DNA from: an uncultured Clostridia bacterium
GTDB lineage: Bacteria; Bacillota; Clostridia; Christensenellales; Borkfalkiaceae
Assembly (NCBI GenBank): GCA_947624215.1
Contig: CANQJJ010000002.1
Span: forward strand, 1-64,000
Direction: 5' to 3'
DNA length: 64,000 bases
Positions 1 through 64,000 of the stretch are shown in pieces. The notes beneath the pieces are model-generated. The model ran no database searches and had not been told where the DNA came from. It saw only the letters and a list, made by a program, of their open reading frames with translations. Position 1 is the stretch's first letter, and each line of letters starts with the position of its first letter. Made by a program: the position numbers and the translations under genes.

Positions 1-15
1 CCCCTTATAAACGAC

Positions 16-48
16 AAGCCGACACATTTTTGTGTCGGCTTGATTTTT
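16..48 (+). terminator. Intrinsic terminator hairpin (AAGCCGACACA...TGTGTCGGCTT then GATTTTTT) facing the ftsZ 3' end
   Basis: Perfect inverted repeat with a plus-strand T-tract; on the minus strand the U-tract is poor. Confidence 0.7.
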
Positions 49-53
49 TGGCA

Positions 54-1559
54 TTACTTCTTTCCGAACAATCTCTTTACGAAGGGAGGCAGGTGCTTCC
101 CGTCGGGATCATAGTCACCATCCGTGCCCTCCGGCATCGTGCGGTCTCCCGCAGGCTGTTGCGGCTGCGTATACGGATTCTGCTGAACAGGCTGCTGCGG
201 TTGCGTATACGGATTCTGCTGAACGGGCTGCTGCGGTTGCGTGTACGGATTCTGCTGAACGGGCTGTTGCTGAGGTTGCGTATACGGGTTCTGTTGAACG
301 GGTTGTTGCGGCTGCGCATACGGGTTCTGCTGAACGGGCTGTTGCGGCTGCGTGTACGGGTTCTGCTGTTGGGCAGGACGGCTGTAATCGGGCTGCTGGC
401 GCGGAGGCTGGGGACGGCCCGTCTGCCCTGCGTGGCCATAGAGAAGAGCCTGCGCCTCACTCGGATCGATGGGCTGGCGCGGGGGCAACGGCTGCTGCGG
501 CTGCTGGGGCGGTTGGACTGCAACCGGCCTCTCGAAATACTTTTCAGACTCCGGGAATCCCGTCGCGATCACGGTGACTTCGACTTCATCCTGGATATTG
601 GGGTCGATGCAAGCGCCCGGGATGATCATGGCATTGAAATCCACGACCCCGTGGATGAGGTCCATGGCCGTGCCGACTTCGTCGAGCGTGAGATCCTGCC
701 CGCCGACAACATTGACGATGATGCCCTTTGCGCCCTCAATGGTCGTCTCGAGCAAGGGGCTGTTGACGGCAAGTTTGACGGCCTCCACAATGCGGTTCTC
801 CCCTTTCGCGACCCCGACGCCCATGTGTGCAAGGCCCTTGTCTTCGAGGACGGTGCGCACATCTGCAAAGTCACAGTTGATGAGACCGGGCGTGACGATG
901 AGGTCCGCGATCCCGCGGATGCCCTGCCGCAACACGTCGTCGGCAATGGAGAAGGCCTCGTTTACCGTCGCGCTCCTGTCCACCACTTCGCGGATCTTTT
1001 CATTGGGTATGATGACAAGGGTATCGACGTACTTGCGCAGTTCGCTGATGCCCTTCAAGGCGTTGTCCATCTTGCGGCGGCCCTCAAAGGCGAAGGGCTC
1101 CGTCACGACGGCGACCGTGAGGATATGCTTGTCCTGTGCGATTTTTGCGATGACGGGCGCGGCTCCCGTTCCCGTGCCGCCTCCCATGCCCGCGGTGATG
1201 AACAGAAGATCTGTCCCGTCGATGGCCCGTGCGAGCTGATCTTTGCTCTCTTCGGCGGCTTCGCGGCCGACTTCGGGGTCTGCCCCCGCTCCGAGACCGC
1301 GCGTACGCTTGGCCCCGATCTGGATCTTGACGGGAGCCTGGCTGCACAAAAGCACCTGCGCGTCGGTATTGACGGCGATATATTCCGCGCTCGTGATACG
1401 GGCGTCGATCATGCGGTTGACGGCATTGTTCCCCGCACCGCCCACACCGATCACGCGGATCTTGGGGATGCCGTTGGATACGATATTGTCGTTATAATTC
1501 TGCATCGGGCGTGTCTCTCTCGGATCGCGATCTCCGAAGGATCTGTCTTCGTAACTCAT
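54..1559 (-). CDS. ftsZ: Cell division protein FtsZ
   Basis: GVGGAGNNAVNRM, GMGGGTGTGAAPVIA and C-terminal PPFVKRLFGKK peptide. Confidence 0.98.
   Translation of the reverse strand: MSYEDRSFGDRDPRETRPMQNYNDNIVSNGIPKIRVIGVGGAGNNAVNRMIDARITSAEYIAVNTDAQVLLCSQAPVKIQIGAKRTRGLGAGADPEVGREAAEESKDQLARAIDGTDLLFITAGMGGGTGTGAAPVIAKIAQDKHILTVAVVTEPFAFEGRRKMDNALKGISELRKYVDTLVIIPNEKIREVVDRSATVNEAFSIADDVLRQGIRGIADLIVTPGLINCDFADVRTVLEDKGLAHMGVGVAKGENRIVEAVKLAVNSPLLETTIEGAKGIIVNVVGGQDLTLDEVGTAMDLIHGVVDFNAMIIPGACIDPNIQDEVEVTVIATGFPESEKYFERPVAVQPPQQPQQPLPPRQPIDPSEAQALLYGHAGQTGRPQPPRQQPDYSRPAQQQNPYTQPQQPVQQNPYAQPQQPVQQNPYTQPQQQPVQQNPYTQPQQPVQQNPYTQPQQPVQQNPYTQPQQPAGDRTMPEGTDGDYDPDGKHLPPFVKRLFGKK
156..365 (-). 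repeat. Tandem ~36-bp repeat encoding QNPYTQPQQPVQ in the FtsZ C-terminal linker
   Basis: About six near-identical 12-13 aa units in the translated linker. Confidence 0.9.
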
Positions 1560-1575
1560 AATTTACCTCCGAACG

Positions 1576-2706
1576 TTATAATCTCTTGCGGAATCCGCGT
1601 CTGCGGTTTTCCCGGTATGCCATGTCGACGAGCGCGATGCGCGAACTCATCGGCAATTTGTTGTAATAGGGAAGATTGGGGACGAGCGGCTCGGCGACGC
1701 GGCTGACGCGATTTGTCACATGCTCGCGCGCCCCGCGGATGTCTGCCAATCCCTCGCCCGTGAAATAGAGCGGTTTGAAGTCGAGCTCGCGGCCGGAACA
1801 GGCCTCGAGGAACCCCGAAATGGCCTCGCAAATGATATCCAGCCCCTCTTTGACCGCCTCGGCGAGTTTGGTCGTATCGATCTCGAGGTGTTCGTCCCCA
1901 AATTCGAATTCTGCCACCCTGCCGTCTTTGACATAGAGATTGGCATTGACGACGAGCGCGGAGGCGACCTCAAAGGAGACGTTCAGATTTTCCATGATGC
2001 GGCCGATGATGTGCGCCTTCCCCACCCAAAACGTCTCTTGTGCCATGATGCCGCTGCCGAGGACAACGGAGATCGTGGAGGAGAGGTATCCGCAATCGAG
2101 AAAGAGCGCATATTCATCCCTCGTCTCGGCGGGGATGAGATAGTTCGCCATTGCAAGCTGCGTGGGAAGATAGCGAAGTTCGATGCGGGACTTTTCGAAG
2201 ATCTCTTCCATCGTCTCCGCGAAATAGTTACTGCAATAAAAATAAGAGATGAGGCCGCTGAGCGAGGTCGCATGCAGGCCGACGGGGTTTACAACGCGGC
2301 GGTTGTCGGACGTGATGTAGATCATGCTGGTCGCACTGATAAAGCGATACCCCTTGATCTCGTCTCTGCCGCTCTCGAAGAGCGCGTCCCTCTCCCGATC
2401 GCTGATCTTGCGCTTTCTGGGGAATCCCACGCTCCGTTCCTTGGGGATGACGCGGACAAATTCCCCCGGCACGCCCACATAAAGCATACGGAGACGCTCG
2501 CCGATCGTCTTTTCCACCGCCGAAATGGCGCGGAAGATCGCATCGGAGAGTTGCCCCTTGTCGTAGAATTGTCCGTTCTCATATCCGTAGTAAGACTCCG
2601 TGTGGCTTGCATTGAACACGAAGGTGTTGTTGACCCCCTGCGCTCCGACGAGAACGGAGATCTCCGAAGAACGGATATCGAGCACCGCAACGCGGCCGTG
2701 GTTCAT
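1576..2706 (-). CDS. ftsA: FtsA-like cell division ATPase
   Basis: Actin-fold ATPase pattern (VAVLDIRSSEISVLVG; FLDCGYLSSTISVV; YFTGEGLADIRGAREH) directly upstream of ftsZ. Confidence 0.85.
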   Translation of the reverse strand: MNHGRVAVLDIRSSEISVLVGAQGVNNTFVFNASHTESYYGYENGQFYDKGQLSDAIFRAISAVEKTIGERLRMLYVGVPGEFVRVIPKERSVGFPRKRKISDRERDALFESGRDEIKGYRFISATSMIYITSDNRRVVNPVGLHATSLSGLISYFYCSNYFAETMEEIFEKSRIELRYLPTQLAMANYLIPAETRDEYALFLDCGYLSSTISVVLGSGIMAQETFWVGKAHIIGRIMENLNVSFEVASALVVNANLYVKDGRVAEFEFGDEHLEIDTTKLAEAVKEGLDIICEAISGFLEACSGRELDFKPLYFTGEGLADIRGAREHVTNRVSRVAEPLVPNLPYYNKLPMSSRIALVDMAYRENRRRGFRKRL

Positions 2707-2773
2707 TTGTGTTTCTCCCGTGAAGCGGATTTCTCCGCAGATCCAATACGCGCGTTATGCGTGTTTCTATAAT

Positions 2774-2802
2774 ATTATAACAAAAGCGGCCACCCATGTC
2801 AA
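2774..2802 (-). promoter_or_regulatory. Sigma-A promoter for ftsA-ftsZ (TTGACA-17-TATAAT)
   Basis: Minus strand TTGACA TGGGTGGCCGCTTTTGT TATAAT; exact consensus and spacing. Confidence 0.85.
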
Positions 2803-2927
2803 GGGAATGGCCGTATTTTTTATGATTTTGCCAGTGATTTTGCTATTTTATTTTAATAGCGGGAAGCCACCCCGCACGCAGGGAGAGCCCGAGCCCCATC
2901 CCCCGCGCGCAAGAGCCTCCCACCCGC

Positions 2928-2960
2928 AAAAAAACGGCGGAAGCCGAAACTCCCGCCGCG
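2928..2960 (-). terminator. Intrinsic terminator after ftsQ
   Basis: Minus strand GGCGGGAG-TTTCGG-CTTCCGCC followed by GTTTTTTT. Confidence 0.8.
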
Positions 2961-2977
2961 CCGTTCAATGTATAAAC

Positions 2978-3763
2978 TTATGAGAGCGTACCGGAACGCG
3001 TGTAGTCCCAATGCAGCTCGCCGTCTTCGCCGTCAAGGACGGTGATGTAGCCGAAAGTTCTGTCCTCATCGCCGAGCGCGAGGTAGCGGTCAATGGCGAG
3101 CGAGGCTTTTTCGGCGGCAAGCACGGACGGATTGCCGAGGTCGATCACGACGCCTTCGTGCATGCGGATGCGGAAGAAATCGTTGCGTGCGTCGGAAGTA
3201 CTCTTCACAAGCTCCACGGAGACGACGTTCGCGCGCTCTTCCATGAGCTTTGCGCGTATGGCGTCCGTGACGAGGCGGACCTCCTCGGCATACGTCCCGC
3301 GGAACATGAGCGGGGAGCCAGAGCGCTCGAAGTCAAAGCCCGTGAGCACGATATTGTTCCCCTCCGCCCTGTTTGCGCTCGTTTCCGCCATGCGCAGGAA
3401 GACGCCGTTGTCCGCATAGGCCGCATATGCCCCGTCCTCGGCAATCGCAAAGGTCTCCTTCCGTTCGGAGATCCGCAAATAGACGGTGGTCGGATACTGC
3501 TTTTCAAGCTCTTCGATCACAAAGTACGGATATTTTTCCACCGTCGCCGAAACCTCTTCGAGTTTGAGGAAGGTCGTGCTCCTGCCGACAAAGGCGTCGA
3601 GCTCCTCCCTGAGCGATGCGGCCTCCTCCTTCCCCTCCTGCGAGTAGGTGGTGAAATCGGTGCGCACATGCGTCACGGTGAAGATGGTATTGAGCGCCGC
3701 CGCAAGGATCGCGGCAAGCAGCGCAAGTGCAACGACTGTTGTGATGATCAATCTCTTTTTCAT
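2978..3763 (-). CDS. ftsQ: FtsQ/DivIB-type cell division protein
   Basis: Single N-terminal TM, POTRA-like region (VRTDFTTYSQEGKEEAASL...TFLKLEEVSATVEKYPYFVIEELEKQYPTTVYLRISERK), dcw position. Confidence 0.85.
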   Translation of the reverse strand: MKKRLIITTVVALALLAAILAAALNTIFTVTHVRTDFTTYSQEGKEEAASLREELDAFVGRSTTFLKLEEVSATVEKYPYFVIEELEKQYPTTVYLRISERKETFAIAEDGAYAAYADNGVFLRMAETSANRAEGNNIVLTGFDFERSGSPLMFRGTYAEEVRLVTDAIRAKLMEERANVVSVELVKSTSDARNDFFRIRMHEGVVIDLGNPSVLAAEKASLAIDRYLALGDEDRTFGYITVLDGEDGELHWDYTRSGTLS

Positions 3764-3784
3764 GCGTATCTCCGTGAAGTGCTC

Positions 3785-5041
3785 TCATGCGCGGACGCGC
3801 ACGATCTCCGCTCCGAGTGCTCTCAGCTTTTGCTCGAACGCGGCATACCCGCGGTCGACATGAGACAGTTCGTGGATCTCGCTCGTCCCCTCTGCCCCGA
3901 GTGCCGCAAGCACCAAAGCGGCGCCGCCGCGCAGATCCCCGCACGAGACGGTGGCCCCGTGCAGCCTTCCCACGCCGCGCACGACCGCGTTTCTCCCGCG
4001 CACCTCGATATCGGCGCCCATCTTGATGAGTTCCGGTACATATTTGTAGCGCGTTTCGAACAAATTTTCCGCGATGACGGCGACGCCTTCGGCCCCCGCG
4101 TTGAGTGCGGTCATCTGCGCCTGCAAGTCAGTCGGGAACCCCGGGAAGGGCATTGTCTCGATTTTTCTGTTGCAACGCAGGCTCCCGCCGCTCGCCACTC
4201 TTATTTTATCATTTTTTGTATGGATTTTGCAACCGTTTTCACGCAATTTATGTAAAAGTAATCCGAGGGTATCTCCCCCGACGCCTTCGACCTCCACCTC
4301 TCCCCCGCAAATGGCACAGGCGATGAGGTAACTCCCCGCCTCGATGCGGTCTTTGACGGGGGTATATGTAACGCCGTGCAGAGATCTTCCGCCCTCGATG
4401 CGGATGACGTCCGTCCCCGCACCCTGCACTTTGGCCCCCATCGCATTGAGGAAATTTTGAAGGTCTACGATCTCGGGCTCTTTGGCCGCGCCGCCGAGCA
4501 CCGTCGTCCCCTCTGCCCCGACCGCCGCAAGCAGGATGTTTTCCGTGGCGCCGACGCTCGGGAAATCGAGCACGATGTCCGCACCCGTCAGCTTTTCGCA
4601 TTCACAGGTGATGTACCCCTCCCGTTCGCGGATGGAGACGCCAAGCCGTTTGAGAGCGTTGAGGTGCAGATCGATCGGCCTGAGCCCGATGTCGCACCCG
4701 CCGGGATATGCGCAGGCGGCGCGGTGGAAGCGTGCAAGCAGGGATCCGAGCATGAAGACGGAGGAACGGAGTTCCCGCGTGAGCGTCGGCGGGATGCTGT
4801 GGTTGCTCGCGTGGGAACTGTCGATGCGGACGTCTCCGCCCTCGAGGGCGACATCGGCTCCGAGCTGCCGCAAAATTTCCGCCATGCATTTGACGTCCGT
4901 GATGTCGGGGACCTCGCGGATGACGACGGGATCCCCTGTCAAAACCGATGCGGCAAGAAGGGGCAGAACGGAGTTTTTCGCCGATTGCGCGCACACGCTC
5001 CCTTCCAGCCGTTTCCCGCCGCATATGATGAATTTATCCAT
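3785..5041 (-). CDS. murA: UDP-N-acetylglucosamine 1-carboxyvinyltransferase
   Basis: MDKFIICGGKRLEGSV...SAKNSVLPLLAASVLT; FPGFPTDLQAQMTAL; HVDRGY; internal ATG chosen as start. Confidence 0.95.
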   Translation of the reverse strand: MDKFIICGGKRLEGSVCAQSAKNSVLPLLAASVLTGDPVVIREVPDITDVKCMAEILRQLGADVALEGGDVRIDSSHASNHSIPPTLTRELRSSVFMLGSLLARFHRAACAYPGGCDIGLRPIDLHLNALKRLGVSIREREGYITCECEKLTGADIVLDFPSVGATENILLAAVGAEGTTVLGGAAKEPEIVDLQNFLNAMGAKVQGAGTDVIRIEGGRSLHGVTYTPVKDRIEAGSYLIACAICGGEVEVEGVGGDTLGLLLHKLRENGCKIHTKNDKIRVASGGSLRCNRKIETMPFPGFPTDLQAQMTALNAGAEGVAVIAENLFETRYKYVPELIKMGADIEVRGRNAVVRGVGRLHGATVSCGDLRGGAALVLAALGAEGTSEIHELSHVDRGYAAFEQKLRALGAEIVRVRA

Positions 5042-5090
5042 AGGATTCTCCTCTCGTAAAGACGGCAAAGCCCGCTTCACGGGCCTGACG

Positions 5091-6221
5091 TCATTTGGTA
5101 TATCCTATGAATTTTTTGCCGTCATTGTGTCTCGAAATGTTATAGACGATCCCCATCCCCGCCATCGTGACGATGAGAGAGGTGTTTCCCGCAGAGACGA
5201 GCGGGAGAGGCAACCCCGTCGGGGGGATACAGCCGCTGACGACGAGCGCATTGAGAGATGCCTGTATGGCAAAGGCAAGCGTGATGCCCGAGGCGAGCAT
5301 ATAGCCGTAAAAATTGTCGCAATTGTTGGCAATGCGCAGCCCCCGCCAGACGATAAAGCCTATGAGGGTAAAGAGAAGAAGCACACCCGCAAAGCCTGTC
5401 TCCTCCGCGATGACCGAGAGGATGAAATCGCTCTCCGCAAAGGGCAGAAATCTGTATTTCTGGCGGGAGCGGAACAGCCCCGTGCCGAAAAGTTTGCCGT
5501 TTGCAAGCGCATAGAGCGACTGGATGAGCTGATATCCCTCCTCTTTGGGGGACGCCCACGGATCGACAAATGCGGAGAGGCGTTGCAGACGGTACGGCTC
5601 CATGACAATGAGCACGGGCACGAGCAGGAGCGCGGGCACGCAGATGGCGCCGAGCGCCTTTTTCGAGACGCCGCCGAGAAAGATCATGCCGATCATGAGC
5701 GCGCCGACGCACATCGTCACGGACATATTCGGCTCCAACATGATGAGCACGCAGATGGCCGCTCCCGCACCGAGGACGGGAAGAACGCCGGCGAATGACC
5801 GCATGCGCGCGGGATCCTTGGCAAAATACCAAGCCGTAAAGAATACAAACCCGTATTTTGCAAGCTCGGAGGGCTGAATGGTCACGGGGCCAAGCCCGAT
5901 CCACCGTGTGGCGCCGTAGCTGGTCCTCCCCACCCCCGGGATGAAGACGAGTGCGAGCAGGATGAGCGACAGCACGAGCGCCGGGATGCCGAATTTTTTG
6001 AGCTTCCGATAGTCGAGAAAGGCGATGCCCGCGATTGCGGCAAGGCTGATCACAAAGCCGACGATCTGTTTTTTGACGAAATACAGGCTGTCGCCGTACT
6101 GCACTTCCGCGTTGTAACTGCTCGCGGAGTATACGGCAACGACGCCAAATGCCGCCAAGAGCACGACGGCTGCCAGAAAGAGCAGATCTCCCCGCCCCGC
6201 CGCTCTATTCGTCTTCTCCAT
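5091..6221 (-). CDS. ftsW: SEDS glycosyltransferase FtsW
   Basis: Polytopic SEDS protein: GVGRTSYGATRWIGLGPVTIQPSELAKYG, LFGTGLFRSRQKYRFLPFAESDFILSVIAEETGF, PPTGLPLPLVSAGNTSL; start assigned to the internal MEKTNR. Confidence 0.95.
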   Translation of the reverse strand: MEKTNRAAGRGDLLFLAAVVLLAAFGVVAVYSASSYNAEVQYGDSLYFVKKQIVGFVISLAAIAGIAFLDYRKLKKFGIPALVLSLILLALVFIPGVGRTSYGATRWIGLGPVTIQPSELAKYGFVFFTAWYFAKDPARMRSFAGVLPVLGAGAAICVLIMLEPNMSVTMCVGALMIGMIFLGGVSKKALGAICVPALLLVPVLIVMEPYRLQRLSAFVDPWASPKEEGYQLIQSLYALANGKLFGTGLFRSRQKYRFLPFAESDFILSVIAEETGFAGVLLLFTLIGFIVWRGLRIANNCDNFYGYMLASGITLAFAIQASLNALVVSGCIPPTGLPLPLVSAGNTSLIVTMAGMGIVYNISRHNDGKKFIGYTK

Positions 6222-7626
6222 CCGTCTCCTTTTCGGCCTCGGGCGGCGGCAGGATCTCGGGCAGAGGCGCGGGGGCATACTCCTCTTCCAGACGGGAGAA
6301 CAGTTCGATGAAGCGCTCCCCCCTCTCCTCGTAGCTCTTAAAGGCGTCAAAACTTGCGGAGGCGGGCGAAAGCAGAACGTTTTGTCCCGGCTTTGCCGTG
6401 AGGAAGGCGATGCGCACGGCGAGGTCGAAGGGACGGATGAGCGTCACGTCGGTATAGCCGCGCTTCAAGGCGGCGTTGAGGATGCGCAGCGCATTCTCCC
6501 CATATATGACGGTATGTACGACGTCCGACTTCACGAGCGCATCGAACAGCGGTTCGTAAGCGTATCCCTTGTCCTTCCCCCCGAGCAGAAGAACGCTTTC
6601 GCCGCGCACGCTCGCCACGGCTTTGAGGGTAGAATCGACGTTGGTCGCCTTGGAATCGTCGATGAAAGTCACCCCTTTGAGCATCCCGATCTTGCGGATG
6701 CGGTGCTTGACGCCGCGGAATTTTTTGAATCCGTTCTCGATGGAACTGTTCGGGATCCCGAAGAGTTTGGCCGCGCACAGGGCGGCGAGCGCATTCATGC
6801 GGTTGTGGTCGCCGTCCACAGGCAGGGCGTCCTCCGGGCACACCTTTTCCCCATGGTAACAGAAATAGCCGTCTGCACAGTAGCCCCCTGCGACGCGCTC
6901 ATTCAGGGAAAACCAGACCACATTGGCCTTTGTCTTCTCGGCAAAGGCGCGCACGGTCGGATCGTCGTAGTTGAGCACGGCATATTCGCTCTCCGTGCAA
7001 TTGCGCAAAATGCGCGATTTCAGATAGACGTAGTTTTCAAACGTATAGTGGCGGTTGAGGTGGTCCTCGGTGATGTTGAGCACGACGGCCACATGGGGAC
7101 GGAGCGACGTGAGCGTCTCCAGCTGGAAAGAGGAGATCTCGGCGACGGCCACGCCGTCCTCCCCGAGCTCCCCGAGGCAGTCGGTGATGGGGCGGCCGAC
7201 ATTCCCGCATGCGATGGCATTCTTGCCCGCCTCTTTCAGGATCCCCTCGAGCAGAGTGACCGTCGTCGTCTTCCCGTTGGTCCCCGTGACGGCAATGAGC
7301 GGACAGCGCAGTGCAAGCGCGGCAAGTTCCGTCTCCCCCAAAATGCGTTTCCCCGCCCGTCTGAAAGAGACGGGAAGAGGATGGTCGACGGGGATCCCCG
7401 GGCTGAGAACGAGCACGTCGATGCCCTGCATCCTGCTTTCGATCTCCTCCTTTTTGAGGGGGATGCAGCCGAGCTCTTCCAAGCTCTTTTGCGAGCTACG
7501 GACATTCTCATCGTCCACGTCGTCATAGAGATAGACCGTCGCACCCTTTTTGCGCAAATATTGCGCGCTTGCGATCCCCGAGCGCGAGATCCCCGCGACG
7601 AGGAAGGATTGCCGTTCAAATAGCAT
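6205..7626 (-). CDS. murD: UDP-N-acetylmuramoylalanine--D-glutamate ligase
   Basis: VTGTNGKTTTVTLLEGIL, NITEDHLNRH, FIDDSKATNVDSTLKA. Confidence 0.97.
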   Translation of the reverse strand: MLFERQSFLVAGISRSGIASAQYLRKKGATVYLYDDVDDENVRSSQKSLEELGCIPLKKEEIESRMQGIDVLVLSPGIPVDHPLPVSFRRAGKRILGETELAALALRCPLIAVTGTNGKTTTVTLLEGILKEAGKNAIACGNVGRPITDCLGELGEDGVAVAEISSFQLETLTSLRPHVAVVLNITEDHLNRHYTFENYVYLKSRILRNCTESEYAVLNYDDPTVRAFAEKTKANVVWFSLNERVAGGYCADGYFCYHGEKVCPEDALPVDGDHNRMNALAALCAAKLFGIPNSSIENGFKKFRGVKHRIRKIGMLKGVTFIDDSKATNVDSTLKAVASVRGESVLLLGGKDKGYAYEPLFDALVKSDVVHTVIYGENALRILNAALKRGYTDVTLIRPFDLAVRIAFLTAKPGQNVLLSPASASFDAFKSYEERGERFIELFSRLEEEYAPAPLPEILPPPEAEKETDGEDE

Positions 7627-7644
7627 AGTGCCTCCGAAAAATTA

Positions 7645-8592
7645 TTAGACGAGCGGCAAAAGCAAGGTCACGCCCGCCGCGGCAGTCAGGATCGCATAGG
7701 TATAAGAGATCTTTGCCTCCGCATACCCCTTTTCCTGAAAATGATGGTGGATGGGCGCCATGAGAAAGATGCGTTTGCCCGTCTTTTTATAATATATTAC
7801 CTGCAGAATGACGGATATGCAGGAAAGCACGAACGCGCCACCCAAAATCGGGATGACGAGCGCATTGCCCGAAAAGAGCGCGATGCTCGCCGCAAACCCG
7901 CCCAGCGAGAGCGAGCCCGTATCCCCCATGAAGACGCTCGCGCGGCTCGTGTTGAAAATGAGGTATCCGAAGAGCGCCCCCGTGAGCGCAAAGGAGAGCA
8001 TGGCGACGTCCCCGCCTCCCTGTATCTGCACGAGCGCACCGAGAAAGAGAAAAAAGACGGCGGACACCGCCCCCGCAAGCCCGTCGAGGCCGTCGGTGAG
8101 GTTGACGCCGTTCACCGTAGCCAAAAACACGAAGACGCCGAGCGGGAGCATCCCCCAGCCGATATCAAAGGCGCGGCCGGTATAGGGGATGCGCAAGACG
8201 GTAAGCCCCTCCGTGCAACAGTAGACGCCTGCGATGACGGCCACGGCGAGCTGGAAGAATATTTTTTGATAGGGCCGAAGCCCGAGATTGTCCCCGCGGT
8301 GCTTCTTCAACATGTCATCGAGGAACCCGACGAGCAGATAGCCGATCCCGACGGCGAGCGCGACATAGAAGGGCTTGTCCCCTCCGAGGCAAAAGAAAAC
8401 GGCGGCAATGGCGGCCGCGGAGATGAAAGCGAGGCCCCCCATCGTCGGCGTGCCCTTCTTATTTGCATGTTCCTTGACATAATGCAGAATATTTTGCCCT
8501 GCCCCCAATCGCCTGAGCAGCGGGATCGCCGCCGCACAGAGGATCAGGGAGAGAACAAAGGCGAACAGCATCACCCATAATATGTCACGCAT
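7645..8592 (-). CDS. mraY: Phospho-N-acetylmuramoyl-pentapeptide transferase
   Basis: KKGTPTMGGLAFI, NGVNLTDGLDGLAG, MAPIHHHFQEKGYAE. Confidence 0.97.
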   Translation of the reverse strand: MRDILWVMLFAFVLSLILCAAAIPLLRRLGAGQNILHYVKEHANKKGTPTMGGLAFISAAAIAAVFFCLGGDKPFYVALAVGIGYLLVGFLDDMLKKHRGDNLGLRPYQKIFFQLAVAVIAGVYCCTEGLTVLRIPYTGRAFDIGWGMLPLGVFVFLATVNGVNLTDGLDGLAGAVSAVFFLFLGALVQIQGGGDVAMLSFALTGALFGYLIFNTSRASVFMGDTGSLSLGGFAASIALFSGNALVIPILGGAFVLSCISVILQVIYYKKTGKRIFLMAPIHHHFQEKGYAEAKISYTYAILTAAAGVTLLLPLV

Positions 8593-10018
8593 CGCTCTCC
8601 TCCAAGATGGCTCTCACAATAGTCTTGTCGTTATAGGAATACTTGATACCCATGATCTCCTGCTCCGTTTCGCCCCCTTTGCCCGCAATGAGAAGGATAT
8701 CCCCCTCCCGCAGGAGCCCGATCGCATATCGGGTCGCCTCCTCGCGCTCCTCGATGGCAACGTAGTTTTCCGAGACGGCGCGGAATCCCGCCTCGATCTC
8801 GGACAGGATCGCCGCGGGGTCTTCGAAGCGTGGATTATCCGAGGTGAGCACGGTAAGATCTGTAAGGCGCGCCGCAACGGCTCCCATGAGAGGCCGTTTC
8901 TCCCGGTCGCGGTTCCCTCCGCACCCGAAGAGCAAAACAAGTCTCCCCTTGCAGAACGGCCGCAGAGCGGAGAGCGATTTTCCGATCCCGTCGGGCGTGT
9001 GGGCGAAGTCCACGAAGATAGACGCCCCGTTCCGTTCCCCGACGCGCTCCAATCTCCCCTCCACTTTGACGCGCGAGAGCCCGTCTGCGATATCTTCGCA
9101 CGAGATGCCCAAGCGGTGGGCACACGTCGCCGCGGCGAGCGCATTGGACACATTGTGTTTTCCCGCCATGGGAACGGTCACCTCCGCCAAATCGTCTTCG
9201 AGATTCAGAAGCATCCGCGTCCCCGCGATCGTTTCCTCTTCAACGATGGCAAAACAGTCGGCAGGGCAATCAATGCCGTACGTCGTCTGCGAGACCTCTC
9301 CCAATGTGCGGGAGAACTCGTCGTCGGCGTTGAGAATGGCTTCGCGGCAATGTTCGGGCGAAAACAGCAACCGTTTGGCCGCCCCGTACGTCTGCATGTC
9401 CTTGAAAAAATCGAGGTGGTCCTGCGTGAAATTCGTGAAAATGGCCGCGTCGTAGCAGATGGGTGCGATTTTTTTGAGTGCCAGCGCATGGGCAGACACT
9501 TCCATGGCGACGATGCGCGTCCCCGCCCGCTTCATGTCCGCAAGCAGGGAGAAGAGCGCAACGGGGTCGGGCGTCGTGAGTGCAGGCGGGACCTCCGCTC
9601 CCGCATACTTTGCCCCCAAGGTCCCGATGCGTCCGCAAGGTATCCCCGCTGCCGAGAAGATCTCATAGAGCATGTGTGTGACCGTCGTCTTGCCGTTCGT
9701 TCCCGTCACGCCGACAAGGGACATGTCCCGCTCGGGATGCCCGTAAAAGGCGGCGGCTACCAGCGCCATCCCCTCCCGCGCGTCCTTCACGATGAGTTGG
9801 GGGATGGAGACGCCCGTATCGCGCTCGCTCATGATCGCCGCTGCCCCGCGCGCTTCGGCCTCGTCGGCAAAGAGGTGGGAATCCGAGCGGGTCCCGCGGA
9901 TGCAAAAGAAGAGATCGCCCTCCCCCGCCACACGGCTGTCTGTCGCAAGCGAGGTGATCTCGGCATCCCTTTTCAAAACGGCCCCTTTCAGTTCACGGGC
10001 AAGCGCGGATAATTTCAT
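8585..10018 (-). CDS. murE: UDP-N-acetylmuramyl-tripeptide synthetase MurE
   Basis: GVTGTNGKTTVTHMLYEIF, FTNFTQDHLDFFKDM, FVDFAHTPDGI, LLFGCGGNRDREKRPLMG. Confidence 0.96.
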   Translation of the reverse strand: MKLSALARELKGAVLKRDAEITSLATDSRVAGEGDLFFCIRGTRSDSHLFADEAEARGAAAIMSERDTGVSIPQLIVKDAREGMALVAAAFYGHPERDMSLVGVTGTNGKTTVTHMLYEIFSAAGIPCGRIGTLGAKYAGAEVPPALTTPDPVALFSLLADMKRAGTRIVAMEVSAHALALKKIAPICYDAAIFTNFTQDHLDFFKDMQTYGAAKRLLFSPEHCREAILNADDEFSRTLGEVSQTTYGIDCPADCFAIVEEETIAGTRMLLNLEDDLAEVTVPMAGKHNVSNALAAATCAHRLGISCEDIADGLSRVKVEGRLERVGERNGASIFVDFAHTPDGIGKSLSALRPFCKGRLVLLFGCGGNRDREKRPLMGAVAARLTDLTVLTSDNPRFEDPAAILSEIEAGFRAVSENYVAIEEREEATRYAIGLLREGDILLIAGKGGETEQEIMGIKYSYNDKTIVRAILEESDA

Positions 10019-11709
10019 GCTTCCACCTCCGGAATGTCGAAAATACGGATGATCCCTTCAAATATCTCTTTGGCGCAGGGGGCCGCGACCGTAGAGCCAT
10101 AGTAGCTCCCCTGCGGTTCGTCCACGATGATGAGTGCAAGATAGCGGGGCGCGTTTGCGGGAAAATAGCCGACAAAGGATGAGACGTACTTGCCCTGTGC
10201 GATGGCGCCGTTTTCATACTTTTGCGCCGTCCCCGTTTTCCCTGCGACGCGATACCCCTCGATGAACGCTTTTTTGCCGCTCCCGTCCCTGACGACGCCC
10301 TCGAGCATGCCCGAAAGCACGCGGGAGGTCTCTTCGCTCACCGTCTTTCCGACGAGGGAGGGCGATGTCTTCTCATGGATGCTCCCGTCTTCGGAGAAGA
10401 TCTCCGCTACGATGCGCGGCGCGTAGTAATTCCCTCCGTTGACCGCCGAAGCCGCCGCACAAGCAAGTTGCAGGGGGGTAACGGCAATGGACTGCCCGAA
10501 TCCGATGCGGGCAAAATCGCAGTCGCGCAAGGTGTTTTCGGGGAGCAGCATGCCGATGGACTCCCCCGAGAAATCAATGCCCGTCGCCCTTCCGAAGCGG
10601 AATGCGGCGAGATAATCGTAAAAAGTCTGCTTTCCGAGTGCGAGCGCGATGTCCACAAAGCAGGGATTGCAACTGTTGTTGAGCGCCTCGGCAAGCGTTT
10701 CGTTAGTGTGTTTTCCGTTCTTATGGTCGCTCCAACATTTGATGGTCGTGCCGTCGACGGTACGGGTGCGCGCACTCGAAAAGACGTATGTATCCGGGTC
10801 AAGCGCCCGCGGATTGCCCTTTCGGTACTCCTCGATATCGGCGGCCGCAGTCACGATCTTGAACGTGGAACCCGGTTCATAGACATCCGAGACGAGTCCA
10901 TTGCGCGAGAGCGCGTTGAGCTTGTCAAGGTCGTCCCGCGGGATGTCGTTCAGATCGTAGGAAGGCAAATTGACCATTGCGAGCACGGAAAAATCGTTGG
11001 GATCGAGCACGATGGCTCTTGCCGCCTTGGCGGAATACGTCTCATACGCCCGCGCCATCACTTCCTCTGCAAGCGCCTGGATGCGATAATCGACGGTGAG
11101 CCGCACGTTGAGCCCGTCCGTCGCGGGGAGATAGGCGGCCGAAGCCCCCTCGATGTCCACGCCCACAAGATCGGTCTCATACAGGATCTGCCCGTTCTCC
11201 CCTGCAAGGTATCGGTTGTAATACCCCTCTATCCCCGTCGTTCCCGACCCGTCGTAGGCGGTAAACCCGATGATCTGGCTCGCAAGCGACCCATACGGGT
11301 AGACGCGCTCGTCGTTGCGGGAATAGTATACCCCCTTGACTTCGTTCTCCGCAAGGGCGGTGACGACTTCCTTTGTGGTGCGGCGGGCAAGCACGATCTC
11401 CGACTTGGAGCGGTCGGTCAGCTTTTGGTAGAGCAGGTCATATTCGGCGTTTAGCTTCTCCGAGAGCAATTTTGCCGCGGCGGTCGGATCGTCCACCGCA
11501 CTGGCGCGCGCATAGATGCCGTAACCCGCCCTGTTCCCCGCAAGCAGTTCGCCGTTCCTGTCTACGATCACCCCTCTGCCCGCATTGACGGGGATCTCCC
11601 GCGTCCACTGGTCGAGCGCGCGGTAGTGCAAGGTATCCTCCCAAACGAGCTGGATATAGAGGAATCTTCCCAAAAAAATGCAAAAAAGAAAGGTTATCGC
11701 CAAAATCAC
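10015..11709 (-). CDS. ftsI: Division/sporulation class B penicillin-binding protein (FtsI/SpoVD type); true start probably upstream of the listed GTG
   Basis: YEPGSTFKI, NNSCNPCF, GYRVAGKTGTAQK; N-terminal TM; open frame continues upstream to the ftsL stop. Confidence 0.93.
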   Translation of the reverse strand: MILAITFLFCIFLGRFLYIQLVWEDTLHYRALDQWTREIPVNAGRGVIVDRNGELLAGNRAGYGIYARASAVDDPTAAAKLLSEKLNAEYDLLYQKLTDRSKSEIVLARRTTKEVVTALAENEVKGVYYSRNDERVYPYGSLASQIIGFTAYDGSGTTGIEGYYNRYLAGENGQILYETDLVGVDIEGASAAYLPATDGLNVRLTVDYRIQALAEEVMARAYETYSAKAARAIVLDPNDFSVLAMVNLPSYDLNDIPRDDLDKLNALSRNGLVSDVYEPGSTFKIVTAAADIEEYRKGNPRALDPDTYVFSSARTRTVDGTTIKCWSDHKNGKHTNETLAEALNNSCNPCFVDIALALGKQTFYDYLAAFRFGRATGIDFSGESIGMLLPENTLRDCDFARIGFGQSIAVTPLQLACAAASAVNGGNYYAPRIVAEIFSEDGSIHEKTSPSLVGKTVSEETSRVLSGMLEGVVRDGSGKKAFIEGYRVAGKTGTAQKYENGAIAQGKYVSSFVGYFPANAPRYLALIIVDEPQGSYYGSTVAAPCAKEIFEGIIRIFDIPEVEA

Positions 11710-11778
11710 GGCAAATAACCTCTTTTGTAAGACAGAAAGCGAAAATCCCGTCTTGATATTGATTTTCCTCCCGATCGG

Positions 11779-12648
11779 TCAACGGATCATTCCGTGCTCC
11801 AGCGCCCATTGGTCGACATTGGCGGGATCGGTCGTTGCGTCGATCTGTTCTTGAAGCTCGCCGGCAGACCGGCGGAGCTCAGTGAGCCGCATCTGTTTGT
11901 TCGCGATATCGGCATTGAGATTGTCGAGGATCGCGGTATTGATGCAGATCAGGGCGACCGCTATAAAGATGGTTGTCGTCACGGCGGCAAGTGCAAAGCG
12001 GACCTTGGTGGAGAGCATCGACCAGAAGCCCGTCTTGAGCCCCGTGAGTTCTGCGTCCTCCGTCACGGTGCGGTGGAGCATGGTGCGGGCCGTGGGAACG
12101 TCATCCGCCGTCTGCTCGGCGCTCTCATCGCAGAGTTCGGCTCCGGGGGCCATATCCTGCCCGAGGACGGGGATCTCAACGGCTGCGGGTGCAGCATTCT
12201 CCACGACGGGCGCCGTATATTCTACAACGGGCTGAGAATAGACCGCCGTAGCGCCGGGGCCGTGAATATAGCCGCCTTTGGTGTAGGTCACTCCTTCGAA
12301 CAAAACCTTCTTCGTCTTGGGGGCGGGATGCGCCGTGTATCCCGAGATGCGGGCCGCATTGTCTGCGGTCAGGTAGTTCTCCGTATATTCCTCGCCGGCG
12401 GGTGCCGCATAGGCATAGTTCTCCTCCTGCGGGGCTTCATAGCGCTCGTATTCGGGAGCAGCGGGAAGCGGCTCGTCGTATACGGGAGCGATGTAACTGC
12501 TGCGCGGCTCTTCTGTCTCCACGTAGCGTTCGGGGGCTGTAGCTTTGTCCAACAGCTTCCTGTAGTTCTCTGCAATTTTCTGAGCGTGCCGCTGAGCTTC
12601 CTCGGTGTATTCCTGCGTATCGTTACTTTGCAATTTATCGTCAGTCAT
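11779..12648 (-). CDS. ftsL: FtsL-like protein with ~200-residue N-terminal cytoplasmic extension
   Basis: Single TM (VRFALAAVTTTIFIAVALICIN) followed by coiled coil (NADIANKQMRLTELRRSAGELQEQI) and position between rsmH and the PBP. Confidence 0.7.
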   Translation of the reverse strand: MTDDKLQSNDTQEYTEEAQRHAQKIAENYRKLLDKATAPERYVETEEPRSSYIAPVYDEPLPAAPEYERYEAPQEENYAYAAPAGEEYTENYLTADNAARISGYTAHPAPKTKKVLFEGVTYTKGGYIHGPGATAVYSQPVVEYTAPVVENAAPAAVEIPVLGQDMAPGAELCDESAEQTADDVPTARTMLHRTVTEDAELTGLKTGFWSMLSTKVRFALAAVTTTIFIAVALICINTAILDNLNADIANKQMRLTELRRSAGELQEQIDATTDPANVDQWALEHGMIR

Positions 12649-12685
12649 AGACTTCTCTCCTTATCGTATTCGCTTCGGCAGCCGT

Positions 12686-13621
12686 TCATTCCGCAATGCG
12701 GCGTGCGATCCGAAGTTTTGCGCTCTTACTGCGCGGGTTCCTTGCGATCTCCTCCTCGGATGCCGTCAGAGGTTTCGCGTTCACGATCTCAATCTCTCTC
12801 TTTTTCCCGCATACACAGACGGGAAAGTTGGGGGGGCAGGTACAAGCCGTATTCAGTTCGCGGTACACTTCCTTCACCACCCTGTCCTCGAGAGAATGAA
12901 AAGTGAGGATGCAACCGCGTCCCCCGGGTCTCAGGGTGCGGAGCAGACCTTTGACGCAATCGGCAAGCCCTTCGAGCTCACCATTGACTTCGATGCGGAT
13001 GGCCTGAAATACCCTTCTCGCACAGGCGGCAGAGCGAAGCCTTATGGGGATCCCTCCCTCCACAAGACGGCGGAGTTCCCCCGTTGTGGTGATGCGCGCT
13101 TTCCCGCGCGCCTCAACGATGCGTCTCGCAATGGGCCCCGCAAAAGGTTCCTCCCCATACGCACGGAAGATGCGTTTCAGATCTTCTTCCGAGTAGTCGT
13201 TGACAACATCCTCTGCCCTCAGCCCGGAGCGTGTATCCATCCTCATGTCCAAAGGCGCGTCTTCGCTACGGTAGGCAAACCCCCTCGCCTCATCGTCGAT
13301 CTGATGGGAAGAGATCCCGAGGTCTACCAAAAAACCGTCCAATCCGTCGATTCCCGCCTCCGAAAGGACCTTGGCAAAGTTCTTATAATCTGTTCTATAA
13401 ATGGAAAACCTACCCGCAAAGGGTGCAAGCCGCCTGCTTGCCTCTGCGACAGCCTCCCCGTCTTTGTCGGTGGCAATGAGCCGCACCGTGGGGTTTGCTT
13501 GCAGGATGGCGTAAGAATGGCCGCCCCCGCCGATCGTAGCATCGTAGTAGATCCCGCCGTCTTTCAGATCCAGACCTTGCAGGACCTCTCCGAGCATGAT
13601 GGGCGTATGATAGGTACTCAT
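12686..13621 (-). CDS. rsmH: 16S rRNA (cytosine1402-N4)-methyltransferase
   Basis: YHTPIMLGEVLQGL, DATIGGGGHSYAIL, DLGISSHQID, LTFHSLEDRVVKEV. Confidence 0.97.
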   Translation of the reverse strand: MSTYHTPIMLGEVLQGLDLKDGGIYYDATIGGGGHSYAILQANPTVRLIATDKDGEAVAEASRRLAPFAGRFSIYRTDYKNFAKVLSEAGIDGLDGFLVDLGISSHQIDDEARGFAYRSEDAPLDMRMDTRSGLRAEDVVNDYSEEDLKRIFRAYGEEPFAGPIARRIVEARGKARITTTGELRRLVEGGIPIRLRSAACARRVFQAIRIEVNGELEGLADCVKGLLRTLRPGGRGCILTFHSLEDRVVKEVYRELNTACTCPPNFPVCVCGKKREIEIVNAKPLTASEEEIARNPRSKSAKLRIARRIAE

Positions 13622-14046
13622 CAGAAGGGGATCGCCGAGAAGGCATCTTCAAGCGGCATATCCTCTGTCTCGCCGTTGTAACGCTCAGGCGCCCAAATTT
13701 CAAGGTAATCCCCCATCCCTATGGTGATGACATCCTTGGAGATCCCTGCATGGGCACGCATTTCCGCCGAGAGAGTCGTTCTTCCCTGATTATCTTCTTC
13801 GATCTCCTCGATGGCCCCGAGTATGGCGCGCTTTGCTTTGAGGAGTTCTTTGTTGTCCGACTTGATGTTCTTCAATCCTTCAAGACGCGCATCCAGCGCC
13901 GACTGCGGATAGACGGAAATACAGCCTCCGGTGTAACGCACGAAGAATAACTTCTCCCCCTCGAAGGCGTCTTTGAGCTTCTTCGGGATGCGTATTCTGT
14001 TTTTCGAGTCGAGCGTGTGCACGACGCTTCCCGTAATAAACTTCAT
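13621..14046 (-). CDS. mraZ: Transcriptional regulator MraZ
   Basis: MKFITGSVVHTLDSKNRIRIPKKLKDAF; first gene of dcw. Confidence 0.95.
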   Translation of the reverse strand: MKFITGSVVHTLDSKNRIRIPKKLKDAFEGEKLFFVRYTGGCISVYPQSALDARLEGLKNIKSDNKELLKAKRAILGAIEEIEEDNQGRTTLSAEMRAHAGISKDVITIGMGDYLEIWAPERYNGETEDMPLEDAFSAIPF

Positions 14047-14081
14047 GATACCGCCTTTGGTTGAGGATAAGTTCAATGCCC

Positions 14082-14110
14082 ATTATATCACCACCTTTAA
14101 CCCCTGTCAA
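14082..14110 (-). promoter_or_regulatory. dcw operon promoter (TTGACA-17-TATAAT)
   Basis: Minus strand TTGACA GGGGTTAAAGGTGGTGA TATAAT upstream of mraZ. Confidence 0.85.
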
Positions 14111-14151
14111 CTATTCTTGGAAAAATATTTTCCATTTCCCAAAAATTTTTT

Positions 14152-14946
14152 TTAGATACAACTGAAACAAATGTTTGAATCAAAGACCTCCCGATTGAAA
14201 AATCGGCCATTTCCGAGGAAAAAAACTTGTTTGCCCGTTTTTTTATTCCACTTTGAACTTAAACAATTGTTCGGAATAGCTTGTGGTTTTAAGTGGTTAT
14301 CTGTCCCTGCCAAAATCAGGGTCCCGACCCGTCGCGCCGTCCCCTCTCCCCCATCGAAGACGGGTATTCCCAAAAAGTGGGCAATTTCCGCTTTTATCAA
14401 CGAGTAATGTGTACAGCCGAGCACGGCGCCGTCAAACGCGTTGCCACGCGCGGGAAGGTGTTCGGCGAGAACGATCGGCTCTCCGCGGATGAAGTGCGCC
14501 TCGACGGCACTTGCAAGTCCGGGCACGGGGACGACGGTGAATGATGTGCCGGGAAATTTGCCGATGAGCCGCCTGAGACGGTCGCTTTGCGATGTGACAG
14601 GCGTTGCGAGGACGAGGACGCGAGAACAGCTCCTTGCGGCGCACGCCACGGCAGGCTCCACCCCCACGACGGGAAACGAAAATGCCCTGCGCATCTCTTC
14701 GAGGCAGACGGCCGTTGCGGTATTGCAGGCGATGACGGCGACGTCCACGCCGACAGACGCGAATTCGGCGAATGCTTCCCCCGTGAAAGCGGCGATCTCT
14801 TGCGGAGCGCGGCTGCCGTATGGAGCGCGGAGATTGTCGCCGTAGTAAAAAAAATCTGCGTCGGGAAGCAACTTCAAACAGGCGGAGAGCACGGATAACC
14901 CCCCTATGCCGCTGTCAAATAGCCCGATGCGCGGTCGCGTAGCCAC
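14152..14946 (-). CDS. murI: Glutamate racemase
   Basis: IGLFDSGIGGLSVLSACL, IACNTATAVCL, GVEPAV, LGCTHYSLI. Confidence 0.95.
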   Translation of the reverse strand: MATRPRIGLFDSGIGGLSVLSACLKLLPDADFFYYGDNLRAPYGSRAPQEIAAFTGEAFAEFASVGVDVAVIACNTATAVCLEEMRRAFSFPVVGVEPAVACAARSCSRVLVLATPVTSQSDRLRRLIGKFPGTSFTVVPVPGLASAVEAHFIRGEPIVLAEHLPARGNAFDGAVLGCTHYSLIKAEIAHFLGIPVFDGGEGTARRVGTLILAGTDNHLKPQAIPNNCLSSKWNKKTGKQVFFLGNGRFFNREVFDSNICFSCI

Positions 14947-15007
14947 CCGAAACGCCCTCCTTTCGGAAATTTTTAGGATTTTTTTATGCTTCTGCCTTGA
15001 AAAACAG

Positions 15008-15036
15008 TTTACAAGGGCTTTATTTTATGATAAAAT
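15008..15036 (+). promoter_or_regulatory. rpsT promoter (TTTACA-17-TAAAAT)
   Basis: Near-consensus boxes with 17-bp spacing upstream of rpsT. Confidence 0.7.
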
Positions 15037-15080
15037 AGTCAAGGATATTCGAAGAAAGAAATCAAAGGAGTAATCATACC

Positions 15081-15347
15081 GTGCCCAACATCAAGTCCGC
15101 AAAAAAACGCGTTCTGATCACCGAAAAGAAGACAGCCGAGAACAAAGCGATCAAATCCGCTCTCAAAACGCAGATCAAGAAGTTTTTAGCCGCTGTAAAC
15201 GCAGGCGACAAAGCCCTCGCCGGGCAGCTCTATCCCGAAACCGTCTCTGCGATCGACTCCGCTGTCACCAAGGGGATCCTTCATAAGAACAACGCCAACA
15301 ATAAAAAAGCCAAATTGGCGAAAAAGCTCAGCGCCATCGCCGATTGA
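15081..15347 (+). CDS. rpsT: 30S ribosomal protein S20 (GTG start)
   Basis: [34 protein letters not shown]...[19 protein letters not shown]. Confidence 0.95.
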
Positions 15348-15368
15348 CCCCCACCTACTGCGGTTACA

Positions 15369-15398
15369 GGGCGTCCGTTGCTTGACGGACGTCTTTTT
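15369..15398 (+). terminator. Intrinsic terminator after rpsT
   Basis: GCGTCCGT-TGCTTG-ACGGACGT then CTTTTT. Confidence 0.8.
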
Positions 15399-15464
15399 GC
15401 TGTATCACACGGAGAACATCCTCTTATTTTTATCCATTTTATTATAAACTTCGGAAAATTATGT

Positions 15465-15503
15465 CGGCAAATGCAAAAAATTTGTCGATTTTTTTATTTT
15501 TTC
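15465..15503 (+). terminator. Second terminator-like hairpin
   Basis: CGGCAAAT-GCAAAAA-ATTTGTCG then ATTTTTTTATTTTTTC. Confidence 0.55.
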
Positions 15504-15515
15504 ACCGTTATTTGG

Positions 15516-15544
15516 TTGACATACTATATAAAAAGTAATATACT
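15516..15544 (+). promoter_or_regulatory. Promoter for the HTH-cupin regulator/pot operon (TTGACA-17-TATACT)
   Basis: TTGACA TACTATATAAAAAGTAA TATACT. Confidence 0.85.
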
Positions 15545-15652
15545 CATCACGTTGTCGGTTTAGTTTTATTAAACTTTCAGTTTAAGATCGCGAAAGTTTG
15601 CATAGTTTGGCCCGAAAGGCTGGGCGCACCAAACCGCAACGGAGGGATTTTC

Positions 15653-16186
15653 ATGGAACTCGGTGCAAAACTCAGGGAAATGCGCCAACAAAAAGACTTG
15701 ACACAGGAAGAACTCGCCGATCGGTGCGAGCTGACGAAAGGCTACATCTCCCAGCTCGAAAACGATCTGACGAGCCCCTCTATCGCAACGCTCACAGACA
15801 TCCTCAATGCCCTCGGGAGCAATCTTTCCGATTTCTTCCACGAGGAGAACGAAGAGAAGATCGTCTTCACGGAGGAAGAATACATCGACAAGCAGTCCGA
15901 CGGCATGCTCTTTTCATGGCTCATCCCCAACGCACAAAAGAACATGATGGAGCCCGTCCGCGTCGTTTTGGAAGCGGGCGCGTCCACACAACCCGACTTC
16001 CCCCATGAGGGCGAAGAATTCGGCTATGTCCTCGAAGGCTGCATCGCCATCGTGCGGGCGGGAAAGAGCGTACTTGCCAAGAAAGGCGACAGTTTCTATT
16101 TTTCCGCAGGGACAGAACACTATATCGTCAACAAGGGCAAGACACGCGCCTGCTTTGTGTGGATCTCCACCCCTCCCAACTTCTGA
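15653..16186 (+). CDS. HTH (XRE) regulator with C-terminal cupin domain
   Basis: GAKLREMRQQKDLTQEELADRCELTKGYISQLENDLTSPSIATL, then cupin PHEGEEFGYVLEGCIAIV...GDSFYFSAGTEHYIVNKG. Confidence 0.92.
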   Translation: MELGAKLREMRQQKDLTQEELADRCELTKGYISQLENDLTSPSIATLTDILNALGSNLSDFFHEENEEKIVFTEEEYIDKQSDGMLFSWLIPNAQKNMMEPVRVVLEAGASTQPDFPHEGEEFGYVLEGCIAIVRAGKSVLAKKGDSFYFSAGTEHYIVNKGKTRACFVWISTPPNF

Positions 16187-16204
16187 AAAAGCCGCCTTTG
16201 ACAT

Positions 16205-16225
16205 GTACTATGTCACGCATAGTAC
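16205..16225. repeat. Dispersed palindrome copy 1: GTACTATGTCACGCATAGTAC
   Basis: Perfect 8-5-8 inverted repeat in the regulator-potA gap. Confidence 0.85.
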
Positions 16226-16288
16226 ATCGCATCCGACGTAAATATACAGGTTAATTCCGCAAAAAAACACATTTGGAGGAAGATTTCA

Positions 16289-17794
16289 ATGGCCGAACAC
16301 ATCATTGAGCTTCAAAACGTGACAAAATACTATGATGACAACCTCGTCATCGACAACGTCAGCTTCTATGTCAACAAGGGTGAATTTATCACGTTTCTCG
16401 GCCCATCCGGGTGCGGCAAGACAACGACGCTGAGAATGATCGCAGGGTTCGATCTTCCGACAAGCGGTAAGATCCTCCTCAACGGGCAGGACATTTCCCT
16501 GCTCCCGCCCAACCGAAGACCTGTCAATACCGTCTTCCAGCGGTATGCCCTCTTCCCCCATCTCAACGTATTCGAAAATATCGCCTTCGGTCTCAAATGC
16601 AAGAAGGTCGTGAATACCTATGAGAACGACCGCGGCGAGCAGTATACCAAAAAGGAAAAGCTCTCCAAGAAAGAAATTTCCGACAAGGTGAAGAAAGCGC
16701 TGGAGATTGTCGACCTCGAAGGATTCGAAAAGCGCTCCATCTCCACGCTCTCGGGCGGGCAACAGCAGCGCGTCGCCATTGCGCGCGCCATCGTCAACGA
16801 GCCCGAGATCCTGCTTCTCGACGAACCCCTCGGCGCACTCGATCTCAAGATGCGAAAGGAGATGCAGATCGAGCTCAAAGAGATGCACCGCCGCTTGGGG
16901 ATCACCTTCATCTATGTCACCCATGACCAGGAAGAGGCGCTCACGATGTCGGATACCATCATCGTCATGGCCGACGGCGTCGTGCAACAGATCGGCACGC
17001 CCGCAAAGATCTACAACGAGCCCGCCAATACCTTTGTTGCGGACTTCATCGGCGAGAGCAATATTTTCAACGGTACGGTCGTCGGCGACAAAAAGGTAAA
17101 ATTCTGCGGGAAGACCTTCGACTGCCTCGACGAATTCGAAAAAGGCGAGCCCGCCGACGTCGTCGTGCGCCCCGAGGATATCCTCATGACCACTCCCGAC
17201 CGCGGAACGCTCGTCGGAGAAGTCATCTCCGTTGTCTTCAAGGGCATCCACTATGAGATCACGGCGCAAGTGGGCAAATACGAGCTCGTCATCAACTCCA
17301 CCGAGAGCAGAAAGATCGGTGAGATGATCGGCATGAACATCGCCCCCGACGGCATCCACCTCATGAAGCCCAAATATACCTCGAATATCTTCGACGGCGT
17401 CATCACAAAGCGCAATACCGTGCGTTTTGCCGACGGGGAATTCGAGTGCGACGTCACCCAGCTCTATCCCGGGAGCCATCTCGACGAGGAGGACTACCTC
17501 ATTACGGCTGCGGGGGAAAAGATCGACCTCACCGACACCGAAGTCAAGGTGGAAGTCGGCCTCTACGATATCTCCATCAGCGACGACGCCGAGGCGGGCG
17601 GCACGACGGGGCGCATCATTTCCATCATCTATAAGGGCGACCACTACCGCCTCATCGTGCGCACGGAGGAGGAAGAAGAGGACTTCGTGTTTGCGACCGA
17701 CGATCTCTGGAACGAGAACGACCTCGTCTCCGTCATCATCCCCAAGGACAAGATCAAACTGACTTTGAAGCACACGGAGGAAAAGAAGAGATGA
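16289..17794 (+). CDS. potA: Spermidine/putrescine-type ABC transporter ATPase with extended C-terminus
   Basis: Walker A GPSGCGKTTTLRMIAGF, LSGGQQQRVAIARA, LLLDEPLGALD, C-terminal TOBE-like segments. Confidence 0.93.
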   Translation: MAEHIIELQNVTKYYDDNLVIDNVSFYVNKGEFITFLGPSGCGKTTTLRMIAGFDLPTSGKILLNGQDISLLPPNRRPVNTVFQRYALFPHLNVFENIAFGLKCKKVVNTYENDRGEQYTKKEKLSKKEISDKVKKALEIVDLEGFEKRSISTLSGGQQQRVAIARAIVNEPEILLLDEPLGALDLKMRKEMQIELKEMHRRLGITFIYVTHDQEEALTMSDTIIVMADGVVQQIGTPAKIYNEPANTFVADFIGESNIFNGTVVGDKKVKFCGKTFDCLDEFEKGEPADVVVRPEDILMTTPDRGTLVGEVISVVFKGIHYEITAQVGKYELVINSTESRKIGEMIGMNIAPDGIHLMKPKYTSNIFDGVITKRNTVRFADGEFECDVTQLYPGSHLDEEDYLITAAGEKIDLTDTEVKVEVGLYDISISDDAEAGGTTGRIISIIYKGDHYRLIVRTEEEEEDFVFATDDLWNENDLVSVIIPKDKIKLTLKHTEEKKR

Positions 17795-18600
17795 AGATCC
17801 CCCGCTTTTCCCGTAAGACGCTGTGCATTCCCTATGCCGTCTTCCTCATTTTCTTTGTCATCGTGCCCATGCTTGTTATCTTCTTCTATGCCTTTACGGA
17901 TAGCAACATGCACCTCTCTTTCAACAACTTCGTCAAGTTCTTCTCCGACCCGACAAAACTTTCCACCATCGTCTACTCGCTCGTCATCGCGCTCATCACG
18001 ACGGTCATATGCCTCGTCATCGCCTATCCCGTCGCCTACATTCTCGCGCGCAGTACGATGAAGCGAAAATTCGTCATCCTGATGCTCTTCGTGCTCCCCA
18101 TGTGGATCAACTTCGTCTTGCGCGTCAACGCGCTCCGCGAGCTCTTCAACCTGCTCTCCTCTCTCGACGGGATGGCGTGGCTTGCCGGCTCCAACTATTT
18201 CAAGACGGTCTTCGGCATGGTGTATGACTTTCTCCCCTTCATGATCCTGCCCCTGTACACCACCATGCTGAAAATAGATCCCTCCCTTTACGAAGCGAGC
18301 GCAGACCTCGGGGCGAGCGGATTTGCAACGTTCACCCGCGTCACCATCCCCCTCTCCGTGCCCGGCATCATGAGCGGCGTGACGATGGTGGCCCTTCCCT
18401 CGATGACCAACTATGTCGTCTCCGACATGCTCGGCAACGCCAAGGTGACGATCATCGGTAAGTTCATCTCCGATTACTTCGGCAACGATTGGCACATGGG
18501 CTCGATGATCGCGCTCATCCTGCTCATCGTCGTCTTTGTCTCGACTTGGTTCACGGGCGGCTTTAAGTCCGAAGAAAACGTCAGGGGGACAAGTTTATGA
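17791..18600 (+). CDS. potB: Spermidine/putrescine ABC permease PotB-type
   Basis: Polytopic permease, EASADLGASGFATFTRVTIPLSVPGI EAA loop. Confidence 0.92.
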   Translation: MKIPRFSRKTLCIPYAVFLIFFVIVPMLVIFFYAFTDSNMHLSFNNFVKFFSDPTKLSTIVYSLVIALITTVICLVIAYPVAYILARSTMKRKFVILMLFVLPMWINFVLRVNALRELFNLLSSLDGMAWLAGSNYFKTVFGMVYDFLPFMILPLYTTMLKIDPSLYEASADLGASGFATFTRVTIPLSVPGIMSGVTMVALPSMTNYVVSDMLGNAKVTIIGKFISDYFGNDWHMGSMIALILLIVVFVSTWFTGGFKSEENVRGTSL

Positions 18601-19412
18601 ACAAGAAACATGTTGTGTTCAAGTGCCTCAAAGCATTTTTGGTCGGGCTCGTTTTGCTCGTCATCTACGCCCCCATTCTGCTCCTTGCCATCTACAGTTT
18701 TGACAAGACAAACATGATCGGCCGCTTCGAAGGGTTCTCCCTCACCCACTACGCCGCGCTCTTCCAAAACTCCAAAGTTCTCGGCATGATCGGCAACACC
18801 TTCCTGCTCGCCTTTCTCGCCGCCATTCTTTCGACGATTTTGGGAACCGTGGGCGCGCTCGGGATGTTCTACACGAAAAAACGCGTGAAGATGCTCATCC
18901 ACGGAGCCTCCCAGATCCCCGTCATCAATGCGGAGATCGTCACCGCGCTCTCGCTCACCGTCACGTTCGTGGCAGTCGGGCTCGGCCGCTCCTACTTCAC
19001 ATTGCTCATCGGACACATGGTCATCTGCACACCCTTTGTGGTGCTCTCCGTCATGCCGAAACTCAAACAGATGGACAACTCCCTCTATGAGGCCGCGCTC
19101 GACTTGGGCGCATCCCCCTTTAAGGCGCTGTGGAAAGTCGTGCTCCCGCAGATCATCCCCGGAGTCATCTCGGGCTTCATGCTCGCGATCACGCTCTCTC
19201 TCGACGACTACATCGTCACGATGTATACCCGCCCCGCGGGCTTCGAGACCATTTCTACCTACGTCTACAACGCAACGACCAAGGGGAATGCGCATACCGC
19301 CGTCACGCTCGCCTCTTTGTGGGCGCTCACGACCATCATCTTCGTCATCATCGTGCTCTTTGTGGTCATCTCCAATCTTTCGAGCATCCGCAAGAAGGAG
19401 GCAAGCAAATGA
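18597..19412 (+). CDS. potC: Spermidine/putrescine ABC permease PotC-type
   Basis: EAALDLGASPFKALWKVVLPQIIPGVISGFMLAITLSLDDYIVTMYT. Confidence 0.93.
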   Translation: MNKKHVVFKCLKAFLVGLVLLVIYAPILLLAIYSFDKTNMIGRFEGFSLTHYAALFQNSKVLGMIGNTFLLAFLAAILSTILGTVGALGMFYTKKRVKMLIHGASQIPVINAEIVTALSLTVTFVAVGLGRSYFTLLIGHMVICTPFVVLSVMPKLKQMDNSLYEAALDLGASPFKALWKVVLPQIIPGVISGFMLAITLSLDDYIVTMYTRPAGFETISTYVYNATTKGNAHTAVTLASLWALTTIIFVIIVLFVVISNLSSIRKKEASK

Positions 19413-21184
19413 ACAAGAAAAGATTGGGTTCCGTGGCACTTGCAGCCGCCTTTCTTCTCCCCTCGCTCGCAACGCTCGGCGGATGCGGAGGCTCTGATAC
19501 CATCGTCCTCCGCGTCTACAATTGGGAGGAATACATCGACGAGGGCGGCAAGGGAACTTTCATCTACGACGAGCTCCACGAACTCGACGATGAGGGAGAT
19601 CCCGTGACGGATGAAAACGGCAACCACGTCCATATCCATTCCGATATCGTGGATGAAGACTACAAGGCATGGTACGAAACGGCCATGGGGCAACCGCTCA
19701 GCGAGGAGGGACCCCGCCTTCTCGACGACTTCTGCCTCTGGTATGAAAAGACTTACGGCCAACCCATCCGCGTGGAATACTCCACTTTCGGCACCAACGA
19801 GGATATGTATAACGAGATCATCCTCGGCAACGAATACGATCTCCTCTGTCCCTCCGACTACATGATCATGAAGCTGGCCGCCGAGGGACGGCTCGAAAAA
19901 TACGACGAGAGCTTCTTCGACGAGAGCATCCCCGAGAATTACTATGTGCGCAACGTCTCCCCTTTCATTGCCGACAAATTCGAGAACAATGCTGGGCTCG
20001 CCATCCGCAAAGACGACGCGGGCGAGGAGATCTATTGGAAGGATTACGCGGCAGGCTACATGTGGGGCACGACGGGGTTTGTCTATAATCCCGCCGCGAT
20101 GGACGGAAAACTCGAAGAATTCCTCGAAGAATGCGATTGGGAGATCTTCACGAATGAGCAAGTCGCGGGGCGGATCACGGCAAAGGACAACGTACGCGAT
20201 ACCTACTTCGCCGCCCTCGGCGTGACTTACCAACAAGAGGCGCACAATCAAGCGGACTCGCTTGCCGCCCTCAAAGCACAATATGACGCAGGCGAACTTA
20301 CCCCTGCCGCATATACCGAGGCCATCACGCGCATCTTCAACGCGACCGACGACGAGACCATCTCGCTCGTGGAGCCCCGCCTCATGGACATCAAGAAGAA
20401 CATCTTCAGTTTTGAGACGGATACGGGCAAGGCCGACATGGTAGCGGGCAAGATCTGGCTCAACTATGCGTGGAGCGGAGACGCCGTCTATGCCATCGAC
20501 CTTGCGGAGAGCGGCGTGGATGAGGACGGCAAGGCGAGCGAAACGGCCTTTCTCAATTATTATGTTCCCAAGACGGGCACCAATCTCTTCTTCGACGGCT
20601 GGGTAATGCCGAAGGGCGCCAATAAGCAGGCGGCACAGGCCTTCGTCAACTTCCTCTCCATGCCTCAAAATGCGATGCGGAACAGCTACTACATCGCCTA
20701 TACCTCCGTTATCGCGGGAGAGGAGCAGGAAATGTTGGACTACGCGGACTATCTCTATGGCTACTATCCCGAGGATGAATTCGAGGAGGGCGAGGGGTAT
20801 GAAGAGCCCGTGGACTATGACCTCACCTACTTCTTCTACGGTGAGAACTACGGCGATGACGTCTCCCCCATTCTTTTGCCCGCCGAACCCGAACAGGCGA
20901 CAAGCCGCCAGCTCTATGCACAGTTCCCCCCCGAAGAGGTCATTGCACGGTGTGCCGTCATGGACTATTACGACAAGGAGGCGAGCGAACGCATCAATGA
21001 GCTGTGGTCGCGCGTAAAATCCGAAACACTTGACGCGTGGGCCATCATTGTCATCATTGTCACCGTCCTCGTCATCGTCGCGCTCATCGTCTATCTCAAA
21101 TTCGGCGACAAGGTAGATTTCTTCCGCGCAAAGCCCAAGAAAGGCTACAAGCTCGTCAAACAGGTAGATCCCGACAGAATGTAG
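19409..21184 (+). CDS. potD: PotD-type polyamine-binding lipoprotein with C-terminal TM anchor
   Basis: Lipobox LGGCGG, VLRVYNWEEYID, WGTTGFVYNP; start overlaps the potC stop (ATGA). Confidence 0.9.
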   Translation: MNKKRLGSVALAAAFLLPSLATLGGCGGSDTIVLRVYNWEEYIDEGGKGTFIYDELHELDDEGDPVTDENGNHVHIHSDIVDEDYKAWYETAMGQPLSEEGPRLLDDFCLWYEKTYGQPIRVEYSTFGTNEDMYNEIILGNEYDLLCPSDYMIMKLAAEGRLEKYDESFFDESIPENYYVRNVSPFIADKFENNAGLAIRKDDAGEEIYWKDYAAGYMWGTTGFVYNPAAMDGKLEEFLEECDWEIFTNEQVAGRITAKDNVRDTYFAALGVTYQQEAHNQADSLAALKAQYDAGELTPAAYTEAITRIFNATDDETISLVEPRLMDIKKNIFSFETDTGKADMVAGKIWLNYAWSGDAVYAIDLAESGVDEDGKASETAFLNYYVPKTGTNLFFDGWVMPKGANKQAAQAFVNFLSMPQNAMRNSYYIAYTSVIAGEEQEMLDYADYLYGYYPEDEFEEGEGYEEPVDYDLTYFFYGENYGDDVSPILLPAEPEQATSRQLYAQFPPEEVIARCAVMDYYDKEASERINELWSRVKSETLDAWAIIVIIVTVLVIVALIVYLKFGDKVDFFRAKPKKGYKLVKQVDPDRM

Positions 21185-21206
21185 ATATAAGCAAGCATCA
21201 AAAAAT

Positions 21207-21241
21207 CCCGTGCCGCTTTGATATGCAGCGCGGGTTTTTCT
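21207..21241 (+). terminator. Intrinsic terminator of the pot operon
   Basis: CCCGTGCCGC...GCAGCGCGGG then TTTTTC. Confidence 0.75.
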
Positions 21242-21250
21242 TTATCCGAC

Positions 21251-22102
21251 TTACTTCTTTACCGTCACGAGATTGGTCGCATTGCTACCGAGTAGCGGAG
21301 ACAGCCGCTCGAATTCATAGGACGGGAACACGATCGCGGTCGGCTCGTTCCCGCGGATCACGATGCGGTAGTAGGGCTTGACGCTGTATGCTCCGTTTTG
21401 TAGGCTGACCTTGTAGCGTTTCATCAAGTCGGCCGAGGCCCCTTGTTCCTTGTTCCAATTTGGGAAAGCGATCCGCCTCTCCACCCTCTCGATGCGCTCA
21501 ATGCGCTCATACGGGATCTTGACGACGCCCGAGACGCTTGCAAGACAGAGTGCGGGGCCGTCGCAAAAGACATACTGCTCGCTGTTCACACAGGAGTAGA
21601 ATTTGTGCTTGAGCATAAACGTGCCTTTTTCGGAAATAATGTCCACGGGAATGGCCGTATCGGGCACGAGGAGTTCTTCGCGCGATTCCCGTTCCAACCG
21701 TTTCCACCGCTCGTTCAGGTCTCCGCAGACAGGGCTCGCCATGGCCGACCTCTTTCTGAAAAAAGCGAACACCTCTATGGCGACCCCGACGGCAAGTAGC
21801 CCCAAACCTATGCCGAAGCCCCACCACAGACCGTTTCCCACCAGCTCCTCATAGGCCACGTCGCCGTCCGCCAACAAATCGAGCGAACCCGTGAACAGGC
21901 CCACCCCCAATGCGATCAAGACGAGAGCGGCAATGGAGAACCATTGCGGGATGCCGGCGCGTTTTTCGAAGGACGTAAGCTCTGCCTGTAACTTTTTCTG
22001 TCTCGCGGCGGTTTCGCTGCCGATCTTCTTTACGATGAATTCCTCATTTTCGAGCCGGAAGATCCCATCGGTGCCTTCACTTAGCCGAAAGAAATTTTTC
22101 AT
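21251..22102 (-). CDS. Uncharacterised two-TM protein
   Basis: Long ORF in operon context; two hydrophobic segments; no family recognised. Confidence 0.75.
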   Translation of the reverse strand: MKNFFRLSEGTDGIFRLENEEFIVKKIGSETAARQKKLQAELTSFEKRAGIPQWFSIAALVLIALGVGLFTGSLDLLADGDVAYEELVGNGLWWGFGIGLGLLAVGVAIEVFAFFRKRSAMASPVCGDLNERWKRLERESREELLVPDTAIPVDIISEKGTFMLKHKFYSCVNSEQYVFCDGPALCLASVSGVVKIPYERIERIERVERRIAFPNWNKEQGASADLMKRYKVSLQNGAYSVKPYYRIVIRGNEPTAIVFPSYEFERLSPLLGSNATNLVTVKK

Positions 22103-22111
22103 ACCCTTATC

Positions 22112-22447
22112 CTATTTTTTCACGCTGATGCACGGAACATCGCGCCCTCCGTGCGTCGCCTGCACCTGTATGCGCATCCCTCTTGCAGTCATATGCACTT
22201 TGAATTCCTCGCCGTCAACGGTGGCGCGGAGCGTCAAATAGCGCATATTCTGCCCAGATGTCTGGTCTTCGAGCGCGCCGTCCACATACAAAAAGATCCC
22301 GCCCGCCTTTGCCTCCACCTTCACCTCATGGCTGTGGACGGAAAAGAGATAGACGCGCTTGAACCGCGCCATGAAGATGATGAAAAACAACATGAGTGCC
22401 AATAAAGCGATGCCTACCGCTAAAGGGACAATGAGAACAGGATCCAT
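22112..22447 (-). CDS. Uncharacterised single-TM protein
   Basis: MDPVLIVPLAVGIALLALMLFFIIFMARFKRVYLF...; start adjacent to the upstream gene's stop. Confidence 0.7.
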   Translation of the reverse strand: MDPVLIVPLAVGIALLALMLFFIIFMARFKRVYLFSVHSHEVKVEAKAGGIFLYVDGALEDQTSGQNMRYLTLRATVDGEEFKVHMTARGMRIQVQATHGGRDVPCISVKK

Positions 22448-22448
22448 A

Positions 22449-23162
22449 TTACACCCCCGCGCCCTGCTTTTCCATGAGGCGGAAAATCTTTTTATAGTCG
22501 TGCAAGAGCATCTTTCCGCCAAACGTCCATCTGCCCCGCTTGATGAGCACATACGGTTTTCCGCCCCGCTTGGGCGTTGCGCCGTACTCCGGACCGAGAT
22601 AATACGCAGGTGAACATACCGCGTGGATATTCATGCTCGGAAGGTCGCTTTTCACAATAAATTCGACGAGGGGAAGCAGGGCCGCCGCGGCCGCCGGGAT
22701 GTCGTCGAGCCCGAAGAGGGAGAGATCGATCGTCTCATCCCCAACCCGGACCCACGGGATGTCGTCGCCCGCGCATTCGGGCAGGGTGACGGGGTATTCG
22801 AGGATGCCGCCGTGGACCATCCCGCGCGGCGAGATGTTCTGTTCGCGCATGTAGAGGAGTAGCCCCACCCCGCATTCGGGCGGGATCATGTTGCCGCGAC
22901 TTTGCCGATATTTTAGCCCGAGAACGAGGTCGACTCCCAAGGCAACAAAGTAGACGGCGGAGAGCGCGATGACGACGGGCAAAAACCACGGCTGTTCCTT
23001 CTGTTCCTCCGAAGTGAGACGGCTCAGGAGCATGATACTGAGAAGATATGCGCCCAACACGGCACAGATGATGAGATCGTACCGCCATCGCCTCTTCTCG
23101 AATTGAGCCTTCTCCATCGACTTTCGAAAATACACCGTTTCACGGTATTCGGAAAATGTCAT
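22449..23162 (-). CDS. Uncharacterised membrane protein
   Basis: Two N-terminal TM segments; 4-bp overlap with the next upstream gene. Confidence 0.75.
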   Translation of the reverse strand: MTFSEYRETVYFRKSMEKAQFEKRRWRYDLIICAVLGAYLLSIMLLSRLTSEEQKEQPWFLPVVIALSAVYFVALGVDLVLGLKYRQSRGNMIPPECGVGLLLYMREQNISPRGMVHGGILEYPVTLPECAGDDIPWVRVGDETIDLSLFGLDDIPAAAAALLPLVEFIVKSDLPSMNIHAVCSPAYYLGPEYGATPKRGGKPYVLIKRGRWTFGGKMLLHDYKKIFRLMEKQGAGV

Positions 23163-23863
23163 TGCGGAAACACCCTCCCGAGCACACGTCTCACAACGGG
23201 GTAGACAGTCTCAAATTGCGGTTTGGCGACATACCCCCCATCCAGCCGCGTAAAGACCGCCTGTAATACCTCGGCCTGCATGCCATGATTCTTCTTGTTC
23301 GCTTGGGACTGCACAAACCCGCTCACGGAAAAACGCCTCTTGGTATTCTCTAAATAGAATTTGAGAAAGAGATCGTACTCGGCGTGCGCATCCACAGAGC
23401 GCCCTTCATCCAACGCGACCATCGCACAAAGATAGGCCGTTTCACCGATCCTGAAGCGGCTGACGCGGTCGGACCGCGCACGGCGATATGCCGCAATTGC
23501 CTCCTTTAAGGCGGGGATGTCATCACGCACCCCATACAAAACGATGCGTTTCTCTTCCGCACCGATAAAAGGCAAAAAACGGTGAAGCCTCTCACATCTT
23601 CTCACGATCCGTGCGGCTTTTTCAAAATCCTTACTTTCTACCGCATCGCTGAATTTGATCCCGAGCATGGCATTCAATACGAGAAAAGGAAAAATGAGAA
23701 GAAGCGAACCCGCTAAGACAAGACCGAGGATCGCCCCAAAAACTTCGTCTGTTCCCTTTATGAGCACATAGATGAAGAGCGCAATGCACCCTGCAAGCAT
23801 GAGACAGACGACGACTGACAAAATAATGATCTTTTGGGCCTGTTTTTTCATGTTTCTCTCCAA
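23159..23863 (-). CDS. Uncharacterised membrane protein
   Basis: Two N-terminal TM segments; Shine-Dalgarno GGAGAG upstream of ATG. Confidence 0.75.
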   Translation of the reverse strand: MERNMKKQAQKIIILSVVVCLMLAGCIALFIYVLIKGTDEVFGAILGLVLAGSLLLIFPFLVLNAMLGIKFSDAVESKDFEKAARIVRRCERLHRFLPFIGAEEKRIVLYGVRDDIPALKEAIAAYRRARSDRVSRFRIGETAYLCAMVALDEGRSVDAHAEYDLFLKFYLENTKRRFSVSGFVQSQANKKNHGMQAEVLQAVFTRLDGGYVAKPQFETVYPVVRRVLGRVFPQ

Positions 23864-23870
23864 AAATACC

Positions 23871-23891
23871 GTATTATGTCACACATAATAC
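23871..23891. repeat. Dispersed palindrome copy 2: GTATTATGTCACACATAATAC
   Basis: Perfect 8-5-8 inverted repeat. Confidence 0.85.
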
Positions 23892-23904
23892 TATGCAAAA
23901 ATGC

Positions 23905-24096
23905 CTAAATGGGCGTATCGTCGCCGCGATCGCCCGATTTTTTGCCCTTTCGCTTGCGCACTGCCTCGGTGAGCAGATATTCGATCTGCCCGTTGAGCGA
24001 GCGGAAATCTTCCTCGGCCCACTTCATGAGATCGGCATAGAGCGAGGGAGAAAGCCGGAGAGGCACTTGTTTTTTGGTTTTATCCGTCTCTTTCAT
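23905..24096 (-). CDS. Small (63 aa) ribbon-helix-helix / Arc-like protein
   Basis: [45 protein letters not shown] overlap with the upstream gene. Confidence 0.8.
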
Positions 24097-25331
24097 TTCC
24101 CCTCCTCTCTTCGTTTCTCCTTCAGGAGCATTTCGACGGGCCGCACTTTCCTGCGGTAGATGACGAACATCACGATCCAGATAATCACGGAAAGAATGGC
24201 CGCGGGGATGAGAAAGATCATGATGCAGCTTCCGATGCTCTCCGCGAGGACCGTCCCCTCCACTGTGAAATATCCGACGAGGCCGACGATGACGCCGAGA
24301 AGTACGGGCGTCGCGAGGGCCGTAAAGAACATGATGTTTCCCGACTTCTGCAGGCGAAGCCACGCCCCCTGCAATTGTTTTCTGAGCCCATCCGCCTCAC
24401 TGCCGGTGAGTTTTTCGAAGTTGCGCCTGTAGATCTCCTTTTTGCGGCGTTCAAGCGGAAACAGATACACGAAGAGCACTGCAAGCACCACGACAAAGAA
24501 GACGCCTGCGAGCAGCCACGACAGCGTGGAGCCGAGCTGTTCCCATAGACCCTCAAAACAGGAGGCGATGACCGCAAATCCGATCGCGAACCCGAGGAAA
24601 AAGCTCGCAATGCCGCTCCGCTTTGCCACAAGATGAAACTCCGCGCGCTCGGTTTCTTCCTTCAAGAACATCATGACGGAGAGCGGGACGGACGAGTATG
24701 CCCGCGCGTTCTCCGATTCGGAGGCGATCCTCGCCTCGGACAGGCCGAGCTTCTTGCGTTTGATCTCTTCGATCTCCCCCTCTGCGCGCTCATAGAGTGC
24801 GGTGCGGGCCCTCCCCTCCGCAGTCACCTCGAGCACGGTAGGCACGGCCGCCAAGATGCAGAAGACGATGCACGCCACGAGCAAGAAGACTTGCGGAACG
24901 GGCAAAACGGCACAGACAATCGCGATCGTCATCAAAATCACATAGCCGAGCAGGGAAACGATGGCCGCGAGGATGCCGAACGGGTTGCGCTTTCCGAGCG
25001 TCTCCGTCCATGCGGCATAGAGTTTTGCGTATTGTTCGCGCTCTTCCCCTCTGAGTTCGAGCTCGTTGGCGGCATTCTGGAGCTCTGCAAGGCCGCGCAC
25101 ATACGTCGTCTTGTATTGTCTCAGGATCGCGCTTGCCGCTCCGAACAGTACCCCGAGGACGGAAAACGTGGCAATGAGCGGCAGGTTGGGTTCCTCAGTC
25201 ACGAATGAGAGGACGACAGGCACGAGCGCGAGGAGTGCACCGATCGCGCCGAAAATGTTTACCATGCGGAGAAACCGCGCCATGTTTTCCGCACGCTTCC
25301 CCGTGAAAAACAGTTTGATGAATTCGTCCAT
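24093..25331 (-). CDS. Uncharacterised multi-pass membrane protein
   Basis: 412 aa, repeated TM pairs, downstream of an ABC-2 exporter. Confidence 0.75.
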
Positions 25332-25346
25332 CCCCGTTGCCTCCCC

Positions 25347-26453
25347 TTATTTTCCGAACATGATGCGCTCGCTCGAAAACAGCCTCGTCATGACAAAGAC
25401 GAGCAATGCCGTAAAGAGCAGGTTCATACCGACGGCCAAACAGGATCCCCATACGGCCAGCCCGCCCGCCAAGATCTTTTGCATGGCAACGACGGCACCG
25501 AGCACGGGAATGGCATAGGCAGGGCCTCCCATCGAGGGCACAAAATTGGTGACGAGCGAGAGCACCATGAACAGGATCATGAGAACGCTCACATATCCCG
25601 AGGCCTCCTTCACCGAACGTGACAAAGCGGAAACGGTGGAGATGAGCGCCACGATGCAGGGCACGATGCTGATCATGAGCAGGAGAACGAGCAAATAGCT
25701 CCAGACCGAATATCCCCCGAGCGCCCCGAGCGAGACGCCCATGAGTTTGGGCATGGAGAGCGCAACGCCCAAAAAGCTCGAGGCCGCACCGATCATGGAG
25801 ATACAGCTGAGCGGCAAGATCTTTCCGAGCGCGATATCCCTTCTCTTCGCCGACGTCACGAGGATGGTCGCGAGCGTTCCGCGTTCCTTCTCCCCCGCCA
25901 CCGATTCGAGCGTCACGCTCATGCACGCCGAAAAGATAAAGCAAACAATGAGCATGGGGAGCAGTGCAGACAGGAACTCAGTCCCGACTGCGGCATCCTC
26001 CTTCACCGTCTCGACGTCGATGGGAAAGCGCATGCCCACGCCAATGAGGACGGACGAGACAAAGGAATAGAAGTATATGCCGTCCTCGCTCCCGTCGTCA
26101 TAGACAATACCCGCACGGGCGCCCTCGCCGAGCAGATCGAAGTTCTCCGTAAACGTGAGAATGGCCGTTGCCTCCCCTTCTTCGATCGCGGCACGCGCCT
26201 CCTCTTCGTCCTCGAGCGGAAGCCACTCCACCTTGTCGCCGTTTTCACGGAGCCCCTGTTCGATGACCCCGACGACTGCTGATTCGCCCGAGAGGTAGAC
26301 CTTGAACTCGTGCGGCTCGTCGCTGTATGCAATTTCCCCGATGAACGTATAGAGCAAAAAGATGAGGATGCCGGGAAGGAGCATGGTGACGATGAGGCGG
26401 GGATCATGGAAGAAACGGTGGAATTCCTTCTTCATGAGGGAGAGAAGTTTCAT
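25347..26453 (-). CDS. ABC-2 type permease (NatB-like)
   Basis: MKLLSLMKKEFHRFFHDPRLIVTMLLPGILIFLLYTF and TM-rich C-terminus (VAGEKERGTLATILVTSAKRRDIALGK). Confidence 0.9.
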   Translation of the reverse strand: MKLLSLMKKEFHRFFHDPRLIVTMLLPGILIFLLYTFIGEIAYSDEPHEFKVYLSGESAVVGVIEQGLRENGDKVEWLPLEDEEEARAAIEEGEATAILTFTENFDLLGEGARAGIVYDDGSEDGIYFYSFVSSVLIGVGMRFPIDVETVKEDAAVGTEFLSALLPMLIVCFIFSACMSVTLESVAGEKERGTLATILVTSAKRRDIALGKILPLSCISMIGAASSFLGVALSMPKLMGVSLGALGGYSVWSYLLVLLLMISIVPCIVALISTVSALSRSVKEASGYVSVLMILFMVLSLVTNFVPSMGGPAYAIPVLGAVVAMQKILAGGLAVWGSCLAVGMNLLFTALLVFVMTRLFSSERIMFGK

Positions 26454-27223
26454 AGAATTTCCCCCTTGACGCTATGATAGATCTCGAAAAACGTCTTTTC
26501 AAGGTCGCCCTTTGCAATTTCTCCGAGCGTTCCCTCCGCGGCCAGTTTTCCGTCGATGATGATGCCGACGCGGTCGCAAATTTTTTCGACGAGCGAAAAG
26601 ATGTGCGTCGAGAGAAGGATACTCTTCCCCATCGCCTTGAGTTCGAGCAGGAAATCTGTGACGACTTTCGCCGTGAGCACATCCAGCCCGTTGGTGGGCT
26701 CATCGAAGATGATGACCTCGGGATCGTGCACGATGGAGATGACGAGCGAGACCTTTTGGAGCATGCCCGTCGATAGATTCTTGACCTGCACCTCGGCAAA
26801 TTTATCAATGCCGAACCGCGCAAAGAGCTCCTTCTTTCTTATGGCGAGCACGTCCTTTCCCACCCCGTGCATGGCGCCGAAGAAATCAAAGAGATAATCG
26901 GGCGTGAAGAAGCCCTCGAGTTTCAACTCGCTCGTCATGAACCCGATGACGTCGCGCACCTTCTCGGGCTCCTTTACAACGGAGTGCCCTGCGAGAAATG
27001 CGTCCCCTTCGTCGGGTTTGATGAGCGTGGAGAGCATGCGAAGCGTCGTCGTCTTGCCCGCGCCGTTGGGACCTAAAAGCCCGTAGATCTCCCCACGGTA
27101 GGCGGAAAAGGAGAGCCCGTTCACCGCGACGCGGCGCGTTTCCCCCGTCCGCTCGATCTTCTGTTGTTTTTTGGAGAGCGTGAAGGTCTTTTTGAGCCCC
27201 TCCGCCCTTACGATCTCTTCCAT
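26450..27223 (-). CDS. ABC transporter ATPase (NatA-like)
   Basis: YGLLGPNGAGKTTTLRML, LSTGMLQKVSLVISIVHDPEVIIFDEPTNGLD. Confidence 0.95.
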   Translation of the reverse strand: MEEIVRAEGLKKTFTLSKKQQKIERTGETRRVAVNGLSFSAYRGEIYGLLGPNGAGKTTTLRMLSTLIKPDEGDAFLAGHSVVKEPEKVRDVIGFMTSELKLEGFFTPDYLFDFFGAMHGVGKDVLAIRKKELFARFGIDKFAEVQVKNLSTGMLQKVSLVISIVHDPEVIIFDEPTNGLDVLTAKVVTDFLLELKAMGKSILLSTHIFSLVEKICDRVGIIIDGKLAAEGTLGEIAKGDLEKTFFEIYHSVKGEIL

Positions 27224-27250
27224 GGCGCGCTCTTTTCCTTTTAATAGCTT

Positions 27251-28198
27251 TTAATAGATGCTTCCCGTGCCGACGACGGGCTGGGCGTCGCGGTTGCCGC
27301 AGAGCACGACGAGAAGATTGGAGACCATCTGCGCCTTGCGCTCATCGTCGAGCTCGACGATGTCCTCCTCCGAGAGCTTGTTGAGGGCCATCTGCACCAT
27401 GGAGACGGCGCCCTCGACGATCTTTTGGCGGGCCGCGATGATGGCCGAGGCCTGTTGGCGCTGGAGCATGGCCGCCGCGATCTCGGGTGCATAGGCAAGG
27501 TGCGAGATCCGCGCCTCCAAAATTTCCACGCCTGCAAGCTCGGTGCGCTGTTGCAGTTCCTCTCTGAGGACGTCGGCGATCTCCTGTGCGCTGCCGCGGA
27601 GAGACTTCTCGTCTCCGTTCGAGGAGACGTCATAGGGATATTGCCGCGCCACTTGACGGATGGCGGCGTCGCACTGCGTGGAGATGTAGGCCATGTAGTT
27701 CTCTACATTGAAGACAGCCCGCGCGGTATTCGTGATGCGCCAGATGACGACCACGGAGATCTCGATGGGATTCCCCTCTTCGTCGTTGACCTTCTGCTTG
27801 TCGTTGTTGAGCGTCATCGCCTTCAGAGAGATCTTGCGGGAAGTCCCCATCGCGAGGCGCGCGGGATTGACGGACGAGCAGAACGGATTGACCCAATAGA
27901 ACCCGTCACGCTTCAAGGTGCCGTAATACTTGCCGAACAGCGTGAGCACATAGGCCTCGTTGGGTTGCAAGAGGCGCAGGCCGCTGAGCAGAATTATCCC
28001 GACGAGAAACACCGGGATGGAACCGATGAAGAAGATGAGGCCGAGCACAGATTCATTCTGAGAGCCCACGATGATGCATACGATCCCGAGAATTAAGATC
28101 AGGATCCCCACGCCCAACATGATCCAGCCGTTCTTCTCGCGGGCGGGCTTTTCGTTGATCCGATCGTACTCCGTCACTTTTAATTCCTTGTTTTCCAT
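27251..28198 (-). CDS. SPFH/Band 7 domain membrane protein
   Basis: [32 protein letters not shown]...[29 protein letters not shown]...[27 protein letters not shown]. Confidence 0.92.
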
Positions 28199-28215
28199 AT
28201 CATCCCTCCGAAAAG

Positions 28216-28236
28216 TGATATCATTTTGATATCATT
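28216..28236. repeat. Two tandem 10-bp palindromes at 11-bp period: TGATATCATT-T-TGATATCATT
   Basis: Direct read in the SPFH promoter region. Confidence 0.75.
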
Positions 28237-28301
28237 ATACTATCACGAAAGCGGAGGGGTGTCAAGTATTTTCGGAAAAATTTTTCCAAAAATCGTACGA
28301 A

Positions 28302-28327
28302 AAAAGGAGCGCATAAGGCTCCTTTCC
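28302..28327 (-). terminator. Intrinsic terminator after the ynbB-like gene
   Basis: Minus strand AAAGGAGC-CTTATGC-GCTCCTTTTTTC. Confidence 0.75.
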
Positions 28328-28348
28328 TATTTATAAATAATCATGATT

Positions 28349-29572
28349 TTATTTCAGCAAGCGGTCCAATATCGCCCTGCACACGAGCTTGCAATGCTCG
28401 TAAGTAAGCCCTCCTTGAAAGTAGGCCGTATAGGGCTCGCGCACGGGCGCATCGGCAGAGAGCTCGAGGCTCGATCCCGCCACAAACGTTCCAGCGGCCA
28501 TGATGACTTTGGCGTCGTACCCGGGCATGTTCCACGGCTCAAGGGTCACGAAGCTGTCGACGGGGGAGACATCCTGCACCGATTGGATGAATCCGCACAG
28601 CTCCTCCGCCGTATTGAAACGGATGGCGCGCGTGATGTCGGCGAGAGGCTTTCCGAGCTTGGGAAAATTCTCATAGCCGAGCATTTCCATGCACTTTCCG
28701 ATGAGAAGCCCTCCTTTGAGTGCCTGTGCAACGACGTGCGGCGCCAAAAAGAACCCCTGATAGAAGAGGCGGTAGCCATAGGCATAAGAGCCGATCTCCC
28801 CGCCCACGGAAGGCGCAGTAAGCCGATTTTCACACTGCAAGACGTATTTTTCCCGCCCCGCAATATATCCGCCCGTGGGAGCCAACCCGCCCCCGGGATT
28901 CTTGATGAGGCTGCCGACGATGAGATCGGCGCCCACATCGGTGGGTTCTTGCCTCTCGACAAACTCGCCATAACAGTTGTCGACAAAGATGCACCCCCCG
29001 AAACCGTTCTCCCGCAGAAAGGTGCACATCTCCCCGATCTCCGCCACGGTGAACGCGTCGCGAAGTTCATAGCCACGGGAGCGCTGAATGTGCACGACGT
29101 CGAATTTCTGTTCGGCGAGCGCCCGCCTTACCCCTTCAAGATCCACCTTCCCGTTGCCATCGAGCGGGACGACGGCCGTCTCGACCCCGAAATCCTTCAA
29201 GGAGCCGTTGCCCTCTCCCCAAATAACGCCGTGGAGCGTATCATAGGGCATGCCCGTCATAAAGAGGATGTGGTTTCGGGGACGCAACACGCCGAACAGG
29301 GCTACCGTGAGGGCATGCGTACCCGAAAGGATGGCGGGCGACACGATCGCCCTCTCTGCCCCGAACACACGCGCATAAATGCGGCCGAGCGCATCCCTGC
29401 CGTCATCGCTATATCCATACCCCGTCGTCCCGTCAAAGTGGCGCAGGGCAATGCGCTCCTCGCGGAACGCCGAGAGCACTTTTTCCTCATTTCGCAGCGC
29501 AACATCGTCGATCTCCGAAAAACACGGCGAAAGCGCCCTCTCCGCGGCCGATATCATCTCATTCGCATTCAT
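28349..29572 (-). CDS. Aluminium-resistance / methionine gamma-lyase-like PLP enzyme (YnbB family)
   Basis: HFDGTTGYGYSDDGRDALGRIYARVFGAERAIVSPAILSGTHALTVALFGVLRP; neighbours miaA/mutL. Confidence 0.85.
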   Translation of the reverse strand: MNANEMISAAERALSPCFSEIDDVALRNEEKVLSAFREERIALRHFDGTTGYGYSDDGRDALGRIYARVFGAERAIVSPAILSGTHALTVALFGVLRPRNHILFMTGMPYDTLHGVIWGEGNGSLKDFGVETAVVPLDGNGKVDLEGVRRALAEQKFDVVHIQRSRGYELRDAFTVAEIGEMCTFLRENGFGGCIFVDNCYGEFVERQEPTDVGADLIVGSLIKNPGGGLAPTGGYIAGREKYVLQCENRLTAPSVGGEIGSYAYGYRLFYQGFFLAPHVVAQALKGGLLIGKCMEMLGYENFPKLGKPLADITRAIRFNTAEELCGFIQSVQDVSPVDSFVTLEPWNMPGYDAKVIMAAGTFVAGSSLELSADAPVREPYTAYFQGGLTYEHCKLVCRAILDRLLK

Positions 29573-30461
29573 AGATCTTCTTCACCTCTTCCACGCCTTC
29601 CCCGGGAGACAGCAAGTGCAGATTCTCCATCCGCTTGAAGAATGTGCACTGCCGTTTGGCATAATTTCGGGTATTTTTTGCTATTATGTCTGACATAGTA
29701 CTTAAATTATCGCCATTTTTCAAGCATTCAATGACCTCTTTGTACCCAATTGCCTGCATACTCTGTGCATTTTTCGAAACACCGTCTTTGAGAAGCGACT
29801 GCACTTCCCCGACGAGCCCGCTTTGCATCATCTTACCGACGCGGGCGTCAATGCGGGCGTAGAGCTCCTCCCGCGGCCAATCATAGGCGACGGCGACGAA
29901 CGGATAGCGCGGCGTTCCCCCATCCGTCTGCTCGGATTTCTTTTTTCCCGTCTGCTCGTAAATTTCAAGGGCACGGATGACGCGCTTGACATCATTGGGA
30001 TGCAAAACGGCCGCACTTTCCGGATCCACCTCCCGAAGCAAGCCGTGGAGACACTCCACACCCTCCTCTTGCACGATCCGCTCATATTTACGGCGAAGTT
30101 CGGGGGAGGCAGATACTCCACCGAACGCATGGCGGTAAAGAACAGCATTGATGTAAAATCCCGTACCGCCGCAGAGAATGGGCGTCTTGCCGCGCGCAAG
30201 AATGTCTTCCACGGCGGGGATCGCCGACTTTTCGTAATCGCTGACGGAAAACTCTTCGCGGGGATCGGCGACGTCGATGAGGTGATGGACAACCCCGCCC
30301 CGCTCCTCCATGGTCGGCTTTGCCGTACCGATATTCAGGCCGCGGTATATCAAAAAGGCGTCTGCGGAAACGATCTCCCCGTCAAGCGCCTTCGCACAGG
30401 CAACGGCGAGCGCACTCTTTCCAGAGGCCGTGGGACCGCATACGACGAGCAACCGCTTCAT
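29559..30461 (-). CDS. miaA: tRNA dimethylallyltransferase
   Basis: VVCGPTASGKSALAVACAKALDGEIVSADAFLIYRGLNIGTAKPT; NTRNYAKRQCTFFKRM. Confidence 0.95.
   Translation of the reverse strand: MKRLLVVCGPTASGKSALAVACAKALDGEIVSADAFLIYRGLNIGTAKPTMEERGGVVHHLIDVADPREEFSVSDYEKSAIPAVEDILARGKTPILCGGTGFYINAVLYRHAFGGVSASPELRRKYERIVQEEGVECLHGLLREVDPESAAVLHPNDVKRVIRALEIYEQTGKKKSEQTDGGTPRYPFVAVAYDWPREELYARIDARVGKMMQSGLVGEVQSLLKDGVSKNAQSMQAIGYKEVIECLKNGDNLSTMSDIIAKNTRNYAKRQCTFFKRMENLHLLSPGEGVEEVKKIYECE
29681..29701. repeat. Dispersed palindrome copy 3 (inside miaA): CTATTATGTCTGACATAGTAC
   Basis: 8-5-8 layout with two imperfect arm positions. Confidence 0.65.
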
Positions 30462-32365
30462 ACGATCCTCTTGAAGAGCTTTTCAAACTCACTGCGCGCC
30501 ACATGGACCGCCACGGGACGGCCGTGCGGACATTTCAGCCCCATGTCGCCGTTCATGCGGCGGAGAAGCGCCTTGACCTCTTCCTCCGTCAACGATTCCC
30601 CGCCCTTTACCGCCGCTTTGCAGGCAGCGGAGGCGAGCTTGTCTTTCAACAGGTCTGTCAGCTTTATCGCGCGCAAACTCTCGTAGCTCGTCATGATCTC
30701 GTCGAAGAAGGAAGCAAGGTCCATCTTCATGAGATCCGCGGGCACGGAGGAAACCTTCACCGCATCTGCCCCGAACTCATCGATCTCGAATCCGAGTTCC
30801 CGCAAGACGGGGAACTGTTTCACGAGGAAGGCGAACTCCGCGGGGTTGAGCGTTAGAACAAACGGAACGAGCATGGGCTGTGAGACGACCTCGCGCTTTT
30901 CCATCTTCTCGCGCAGACGGTCATAGATGATGCGCTCGTGTGCCGCATGCTGGTCGACGATGTAGGCGTCATCCCCGCACTCATAGATGAGGTAGGTGCG
31001 GAAGAGCTCTCCCTTGAATTCCAATGAGGCGGGATCCACGCGCTGCTGTTTCTTTTCCGCCTCCATGAGGGCCTTCTTATTCTCCTCGAAGGCGTCAATT
31101 TCCCTTTGGGTCGGCTCAGACACCCCAAAAATGGGTTGTTGTTTCCCGCGGGAAGGGACTGTCCCCTGCCCCGCCTGCGGAGGGATCTTGAATTCAAGTT
31201 CCCGTTTTGCCTCTTCATATGTCATCTTCGGCGATGCAGGCGCCTGCTTGGGCGGCAAGACGGGTTCGGGCACAGCCGCCGGTGCGGGGGCCGAATGCGT
31301 GGCGGGATGCGGGTCGAATATGTCCTCCCCCACGGGAATTTTTTCCTGTTTGGGCGAGGTGGAGACAAGATATTCGAGTGCACGCGAATTGCCGTCGAGA
31401 ACGGCAGAAATGACCGAATACACCGTGCCGTAGATGATTTGATTGTCTGCAAAACGCACATCGGCCTTGTTGGGATGTACGTTGACATCGACGATCTCGG
31501 GCGGGATATCCAAAAAGAGCACATAGAAGGGATACTGCCGCTTCATCAGATAGCTCGCGTAGGCGTTTGTGACGGCCGCGGCTACCGTTTGGTTGACAAC
31601 ATACCTGCCGTTGACGAACAGGCTTTGATAGGTGCGGTTGGGCTTGGAATAATTTCTGTCTCCGATATAGCCGTGAAGCCGTATGCCGTGTTTGTCCGCA
31701 TCCAATTCATAGCAACGGGAGAGGATGTCTCCTCCGTAGACGGCGGCTAAGGCTGCTGCAAGCCCGTCGCCGAAGGAACGATATTTCACTTTCCCGTTCA
31801 AAAGAAGCGTAAAGGCAATATTGGGCCTTGAGAGGATAAAGCGCGCCACCATGCCCGCAACATCCCCCTCTTCCTGCGCGTCCGACTTCAAGAATTTGAG
31901 ACGGGCGGGCGTATTGAAGAAGAGCTCGCGCACGGTGATCTCGGTCCCCGTCGCCCCCGCGGCAGGCAAGATCTCTCCGCAAACTCCGCCCTCGCAGGCA
32001 AGCGAAAAGGCCTCCCCTCCGCGCACACGGGAGACGATATTCATTTTCGAAACGGACGCAATCGAGGCAATGGCTTCACCGCGGAAACCGAGCGTCGTGA
32101 CGCCGAACAAGTCCTGCGCCGTCTTGAGTTTGCTCGTAGCATGGGGCGCATAGGCATTCGCCAGATCTTCTCTCGCAATGCCCTCGCCGTTGTCGGTGAC
32201 GCGAATGAGCTTCTTTCCCCCCTCTTCGATCTCGATGGAGATCTCCGTCGCGCCTGCGTCAATGGCATTCTCCGCAAGTTCCTTGACAACGGAGTAAGGG
32301 CGGTCGATGACCTCCCCCGCCGCGATCTGGTTGTAGACATCGGGTGACAAGACGTGGATCTTCAT
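30458..32365 (-). CDS. mutL: DNA mismatch repair protein MutL
   Basis: YNQIAAGEVIDRPYSVVKELAENAIDAGAT, LGFRGEAIASIASV, DVNVHPNKADVRF. Confidence 0.97.
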   Translation of the reverse strand: MKIHVLSPDVYNQIAAGEVIDRPYSVVKELAENAIDAGATEISIEIEEGGKKLIRVTDNGEGIAREDLANAYAPHATSKLKTAQDLFGVTTLGFRGEAIASIASVSKMNIVSRVRGGEAFSLACEGGVCGEILPAAGATGTEITVRELFFNTPARLKFLKSDAQEEGDVAGMVARFILSRPNIAFTLLLNGKVKYRSFGDGLAAALAAVYGGDILSRCYELDADKHGIRLHGYIGDRNYSKPNRTYQSLFVNGRYVVNQTVAAAVTNAYASYLMKRQYPFYVLFLDIPPEIVDVNVHPNKADVRFADNQIIYGTVYSVISAVLDGNSRALEYLVSTSPKQEKIPVGEDIFDPHPATHSAPAPAAVPEPVLPPKQAPASPKMTYEEAKRELEFKIPPQAGQGTVPSRGKQQPIFGVSEPTQREIDAFEENKKALMEAEKKQQRVDPASLEFKGELFRTYLIYECGDDAYIVDQHAAHERIIYDRLREKMEKREVVSQPMLVPFVLTLNPAEFAFLVKQFPVLRELGFEIDEFGADAVKVSSVPADLMKMDLASFFDEIMTSYESLRAIKLTDLLKDKLASAACKAAVKGGESLTEEEVKALLRRMNGDMGLKCPHGRPVAVHVARSEFEKLFKRIV

Positions 32366-34935
32366 TTCAGTTTCTCCTTCCATTCGGATATGAGGGCAAG
32401 CGCCTGCATGGGCGTCAACAAATTCGCGTCGATCTCCCTGAGCTCCGCCGCAATATCAAACCCTGCGGGCGCCTGAGGTTCTTCCTCGGCTATGACCTCC
32501 TCTTTCTCTACGGCAGCCGGCCGGCGCGCCGCCGTGCGCTCGAGCACCTTCAAAATGGCCTTGGCACGCTCTGTCACCTCGGCAGGCACCCCCGCAAGCG
32601 CCGCGACTTCCACACCGAAACTGCGGGAAGCTCCCCCGCGCACGATTTTCCTTAAAAAGACAATGGATCCCGCGATCTCGCGCACGCTGATCTTGTAGTT
32701 CCTGACTCCTTCGAGCTTGCCTTCGAGCTCGGTGAGCTCGTGGTAATGCGTCGCGAACAACGTCTTGGCACGCACCTTTCCCGTGAGCTGCTCGATGACG
32801 GCCCACGCGATGGAGAGCCCGTCAAAGGTGCTTGTCCCCCGCCCGACTTCATCGAGGATGAGAAGGCTCCGCGGCGTGGCATTGCGCAGGATATTCGCCA
32901 CCTCCGTCATTTCCACCATGAAGGTACTGCGGTCGAGAATGAGATTGTCGCTTGCTCCGATGCGCGTGAAGATCCTGTCCGTCAAGGGGACCTCGGCACG
33001 CTTTGCGGGGACGAAGCAACCGATGTGCGCCATGAACACGATGAGCGCCACCTGCCTCAGATAGGTGGACTTCCCCGCCATATTCGGGCCCGTGATGATC
33101 ATGGTGCGATTTTCGTCGTCCAACTTGCAATCGTTGGGGATGAAGCGTTCCTTGGAGAGCTTTTCGACGACGGGATGCCTCCCCTCTTCGATGACGAGCG
33201 CCCCGCTCTCTTTGATGACGGGACGGCAATATTTGTTCTCCTTGGCAACGACCGCAAGCGATGTGAGGCAATCGAGCAAGGCTACGGCCTCGGCGACTTG
33301 TTTGAGCACGGCGATGTTGGCCGTGAGGATATTCATGATCTCCCCATAGAGATGTTCCTGCAACCGCTCGGCTTCCTCGTTCCCGCCGAGGATCTTTTCC
33401 TCAAGCTCTTTCAGTTCCTCGCTGATATAGCGCTCGCCGTTGGCGACCGTCTGTTTGCGGATATATTCATACGGGACCCTGTCTTTGAAGGAATTGCTGA
33501 TCTCGATGTAGTAGCCGAAGACGCGGTTGTAGCCCACCTTGAGGGTACGGATCCCCGTGCGCTCGCGCTCGCGCATCTCAAGTTGCCCCAAAAGATCCTT
33601 GCTGTGCAGGTCGATATCGCGCAGTTCGTCAAGGCGTGCATTGTATCCCTCGCGGATGTAGTTCCCCTCTTTGAGCGTAGTGGCCTTGGGAGAGATGGCG
33701 CGGTCGAGAAGAGAGCAGATCTCCTTGGTATCGATGAGCTTGGAGGAGATCTCCGTGAGGAGCTTGGAGGAGAACCCGGCGAGCTGAAATTTCAAATTGG
33801 GAACGGCCGCCAGCGAGGAGGAGAGCGAAAGGCAATCCCCGGGCTGCAAATTGCCGTTTGAGATGCGCCCCGTGAGACGCTCGATGTCGCGCACGCCGCC
33901 CAACATGTCGTGGATCCCCATGCGGATGACCGTCGCCTGAAAGAGTTCGTCGACGGCATCCAACCGGGATTCGATCTCCTCTTTGGAGGCGAGCGGTGCG
34001 GTCAGCATCCCTGCCAGCATGCGCGCGCCCATGCCCGTCTTTGTCTTATCGAGCAGCCAAAGGAGAGACCCGTACCGTTTTCCCTCCGCATTGTTTTTGA
34101 GGATCTCGAGATTTCTCACGGCAACGGGATCGAGCTTCATCGCCTTTGAACCGTCGGAATATTTGAGGCAATTGATGTTGCGCAGGGCATGTTTTTGCGT
34201 ATCGCGCAAATACTCCACGAGCGCCCCTGCCGCGCAGACAACGGGGGAAGCTGCGGGAACCCCGAGCGCTTCGAGGGAGCCGACTGCAAACTGCTCTTTG
34301 ATCACCTTTTCGGCATTTTGAGGCTGGAATGACCACGGAAGATAACAGGAAAATTGTGGCAACGCACCGCGGCGGACCTCGGCATTGTCTTTGGAAGCGA
34401 GCAGAAATTCGTCATTGCAGATGATCTCCGCCACGGAGAGATTGACGAGCTTTGCAAGGAGCCGATCGGCGTCCTCCTCTTCGCTCGCACAGAATTCTCC
34501 CGTCGTGATATCGGCATAGGCAAGCGCATACCCCGCCGCGCCCGCATAGGCACAGGCGATGAAGTTGCTCTTCTTTTCGTCGAGCAGGTTGCCCTCGATG
34601 ACCGTACCGGCCGAGACGACGCGAATGACGTCCCTGTCGACCATTCCCTTGGAGGCCTTGGGATCGGAGAGCTGTTCGCAGATGGCAACGCGCAGCCCCG
34701 CCTCCACAAGTTTCTGGATGTAGGTGTCCACGGCATGATATGGGACCCCGCACATGGGCGCACGCTCTTTGAGGCCGCAATCCCGCCCGGTGAGCGTGAG
34801 GTCGAGAATGGCGCTCGCCTTTACCGCATCCTCAAAAAACATTTCATAAAAATCTCCGAGGCGGTAGAAGACGAGGCAATCGGGATAGGCGTCCTTGACT
34901 TTTTTCCAATGTTCCATCATAGGTGAAAGGCCCAT
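32362..34935 (-). CDS. mutS: DNA mismatch repair protein MutS
   Basis: RLGDFYEMFFEDA, TGPNMAGKSTYLRQVALI, LDEVGRGTSTFDGLSIAWA. Confidence 0.98.
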   Translation of the reverse strand: MGLSPMMEHWKKVKDAYPDCLVFYRLGDFYEMFFEDAVKASAILDLTLTGRDCGLKERAPMCGVPYHAVDTYIQKLVEAGLRVAICEQLSDPKASKGMVDRDVIRVVSAGTVIEGNLLDEKKSNFIACAYAGAAGYALAYADITTGEFCASEEEDADRLLAKLVNLSVAEIICNDEFLLASKDNAEVRRGALPQFSCYLPWSFQPQNAEKVIKEQFAVGSLEALGVPAASPVVCAAGALVEYLRDTQKHALRNINCLKYSDGSKAMKLDPVAVRNLEILKNNAEGKRYGSLLWLLDKTKTGMGARMLAGMLTAPLASKEEIESRLDAVDELFQATVIRMGIHDMLGGVRDIERLTGRISNGNLQPGDCLSLSSSLAAVPNLKFQLAGFSSKLLTEISSKLIDTKEICSLLDRAISPKATTLKEGNYIREGYNARLDELRDIDLHSKDLLGQLEMRERERTGIRTLKVGYNRVFGYYIEISNSFKDRVPYEYIRKQTVANGERYISEELKELEEKILGGNEEAERLQEHLYGEIMNILTANIAVLKQVAEAVALLDCLTSLAVVAKENKYCRPVIKESGALVIEEGRHPVVEKLSKERFIPNDCKLDDENRTMIITGPNMAGKSTYLRQVALIVFMAHIGCFVPAKRAEVPLTDRIFTRIGASDNLILDRSTFMVEMTEVANILRNATPRSLLILDEVGRGTSTFDGLSIAWAVIEQLTGKVRAKTLFATHYHELTELEGKLEGVRNYKISVREIAGSIVFLRKIVRGGASRSFGVEVAALAGVPAEVTERAKAILKVLERTAARRPAAVEKEEVIAEEEPQAPAGFDIAAELREIDANLLTPMQALALISEWKEKLK

Positions 34936-34947
34936 GATCTCCTCCTT

Positions 34948-36249
34948 TCAGACAATTTCCCCATAGAGAGAAATGCCGTTGGCATCTGTGATTTTCAGGT
35001 CTACAAACTCGCCGACCATGTTTTTTTCGCTCTTGAAATATCCCATGCGGCCGTATTCATCCCGCCCGAGATACATCCCCTTCTTCCCGTCGAAATCTTC
35101 ACACAGGATCTCAACGGTCTTTCCGACATACTTCGCGCTCTTTTCCCGCGTCTTTTGGTTGACGAGGGCGATGAGACGGGCGATGCGGTCTTTGGCGATC
35201 TCTTCGGGGATCCTCCCCTCCATTTGCGCCGCCTTGGTCCCCGTGCGCGGGGAGTAGATGAACGTGAAAGCCGAGGCGAGATCCGCTTCTTCCACGAGGG
35301 AGAGCGTGTCTTGGAATTCCTCCTCCGTCTCCGTCGGGAATGCCACGATGATGTCCGTCGTCACCTCGCAATCGGGGATCTCATGCCTGAGAAGCGCGAT
35401 ATCCGAGAGGTATTTCTCCCGCGTATAGCGCCTGTTCATGAGTTTCAAGATGCGGTCGTTGCCCGATTGCACGGGGAGGTGCAGGTGCTTGCATATCTTG
35501 TCGTGCTTCTTCATGACGGCGACAAGCTCCGCGGAAAAATCCTTGGGATGGGAGGTCATGAAGCGGATGCGGAAGTTTCCCTCAACGGACGCAACGGCAT
35601 CGAGAAGCGCCGCAAAATCCACCTCGCCGTCGTGATAGGAATCGACGTTTTGCCCAAGCAAGGTGATCTCTCGGTAGCCGTCGGCCACAAGCTGTTCCAC
35701 CTCGCGCAAGATCGCCGCTGCACTGCGGGAGCGCTCCCTGCCGCGCACATAGGGCACAATGCAATAGGAACAGAAATTATTGCATCCGTACATGATATTG
35801 ACCCAAGCATTGGGATAGCTTGTCCGCACGGGGGAGATGTTGTCTTCCGTCTCTCCGCGCTCTTCAGAAACCGAGATCACGGCCTTTTTGCGCGCGCGCT
35901 TTTCCTCGATGAGCGCCTTCAAACGGGGAAGGTCGTGCGTGCCGAAGAGGATATCGATGAAGGGAAACTTCTTTTTGAGAAATTCCGCCTTGCCCTCTTC
36001 CTGCACCATGCACCCTCCAACAGCAACGATCAGCCCCTTTTTTGCGCGTTTGAGCTGTTTGAGTGCCCCGATGTTGCCGAAAGCATGATTTTCCGCATTC
36101 TCGCGGATACAGCACGTATTGAAGACGATGATATCCGCCTCTTCGATGGGCGCGGGCTCGGCGTATCCCGCCTCTTTGAGGACGCCCGCGATCTTCTCCG
36201 ATTCGTGCAGATTCATCTGGCAGCCATAAGTGACGATATGATATTTCAT
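34948..36249 (-). CDS. miaB: tRNA-2-methylthio-N6-dimethylallyladenosine synthase
   Basis: YHIVTYGCQMNLHESEKIAG, YGCNNFCSYCIVPYVRGRE radical-SAM motif. Confidence 0.95.
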   Translation of the reverse strand: MKYHIVTYGCQMNLHESEKIAGVLKEAGYAEPAPIEEADIIVFNTCCIRENAENHAFGNIGALKQLKRAKKGLIVAVGGCMVQEEGKAEFLKKKFPFIDILFGTHDLPRLKALIEEKRARKKAVISVSEERGETEDNISPVRTSYPNAWVNIMYGCNNFCSYCIVPYVRGRERSRSAAAILREVEQLVADGYREITLLGQNVDSYHDGEVDFAALLDAVASVEGNFRIRFMTSHPKDFSAELVAVMKKHDKICKHLHLPVQSGNDRILKLMNRRYTREKYLSDIALLRHEIPDCEVTTDIIVAFPTETEEEFQDTLSLVEEADLASAFTFIYSPRTGTKAAQMEGRIPEEIAKDRIARLIALVNQKTREKSAKYVGKTVEILCEDFDGKKGMYLGRDEYGRMGYFKSEKNMVGEFVDLKITDANGISLYGEIV

Positions 36250-36953
36250 ACTTCGATCTCTCCGAGTACCTTCCCGACGCTCTCGCGGATGACCAAATCG
36301 CAACGGCCGTCAAGCGCCGTTTCGCTCCTGTTGATGAGCACAAGATACTTCCCGCGGAAGACATCCACAAATCCTGCGGCGGGATAGACTGTCAGGGACG
36401 TCCCCGCCACGATGAGGAGATCTGCCGCGGAGATCGCCCGGATCGCGCCTTCGACCGTCGCACCGTCGAGCGGCTCGCCGTATAAAACGACGTCGGGCTT
36501 TATGAGCCCTCCGCATGTGCAGTGCGGGACCCCCTCGGAGGCGGCAATGTACTTCGCGGAATAAAATTTATGGCACTTCAAACAATAGTTGCGGCGGACG
36601 CTTCCGTGCAGTTCGAAGACAGTTTCGCTCCCCGCAGCCTGGTGCAGACCGTCGATGTTCTGCGTGACGACGGCAGAGAGTTTCCCCGCCCGTTCCAGCG
36701 CGGCAAGTTTTTCGTGCGCGGCATTGGGCTTGGCCCACAGCGGAAGCATCTTATCGCGGTAAAAATCGTAAAACTCTTTGGTGTGCGAAAAGAAAAAACC
36801 GCTTGAAAGCATGGTCTCGGGGGGATAAGCATACTTCATGCGATAGAGCCCATCCTCGGAGCGAAAGTCGGGAATGCCGCTCTCCGTGGAGACTCCCGCC
36901 CCGCCGAAGAAGACGATGCGGCTGCTTTGATCGATCAATTCTTGAAGTGTCAT
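36246..36953 (-). CDS. Sir2-family NAD-dependent deacylase
   Basis: [39 protein letters not shown]...CTCGG. Confidence 0.95.
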
Positions 36954-36979
36954 GATGAAATAAAACTCCTCTTTTCCCA

Positions 36980-37008
36980 ATTATATCACGTCTTTGACAA
37001 ATTTTCAA
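36980..37008 (-). promoter_or_regulatory. sir2-miaB-mutSL promoter (TTGAAA-17-TATAAT)
   Basis: Minus strand TTGAAA ATTTGTCAAAGACGTGA TATAAT. Confidence 0.75.
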
Positions 37009-37065
37009 GAAAAGCGGGCGAAACAAATAAAATTTTTTCAGAAATTACGGATACTGTTCTGTGAT

Positions 37066-39243
37066 ATGAAACGTGTATTTGCCATCATCGGCACGATACT
37101 TGCCGTGTGCGGGATCATTGTCCTTTCTCTCTTTTTGTATTTTCTCAGCGTGACGCGGGACGTCACGCTGGACCCTCAAAAATTGGCCCTCGATACTGCC
37201 TGTATCGCCCTCTACGACGGACGGGGCGAACATATGGAAGAGACCACCGCCGAGCCTGCACTCTATGCGGCCATGCCGGAACACCTCACACGCGCCTTCG
37301 TAGCCGTGGAAGATAAGCGGTTTTTCCAACACAACGGCTTCGATTACCGCCGCATCGTCAAGGCGGCGCTCAAAAATATCTCTACGCTCTCCTTCCGCGA
37401 GGGAGCTTCCACGATCTCCCAACAGCTGATCAAAAATACACACCTGACGAGCGAGAAGACGGTCACGCGGAAATTGAAGGAACTCAAACTCACGCGCATG
37501 CTCGAAAAAAACTACACCAAGGAGGATATTTTGGAGCGCTATCTCAACTCCATCTACTTCGGACACAGCGCATTCGGCATCGGAGAGGCGGCGTATTTCT
37601 ATTTTGAGAAACAGCCCGAGGAACTCGTCCCCGCGGAGAGTGCGCTCTTAGCCGCGCTCGTGAAGTCCCCCAACCGTTATTCGCCGTTCAAAGATGCCGA
37701 AGCCTGTCTCGCGCGGCGGAATTTCGTATTGAAACTCATGCACGAGCAGGGCTATTTGGACGACACGGCCTACTCCACCGCCCTCACCGTCCCCCTGCCC
37801 GCCTCGCCGCATCCCCTCGGGCACAGAAGTTTCTACCCCTCTCTCGTCTATGAAGAACTCTCAGAGATCTTCCCCGACGCCGAAACGGGCGAGCTCGGAG
37901 TTCTGCGCATCTACACTGCCTTCGACCCCGACTTGCAGGAGTCGCTGGAACAGATCCCAGCAGAGAGCGGCATCGTGGCCGTCGTCAGAGACAACAGGGA
38001 AAACTCCATCAAGGCGATCCGCACAACGGTAGGACTTCCGAGACGTCTTCCCGCGTCCACCATCAAGCCGCTTTTGGTCTACGGGCCTGCCATAGAGGAA
38101 AACCTCATCTCCCCCGCCACACCCATTTTAGACGAAAAGACAAATTTCGGAGGGTATACCCCCGAGGATGCGGGCGGCGTTTCGGGCACATATGTCAGCG
38201 CAAGGCAGGCGCTCGCAAAGAGCATCAATATTCCCGCGGTAAAACTTCTGAACGCGCTCGGCGTGGACAGGGGAGCGGCTTACCTCGAAAAAATGCAGCT
38301 CGAATTGTCCCGCGAGGACCGCACGCTCGCCGCGGCACTCGGCGGCGTGCAGGAGGGTTTCTCCCTGCCCGCACTCGTCGACGGCTATGCAACGCTCGCA
38401 AACGGGGGGCTCTACCGCCCCTCTGGCACCATTCTCCGTATCGAAAATGCCCGCGGAGACGTTTTATATGAGCACCATGTCCGAGATGAGCGCGTCTATT
38501 CCGAGGATACAGCCTTCCTCGTCACCGACATGCTGAAGACGGCGGCCAAGGAGGGAACGGCAAGAAAGCTGAAATCTCTCCCCTTTGACGTCGCCGCGAA
38601 AACGGGCACAAACGAAGTGAACGGTTTGAATCTCGACGCCTATACGATCGCCTACACCACGGAGGACACCGTCGGCGTATGGATGGGAAATGCAGACAAT
38701 ACCCCTATCCAAATCACGGGAGGGGGGCTTCCCGCAAACGCCGTCAAGGAGATCATGGCAAAGCTCTACGAAAAACACACTCCCGCCGCATTCTCCCGCC
38801 CGCAGAGCGTCGTGCGGCTTCCCTACGACGGAGAAGCCTATGAAAAGGAACACCGCGTCCTGCGCGCCGACCCTGCGGCCCCGCCCCTCATAGACCCCGA
38901 GGAATATTTTCGCGCTACGGCACTCCCGACGGAGCAAAGTACCCGTTTTTCCCGTCCCTCCATCAAAATGCCGCAAATTTATGTCAAAAATGGCAGTGTA
39001 AACATAGTACTATGCCAAACAGAATACTATGATTATGTCATAAAAAGAGAAAATCGTGGCACGGTCGCCACAATCTACAGCGGAGAATTCCGCACAAATA
39101 TCTGCGATAATACGGTGGAACCCGGGGAGAGTTATCTCTATACCGTCATCCCGTACTACCAAGGGAATGAAGGAATGCCCGCACTGCTTCCGCGCGTTCA
39201 GATATCCTCCCCCTCTGCGCTTCCCGAGGATTGGTGGGACTGA
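37066..39243 (+). CDS. Class A penicillin-binding protein with C-terminal Fn3-like tail
   Basis: FVAVEDKRFFQHNGFDYRRIVKAALKN, EGASTISQQLIKNTHL, PASTIKPLLVYGPAIE, AAKTGTNE. Confidence 0.95.
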   Translation: MKRVFAIIGTILAVCGIIVLSLFLYFLSVTRDVTLDPQKLALDTACIALYDGRGEHMEETTAEPALYAAMPEHLTRAFVAVEDKRFFQHNGFDYRRIVKAALKNISTLSFREGASTISQQLIKNTHLTSEKTVTRKLKELKLTRMLEKNYTKEDILERYLNSIYFGHSAFGIGEAAYFYFEKQPEELVPAESALLAALVKSPNRYSPFKDAEACLARRNFVLKLMHEQGYLDDTAYSTALTVPLPASPHPLGHRSFYPSLVYEELSEIFPDAETGELGVLRIYTAFDPDLQESLEQIPAESGIVAVVRDNRENSIKAIRTTVGLPRRLPASTIKPLLVYGPAIEENLISPATPILDEKTNFGGYTPEDAGGVSGTYVSARQALAKSINIPAVKLLNALGVDRGAAYLEKMQLELSREDRTLAAALGGVQEGFSLPALVDGYATLANGGLYRPSGTILRIENARGDVLYEHHVRDERVYSEDTAFLVTDMLKTAAKEGTARKLKSLPFDVAAKTGTNEVNGLNLDAYTIAYTTEDTVGVWMGNADNTPIQITGGGLPANAVKEIMAKLYEKHTPAAFSRPQSVVRLPYDGEAYEKEHRVLRADPAAPPLIDPEEYFRATALPTEQSTRFSRPSIKMPQIYVKNGSVNIVLCQTEYYDYVIKRENRGTVATIYSGEFRTNICDNTVEPGESYLYTVIPYYQGNEGMPALLPRVQISSPSALPEDWWD
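39007..39027. repeat. Degenerate palindrome copy 4 (inside the PBP CDS): GTACTATGCCAAACAGAATAC
   Basis: 8-5-8 layout with two arm mismatches; overlaps the perfect 12-bp palindrome CATAGTACTATG. Confidence 0.45.
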
Positions 39244-40395
39244 TCAGAACTCGATACGCTCTACCGTCGCGAGGGACTCTTCGACGAGCGCCTCCACGTC
39301 CAGCTTCCCCTCTTCGGCTTCCACCGCCGAGAGCTTCGGCCGCGTCGCGGGAAACTCGGGCAAAAACACCGTGCAACAATCCTCATACGGGAGAACGGAG
39401 GTATCATATGTCCCGATCTTCTTCGCGCGGAGGATGATCTCGTCTTTGTCGAATCCGACGAGCGGGCGGAGCACGGGAAGCGTTACGACAGCATTGGAGG
39501 ACGTCATGCCCTCGAGCGTCTGGCTCGCGACTTGCCCGAGGCTCTCCCCCGTCACGAGACAGCCCGCCTCCAGCCTTCCCGCGATGCGCTCTGCAATGCG
39601 GAACATGAAGCGCCGCAAGAGGGTCACGTTGAGTTCGGGCTTGCACTTTGCGTGGATCTCCTCCTGGATGTGCGTGACGGAGACGGTGCGAAGGAGACGG
39701 ACCTGCGTATATTGGGACAAAGTTTTCGCAAGCTCGACGACTTTCTCCTTTGCGCCCTCGTTCGTGTAAGGATAGCTGTGGAAATGCAACAGCTCCACGG
39801 TGAGCCCGCGTTTTGCCATCATATAGCCGGCCACAGGGGAATCAATGCCCCCCGAGATCATGAGAAGGCCCTTGCCCGAGGTGCCCACGGGCATTCCCCC
39901 GGCCCCCTCCCCGAACGAGCCGAAAACGAGCGCACTGCCCCCGTCGCGGATATCAATGTAGACCGTGTGCTCCGGCGCATGGATGTCCACGCGGAGCGCG
40001 GGAAAATCCGACAGGAGCCGTCCGCCGATCGCGGCACTGATCTCCATGGAATTCAGCGGGTATTTCTTGTAGCCGCGGTGCGTGACGACCTTAAAACTCC
40101 CCTCCGCCGGCGCGACCTCTTTCACGCACGCATAGACAGAATCGAGATCGTTGTCGACGAGATAGCCGACGGAGTAGGAATGGACACCGAAAACCCTGCC
40201 GACGCGCGCTGCAACTTCCTCGGCAAGCTCCTCCGGAAATTTTGCGACCAGCCACCTGCCGCTTGTCCTGTGCAATTCGTGGCGGATCCCCTTGAGGCTC
40301 TTTTCGAGATTCATGGAAAACACATGCTCGAAGTAGCCGCGGTTTTTACCCTTCAAATGTATTTCCGCATAGCGGATAATGACAACCTTTTCCAT
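39244..40395 (-). CDS. thiI: tRNA 4-thiouridine synthase ThiI
   Basis: IRYAEIHLKGKNRGYFE, LLMISGGIDSPVAGYMMAKRG, YEDCCTVF. Confidence 0.95.
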   Translation of the reverse strand: MEKVVIIRYAEIHLKGKNRGYFEHVFSMNLEKSLKGIRHELHRTSGRWLVAKFPEELAEEVAARVGRVFGVHSYSVGYLVDNDLDSVYACVKEVAPAEGSFKVVTHRGYKKYPLNSMEISAAIGGRLLSDFPALRVDIHAPEHTVYIDIRDGGSALVFGSFGEGAGGMPVGTSGKGLLMISGGIDSPVAGYMMAKRGLTVELLHFHSYPYTNEGAKEKVVELAKTLSQYTQVRLLRTVSVTHIQEEIHAKCKPELNVTLLRRFMFRIAERIAGRLEAGCLVTGESLGQVASQTLEGMTSSNAVVTLPVLRPLVGFDKDEIILRAKKIGTYDTSVLPYEDCCTVFLPEFPATRPKLSAVEAEEGKLDVEALVEESLATVERIEF

Positions 40396-41517
40396 TTATA
40401 CTTTTCCTTTGAACTCCTTGACTACGGCAACAATGGCGTCCGCCGCTTGCAGGATCTCTTCCTCGGTATTTTCGGGTGAAAAACTGATACGGAGCACGCC
40501 GTCCAAGACGTCTTCCCCATATCCGCACGCCGCAATGACGCGGCTGAAACGGTTTTTGGAGGAACAGGCGCTCCCCGTTCCCACACATACGCCGCGGTCA
40601 AAGAGCATGCGCTGCAAGACCTCGCCGCGCGCCCCGGGGACGGATACCGTAAGAATGTAAGCCGACCCGTTCTCCGCGGAAATGCGGTAGAAATACTCCT
40701 CTGCGCGGAGGCGTTCCCACATGCGTTTGCGAAGTGCGCCGATACGTTCGTAATTCTCTGCGATGCGGGGAAATCTCTCTGCGGCGGCATAAGCAAAATC
40801 GAGGATCCCGAGCACGTTCTCCGTGCCGCTCCTGAGCCCGCCTTCCTGTCCGCCCCCGTTGATAAAGGGAGCAAGGACAAGCCCCTTGCGCTTCACGAGC
40901 CCCCCCACGCCTTTCAATCCTCCGATCTTATGAGCGCTGATGCTGTAGAGGTCCACCTCGCGCGGGAGCCTGAACGGCAGTTTCCCGTATGCCTGCACGC
41001 CGTCGGAATGAAAGACGGTGCGCGGGTTTTTGCGCTTCACCCTGCGGGCGATCTCCGCGATGTCATTGATCGCTCCCGTCTCGTTGTTGACATGCACCAC
41101 GGAGACAAGCGTCGTCTTTTCGTCTACCAGGTCGAGAAGCGCATCTATATTCACTCTTCCGTCCGCTTCGAGCGGAGCAAAGCGCGGTTCGACGCCGCGG
41201 TTTTTCAGCTCCGTAAAACTTCTTTCGACGGCGGCATGCTCCCCAGCCGAGGTCACGGCATTCCAACGCCGCGCAACGGAAAACACGGCCTGGTTGTCCG
41301 CTTCCGTGCCGCACGAGGTAAAAATTAGTTCAAACGCGGTAGGATCGGCGACAGCAGAGAGCAATTGCTTCCTCGCCTCCCCGATCATCTTCTGCACCGC
41401 AAATCCCCCGCCGTAACGTGCGGAGGGGTTAAAATAATATTCGCGGTATTCCCGCACGGCGCGCTCGAGTGCCTGTGGAGCAGGAGCCGTCGTCGCGGCA
41501 TTGTCAAGATATATCAT
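40396..41517 (-). CDS. Cysteine desulfurase (NifS/IscS-like)
   Basis: MIYLDNAATTAPAPQAL, SAHKIGGLKGVGGL, GSACSSKNRFSRV. Confidence 0.95.
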   Translation of the reverse strand: MIYLDNAATTAPAPQALERAVREYREYYFNPSARYGGGFAVQKMIGEARKQLLSAVADPTAFELIFTSCGTEADNQAVFSVARRWNAVTSAGEHAAVERSFTELKNRGVEPRFAPLEADGRVNIDALLDLVDEKTTLVSVVHVNNETGAINDIAEIARRVKRKNPRTVFHSDGVQAYGKLPFRLPREVDLYSISAHKIGGLKGVGGLVKRKGLVLAPFINGGGQEGGLRSGTENVLGILDFAYAAAERFPRIAENYERIGALRKRMWERLRAEEYFYRISAENGSAYILTVSVPGARGEVLQRMLFDRGVCVGTGSACSSKNRFSRVIAACGYGEDVLDGVLRISFSPENTEEEILQAADAIVAVVKEFKGKV

Positions 41518-42143
41518 CTGCGCTCCAATTTATTGCGTCCTGCCGCAAAGACGATGTTTTCCAGCAATTGACGGCGGCATTCGAGAATGTAGATCTGCTT
41601 CTCCAACGTCGTCGATTGCACGATATAGATCATTTCCTTTCCCTCGGCAGGTTCCTTGTTGGGAGTACAGCGGGCGGGCTTTTTCCCTTTCATACCGCGC
41701 AAAGCATTTTGGTATGCGTCACTGCCCACCCAGCCGATCAGCAAGATCCTGTCCGCTTTGAGTGTGGTGAGGAACTTTCTCTTGCGCCCGTTGAAGACCT
41801 TCGTGATGCGGATCTCATCCTCGACAAACGTGTAGTCATAGCTGATATTGAAACGGTTTTTCAAGAACCAACAGAGAACGCCGAACCCGATGAGGATGAC
41901 GAGCATGCCAAACCACTGCACAAACGTAAAGACGCGTTGGATCGTAGAAAGCTCCGCGTTGTTCATCGTGTTATAGACAAGCTGAAAGGAAAACATCGCC
42001 CCACCGCCGATCCCGAGCACGAAAAAGATGATCGCGACGACTTTGAAAGCCATATACAAACGGCTCTCGGCGCGGCTGTTGACGGAAATGGCGCTCTCTT
42101 CATAAAACCCATCTCTGATCATCGGAATCTCACCCCCAATCAC
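41514..42143 (-). CDS. Uncharacterised two-TM protein
   Basis: ATGA overlap with nifS; IRDGFYEESAISVNSRAESRLYMAFKVVAIIFFVLG. Confidence 0.75.
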   Translation of the reverse strand: MIGGEIPMIRDGFYEESAISVNSRAESRLYMAFKVVAIIFFVLGIGGGAMFSFQLVYNTMNNAELSTIQRVFTFVQWFGMLVILIGFGVLCWFLKNRFNISYDYTFVEDEIRITKVFNGRKRKFLTTLKADRILLIGWVGSDAYQNALRGMKGKKPARCTPNKEPAEGKEMIYIVQSTTLEKQIYILECRRQLLENIVFAAGRNKLERR

Positions 42144-42277
42144 ATTTGTAATAACGACCTAATTATAACACAGCGGAGCTCTTTCGTCAAGCGGCACGCA
42201 TGAAAAGCCGAGAATATTTTCGACAGGGAAGCTACTCATAATGGGGCATTATATCAAAATATCTCAATGTTTGAATA

Positions 42278-42298
42278 GTATTATGTCTCGCATAATAC
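42278..42298. repeat. Dispersed palindrome copy 5: GTATTATGTCTCGCATAATAC
   Basis: Perfect 8-5-8 inverted repeat. Confidence 0.85.
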
Positions 42299-42330
42299 AT
42301 CGCAAAAATACAAAAACAAGCACTTTAAGG

Positions 42331-42362
42331 GGCAAAAAGTCCCCCGCAACAGCTTGCGAGGG
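42331..42362 (-). terminator. Intrinsic terminator after the 42369 gene
   Basis: Minus strand CCCTCGCAA-GCTG-TTGCGGGGG then ACTTTTTG. Confidence 0.65.
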
Positions 42363-42368
42363 CAAAAA

Positions 42369-42827
42369 TCATGAATCAAGTTCGCTTTGAAAATCAGGGT
42401 AGAAACGCAGGATCTCCTCTTCTGTAAAGCAGGCTTCATACGGTTTCATGAAGGGCACTTTTTTATAAAAGGTGAACTTGTCCTCTGAGTCTTGGGTGGC
42501 GAACGTACAGATATATTTCCGCGGCGTCTCTTTGACTCCGACGCACCCCCCTACCGCATCGTAGGTAAAGGTCTTTCTTCTGGTATGGATGTGCACGACC
42601 TCTTTTGTCATCTCAAAATTCGTCACCGTACCCATCGAGAAAAAGATTTGATACCATCCGTAGACGCTAAACAGTGCGATGACCGAAGCGCCCCCTATGA
42701 TCATGAACCCGATCACCCCCATGAAGGAGAAGATGAGCGAGATCGCGATGAGAATGAGGAGCGGAATGCATACAAGAAGGACGATCTTCTTCATAAATTT
42801 GACATAACGGAGGATCGGCTCTTTCAT
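42369..42827 (-). CDS. Uncharacterised two-TM protein
   Basis: MKEPILRYVKFMKKIVLLVCIPLLILIAISLIF; ATGA overlap with the flavin reductase gene. Confidence 0.75.
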   Translation of the reverse strand: MKEPILRYVKFMKKIVLLVCIPLLILIAISLIFSFMGVIGFMIIGGASVIALFSVYGWYQIFFSMGTVTNFEMTKEVVHIHTRRKTFTYDAVGGCVGVKETPRKYICTFATQDSEDKFTFYKKVPFMKPYEACFTEEEILRFYPDFQSELDS

Positions 42828-43378
42828 TTTTTGATCACCTTCCCCGTAAATCCGTACGTTCCGAGTGCGTCCCCCGTCGCGCGGTATATCCCGTTCGCAT
42901 AGGAGAGAAGCGCCTCGGGGACGGGCCGTCCGTTTCGAACGATCTCTTCCCGCGCAAGCACATCCACGACCTCCCCGAAGAAGACGGCATGCGTGGGCAA
43001 ATCGACGCGGTTTATCACTTTGCATTCAAGGCTCAGCGGGCTTTCTTCGAGATGCGGACACTTTACCCCCATACCATGTCCGCGTGTAAGGCCCGCCGCG
43101 GCGAATTTATCGACGTCTCTTCCGGAGGTGATGCCGCAGGTATCTACGGCACGGACCATGGAGGGCTCCATGAGATTGACAGTAAACTCCCCGTGCCGCT
43201 CGATGAGGCCAAGCGAAAATCTGCTGTGCCGCACGGCGATCGTGACGATGGGCGGCTCGGCATTCACCGTCCCCGCCCACGCGAGTGTGATGGCATTGTT
43301 TTCCGTCTCATCCCCGCACGTTACGATCACTGCGGGCAACGGCGCAAGGCACGTTGAAGGCTTCAATTGCACTTTCAT
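42824..43378 (-). CDS. Flavin reductase-like protein
   Basis: LPAVIVTCGDETENNAITLAWAGTVNAEPPIVTIAVRHSRFSLGLIERHGEFTVNL. Confidence 0.88.
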   Translation of the reverse strand: MKVQLKPSTCLAPLPAVIVTCGDETENNAITLAWAGTVNAEPPIVTIAVRHSRFSLGLIERHGEFTVNLMEPSMVRAVDTCGITSGRDVDKFAAAGLTRGHGMGVKCPHLEESPLSLECKVINRVDLPTHAVFFGEVVDVLAREEIVRNGRPVPEALLSYANGIYRATGDALGTYGFTGKVIKK

Positions 43379-44118
43379 TTGTCTCTCCTTTCATACCACA
43401 GGCGCATCTGCGTGCAGAGCGCCCCGCTCTCATCGAGAGCCTCGATGGCCGCCCCGTCTTCCATGTCCTCACGGAGAAACGTCAGCGTTTCTCCCTCTTT
43501 CGCCTGCCGCGAATAGGTAATGTGGAAGGCGGAGATCCGCAACACGCCGAGCTCCTCCATCGAAAAACAATCGAGGAAGAAATCCGCATATTTCGCGTTG
43601 TTGGCATGCAAATAGTGGTCGCAGTCGCTGTTGCCGACTGTGCGCGTGTGCACCTGCTTCCCATTTTGGATGCGCGGGATCTTCCACCGCGTGACCTCGA
43701 GCGCTTTCTCGTTGCGGTACGGGCAACGCGTGTGCGCTTCTTTCAGGCGCTCGGGGAGCAGAAGCGAAAACGTTTTCAGATCGACGAGGCACCAGCGCGA
43801 GGCAAGGCGGGCCACTTCTCCCCGTTCGCTCGTGACGCGGTAATCGCGCTCGAAGATAACATGGCGGGGCGGCAAGGGCCACGTCTCCACGGTGAGTTTG
43901 TCCCCCAGATAAACGGGGCCGCAAAACTCGCAATGCGTATCCACGACAATGAATCCCAAGCCCTGCGGGCGCAGATCGTCGTAGCCGAATCCGAGTTCAT
44001 CGGCGCTCGCGCAGGCGGATTCCTGCACGGTTTCGAGGAGCGCGGAGAGTTTCAATTCATCCTTGAAATCAAAATCGGAGTATTTGAGTCCGTATGTCCT
44101 GATATTTGCGTAACTCAT
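43375..44118 (-). CDS. Acyl-ACP thioesterase
   Basis: LKLSALLETVQESACASADELGFGYDDL...RTVGNSDCDHYLHANNAKYADFFLDCF hotdog-fold pattern. Confidence 0.88.
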   Translation of the reverse strand: MSYANIRTYGLKYSDFDFKDELKLSALLETVQESACASADELGFGYDDLRPQGLGFIVVDTHCEFCGPVYLGDKLTVETWPLPPRHVIFERDYRVTSERGEVARLASRWCLVDLKTFSLLLPERLKEAHTRCPYRNEKALEVTRWKIPRIQNGKQVHTRTVGNSDCDHYLHANNAKYADFFLDCFSMEELGVLRISAFHITYSRQAKEGETLTFLREDMEDGAAIEALDESGALCTQMRLWYERRDK

Positions 44119-44149
44119 ATCCGAATTGTAGCATATCGGGAAAAAAATG

Positions 44150-44848
44150 TCAAGAGGCGGTCGAAAGAAATTCAATGGATGCCGCAACGATGGTCTTGGC
44201 AAGTTTTTCACGGTATCCGTCATCGAGCAGCAGTTTTTCATCCTCCGTATTGGAGAGAAAGCCGCATTCCACGATGACGGCGGGCGCCTCAGAACAGTTG
44301 AGCACGAAGTAATCGCCCGCAAGCGCCTCCGTCTTCTTGACGCACTCGGGCATGCGGTTGAGGTTTGTCTGGATCATGCGCGCAAGCATGACGGACGCGG
44401 AGACGTCTTCGCGGAAAAACACCTGTGCGCCCCGCCTCGAAGGCTGCGAAAAGAAGTTCTGGTGCACGGATATCACGATGGACGGCGCGCTTCCGCGAAT
44501 GATCTCGGCGCGTTTTTCCATGTCGCGGCGCTTGTATCCCTTGGTCGCGAGCCCGTAGAGCCCCGCCTCGGTCGGCCGCGTTTGAACGACGAGAAATCCC
44601 GCGTCCTCGAATTCCCGCGTGAGGATACGGGAGACGGCAAGGTTGATGTCGCTCTCCTTGGTGCCCGTGGCCGTTCCCGCGACGCCGCCGTCCACACCGC
44701 CGTGCCCCGCGTCGATGACAACCGTGAGCCGCAACGATTCGGAAGCCGTTCGGGCGAGCGCGAAAAAGCATATGCCGAAAGTGACCGCGACGGCAAGCGC
44801 AAGACTGACAAAGCCGAAAATGACACGGTGCCGATAAAAAAAGCTCAT
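44150..44848 (-). CDS. N-acetylmuramoyl-L-alanine amidase (CwlD-like)
   Basis: VVIDAGHGGVDGGVAG, ESDINLAVSRIL, VIVECGFLSNTEDEKLL. Confidence 0.92.
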   Translation of the reverse strand: MSFFYRHRVIFGFVSLALAVAVTFGICFFALARTASESLRLTVVIDAGHGGVDGGVAGTATGTKESDINLAVSRILTREFEDAGFLVVQTRPTEAGLYGLATKGYKRRDMEKRAEIIRGSAPSIVISVHQNFFSQPSRRGAQVFFREDVSASVMLARMIQTNLNRMPECVKKTEALAGDYFVLNCSEAPAVIVECGFLSNTEDEKLLLDDGYREKLAKTIVAASIEFLSTAS

Positions 44849-44864
44849 ACGGTATTGTATGAGC
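44836..44864 (-). terminator. Intrinsic terminator overlapping the start codon of the cwlD-like gene
   Basis: Minus strand GCTCATAC-AATACC-GTATGAGC then TTTTTTT; ATG lies in the 3' arm. Confidence 0.8.
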
Positions 44865-44890
44865 CCCTTTTGTCCGATAGACGCGTTTCT

Positions 44891-46255
44891 CTATTCCTTA
44901 TTTTTCAGATATGCGTCGATGGCGCGCGCAGCCGTCCTCCCCGCTCCCATCGCAAGGATGACCGTTGCAGCCCCCGTTACGGCGTCCCCGCCCGCATAAA
45001 CCCCGTCAAGCTCGGTCTTCCCGTCTTCGTCGGCTACGATCTCACCGTGCGGTTTGAAGGCGATGCCCTTCGTCGTACGGGCAATGAGCGGATTGGGAGA
45101 CGTGCCGAGCGCGGGGATGATGCAGTCTGCGTCCAGCCGCACCGTCTCGTCCGTGGGGATGGGTCGCCTTCTCCCGGTGGGGTCGGGCTCCCCGAGCTGC
45201 ATCCGCGTGCACAGAAGCCCGCAGACGTCGCCGTTCTCCGCCAATACTTCCTTCGGGCTCAACAGAAAATCAAATACGACCCCTTCCTCTTTGGCATGCG
45301 CGATCTCCTCTTTGCGGGCAGGCAATTCCTCCTCTGTTCTGCGGTAGACGACCGTCACTTCCGCCCCCAGCCTGCGGGCACAGCGCGCCGCGTCCATCGC
45401 AACGTTGCCCCCTCCCACCACGAGCACTTTTCGGGCACGGAAGACGGGCGTTTCGGCGTTCTCCTCATAGGCCTTCATGAGGTTGATCCGCGTCAGGTAT
45501 TCGTTTGCGGAAAACACGCCGCGCGCATTCTCCCCGGGAATATGCATAAATTTGGGAAGGCCCGCCCCCGTGCCGAGAAAGACGGCTTCGTAGCCCTCCT
45601 CAAACAATTCCTCCACGGACTCCGTGCATCCGATCACAGAGTTCAGAACAAACTGCACGCCCTGCGCTTCAAGCTCGGAGATCTCCCTCTGCACGATCTC
45701 CTTGGGCAGACGAAATGCGGGGATCCCATAGACGAGCACTCCCCCGGCCTTATGGAGCGCCTCAAAGACCGTGACGCGATAGCCGCGCTTTGCGAGTTCC
45801 CCCGCGCAGGAGAGACCGGCGGGCCCGGAGCCCACGACGGCAACGCGGCGTCCCGTCTGCTCCACGGCGGAGGTTGGAGCGTGGGCCATGTGATGATCGG
45901 CGGCAAACCGTTCGAGCGCCCCGATCGCCACGGGCTCCCCCTTGATGCCGCACACGCAGTTGCCCTCGCATTGGCGTTCCTGCGGGCAGACCCTGCCGCA
46001 CACCGCGGGAAGTGCATTCGTTGCGCGGATGATCCGGTAGGCCTCTTCAAAGTTTCTGTTTGCGATCTCTTGGATAAACGCGGGGATCTGTACCCCGACG
46101 GGACAGCCCGCCGTACACGGTTTTGTCTTGCACCTCAGGCAACGGTTGGCCTCGGCGACCGCCGTCTCCTCGGAATATCCCGCAACAACTTCCCGAAAAT
46201 TTCCGATCCGTTCCGACGGGTCTCTCACAGCCGCCGCATGTCTTGCAGTTTTCAT
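44891..46255 (-). CDS. NADPH-dependent glutamate synthase small-chain-like / NfnB-like flavoprotein
   Basis: AEANRCLRCKTKPCTAGCPVGVQIP, GSGPAGLSCAGELAKRGYRVTVFEA, VVGGGNVAMDAARCARRLGAEVTVVYRR. Confidence 0.92.
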   Translation of the reverse strand: MKTARHAAAVRDPSERIGNFREVVAGYSEETAVAEANRCLRCKTKPCTAGCPVGVQIPAFIQEIANRNFEEAYRIIRATNALPAVCGRVCPQERQCEGNCVCGIKGEPVAIGALERFAADHHMAHAPTSAVEQTGRRVAVVGSGPAGLSCAGELAKRGYRVTVFEALHKAGGVLVYGIPAFRLPKEIVQREISELEAQGVQFVLNSVIGCTESVEELFEEGYEAVFLGTGAGLPKFMHIPGENARGVFSANEYLTRINLMKAYEENAETPVFRARKVLVVGGGNVAMDAARCARRLGAEVTVVYRRTEEELPARKEEIAHAKEEGVVFDFLLSPKEVLAENGDVCGLLCTRMQLGEPDPTGRRRPIPTDETVRLDADCIIPALGTSPNPLIARTTKGIAFKPHGEIVADEDGKTELDGVYAGGDAVTGAATVILAMGAGRTAARAIDAYLKNKE

Positions 46256-46256
46256 C

Positions 46257-47099
46257 TCAATCGTCACGCTCCCTCTTCCGGTATAAGTTACAGTGACGCT
46301 CGCGCGCCTCGTTCTCAAACTCTTTATATGTCCCTGCGCGCAAGATCGCCTCGTCGAAATCAATGCTGTGCGCATCGAAGTCTGGCCCGTCCACGCACGC
46401 AAAGCGCATCTCCCCGTCTACGGTGACGCGGCAGCAACCGCACATGCCCGTCCCGTCGATCATGATGGGATTCATGCTCGCAATCGTATGTACGCCGTAG
46501 GGACGCGTCGCCGCGGCGACAAATTTCATCATGACAAGCGGCCCCACGGTAAATACAGCGTCAAACTTTTCCCCCGCGGCCAGCAACCGTTCGAGCGGCA
46601 GACAAACGTTCCCGTGTTCTCCATGGGAACCGTCATCCGTCGTCACATACAACTTATCGGAAACGGCGCGGAATTCCTCTTCGAGGATGACAAGCGAACG
46701 GTTGCGAAAACCGATGATGGAAATGACCTCCGCCCCCTGCCCCGCAAGCGCTCTCGCCACAGGCAGGGCAATGGCACAGCCGACGCCGCCCCCCACGACC
46801 GCAACGCGTTTCAGCCCTTCAACGGGAGTGGGATTGCCGAGCGGCCCGACGAGATCGGGGATCTCCTCTCCTACCCGCAAGCCGGAAAGTCTCATCGTCG
46901 TTCCGCCCACGACCTGAAAAATGAGCTCGATCGCGCCGTCCGAGGCGCCTGCGATCGTAAGCGGGATGCGCTCGCCCCTCCCGTTTGCGCGCAATATGAC
47001 AAACTGCCCCGCCTTCGCCTTTGCCGCAATGCGGGGAGCTTCTACTTTGATCCGCACGACGCTTTCATTGAGCTGTTCGCGCTCTATGATACGATTCAT
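46257..47099 (-). CDS. FAD/NAD-binding PyrK/NfnA-like subunit
   Basis: GQFVILRANGRGERIPLTI, GPLGNPTP, C-terminal MCGCCRVTVDGEMRFACVDGPDFDAH. Confidence 0.92.
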   Translation of the reverse strand: MNRIIEREQLNESVVRIKVEAPRIAAKAKAGQFVILRANGRGERIPLTIAGASDGAIELIFQVVGGTTMRLSGLRVGEEIPDLVGPLGNPTPVEGLKRVAVVGGGVGCAIALPVARALAGQGAEVISIIGFRNRSLVILEEEFRAVSDKLYVTTDDGSHGEHGNVCLPLERLLAAGEKFDAVFTVGPLVMMKFVAAATRPYGVHTIASMNPIMIDGTGMCGCCRVTVDGEMRFACVDGPDFDAHSIDFDEAILRAGTYKEFENEARERHCNLYRKRERDD

Positions 47100-47128
47100 T
47101 TGCTCACCTGCCAAATATTCTGCCTAAT

Positions 47129-47157
47129 ATTATAGCGGCGGCACGGGATTTTGTCAA
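47129..47157 (-). promoter_or_regulatory. nfnA-like gene promoter (TTGACA-17-TATAAT)
   Basis: Minus strand TTGACA AAATCCCGTGCCGCCGC TATAAT. Confidence 0.85.
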
Positions 47158-47195
47158 CCTGCGATATAATATTTTTGAAAAGTGCCTCCGAACGT

Positions 47196-47224
47196 TTGAC
47201 ACGCACGGAAAAAGAGTGTATAAT
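47196..47224 (+). promoter_or_regulatory. degV promoter (TTGACA-17-TATAAT)
   Basis: TTGACA CGCACGGAAAAAGAGTG TATAAT. Confidence 0.85.
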
Positions 47225-47260
47225 GTTACGAAAGTAAACAAATTTATTGGGAGAGTTTCT

Positions 47261-48130
47261 ATGGCGAACGTCAAGATCGTCACCGACTCGAACAGCGGCA
47301 TCACGCAAAAGGAAGCGGAAAAACTGGGAATTTTTGTGCTTCCGATGCCCTTTTTGATCGACGGTGAAGAATTCTTCGAGGATATCAACCTCACGCAACC
47401 TCAATTCTATGAACACCTTCGGGGAGATGCCGCCGTTTCGACGTCTCAACCCTCCACGCTGAACGTCACGGAGCTCTGGGAAAAGCTCCTCGCCGACGGC
47501 AGTGAGATCGTACACATCCCCATGTCGAGCGGGCTTTCCGAGTCCTGTCACACGGCAGAACGGCTCTCGAAAGACTACGGCGGCAGGGTGCATGTCGTCG
47601 ATAACCAGCGCATCTCCATAACCCAAAAGCAGAGCGTCTACGATGCGCTCACGCTCGCGGGACAGGGCAAGACGGCATCGGAGATCAAGGAGATCCTCCT
47701 CAAAACCAAGTTCGACAGCAGCATCTACATTTCTCTCGACACGCTGAAATACCTGAAAAAGGGCGGGCGGCTCACTCCTGCCGCGGCGCTCGTCGGCTCG
47801 CTCCTTCGCATCAAGCCCGTCTTGCAGATCCAGGGCGAAAAGCTCGACGCCTTCAAAAAGGTGCACACGCTCAAACAGGCCAAGGAAGTGATGATCGCGG
47901 CCGTACGAAACGACTTGGAGACGCGTTTCCGTGAATATGCAGAGGCGGGAGAGATGACGATCGCCGTCGCGCATACGCAAAATTATGAGGAGGCGGAGAT
48001 CTTTTTGGCAGAACTTGCCGCGGCATTCCCCTGTTGCAAGGCAACTTTCTCCGATCCCCTCTCGCTCTCCGTCTCCTGCCACATCGGCCCCGGGGCATTG
48101 GCAGTCGCCTGCACCCGCGAGCTCAAATAA
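47261..48130 (+). CDS. DegV family fatty-acid-binding protein
   Basis: MANVKIVTDSNSGITQKEAEKLGIFVLPMPF; STSQPS; KPVLQIQGEKL. Confidence 0.93.
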   Translation: MANVKIVTDSNSGITQKEAEKLGIFVLPMPFLIDGEEFFEDINLTQPQFYEHLRGDAAVSTSQPSTLNVTELWEKLLADGSEIVHIPMSSGLSESCHTAERLSKDYGGRVHVVDNQRISITQKQSVYDALTLAGQGKTASEIKEILLKTKFDSSIYISLDTLKYLKKGGRLTPAAALVGSLLRIKPVLQIQGEKLDAFKKVHTLKQAKEVMIAAVRNDLETRFREYAEAGEMTIAVAHTQNYEEAEIFLAELAAAFPCCKATFSDPLSLSVSCHIGPGALAVACTRELK

Positions 48131-48168
48131 AGAAAATGTCCTCTCCTATCAAAGAAAGGACTTGATTT

Positions 48169-49488
48169 TTACTTTTTCTTCCCTTTGCGCCTTCGGATCT
48201 CGCGGACTTCCGCCTCGTATCCCCTTTCCGAGGGAGTGTAGTATACTCTGTCTTTGAGGGAATCTGGAAGATATTGCTGTTCGACATACCCGCCGTGATC
48301 GTGCGGGTATTTATATTTTGCGCTGTCCGCCTTCATCTGCCGATCTCCATAGGAGCTATCGCGAAGATATTTGGGGATCGCGTCGTCGGGAGCGTCTTTG
48401 GCGTCTGCACGCGCCGCCTCCATTGCCGTGACGACGGTATTGCTCTTCTCGGCCTCGCAGACATAGATGATGGCCTCCGTGAGGGGCAGCAATCCCTCCG
48501 GGTAGCCCATATTCTTGAATGCGGTGAGCGCCGATACGGCCATGACGAGCGCCTGCGGGTCTGCCATTCCCACATCCTCCGCGGCATGCGCGATGAGACG
48601 GCGGATGACGAGGAGCGGATCGCATCCCCCTTCGATGAGCCGCATGGCATAGTAGAGCGCCGCATTGGCATCGCTTCCGCGCAAGGATTTGCAAAAAGCG
48701 GAGAGGATGTCGTAATAGAGATCTTCGTTATACGAGAGCGCCCTTCGCTGGATGGATTGCTCGGCGTCTGCAAGCGTGACGCGGATCTTGCCGTCTTCAT
48801 CGGGTGCGGTGGTCAGCACGGCGAGCTCCAAGGCATTGTAAGCCGTTCTGAGATCCCCGCCCGCCGCGGAGGCAAGGTGCGCCATCGCGTCCTCATCCAC
48901 CTCCGCATTGTAAGACCCCAAGCCCCTGCGTTTGTCGTGCAAGGCGCGTTCGAGGGCTCCGCGGATCTCCTGCGCCGTCAATTGTTCAAAGTGGAAGACG
49001 CGGCAACGCGAAACGATGGCGGGCGTCATGGAGGCGTAGGGATTTTCCGTCGTCGACCCGATAAAGAGGATCGTCCCCTGTTCGATCGCGGGCAGGAGGG
49101 AATCGGACTGCGTCTTATTGAAGCGATGGCACTCGTCGAGCATGAGATAGGTGCGCTTCCCAAACATTTTCAGCAGGTCCCGCGCCCGTTCGACGGCCTT
49201 CTTGACGTCTGCCACGCCCGCATTGACGGCGTTCAGCTTGATGAATTCCCCGTTGGTCTGCGCCGCGATGATATTGGCGAGCGTCGTCTTTCCGCAACCG
49301 GGCGGTCCCCAGAAGATGCAACTTCCGAGGCGGTCGAGCGCGATCGCACGGCGGAGAAGCGAGCCCTCCGCGATGAGATGGCTCTGCCCGACGAAGTCCT
49401 TCAATGTGGAGGCACGCATGCGCTCGGCGAGCGGCTTGGCGCGTTCCTCGTTGTCGTTGAAATCAAAGAGATCCATCTCCCCGCTCAC
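48169..49488 (-). CDS. rarA: Replication-associated recombination protein A
   Basis: PLAERMRASTLKDFVGQSHLI, WGPPGCGKTTLANIIA, DECHRFNKTQSDSLLPAIE, GSTTENPYASMTPAIVSRC. Confidence 0.95.
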   Translation of the reverse strand: MSGEMDLFDFNDNEERAKPLAERMRASTLKDFVGQSHLIAEGSLLRRAIALDRLGSCIFWGPPGCGKTTLANIIAAQTNGEFIKLNAVNAGVADVKKAVERARDLLKMFGKRTYLMLDECHRFNKTQSDSLLPAIEQGTILFIGSTTENPYASMTPAIVSRCRVFHFEQLTAQEIRGALERALHDKRRGLGSYNAEVDEDAMAHLASAAGGDLRTAYNALELAVLTTAPDEDGKIRVTLADAEQSIQRRALSYNEDLYYDILSAFCKSLRGSDANAALYYAMRLIEGGCDPLLVIRRLIAHAAEDVGMADPQALVMAVSALTAFKNMGYPEGLLPLTEAIIYVCEAEKSNTVVTAMEAARADAKDAPDDAIPKYLRDSSYGDRQMKADSAKYKYPHDHGGYVEQQYLPDSLKDRVYYTPSERGYEAEVREIRRRKGKKK

Positions 49489-50258
49489 AGCAACGAACGG
49501 ATGATGTCTGCCTTGGCTTTCCCGAGTTCATACCCCTTTTCATAGGCGAAATCGAGATCGCGCACCGCATATTGGTCCATGCTGCCGAGCTTGGGCTCCA
49601 GCCAAAGATCGACGTATTTGCGCATGATGTGTTTTCTCTGCGTCGTCCGCGTATCCATGATGTCGATACAGCGGAGCAACGTGTCTACAAGATTGCCCTT
49701 GACCTCTTTTACCATGAGATTGCCGAGCACATCGACGGCCACGATGACCTCCGCGCCCATTCTGCGCAACTCGCGCGTGGGAACGCGTTCGAGGATCCCG
49801 CCGTCCACGAGCATCTTGTATTTCCCGACCGAGGCGGGCGTAAAGACGCCCGGGATCGAGCTCGAAGCAATGACGGAATCGACGACGCTCCCCTCCCGCA
49901 AAACGGCAACGCGGCCCTTGATGATGTCCGTCGCGACACAGGCAAAGGGGATCTCCAATTCGTCGAAGTTCTTCTCCCCCATGACGGAGACGATGCGCTT
50001 TCTCGCCTTATCCATCTTCATGAGCCCGCCCCTGTTCAGGCTGAGGGAGGCGAGGTCGAATAATTTGAGGTCAATGACGGCGTCCTTCATCGCTTGCGGC
50101 GTAACACCCGCGCAATAGCAGCCCCCGACGATGGAGCCCATGGAGCAACCCGTGACGAAATCGGGGCGGATCCCCTCTTCCTCCAACGCTTGCAGAAAGC
50201 CGATATGGGCGACTCCGCGCGAGCCGCCCGCGCCGAGTGCCAATCCTAACTTTTTCAT
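49485..50258 (-). CDS. Patatin-like phospholipase
   Basis: LGLALGAGGSRGVAHIGFLQALEEEGI, GCSMGSIVGG, DGGILERVP. Confidence 0.93.
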   Translation of the reverse strand: MKKLGLALGAGGSRGVAHIGFLQALEEEGIRPDFVTGCSMGSIVGGCYCAGVTPQAMKDAVIDLKLFDLASLSLNRGGLMKMDKARKRIVSVMGEKNFDELEIPFACVATDIIKGRVAVLREGSVVDSVIASSSIPGVFTPASVGKYKMLVDGGILERVPTRELRRMGAEVIVAVDVLGNLMVKEVKGNLVDTLLRCIDIMDTRTTQRKHIMRKYVDLWLEPKLGSMDQYAVRDLDFAYEKGYELGKAKADIIRSLL

Positions 50259-50289
50259 ATTATCCTCCTCTTTCGCATATGTAGTGCAT

Positions 50290-51225
50290 ATGATACGTTC
50301 CCGTAAAATCGCGTCTGCCCTGCTCACGTTGGCAGTGGCCGTTGCGATCATACTTTTTCTCGCCTTTCCCGCGCGCTATTCTGCGAGCGTCCGCGAGGGG
50401 ATCATGCTCTGGGCGACAAGCGTTTTGCCCGCCACGCTCCCCTTTCTCTTTCTCACGGCGCTGCTCACGCAACAAAAACTCTTTGCGCGCTTTACGAAAT
50501 TGTTTTCTCCCGTCTCGGAGAAAATCTTCGGCGTGTCCGCGGCGGGCGCATGTTGCATGCTCATCTCCGCGGTCTCGGGATACCCCGTCGGGGCAAGGAC
50601 AGTGCTCGATCTCACAACTGCGGGACGGCTCGGCGACGGGGAAAAATTCCGCACCGCCGTCCTATCCACCACCACGGGCCCTGCGTTTCTCGTCGGAGCC
50701 GTCGGCTTCGGGATGTTCCGCAGCGCCGCGGCAGGATGGCTCCTGTTCGGCGCGCATCTCGTCGGCGTATACAGCGTCGGCATCTTTCTGCGTCTGCGCC
50801 TGCATGAAAGTCCCCGAACGGCTCCCATGCCCGAAAAACCGCCCTTTACCCTCTCCGAGATCCTCTCGAATTCGGTGCTCTCCGCTCTGTGCGTCGGTGG
50901 TGCGATCGCGATCTTTTATGCTTTCGGGGCAATGATCTCGGACATCGGCGCCGCCCTTTCGCTCCCGCAGGAGATCACCGTCGTCCTGCGCGGGCTCCTC
51001 GAAATGACGAGCGGCTGTTCGTTGCTCGCGGCAACGCCTTCCCCGCTCTCGCTTGCACTGTGCTGCTTTTTCATCACGTTCGGCGGGCTCTGCGTCCTCG
51101 TCCAACAGCTGGCATTTCTGATCCCCGCAGGGATCCGCGCACCGCAGTTTGTCCTCATGAAGGTCATTCAGGGGCTCGTTGCGGCCGTGTGCGCATTCCT
51201 GTTTGCGTGGCTGTTCGGCTTTTAG
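50290..51225 (+). CDS. YlbJ-like / nucleoside-recognition domain membrane protein
   Basis: REGIMLWATSVLPATLPFLFLTALL, SAVSGYPVGARTVLDL. Confidence 0.8.
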   Translation: MIRSRKIASALLTLAVAVAIILFLAFPARYSASVREGIMLWATSVLPATLPFLFLTALLTQQKLFARFTKLFSPVSEKIFGVSAAGACCMLISAVSGYPVGARTVLDLTTAGRLGDGEKFRTAVLSTTTGPAFLVGAVGFGMFRSAAAGWLLFGAHLVGVYSVGIFLRLRLHESPRTAPMPEKPPFTLSEILSNSVLSALCVGGAIAIFYAFGAMISDIGAALSLPQEITVVLRGLLEMTSGCSLLAATPSPLSLALCCFFITFGGLCVLVQQLAFLIPAGIRAPQFVLMKVIQGLVAAVCAFLFAWLFGF

Positions 51226-51226
51226 C

Positions 51227-52048
51227 TCAGTGATATGCCCCGAGGACTTTGAACTCCTCGCAGTAAGCGCGGGCCTCGGAGATCGCCTTGCGGACCCACT
51301 CCGCCGAGATATCCCCCGCAAATTCAATGAAGAACCGGTATTGGTGGAAGGCGTTCTTCACGGGCCGCGACTGGATCCTCGTCAGGTTGAGGCCGTGGCG
51401 GAGGAAAATTTTCAAAAGCCCGAGAAGAGAACCGGGCTTGTCCGCACAGACGGCCGAAAAGAAGACCATCGCGCTTGAAGAAGGCAACTCGCCGCGGCGC
51501 TCCACGAGCACAAAGCGCGTGAGATTCCCCTTGTCGTCCGCGATATTTTCCCTCGACAGCACGACGCCCGCACGCGACACATGCGCGCCGACAACGCCCG
51601 CGGAATGGTCGTTCAACTTATCCAAACTCTCCGCCGTGGACATCGTGTGGATCAACTCCGCCTGCGGGAAATGCGTGCCGAGGTATTCCGAACATTGTCC
51701 GATGGCCTGCTCGTGGGAATAGATGCAACGGATGTCCTCGGGCTTTACCCCTTCGAGCGTCGCCAAGCGGTGGTCGATGGAGAGCGGGAATTCCTGCACG
51801 GCAAAGATGTCCTTCTCTTCGAGGAGATCGAGGCATTCGAGGATCCCGCCGTTCAAAGAATTTTCAACGGGAAGAACGGCATTATCCACCTTCCCGTCGA
51901 GGAGCATTTGCACGGCCTCGGCAAAGGTATGGCTCAATACGATGTCCGCATCCTTGCACATGCCTCTCGCCGCAACTTCGGAATAACTTCCCTCGGGGCC
52001 GAGACAGCTCACGCGCCACCCGACCCTGTTTTTCTCTTGATTTTCCAT
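51227..52048 (-). CDS. pheA: Prephenate dehydratase with C-terminal ACT domain
   Basis: SCLGPEGSYSEVAARGM, LPVENSLNGGILECLDLL, TRFVLVERR, GSLLGLLKIFLRHGLNLTRIQSRPVKN; GGAG 9 nt upstream of ATG. Confidence 0.93.
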   Translation of the reverse strand: MENQEKNRVGWRVSCLGPEGSYSEVAARGMCKDADIVLSHTFAEAVQMLLDGKVDNAVLPVENSLNGGILECLDLLEEKDIFAVQEFPLSIDHRLATLEGVKPEDIRCIYSHEQAIGQCSEYLGTHFPQAELIHTMSTAESLDKLNDHSAGVVGAHVSRAGVVLSRENIADDKGNLTRFVLVERRGELPSSSAMVFFSAVCADKPGSLLGLLKIFLRHGLNLTRIQSRPVKNAFHQYRFFIEFAGDISAEWVRKAISEARAYCEEFKVLGAYH

Positions 52049-52148
52049 TAGATATTTCTCCACAAATCATATAAATAGGCAGCCCGGGGCCTCCCCCACC
52101 GATGTGGGCACGATCACCGTGATAACATCTCCCGGCTGCATGGATGTA

Positions 52149-53177
52149 CTAAATCTTTTCGGCAATGTCATAGATGAGCCGCTCGGTATCCTCCCACCCG
52201 AGACAAGGATCCGTGATGGACTGCCCGAAGACGACGTCGTGCTCCTGGCTCCCCTCCACGAGGAAACTCTCAATCATGAACCCCTTGACGATCTTCTTGA
52301 AATCTCTGTCGTAGAGACGGTTTTGAAGCACCTCTTCCACGATGCGGACCTGCTGCCGGAAGCGCTTGCCCGAATTGGAATGGTTGGCGTCGATGATGAT
52401 GGCGGGATTTTGGAGCGCCCCCTCGGGATCGGCATAGCTCTCCATGACTTGCATGACCGTCTCATAGTGGTAATTGGGGATATCGTTTCCGTAGTTATCG
52501 ACGCGGCCGCGCAAGACCGCGTGCGCATAGGGATTCCCCTCCGTCCGCACCTGCCAATTGTGATACATGAACACCTGCGGGCTCTGGGCGGCATAGATGG
52601 AATTGATGAGCACGGGTATGCTTCCGCTCATGGGATTTTTGATGCCGACGGGCAGACCTATCCCGCTTGAAACGAGCCTGTGCATCTGGTTTTCGCTCGA
52701 CCGCGCACCGACGGCGACATAGGTGAGGAGGTCCTCGACATATGCGTAATTCTCGGGATACAGCATCTCATCCGCCGCGGACAGCCCCGATTCTTCGAGC
52801 GCGCCGAGCAAAAGCTCGCGGATGGTGCGGATCCCGCGCAACGTGTCTTCCTTGTGCTCGGGATCTGGCTGGGAGAACATGCCCTTATACCCCACACCGC
52901 GCGTGCGGGGTTTTGCCGTGTAGATACGGGGGATGAGCACGAGCTTGTCCTTGACGCGCTCGTTGAGCTTGCCGAGCCGCTTGACATATTCGAGAACGGG
53001 CTTGGGCTCATGCGCAGAGCACGGCCCAACGATCACGAGAAATTTATCCGAACGGCCTGCAATGATATCCGTTGCGAGTTTGTCACGCTCCCGCTTGATG
53101 CGGGCAAGCTCCGCGGGGATGGGATGTTCCGCAAGGATCTCTTCGGGCGAAGGGATCCTGATTTGTCTTTCAAACAT
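52149..53177 (-). CDS. 3-deoxy-7-phosphoheptulonate synthase (class I)
   Basis: IVGPCSAHEPKPVLEYVKRL, IPRIYTAKPRTRGVGYKGMF, GARSSENQMHRLVSSGIGLPVGIKNP, IIIDANHSNSGKRFRQQ. Confidence 0.95.
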   Translation of the reverse strand: MFERQIRIPSPEEILAEHPIPAELARIKRERDKLATDIIAGRSDKFLVIVGPCSAHEPKPVLEYVKRLGKLNERVKDKLVLIPRIYTAKPRTRGVGYKGMFSQPDPEHKEDTLRGIRTIRELLLGALEESGLSAADEMLYPENYAYVEDLLTYVAVGARSSENQMHRLVSSGIGLPVGIKNPMSGSIPVLINSIYAAQSPQVFMYHNWQVRTEGNPYAHAVLRGRVDNYGNDIPNYHYETVMQVMESYADPEGALQNPAIIIDANHSNSGKRFRQQVRIVEEVLQNRLYDRDFKKIVKGFMIESFLVEGSQEHDVVFGQSITDPCLGWEDTERLIYDIAEKI

Positions 53178-53652
53178 GTTTACCTCTTTTTTCGATCATC
53201 TCGCTGACGGCCGCGGGAACATAGGATGAATAAGGTTTCCCGAACAGAATGCTGTTGCGCACAAGGGTGGAACTGACATGCAGAAGTTCCTGTTCCGCAG
53301 GGATATAGACGGGGATAACGTCGGGATACAGGCGCTTGGTCGCATAATAATCCGTCGTCTCATAGGTAAAGTCGACCGTATTCCGCACCCCGCGCACATA
53401 GAACGGCGTTTTTTCCTCCATGAGCAGGTCTGCGATGACCCCATCCCACTTGACGATGCGGACGCGCTCTTCGTCGCGGTACACGGCCTCCAACATCCCG
53501 AGACGTTCCTCGGGAGAGAACATGCACTGCTTCCGGTGGTTTTCCGCAAGAGCAAGGACGACCTCGTCAAAGAGCTTCAAACACTTATCCACGGTATCGG
53601 CATGGCCCACTGTGAAGGGATCGAAGGTCCCCGCAAAAACGCATTTTTTCAT
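53170..53652 (-). CDS. coaD: Phosphopantetheine adenylyltransferase
   Basis: MKKCVFAGTFDPFTVGHADTVDKCLKLFDEV; YVRGVRNTVDFTYE. Confidence 0.95.
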   Translation of the reverse strand: MKKCVFAGTFDPFTVGHADTVDKCLKLFDEVVLALAENHRKQCMFSPEERLGMLEAVYRDEERVRIVKWDGVIADLLMEEKTPFYVRGVRNTVDFTYETTDYYATKRLYPDVIPVYIPAEQELLHVSSTLVRNSILFGKPYSSYVPAAVSEMIEKRGKHV

Positions 53653-54182
53653 GAAAAGCTCCTTTCGAGCATATAGATCTTGGTCCTGCCGTAACTCCTC
53701 GCATCGGCCATCTTCCACCCCTCGGGCGCACTCTCCTCCCGTTCGCTTTCGAGGATCAAAAGCCCGCCTCTTTTGAGAAGCCCGCGCTCCGAGACAAGAC
53801 GGCATATCTCTGCCGCATAGTCCTCCCGGTACGGCGGGTCGGCGAAGATGAGGTCAAATTCTCCCGATACGGTCTTGAGGCAGGTGCGGAAGTCCAAAGT
53901 ATAGACCTTGCCCTCCTCTTTGACGGCGGCAAGATTTTTTTTGAGCACGGCAACGCTGTCCCTCGAACTGTCATTGAAGACGGCCTCCGCCGCCCCCCGG
54001 GAGAGTGCCTCGATGCCGAGCGCGCCGCTCCCCGCAAAGAGATCGAGCACTCTCGCCCCCGCAAGTCGCAAAGACAAGATCTGGAAGAACGATTCCTTGA
54101 CGCGGTCGGAAGTGGGACGGATCTCCATCCCTTGGGACACGATCAGCGTTCTGCCGCGATGCTTCCCCGCGATGATCCTCAC
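53649..54182 (-). CDS. rsmD: 16S rRNA (guanine966-N2)-methyltransferase
   Basis: VRIIAGKHRGRTL..RPTSDRVKESFFQIL, VLDLFAGSGALGIEALSRGA, DLIFADPPY; GTG start. Confidence 0.94.
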   Translation of the reverse strand: MRIIAGKHRGRTLIVSQGMEIRPTSDRVKESFFQILSLRLAGARVLDLFAGSGALGIEALSRGAAEAVFNDSSRDSVAVLKKNLAAVKEEGKVYTLDFRTCLKTVSGEFDLIFADPPYREDYAAEICRLVSERGLLKRGGLLILESEREESAPEGWKMADARSYGRTKIYMLERSFS

Positions 54183-54904
54183 TGCCCTACCTTCTTTTTG
54201 GCCTTTTGGCCCGCTTCCTCTACCTGTCTGTCGTGCTCTGCGGCACGCGCACGGTCGCGCGCTTCCGCGTAGCCGCCGACGATATAGAAGATGCCGCTGA
54301 CGATGATGGGCAACAATGACACGAGCAGGGACCAATACATGCTGACGGAGAGGCCGACGGTCTCCCCGCCCGCACCGCCCGTGCCGAAGAACGTGATGGG
54401 TATGATCGCCCAACCCGCAAACATCATGAATGCGTATTGGACGTATCCCCAGGCCTGGCTGACCGCGATGGAGCCTGCAATGGTGCCGAGGATGATGGCG
54501 GGAAGAGCGACGTAGAAACCGATCAAAAAGCCCTTCCAGACGCGGTATTCGCGCTCGGGACGGTGTCCCCCGCCCGACTGTATGCCGAAGGCAATGTTCT
54601 TACGGTGCAATTGGCCCGCGATGTAGGAGCCGTAGTGCAATTTGCCCGTGTGGAAGAGAAGATGCCCGTTGAAGAACGCCCCGCCTGCGATACAGAGCAA
54701 ACAGAGAACGATCTCGATGACGCTGTTTTCATCCGGCACGATGGTCTGGCATGTGAGCGCCAGGAGGCTCATGAAGAGATACATGAGGTACGGCGTGACC
54801 GAGCGGCGCAAACATTCCCCTTGGATACGCCAAAAATACTGCCATTTTGTCGGATTGGAGTAATCCTTTTTCTTTTTTTTCTTTTTGGGTGCTTCGTTCA
54901 ACAT
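54179..54904 (-). CDS. Uncharacterised multi-pass membrane protein
   Basis: MLNEAPKKKKKKKDYSNPTKWQYF...; own promoter; overlaps rsmD. Confidence 0.8.
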   Translation of the reverse strand: MLNEAPKKKKKKKDYSNPTKWQYFWRIQGECLRRSVTPYLMYLFMSLLALTCQTIVPDENSVIEIVLCLLCIAGGAFFNGHLLFHTGKLHYGSYIAGQLHRKNIAFGIQSGGGHRPEREYRVWKGFLIGFYVALPAIILGTIAGSIAVSQAWGYVQYAFMMFAGWAIIPITFFGTGGAGGETVGLSVSMYWSLLVSLLPIIVSGIFYIVGGYAEARDRARAAEHDRQVEEAGQKAKKKVGQ

Positions 54905-54940
54905 ACGGTCCCTCCGAAGGATGTCCCTCCGTTTTCAGCA

Positions 54941-54969
54941 AGTATATCATTTTTGCCCCGCTTTGTCAA
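54941..54969 (-). promoter_or_regulatory. Promoter for the 54904 gene (TTGACA-17-TATACT)
   Basis: Minus strand TTGACA AAGCGGGGCAAAAATGA TATACT. Confidence 0.85.
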
Positions 54970-55076
54970 GACATTCCGTGGCCATCCGTACCTTTTTCGG
55001 CGAGGCGTGAAGTTTTACAAACAAGCGGGACATGGTGAAAATACATAGCGGACGAAAAATAAAAAGGAAAGGGCAT

Positions 55077-55174
55077 AAAAAAAGAAAGTGCCCGCAAATC
55101 GTAAGAACGATTCCATTGTACGGGGCTACAAGGACGAGAGCGGGAAACCGCCGACACCGAGCCAAACACTTTCT
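55077..55174 (-). ncRNA. Candidate small RNA 1 (~98 nt): closed multibranch fold ending in a U-run
   Basis: Own promoter at 55181-55209; terminal stem AGAAAGUG/CACUUUCU; three internal hairpins; U7 tail. Confidence 0.75.
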
Positions 55175-55180
55175 ATGTTC

Positions 55181-55209
55181 ATGATAACCCAACGGACGGG
55201 AGATGTCAA
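55181..55209 (-). promoter_or_regulatory. Promoter of candidate small RNA 1 (TTGACA-17-TATCAT)
   Basis: Minus strand TTGACA TCTCCCGTCCGTTGGGT TATCAT, predicted +1 at A55174. Confidence 0.82.
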
Positions 55210-55259
55210 TAGTTTTTGGCAGGGAAATTTTAGGACTACTGCGGAAAGCAATTCACGGT

Positions 55260-55369
55260 AAAAAAATAACAGCGGCTTATTAGGTCGCTGTCGGTGGACT
55301 TATTACCACTCGCCGCTGGTTTAAGCGGCGCTTACTTGCGGGGCGCTCTACTACCTTACCGCGTTCAGT
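55260..55369 (-). ncRNA. Candidate small RNA 2 (~110 nt) ending in an intrinsic terminator
   Basis: Own promoter at 55376-55404; hairpins CGCCGCU/AGCGGCG, GUGG/CCAC, ACAGCG/CGCUGU then UAUUUUUUU. Confidence 0.75.
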
Positions 55370-55375
55370 GATCAA

Positions 55376-55404
55376 AGTATATCTCATTGCGCGGCAAAAA
55401 TCAA
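55376..55404 (-). promoter_or_regulatory. Promoter of candidate small RNA 2 (TTGATT-17-TATACT)
   Basis: Minus strand TTGATT TTTGCCGCGCAATGAGA TATACT. Confidence 0.8.
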
Positions 55405-55438
55405 GCGTTTTTTGAGATTTTCGGCGAGGAAGACATCT

Positions 55439-56419
55439 TCATAAATGCACATATTGCCGTTCGATCCCCTTCCCGATCCGCACGAGCACCTCATAGACCG
55501 TCGTCCCGTGCATGGTCGCATATTCCTCGAGATCCCGGAGCACGCGTTTTCTCGCACCGACTTTCGCCTCTCCCTCCGCGATACAGGCGTCCATGCACAG
55601 CTTTCCCACGCCGATCCCTCCCGCGCGGAAGAACCCGTTCCCGTAGCCGAGGCGGAGCGTGTAGAGCTTTCTTTGTGCCGTATAGCGCTGATAACCCGCC
55701 CCTTCGCCGCTTTGGCTACGTACATCCGCAACGGTCGCGTATAGTTTCATCGCCGGTCTGAGTTTGAGGGCATCGGAGGCGGCATAGCCGTATAATCCCA
55801 GCCCCACGCGCACGGCATCGCAGAACATCCCCGCGAGCGTTCCGTCCGTTGCGGAAAGATGGCAGACAGCCTGCGGGAGCCGCTCTTTTACGGCCTCGGA
55901 TGCGGCCTGAAACCGCGCGAACTGCTCTTCCCGCGCCGCGGCGTCCGTCGCAAGATAGAGATGTGAAAACATCCCCGTGACGTTCAGCCCCGCCCTGAGG
56001 CACTCCCCGAGAAAGGCGTCCGTCCGTTCAAACGGGATCCCGTAGCGGTTCATCCCCGTGTTGACGGCGAGATGCACGCGGACGCCTGTACCGCTTACAA
56101 GCCTGAGCGCACGCCGCGAGCCGACTGCCGCCGTGAGCCCGTAATGGCTCAACCGCAAAACCTCCTCTCGGTCGAGAGGAGGCGATAATACGAGAATATG
56201 TTTTCGGACCCCTGCCGTCCGAAGTGCCGCCCCCTCCTCCGCAGACGATACGGCAAAAGCGTCCACGTCGCGCTCGATGGCGAGCGAAACTATTTCGGCG
56301 CCATGCCCGTAGGCGTCATCTTTTACGACGGCGATGAGGGGAACTTTTGCGAATTTTTTCAGGGTGCGTGCATTGTGACGGATGGCGTCCACATCAATGA
56401 CTGCATAGACAGACCGCAT
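55439..56419 (-). CDS. alr: Alanine racemase
   Basis: VYAVIDVDAIRHNARTLKKF...VVKDDAYGHGA; HLAVNTGMNRYGI; RLGYGNGFFRAG. Confidence 0.93.
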   Translation of the reverse strand: MRSVYAVIDVDAIRHNARTLKKFAKVPLIAVVKDDAYGHGAEIVSLAIERDVDAFAVSSAEEGAALRTAGVRKHILVLSPPLDREEVLRLSHYGLTAAVGSRRALRLVSGTGVRVHLAVNTGMNRYGIPFERTDAFLGECLRAGLNVTGMFSHLYLATDAAAREEQFARFQAASEAVKERLPQAVCHLSATDGTLAGMFCDAVRVGLGLYGYAASDALKLRPAMKLYATVADVRSQSGEGAGYQRYTAQRKLYTLRLGYGNGFFRAGGIGVGKLCMDACIAEGEAKVGARKRVLRDLEEYATMHGTTVYEVLVRIGKGIERQYVHL

Positions 56420-56452
56420 ATCTTCATGATATGGCGGCAGGAGCGGGAAGTG

Positions 56453-57151
56453 TTACGGCTTGTAGATAAACCTGTGGCAGTTTTCGCATTCGACGACGTT
56501 GCCGCCCGCGAGCTCGCTCTGGTGGAATTTGGGGAACTCGAACCCGCACATGCAAAAATCTCCCGAGAGCGGAACGATGATGGGGAAAATGCGCTCCTTC
56601 CGCTTCTGCTGGTAACGGTCCATAATTGCGGGATCTATGTTTTTTGCAATCGATTCGAGCTTTTCGGTGATCTTCTTCACCTCGGGAGCCTTGGCATTGC
56701 GGAGCGTCTTGAATTTCTCGTTGTACTCCTTATACTGCTTCTGCATGGCGATGGTCTGTTCCCGCAGTTTCCGATACTCCTCGACCACGGCAGACGCCTC
56801 CGCGAGCAGTTTGTTGAGTTCATTCTTGATGGAACGCAGTCTGTCGAGCTGTGCCTGCGCATTCTTCTTATAGAAGGCGATATCGCCGCCCCCCTCGATC
56901 ATCTCCTCAAGCTCGGCATATTCCGCGACGGCGTGGGTCATGTCCTCGACGCGCCCCATGAGATCGTCCCGCGCGGTCCTGATCTCGATCGCGCGCTTCT
57001 CGAGGGATTCGAGTTTTTCGCGGGCGGCCTCCATGAACTTCTTCGCCTGCATGAATTTTTTCCGCTCTTCACTCGCGAGAAGTTCTTGCTCGATGGCGCG
57101 GAGCGCCGCATCCTCTCTTTGATATTCCAATAATTCCTTCAAAACGGGCAT
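56453..57151 (-). CDS. C4-type zinc-ribbon coiled-coil protein (CdsZ-like)
   Basis: Long coiled coil then CMCGFEFP...VVECENCHRFIYKP; adjacent to nif3. Confidence 0.85.
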   Translation of the reverse strand: MPVLKELLEYQREDAALRAIEQELLASEERKKFMQAKKFMEAAREKLESLEKRAIEIRTARDDLMGRVEDMTHAVAEYAELEEMIEGGGDIAFYKKNAQAQLDRLRSIKNELNKLLAEASAVVEEYRKLREQTIAMQKQYKEYNEKFKTLRNAKAPEVKKITEKLESIAKNIDPAIMDRYQQKRKERIFPIIVPLSGDFCMCGFEFPKFHQSELAGGNVVECENCHRFIYKP

Positions 57152-57172
57152 AATGATCCTCCTTTTTTCCTG

Positions 57173-57943
57173 TTATAGATACCGCTCGTCCGTAAAGGTC
57201 GATACGGGAATGCTCACTCTTTGGCGCACGGCCTCTGCAAAGCGCATGAAACCGTAGTTCTCCGCGGCATAATGGGTGAGAAGAATGAGATTCAGCCCAT
57301 GCTCCACCGCTTCCGTGATGAGATGATGTTTGGCATCGGAAGAGACGACGGTATCCGCACCCTCCCGCAAGGCAAAACGGATGGCGCCGTAGTCCAGTCC
57401 CGCGCCGCAAAAACAGGCAACGCGGCCGACGGGACGGTCTCCGTATGTAACCAGACGCTTGGTACGAAAGACCTGCGAGATCCGATCCGTAAAGGCCCTG
57501 CGGGAACACTCCTTGACGTCGAACACTCTCCCGTATGCCCCTGCGGACAGCTGCTCATAGACGGCGTCTGCCTGTTTGCCGCCCAGCCCGCGCATGAGGC
57601 ACTCGTCGATCCCCGCAGCGGCGGCGTCGAGATTGAGATGCGCCGAGATGACCGAGATCCCCGCCCGAATGCAGGCGACGAGCTTGTTCTCGTGTTCACG
57701 GTCTAACTTTGTAACGGGCATCCAGATGGCGGGATGGTGCGTCACGATGCAATCCGCCCCCACACGCTTAGCCTCTTCCACGGCGGCAAGGGAGAGATCG
57801 AGGGAGAAGAGCGCCCCCTCCGCCTCTTCGCTGCATTCCAGCAAGAGCCCGCTGTTGTCGTGATGCCCGAGCGCTATGTATTCCTCGGATAATGCAAAGG
57901 GCGCAAGGCCGTCTATCACTTCATAGAGTTCCTGTAATTTCAC
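57173..57943 (-). CDS. Nif3-like dinuclear metal centre protein (GTG start)
   Basis: DNSGLLLECSEEAEG, DCIVTHHPAIW, VISAHLNLDAA, SDAKHHLITEAVEHGLNLILLTHYAAE. Confidence 0.93.
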   Translation of the reverse strand: MKLQELYEVIDGLAPFALSEEYIALGHHDNSGLLLECSEEAEGALFSLDLSLAAVEEAKRVGADCIVTHHPAIWMPVTKLDREHENKLVACIRAGISVISAHLNLDAAAAGIDECLMRGLGGKQADAVYEQLSAGAYGRVFDVKECSRRAFTDRISQVFRTKRLVTYGDRPVGRVACFCGAGLDYGAIRFALREGADTVVSSDAKHHLITEAVEHGLNLILLTHYAAENYGFMRFAEAVRQRVSIPVSTFTDERYL

Positions 57944-58592
57944 AGATGATCTCCTCCGTTTCTTTGAGTTGTTCGGAAATTTTTTTTCGGCCTTCGGGGC
58001 CGAGCGGGCGCTCCGATCTCTCCCGCAATTTTTCTCTCTCTCCGAGAAGTTTTTGCACGAATGCCTCGGACTTGCCCGAGAGGTTGTCCCTCCCGTAGAG
58101 GAGCTGGCGGGCGGTATAGAAGTCCCCGCCGCTGCCGCGCCCCGCAATGAGATCGTAAAACTTTTTGCGGGTCTCCCCCTCCGAGAAGGTGATGTCCAGC
58201 TCGATGTGCGCCCCTCTTTCAAGGAGAAATGCCCGCACTTTTTCACAGTTCTTCATCGGTTGCAGAACAAACCGCCCGGGAAGGGACACGCGGGAGAGAA
58301 TGTGCACGATCTCCTCCCCGCCCATGCCTGCGATCAGCACGAGGTCGCACGGTTCGCGGATGCCGTCGAGGCCGTCGGCGACGACGGGGATACATCTTCC
58401 CGCCGCGATCTCTTCACGCAGGAGCGTCTCGGCCTTTTTGAGGGACTCCGCGCTGATGTCCGAGATATATGCCCTCTCGCACAGTCCGTTGTCGAGCATG
58501 TATTTGGTGCAGTAGCCGTGATCGCAGCCGATATCCGCGAAGACGCGGGCCCGTGAAAGCGCGCCGCAGAGCTTTGCGATGCGTTCCGTCAT
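57921..58592 (-). CDS. trmK: tRNA (adenine22-N1)-methyltransferase
   Basis: RVFADIGCDHGYCTKYML, LVLIAGMGGEEIVHIL. Confidence 0.92.
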   Translation of the reverse strand: MTERIAKLCGALSRARVFADIGCDHGYCTKYMLDNGLCERAYISDISAESLKKAETLLREEIAAGRCIPVVADGLDGIREPCDLVLIAGMGGEEIVHILSRVSLPGRFVLQPMKNCEKVRAFLLERGAHIELDITFSEGETRKKFYDLIAGRGSGGDFYTARQLLYGRDNLSGKSEAFVQKLLGEREKLRERSERPLGPEGRKKISEQLKETEEIICEITGTL

Positions 58593-59650
58593 CAGTTGTT
58601 GAGGAAGTCTCTGAGCTTCTTGCTCCGCGAGGGATGGCGGAGCTTGCGGAGCGCCTTTGCCTCGATCTGGCGGATGCGCTCACGCGTGACGTTGAATTCC
58701 CGCCCCACCTCTTCGAGCGTGCGGGGCTTCCCGTCGTCGATGCCGTAGCGGAGACGCAACACCTTCTCTTCGCGCGGCGTCAGGGTATCGAGCACGCCGA
58801 GGAGCTGTTCTTTGAGCATGATGAAGGTGACGGAATCCCCGGGCGTCTGCGTCTTGTCGTCCTCGATGAAATCGCCGAGATGGGAGTCTTCCTCCTCGCC
58901 GATGGGCGTCTCGAGGGAGACGGGATCCTGCGCGATCTTTTGGATCTCCATGACGCGCTGGACGTCGATCCCCATCGCCTCTGCGATCTCCTCGGGGGTG
59001 GGTTCGCGGCCGTTCTCCTGCAACAGCATGCGGGAGACGCGGGTGAGCTTGTTGATGGTCTCCACCATATGCACGGGGATACGGATGGTGCGCGCCTGAT
59101 CGGCAATGGCACGCGTGATGGATTGGCGGATCCACCACGTCGCATACGTCGAAAATTTGAATCCCTTCTGGTAGTCGAACTTCTCGACGGCCTTCATGAG
59201 GCCTAAATTGCCCTCCTGTATGAGGTCAAGGAAGAGCATGCCCCGCCCGACATAGCGTTTGGCAATGGAGACGACGAGGCGGAGGTTGGCCTCCGAAAGA
59301 CGGCGCTTCGCGTCCTCATCCCCCTCTTGCATCCTGCGGGCAAGTTCGATCTCCTCATCCCCCGAGAGAAGCGGCACACGGCCGATGTCCTTCAAATACA
59401 TCTTCACGGGGTCGTCGAGCCCGATGTCCGAGAGCGCCTGCTCAAACAGCTCGCGGTCGCGCTCGTCTTCATCGTAAATGGAGACGCCCGTCTCCGGGAG
59501 GACCTTATACACCTGCTCGATCTGTTGCGGCGTCAAATCGTATTTTTCGAGGATGTCGCACAGCGCGTTCGTCGACACGCTGCCCTTCATTTTGTAGCTC
59601 GATGCAATCGAATCAATGATCTCGGTGAGTTGTTGTTCGGTAACCATCAA
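58592..59650 (-). CDS. rpoD: Primary sigma factor
   Basis: [83 protein letters not shown]. Confidence 0.98.
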
Positions 59651-61446
59651 ATTTTTCCTCCGCTCTGTTTCTTCAATTTCTTTGTATATTCGTCGATCCG
59701 TCTGAGGATCTCCAATCGTTCCCCGTCCGTCTGCGCGGCGGTGTAGCGCTCCCGCTCCTTTGCGATGCGGTCTGTGAGCGTCTTGCGGTCGATGACGGCG
59801 AGGCAGTCGGCGAAATATCTCTCCGCGTTCTCCCCGTCGAGGTTGTCGCCGTAGTCGAGGTTGAGCACCTCGGCAAGTTCGCCGTCGGGGTCCATCAATT
59901 CGAAGATCCCGCCCGCATGCACGCGCCCCGTCTTCCTGCCATTCATAATATACCCGGCGATGACGCGATGTTCATCGTTGGTAAATTCCCGTTCGCCGAG
60001 GTCGCAATCCAAGGTATAGGGCTTGGAGAGCAGGCATGCCGCGAGGACAAAGCGGGCGGCGCGCGTCTCCCCGTCCGAGGCGTCCCGTTTGGGCAGAGAG
60101 CCGTCACGGGGAACGTCGGGCTGTTTTACGGGTTTGGCGGCGCCCTGTTCGAGATCGTGTTCCAGCGCCTGCCTGCTGATCCCGCTGATCTCGGAAATGC
60201 GGGCGAGCAATTCCTCCCTCTCCGCGGCGCTCTCCGCATCGCGGATGACGGTAAGTGCCTCGCGCACGAAATCCCGCTTCTCATAGGGGTCGTTCACATG
60301 ATATTTGCGTTGCACGGCGAGGATCCGGAAATCAATGAGCGGCATGGCGGCGTCGAGACATTTCCGGTATCCCTCCGTCCCCTGCCTGCGAACGACGTCA
60401 TCGGGATCCATTCCCTCCGGCATGGGGACGACGCGGACCTTCAAGCCCTCCGCTTTGAGGATGTCGAGCCCGCGCAGATTTGCCGATTGCCCCGCAAAAT
60501 CCCCGTCGTAACTGATGAGCACGGTGTCTGTATATCGCTTGGCAAGGCGGGCCTGCTCCTTGGTCAGGGAGGTCCCCATGCTCGCGACGACGTTGTGAAA
60601 TCCCGCCTGATATAGAGAAATGGCGTCCATGTAGCCCTCTACCATGATGAGATAGGGAATGGCGCCCGCCCGTTTCTCCTTCTTCACGAGATTGATGTTG
60701 AAGAGATTTTTGCTCTTGTCGAAGAGCATCGTCTCGCGGGTATTTTTGTATTTCGCGTGGTCCGTGGGCCTCATCACCCTGCCGCCGAAGGCAACGACTT
60801 CATCCATATGGTTGATAATGGGAATGATGAGCCTGCCTCCCTCGGCGTCGATGAGCCTTCCCTCCTCCGTTCTGGAGCAGGCCCCGCTCTCGACGCACTC
60901 CTCGGGCGTGAACCCGTTCGCGAGCAAATAGGCAGGGAGCCCGTAGAAATCAAGGGAGGCCCCCAAGCCGAATTTCTTCATCACGGAGGGCTGGATCCCC
61001 CGCTTTGCGAGATAATCCACATGCTCTTCCGCGCGCCCCGAATAGAGGTTTTTCAGATAAAAACGCGCCGAAAGGCGCATGAGTGAGGAGAGCCTGTCCC
61101 GTTTTTTTTTCTTGGCCGCGGCTTCCTCCGCGGCACGGTCGTCGTAGGCAGGGACCTCCAATCCTACGCGGGCAGCCAAAATCTGGACCGCCTGCATAAA
61201 ATCAACGTTTTCATATTCCTTGACGAATGTGATGACGTCGCCCGAGGCATGACAGCCGAAGCAGTGGTAATATCTGTCGGCGGCATTGATCGCGAAGGAG
61301 GGCGTCTTTTCGTGGTGGAACGGGCAACACGCCCAATATTGATACCCGCGCCGCTCCAGCTTGATATAGGAGCCGATGACTTCGACGATGTCGTTTTTCT
61401 CTTTCAGCTGTTGCTTGAATTCCTCAAACGCGGTACTTCGCGTCAT
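59647..61446 (-). CDS. dnaG: DNA primase
   Basis: [64 protein letters not shown]. Confidence 0.97.
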
Positions 61447-62435
61447 ACGCTTCCCTCCCGCGGCACAAACAATCGCTTAAACACGTTGATGGCGTACCTG
61501 TCGGACATCGAGGAGATGTAATCGCAAACGGCACGGGAGACATCCTCCTCGGCCGTCTTGCGGTAGAGGGCGGGAAGTTCCTCGGGGCGGTCGTTGAAAT
61601 ATGTATAGAGACTTTCGAGCATGCGCTCCGCGCTCTCCTGTATCAGCTTGTTCGCCTCCTCATAGACGTGCGTAAACATGTAGCTTCTGAGCTCGTCGAG
61701 GGCGGCCTGCTTCTCTTCGGACATGCGCACATACGGCTTCCCCTCGGAGACGTTGCAGATGTCGAGGATGGCCGTGTTGATGCGGGAAGAAGTGCTTTCA
61801 CCGAAGACACGGATCGGCCCGGCGGGAAGCTCGTCCCGTTTGACAAAACCCGCGCGGATCGCGTCCTCGATGTCGTGGTTGATATAGGCAATGCGGTCGG
61901 CAAGGGAGACGACGACGCCCTCGAGCGTGGCGGGCTTTCCGCTCTTGGTGTGGTTCAGGATCCCGTCCCGCACTTCGAACGTGAGATTGAGCCCCATGCC
62001 GTCTTTTTCATAGATGTCGACAACGCGGAGAGATTGGACCGAATGGCGGAATCCCGTGGGACAGAGCTTATCCAGCATCCGCTCCCCGACATGTCCGAAG
62101 GGCGTGTGGCCGAGGTCGTGCCCGAGCGCGATCGCCTCCGCGAGATCTTCATTCAAGGAGAGATTGCGCGCCAGCGCACGGGCGATCTGGGATACGTCGA
62201 GCGTGTGCGTCAGGCGCGACATGTAGTGGTCGCCGTCCGGTGCAAAGAAGACCTGCGTCTTGTTTTTCAGACGAAGAAACGCCTTGGAATAGATGATCCT
62301 GTCGCGGTCACGCTGAAAATCCGTGCGCATACAGCACGGCTCCTCTTCGCGGGCCCTTCCGCGCGTATCTTTGGACTTGGTTGCGTAGGGAGAGAGAAAT
62401 TGCTCCTCCATCAGATAGACGCGATCTTTCATCAT
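61443..62435 (-). CDS. dGTP triphosphohydrolase-like HD protein
   Basis: RDRIIYSKAFLRLKNKTQVF, RLTHTLDVSQIARALAR, EAIALGHDLGHTPFGH. Confidence 0.95.
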   Translation of the reverse strand: MMKDRVYLMEEQFLSPYATKSKDTRGRAREEEPCCMRTDFQRDRDRIIYSKAFLRLKNKTQVFFAPDGDHYMSRLTHTLDVSQIARALARNLSLNEDLAEAIALGHDLGHTPFGHVGERMLDKLCPTGFRHSVQSLRVVDIYEKDGMGLNLTFEVRDGILNHTKSGKPATLEGVVVSLADRIAYINHDIEDAIRAGFVKRDELPAGPIRVFGESTSSRINTAILDICNVSEGKPYVRMSEEKQAALDELRSYMFTHVYEEANKLIQESAERMLESLYTYFNDRPEELPALYRKTAEEDVSRAVCDYISSMSDRYAINVFKRLFVPREGSV

Positions 62436-62498
62436 TCAGTTATTTCGCCAAATTTCAAAAAAAGTCCTCTTTTTATCAAAATTTTTTTCAAAACGAAT

Positions 62499-62519
62499 GT
62501 TTTATGTCTGACATAATAC
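62499..62519. repeat. Dispersed palindrome copy 6: GTTTTATGTCTGACATAATAC
   Basis: 8-5-8 layout with one mismatch. Confidence 0.75.
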
Positions 62520-62552
62520 TATCTAAATTGCCGAATACTGGCACATCGATTC

Positions 62553-64000
62553 CTATTTTCTGCGCCTGAACACGGGGATCTCATCGAGCGGCACGTCCAC
62601 CGTGTAGGTGCCTCCCGCGAACCGCTCTCCCGTGAAGTAGTTTTCCCACTCCCCCGCCGGCAGGTAGACTTCGCGGCAGCGCATGCCCTCATACAGCACG
62701 GGGGCAACGAGAAGTTGGCTGCCGAGCATGTATTCATCGGCCACATCCCACGCCCGCCCGTCCTCGGGGAATTCGAAAAAGAGCGTGCGCATGACGGGAT
62801 ACCCCTTCTCGCTCGCCTCCCGAAAGACGCTTTTCAGATATTCCTTCATCTCCGTGCGGACGCGCACAAATTTTTCAAGGATCGCCCCTGTCTCTTCTCC
62901 ATAGCTCCAAATTTCATTGGGGCGGCCCGTCGGGGAGAACCCGCCGCCGTAGTCGAGATCGGAAAGGTTGGGGATGTCGTGCGGGCCTCTGTCTCCGTGC
63001 AGGCGCAGGACGGGAGAGAAAGTGGAAAATTCAAACCATCGGATGAGGAGCTCGGAAAATCCCTTTGCCGTCACATCGCCGAAAAAGCCGCCCGTGTCCG
63101 TCGTCCACCAGGGGATGCCTGCAATGCCGATGTGAAGTCCGGCCGCGAGCTGGTCGCGGAGCGTGCGGAAATTGGAGCAGATATCGCCCGACCAAACGAC
63201 GACGGCATATTTTTGGCTCCCCACCCAAGCACTGCGCGCAAGGCTCACGATATCCTCGCATCCCTGCCGTTTCAATCCCTCGTAGAAACCCTTCGCGTGT
63301 TCGCGCGGATAGAGATTGCCCGCTTTGACGACGGGCCCGTTGCGGTAGCGGAAATGCTCGAAATCGTAGGCGGCATACTCCGGTTCCGCCTCGTCGAGCC
63401 AAAAACAGTCGACGCCCTTGTCGAAGTAGTTCTGTTTGATACAGGTCCACAGATACTCGCGCGCCTCGGCGTTGGTCGCATCATAGATGACGGTGTCGCC
63501 TTGAAAATCAAAGCACTGCGGGGCGCCGCGCTCCGTGCGGACAAGGAGCCCCCTTGAACGCATGGACTCATAATTGACGCTCTTCCTGTCCACGGTGGGC
63601 CAGACGGAGACCATACAGCGCACCCCCATCCCGTGCAATTCTTCCGTCATCGCGGAAACATCCGGCCAATACGCAGGGTCGAATGCCCAATCCCCCTGTC
63701 TGACCCAATGGAAGAAATCGATGACGATGACGTCGAGCGGAATTTTGCGGCGGCGATATTCCCGGGCCACGGAGAGCACTTCCTCCTGCGTACGGTAGCG
63801 CAACTTGCTCTGCCACAGGCCAAGTGCATTTTCGGGGAAAGCAGGCGCGCGGCCCGTCACCTCTGTGTATCGCTCCAAGATCTCCTTGGGGTCTCCCGCG
63901 ACGACCCAATAGTCGATCTCGTCGGTGCAGACTTCCCGCCACTGCGTAACATTCGCGCCGAACGTCGCCTCTCCGACCCCGGGATGATTGAGCAGGAACC
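62553..64000 (-). CDS. Glycoside hydrolase family 31 (alpha-glucosidase/xylosidase-like), truncated at the window edge
   Basis: VIVIDFFHWVRQGDWAFDPAYWPD, WLDEAEPEY, WSGDI; the frame stays open to base 64000 (NHPGVGEATFG...DYWVVAGDPKEILERYTEVTG). Confidence 0.92.
   Translation of the reverse strand, partial: FLLNHPGVGEATFGANVTQWREVCTDEIDYWVVAGDPKEILERYTEVTGRAPAFPENALGLWQSKLRYRTQEEVLSVAREYRRRKIPLDVIVIDFFHWVRQGDWAFDPAYWPDVSAMTEELHGMGVRCMVSVWPTVDRKSVNYESMRSRGLLVRTERGAPQCFDFQGDTVIYDATNAEAREYLWTCIKQNYFDKGVDCFWLDEAEPEYAAYDFEHFRYRNGPVVKAGNLYPREHAKGFYEGLKRQGCEDIVSLARSAWVGSQKYAVVVWSGDICSNFRTLRDQLAAGLHIGIAGIPWWTTDTGGFFGDVTAKGFSELLIRWFEFSTFSPVLRLHGDRGPHDIPNLSDLDYGGGFSPTGRPNEIWSYGEETGAILEKFVRVRTEMKEYLKSVFREASEKGYPVMRTLFFEFPEDGRAWDVADEYMLGSQLLVAPVLYEGMRCREVYLPAGEWENYFTGERFAGGTYTVDVPLDEIPVFRRRK

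Follow-up and report, generated by a model that had tools for sequence, protein, structure and literature searches.

RNA-1 lies between alr and a conserved ORF

The window analyzed here is a stretch of 64,000 nucleotides from the genome of an uncultured Clostridia bacterium. On its minus strand, between alr and a 241-aa open reading frame (ORF241), lies a predicted 98-nt small RNA gene, hereafter RNA-1 (55077..55174), which together with its promoter forms a unit that spans positions 55209-55077. The sequence, strand and coordinates are those of candidate small RNA 1 in an earlier, sequence-only reading of this DNA. The -35 hexamer TTGACA (55204..55209) and the -10 hexamer TATCAT (55181..55186) are separated by a 17-nt spacer, and the predicted +1 (55174) coincides with the 5'-most nucleotide of the closing stem P1. 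This promoter had been called perfect; the hexamers and the spacer stand, and the perfect match does not, since 11 of the 12 bases fit the sigma-70 consensus, which makes the promoter strong but not perfect. At the opposite end, a T7 tract (55077..55083, minus strand) is the predicted tail of an intrinsic terminator, and P1 runs straight into it, as had been noted before. In the 1.2 kb scanned, there are four promoter-like sites compared to 0.9 expected from shuffles.

Across 34 copies of RNA-1, the mean pairwise identity is 94% in the -35 hexamer, 87% in the -10 hexamer and 34% in the 17-nt spacer, and all 34 copies end with a T-tract. Preserved hexamers, a near-random spacer and a T-tract together are what one expects from a functional promoter and terminator rather than from a conserved DNA block. 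A protein-coding reading of RNA-1 was rejected because the copies differ in length by 1 nt and by 4 nt, which breaks every frame. RNA-1 is also unlikely to be the 5' UTR of the 241-aa ORF because, in agreement with the sequence-only reading, this ORF has a separate promoter (TTGACA-17-TATACT at 54969-54941), and the gene pair occurs without RNA-1 in relatives. The 241-aa protein itself (54179-54904, minus strand) has no Pfam family, is present in 82 of the 103 genus genomes and adjoins alr in nearly all loci examined.

The predicted fold is supported by covariation

The 98-nt sequence is predicted to fold at -32.6 kcal/mol (z = -3.15, with one of 200 shuffles equally good). The structure supported by covariation is a three-way junction of P1, P2 and P3. 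P1, which closes the RNA and doubles as the terminator stem, pairs the 5' strand AGAAAGUG (55167..55174) with the 3' strand CACUUUCU (55083..55090). This is the 8-bp stem that had been proposed to join the two ends; seven of its eight pairs are changed on both sides, and 99.6% of the alignment cells are paired. Arm P2 (55124..55163) comprises GGCU...AGCC, an internal GGUGU/UCGUCC element and a GCGG/CCGC tip that is variable among the copies, and shows changes on both sides in 10 of 13 pairs. Arm P3 (55092..55123), with an A-rich 5' bulge, comes in two versions, type B (CCACG...CGUGG) and type A (CCCG...CGGG). The window carries type A, in which the bulge reads UACAAUG and the tip is formed by AAUCGU/ACGAUU; helices 3 and 4, in this arm, covary. 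Among the close copies from the genus, the 5' half (AGAAAGUGUUUGGCUCGGUGUCRGCGG...CCGCUCUCGUCCUUGUAGCCCC) is nearly unchanged, like the promoter hexamers, and the 3' arm appears in its two versions, despite the differing flanks. Among the three hairpins named originally, GCGG-UUUC-CCGC and AAUCGU-UCUU-ACGAUU are supported, whereas UUGUA-GCCCCG-UACAA is not conserved: UACAA is absent from most relatives, this hairpin could form in type A copies only, and it conflicts with the covarying P2, where AGCC pairs with the upstream GGCU.

The covariance model R2 yielded an alignment of 36 matches (A8), in which 98.2% of the base-pair cells are standard pairs and 23 of the 28 pairs are changed on both sides. 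Covariation reaches a score of 0.320 compared to 0.113 +/- 0.008 for shuffles, which ignore relatedness (0 of 500 as high), and sliding the pairing partners abolishes the signal. A8 had been built to match the structure, so we also counted such changes in 16 copies aligned with MAFFT by sequence alone. Here, 10 of 29 pairs are changed on both sides, and the covariation, located mostly in P1 and P2, is again reached by 0 of 500 shuffles that ignore relatedness. Covariance across homologs had been named as a check in the sequence-only reading, and compensatory changes are found in both alignments. Among the non-Watson-Crick cells on the RNA strand, G-U outnumbers A-C by 46 to 4, mostly due to one invariant U-G pair, and by 17 to 4 when that pair is removed (one A8 row, a short partial match, was left out of the count); this excess fits selection on the RNA-1 strand. 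By every computational test available, RNA-1 is a novel, independently encoded, structured sRNA gene with its own promoter and terminator; the predicted transcript would be ~98 nt long.

A new RNA family with a sporadic distribution

No Rfam 15 family matches anywhere in the window at the gathering threshold, and none matches RNA-1 at a relaxed threshold with E values up to 10. The novelty of RNA-1 and the lack of an SRP, 6S, tmRNA or RNase P signature, both claimed from the sequence with Rfam as the proposed check, are borne out. No tRNA or tmRNA was found near RNA-1.

Close copies were detected by DNA search in 8 of the 103 genus genomes, including that of the window. The covariance model R1 extended this set to 12 of 103 genus genomes and identified RNA-1 in 23 of 399 family genomes, in 4 of 18 genera. 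A class-level scan of 388 genomes recovered the window genome and one congener only. Named genomes were scanned with a pattern and then with the RNA model. Most of the matches listed looked like chance; those from high-GC Actinobacteria, Methylobacterium and similar organisms were set aside by title, unscored, and the other listed matches were scored with the model. Among the matches listed, RNA-1 is present in Candidatus Gallimonas merdae, Candidatus Coproplasma excrementipullorum, other gut Clostridia (from rabbit, deer and others) and uncultured rabbit-gut Bacilli, some of which carry two or three tandem copies. Neither INPHARED nor, in a pattern search, IMG/VR yielded any relatives.

RNA-1 is associated with inovirus-like prophages and a basic protein

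Rep, Zot-like or pIII-like genes are located near RNA-1 at 12 loci. The Rep beside RNA-1 in G033 is of the gpII type (PF23343 REP_ORF2-G2P, E = 3e-10). Other neighbors are large membrane ATPases with Walker A motifs, which appear Zot-like by inspection, and secreted proteins that were labeled pIII-like, also by inspection; a curated family supports Rep only. A gpII-type Rep and a Zot-type ATPase (the latter label by inspection), the pair by which an inovirus-like prophage was recognized, are thus both found near RNA-1. In these phages, RNA-1 is oriented opposite to the phage genes and occupies the gap that follows one phage gene and precedes the leader of the next or rep; in G148, G191, G033 and G172, it is just upstream of rep. 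RNA-1 is not a host housekeeping gene and is linked to inovirus-like prophages.

Clustering of the ORFs near RNA-1 revealed a protein, cl0, encoded on the opposite strand and ending beside the RNA-1 terminator. This basic, lysine/arginine-rich protein of ~145 aa contains the motif GWAxTKxYPHxxHPAxYR...EYxTFTHS. No relatives of cl0 were found in Pfam, PHROGs or PDB, nor among known phages and viral contigs, no known RNA-binding domain was detected in it, and the predicted structure is unusable (mean pLDDT 38). In each of the 10 family genomes that encode full-length cl0, the gene is accompanied by RNA-1 in a tail-to-tail arrangement, mostly inside inovirus-like prophages. A convergent antisense RNA beside its partner gene, as in type I toxin-antitoxin systems, is accordingly seen in all ten; the partner, however, at ~145 aa and rich in lysine and arginine, is not a small hydrophobic toxin. 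In Bacilli, cl0 and up to three RNA-1 copies (types B, A, B), with types A and B side by side in tandem, are located between ispG and a metallo-beta-lactamase/EF-P cluster, and no other recognized phage genes were found at these loci. RNA-1 and the convergent cl0 probably form a mobile module of inovirus-like (filamentous ssDNA phage) prophages in gut Clostridia.

A 27-33 bp repeat near RNA-1 was considered as an attachment site and rejected, because in the phages it is made up of the leader of the following gene with its ribosome-binding site. A short repeat common to the array and sRNA loci described below corresponds, in the phages, to the leader of the phage gene that comes next. Two near-identical prophages (L196 7719-7954 and L195 8270-8652) are distinguished by a swapped segment immediately upstream of the RNA-1 promoter: one has a 123-aa ORF there, and the other has an additional promoter-like site on the same strand as the RNA. 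At another locus (L211, G291), a promoter, a hairpin-rich stretch and a T-tract lie near broken pieces of cl0, possibly a further sRNA type.

Stand-alone copies of RNA-1

At 14 loci, the window included, RNA-1 stands alone among host genes, without a recognized inovirus gene in the 3.6 to 18 kb searched per locus; likewise, 14 loci have RNA-1 without cl0. No phage genes were found near RNA-1 in the window, and neither an inovirus Rep nor cl0 was found in the window genome. Nearly all relatives examined retain the alr-ORF241 pair, and in the closest relatives of the window (G085 and G091), these genes are separated by a short gap free of RNA-1, an empty site, so that RNA-1 was most simply gained in the window lineage. 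The promoter and RNA of the window are 92% identical to the G034 copy. One genome, G098, combines a type A prophage copy with a stand-alone type B copy. In the single orthologous stand-alone pair, G062/G075, the RNA is identical at 90 of 90 nt, compared to 72% and 70% (~71%) in the alignable flanks; this identity, although seen in one pair only, argues against neutral relics. We consider it highly likely that RNA-1 represents a genuine, hitherto uncatalogued family of structured sRNAs from inovirus-like elements and that the window harbors a stand-alone copy.

Additional sRNA families and arrays

Directly upstream of RNA-1, on the same strand, the window contains a second candidate sRNA, RNA-X (55260..55404), with the promoter TTGATT-17-TATACT and a terminator that consists of the loop CCUAAUAAG followed by T7. 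Among the 103 genus genomes, homologs were detected in G025 and G048 only. In G025 (L187 4250-5400, minus strand), six sRNA-like genes are packed in one direction within ~1.2 kb, and this array includes RNA-1, RNA-X, an RNA-X-like RNA (W) and two copies of RNA-Z. It contains eight promoter-like sites, seven of them on the sRNA strand, compared to 1.6 expected. RNA-Z (L187 4510-4838, minus strand; L254-L261) is a highly conserved RNA of ~70 nt (GGGAGCUUGUCAGAGUUGGCGGAUCUCAACCGC...GCUCCC followed by a T-tract) without a match in Rfam; it is found in 11 of the 103 genus genomes, with inovirus-like genes nearby in two or more.

Small basic proteins are encoded convergently with RNA-X and RNA-Z (150 and about 119 aa; L238 1579-2031, minus strand, and L254), in parallel to cl0 beside RNA-1. 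Distant homology of cl0 to these proteins was not supported. Conceivably, gut bacteria acquire sRNA genes of unrelated families, RNA-1, X/W and Z at the least, from inovirus-like phages in the form of promoter-RNA-terminator cassettes, in some cases grouped in arrays such as the six genes of G025. These would constitute a heritable RNA memory of phage types, made up of trans-acting immunity RNAs with swappable specificity arms; we regard this as a speculative scenario that is rather improbable.

Possible functions of RNA-1

Our preferred, albeit tentative, proposal is that RNA-1 silences the phage operon, as an antisense RNA or in trans, and that the hosts have kept it as an immunity or solitary-antitoxin RNA. 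Under this scenario, constitutive transcription of the strand opposite to that of the phage operon would supply the prophage RNA-1, which would lower phage expression by base-pairing with either the mRNA that runs through the RNA-1 locus or a different phage mRNA, with specificity conferred by alleles A and B of arm P3. Prophage RNAs with this mode of action are known, namely the P4 CI RNA (as described in PMC4825925) and SR6 of SPbeta (PMC5848175). If RNA-1 indeed opposes the phage operon in this manner, the stand-alone copies could protect the cell, acting in trans on incoming phages to provide superinfection immunity or as solitary antitoxin-like RNAs. In a search for exact complementarity, the conserved UCGUCCUUGU matched the ribosome-binding site of rep over 10 nt. 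This match was seen in just two near-identical phages and involves a segment that is paired in the predicted fold; it is only suggestive and could be due to chance. The near-invariant 5' half of RNA-1 exceeds what pure antisense action would need and could equally mean protein binding.

Because protein binding fits the 5' half equally well, the main rival of the silencer proposal is an RNA-protein module, in which RNA-1 would be the cognate partner that binds cl0, as an antitoxin-like inhibitor or in a ribonucleoprotein, and the stand-alone RNAs would be anti-addiction or decoy copies. The association of RNA-1 with 10 of 10 intact cl0 genes, the Bacilli loci that retain cl0 and RNA-1 without other recognized phage genes, and the combination of a lysine/arginine-rich protein with a near-invariant internal RNA element all point in this direction. 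However, RNA-1 is kept at 14 loci that lack cl0, the adjacency may reflect mere phage gene order, and cl0 has no known RNA-binding domain, so we consider this module possible but doubtful. It is unlikely that RNA-1 regulates host mRNAs and that hosts keep this phage-borne sRNA as a passenger gene for its benefit to the lysogen. The constitutive-looking promoter, the intact stand-alone copies and the sequence constraint at one such locus (G062/G075) are compatible with a host-directed role, for which there is a precedent in svsR, a prophage sRNA that regulates host maltodextrin genes in E. coli (PMC12803456), but RNA-1 is sporadic (12 of the 103 genus genomes) and its chromosomal sites differ.

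The lack of phage genes around the window copy, in a genome without an inovirus Rep or cl0, would be expected if this copy were an inactive, neutral relic of a decayed prophage. Yet its promoter, structure and terminator are all intact, the promoter and RNA closely match the G034 copy, and another stand-alone copy appears to be constrained (G062/G075, one pair), which leaves the relic explanation with a low probability; since intact copies are easier to detect, the number of decayed ones may be underestimated. A phage element that acts at the DNA level, either a complementary-strand origin or a packaging hairpin after the last gene, would fit the position of RNA-1 in the gap after one phage gene and before the next leader or rep, roughly where the Ff phages have origin and packaging elements, but is very improbable given the conserved promoter hexamers around a near-random spacer, the predicted +1 at the first stem base, the G-U over A-C excess on the RNA strand (though mostly from one invariant pair) and the intact stand-alone copies.

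With RNA-1, the inovirus-like elements of uncultured gut Clostridia, an almost unexplored group of phages, gain a structured, covarying RNA family that is linked to a conserved protein, cl0, to which family searches assign no function. The intact stand-alone copies and the mixed sRNA arrays raise the question whether bacteria keep phage-derived RNAs against the same phages.

Comparison with known systems

The silencer proposed here resembles the P4 CI RNA in that a small RNA made by the prophage would turn off phage genes and thereby act in trans against related phages. The CI RNA is processed from a longer transcript and pairs with two flanking sequences (as described in PMC4825925). RNA-1 differs in having its own promoter and terminator and shares no sequence or Rfam match with the CI RNA, and no flanking target repeats of the kind that CI RNA has were found next to it.

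Among type I antitoxin RNAs, RatA and SR6 of Bacillus prophages are similar to RNA-1 in being ~100 nt long, prophage-borne and tail-to-tail with a small gene; like RNA-1, SR6 of the prophage SPbeta lies between two genes (PMC5848175). In contrast to the small hydrophobic peptides of these systems, the RNA-1 partner cl0 is a basic protein of ~145 aa, and RNA-1 barely overlaps the ORF and widely occurs without cl0.

The svsR RNA of E. coli (NC-SV) is a prophage-encoded sRNA that limits phage infection (PMC12803456), which is similar to the role proposed for RNA-1. The svsR RNA is set apart by its lambdoid prophage, its different host and its action via host maltodextrin genes. The Xanthomonas filamentous phage cf possesses an RNA immunity determinant, cM1. 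As a lead by description only, cM1 would be the nearest functional precedent for RNA-1.
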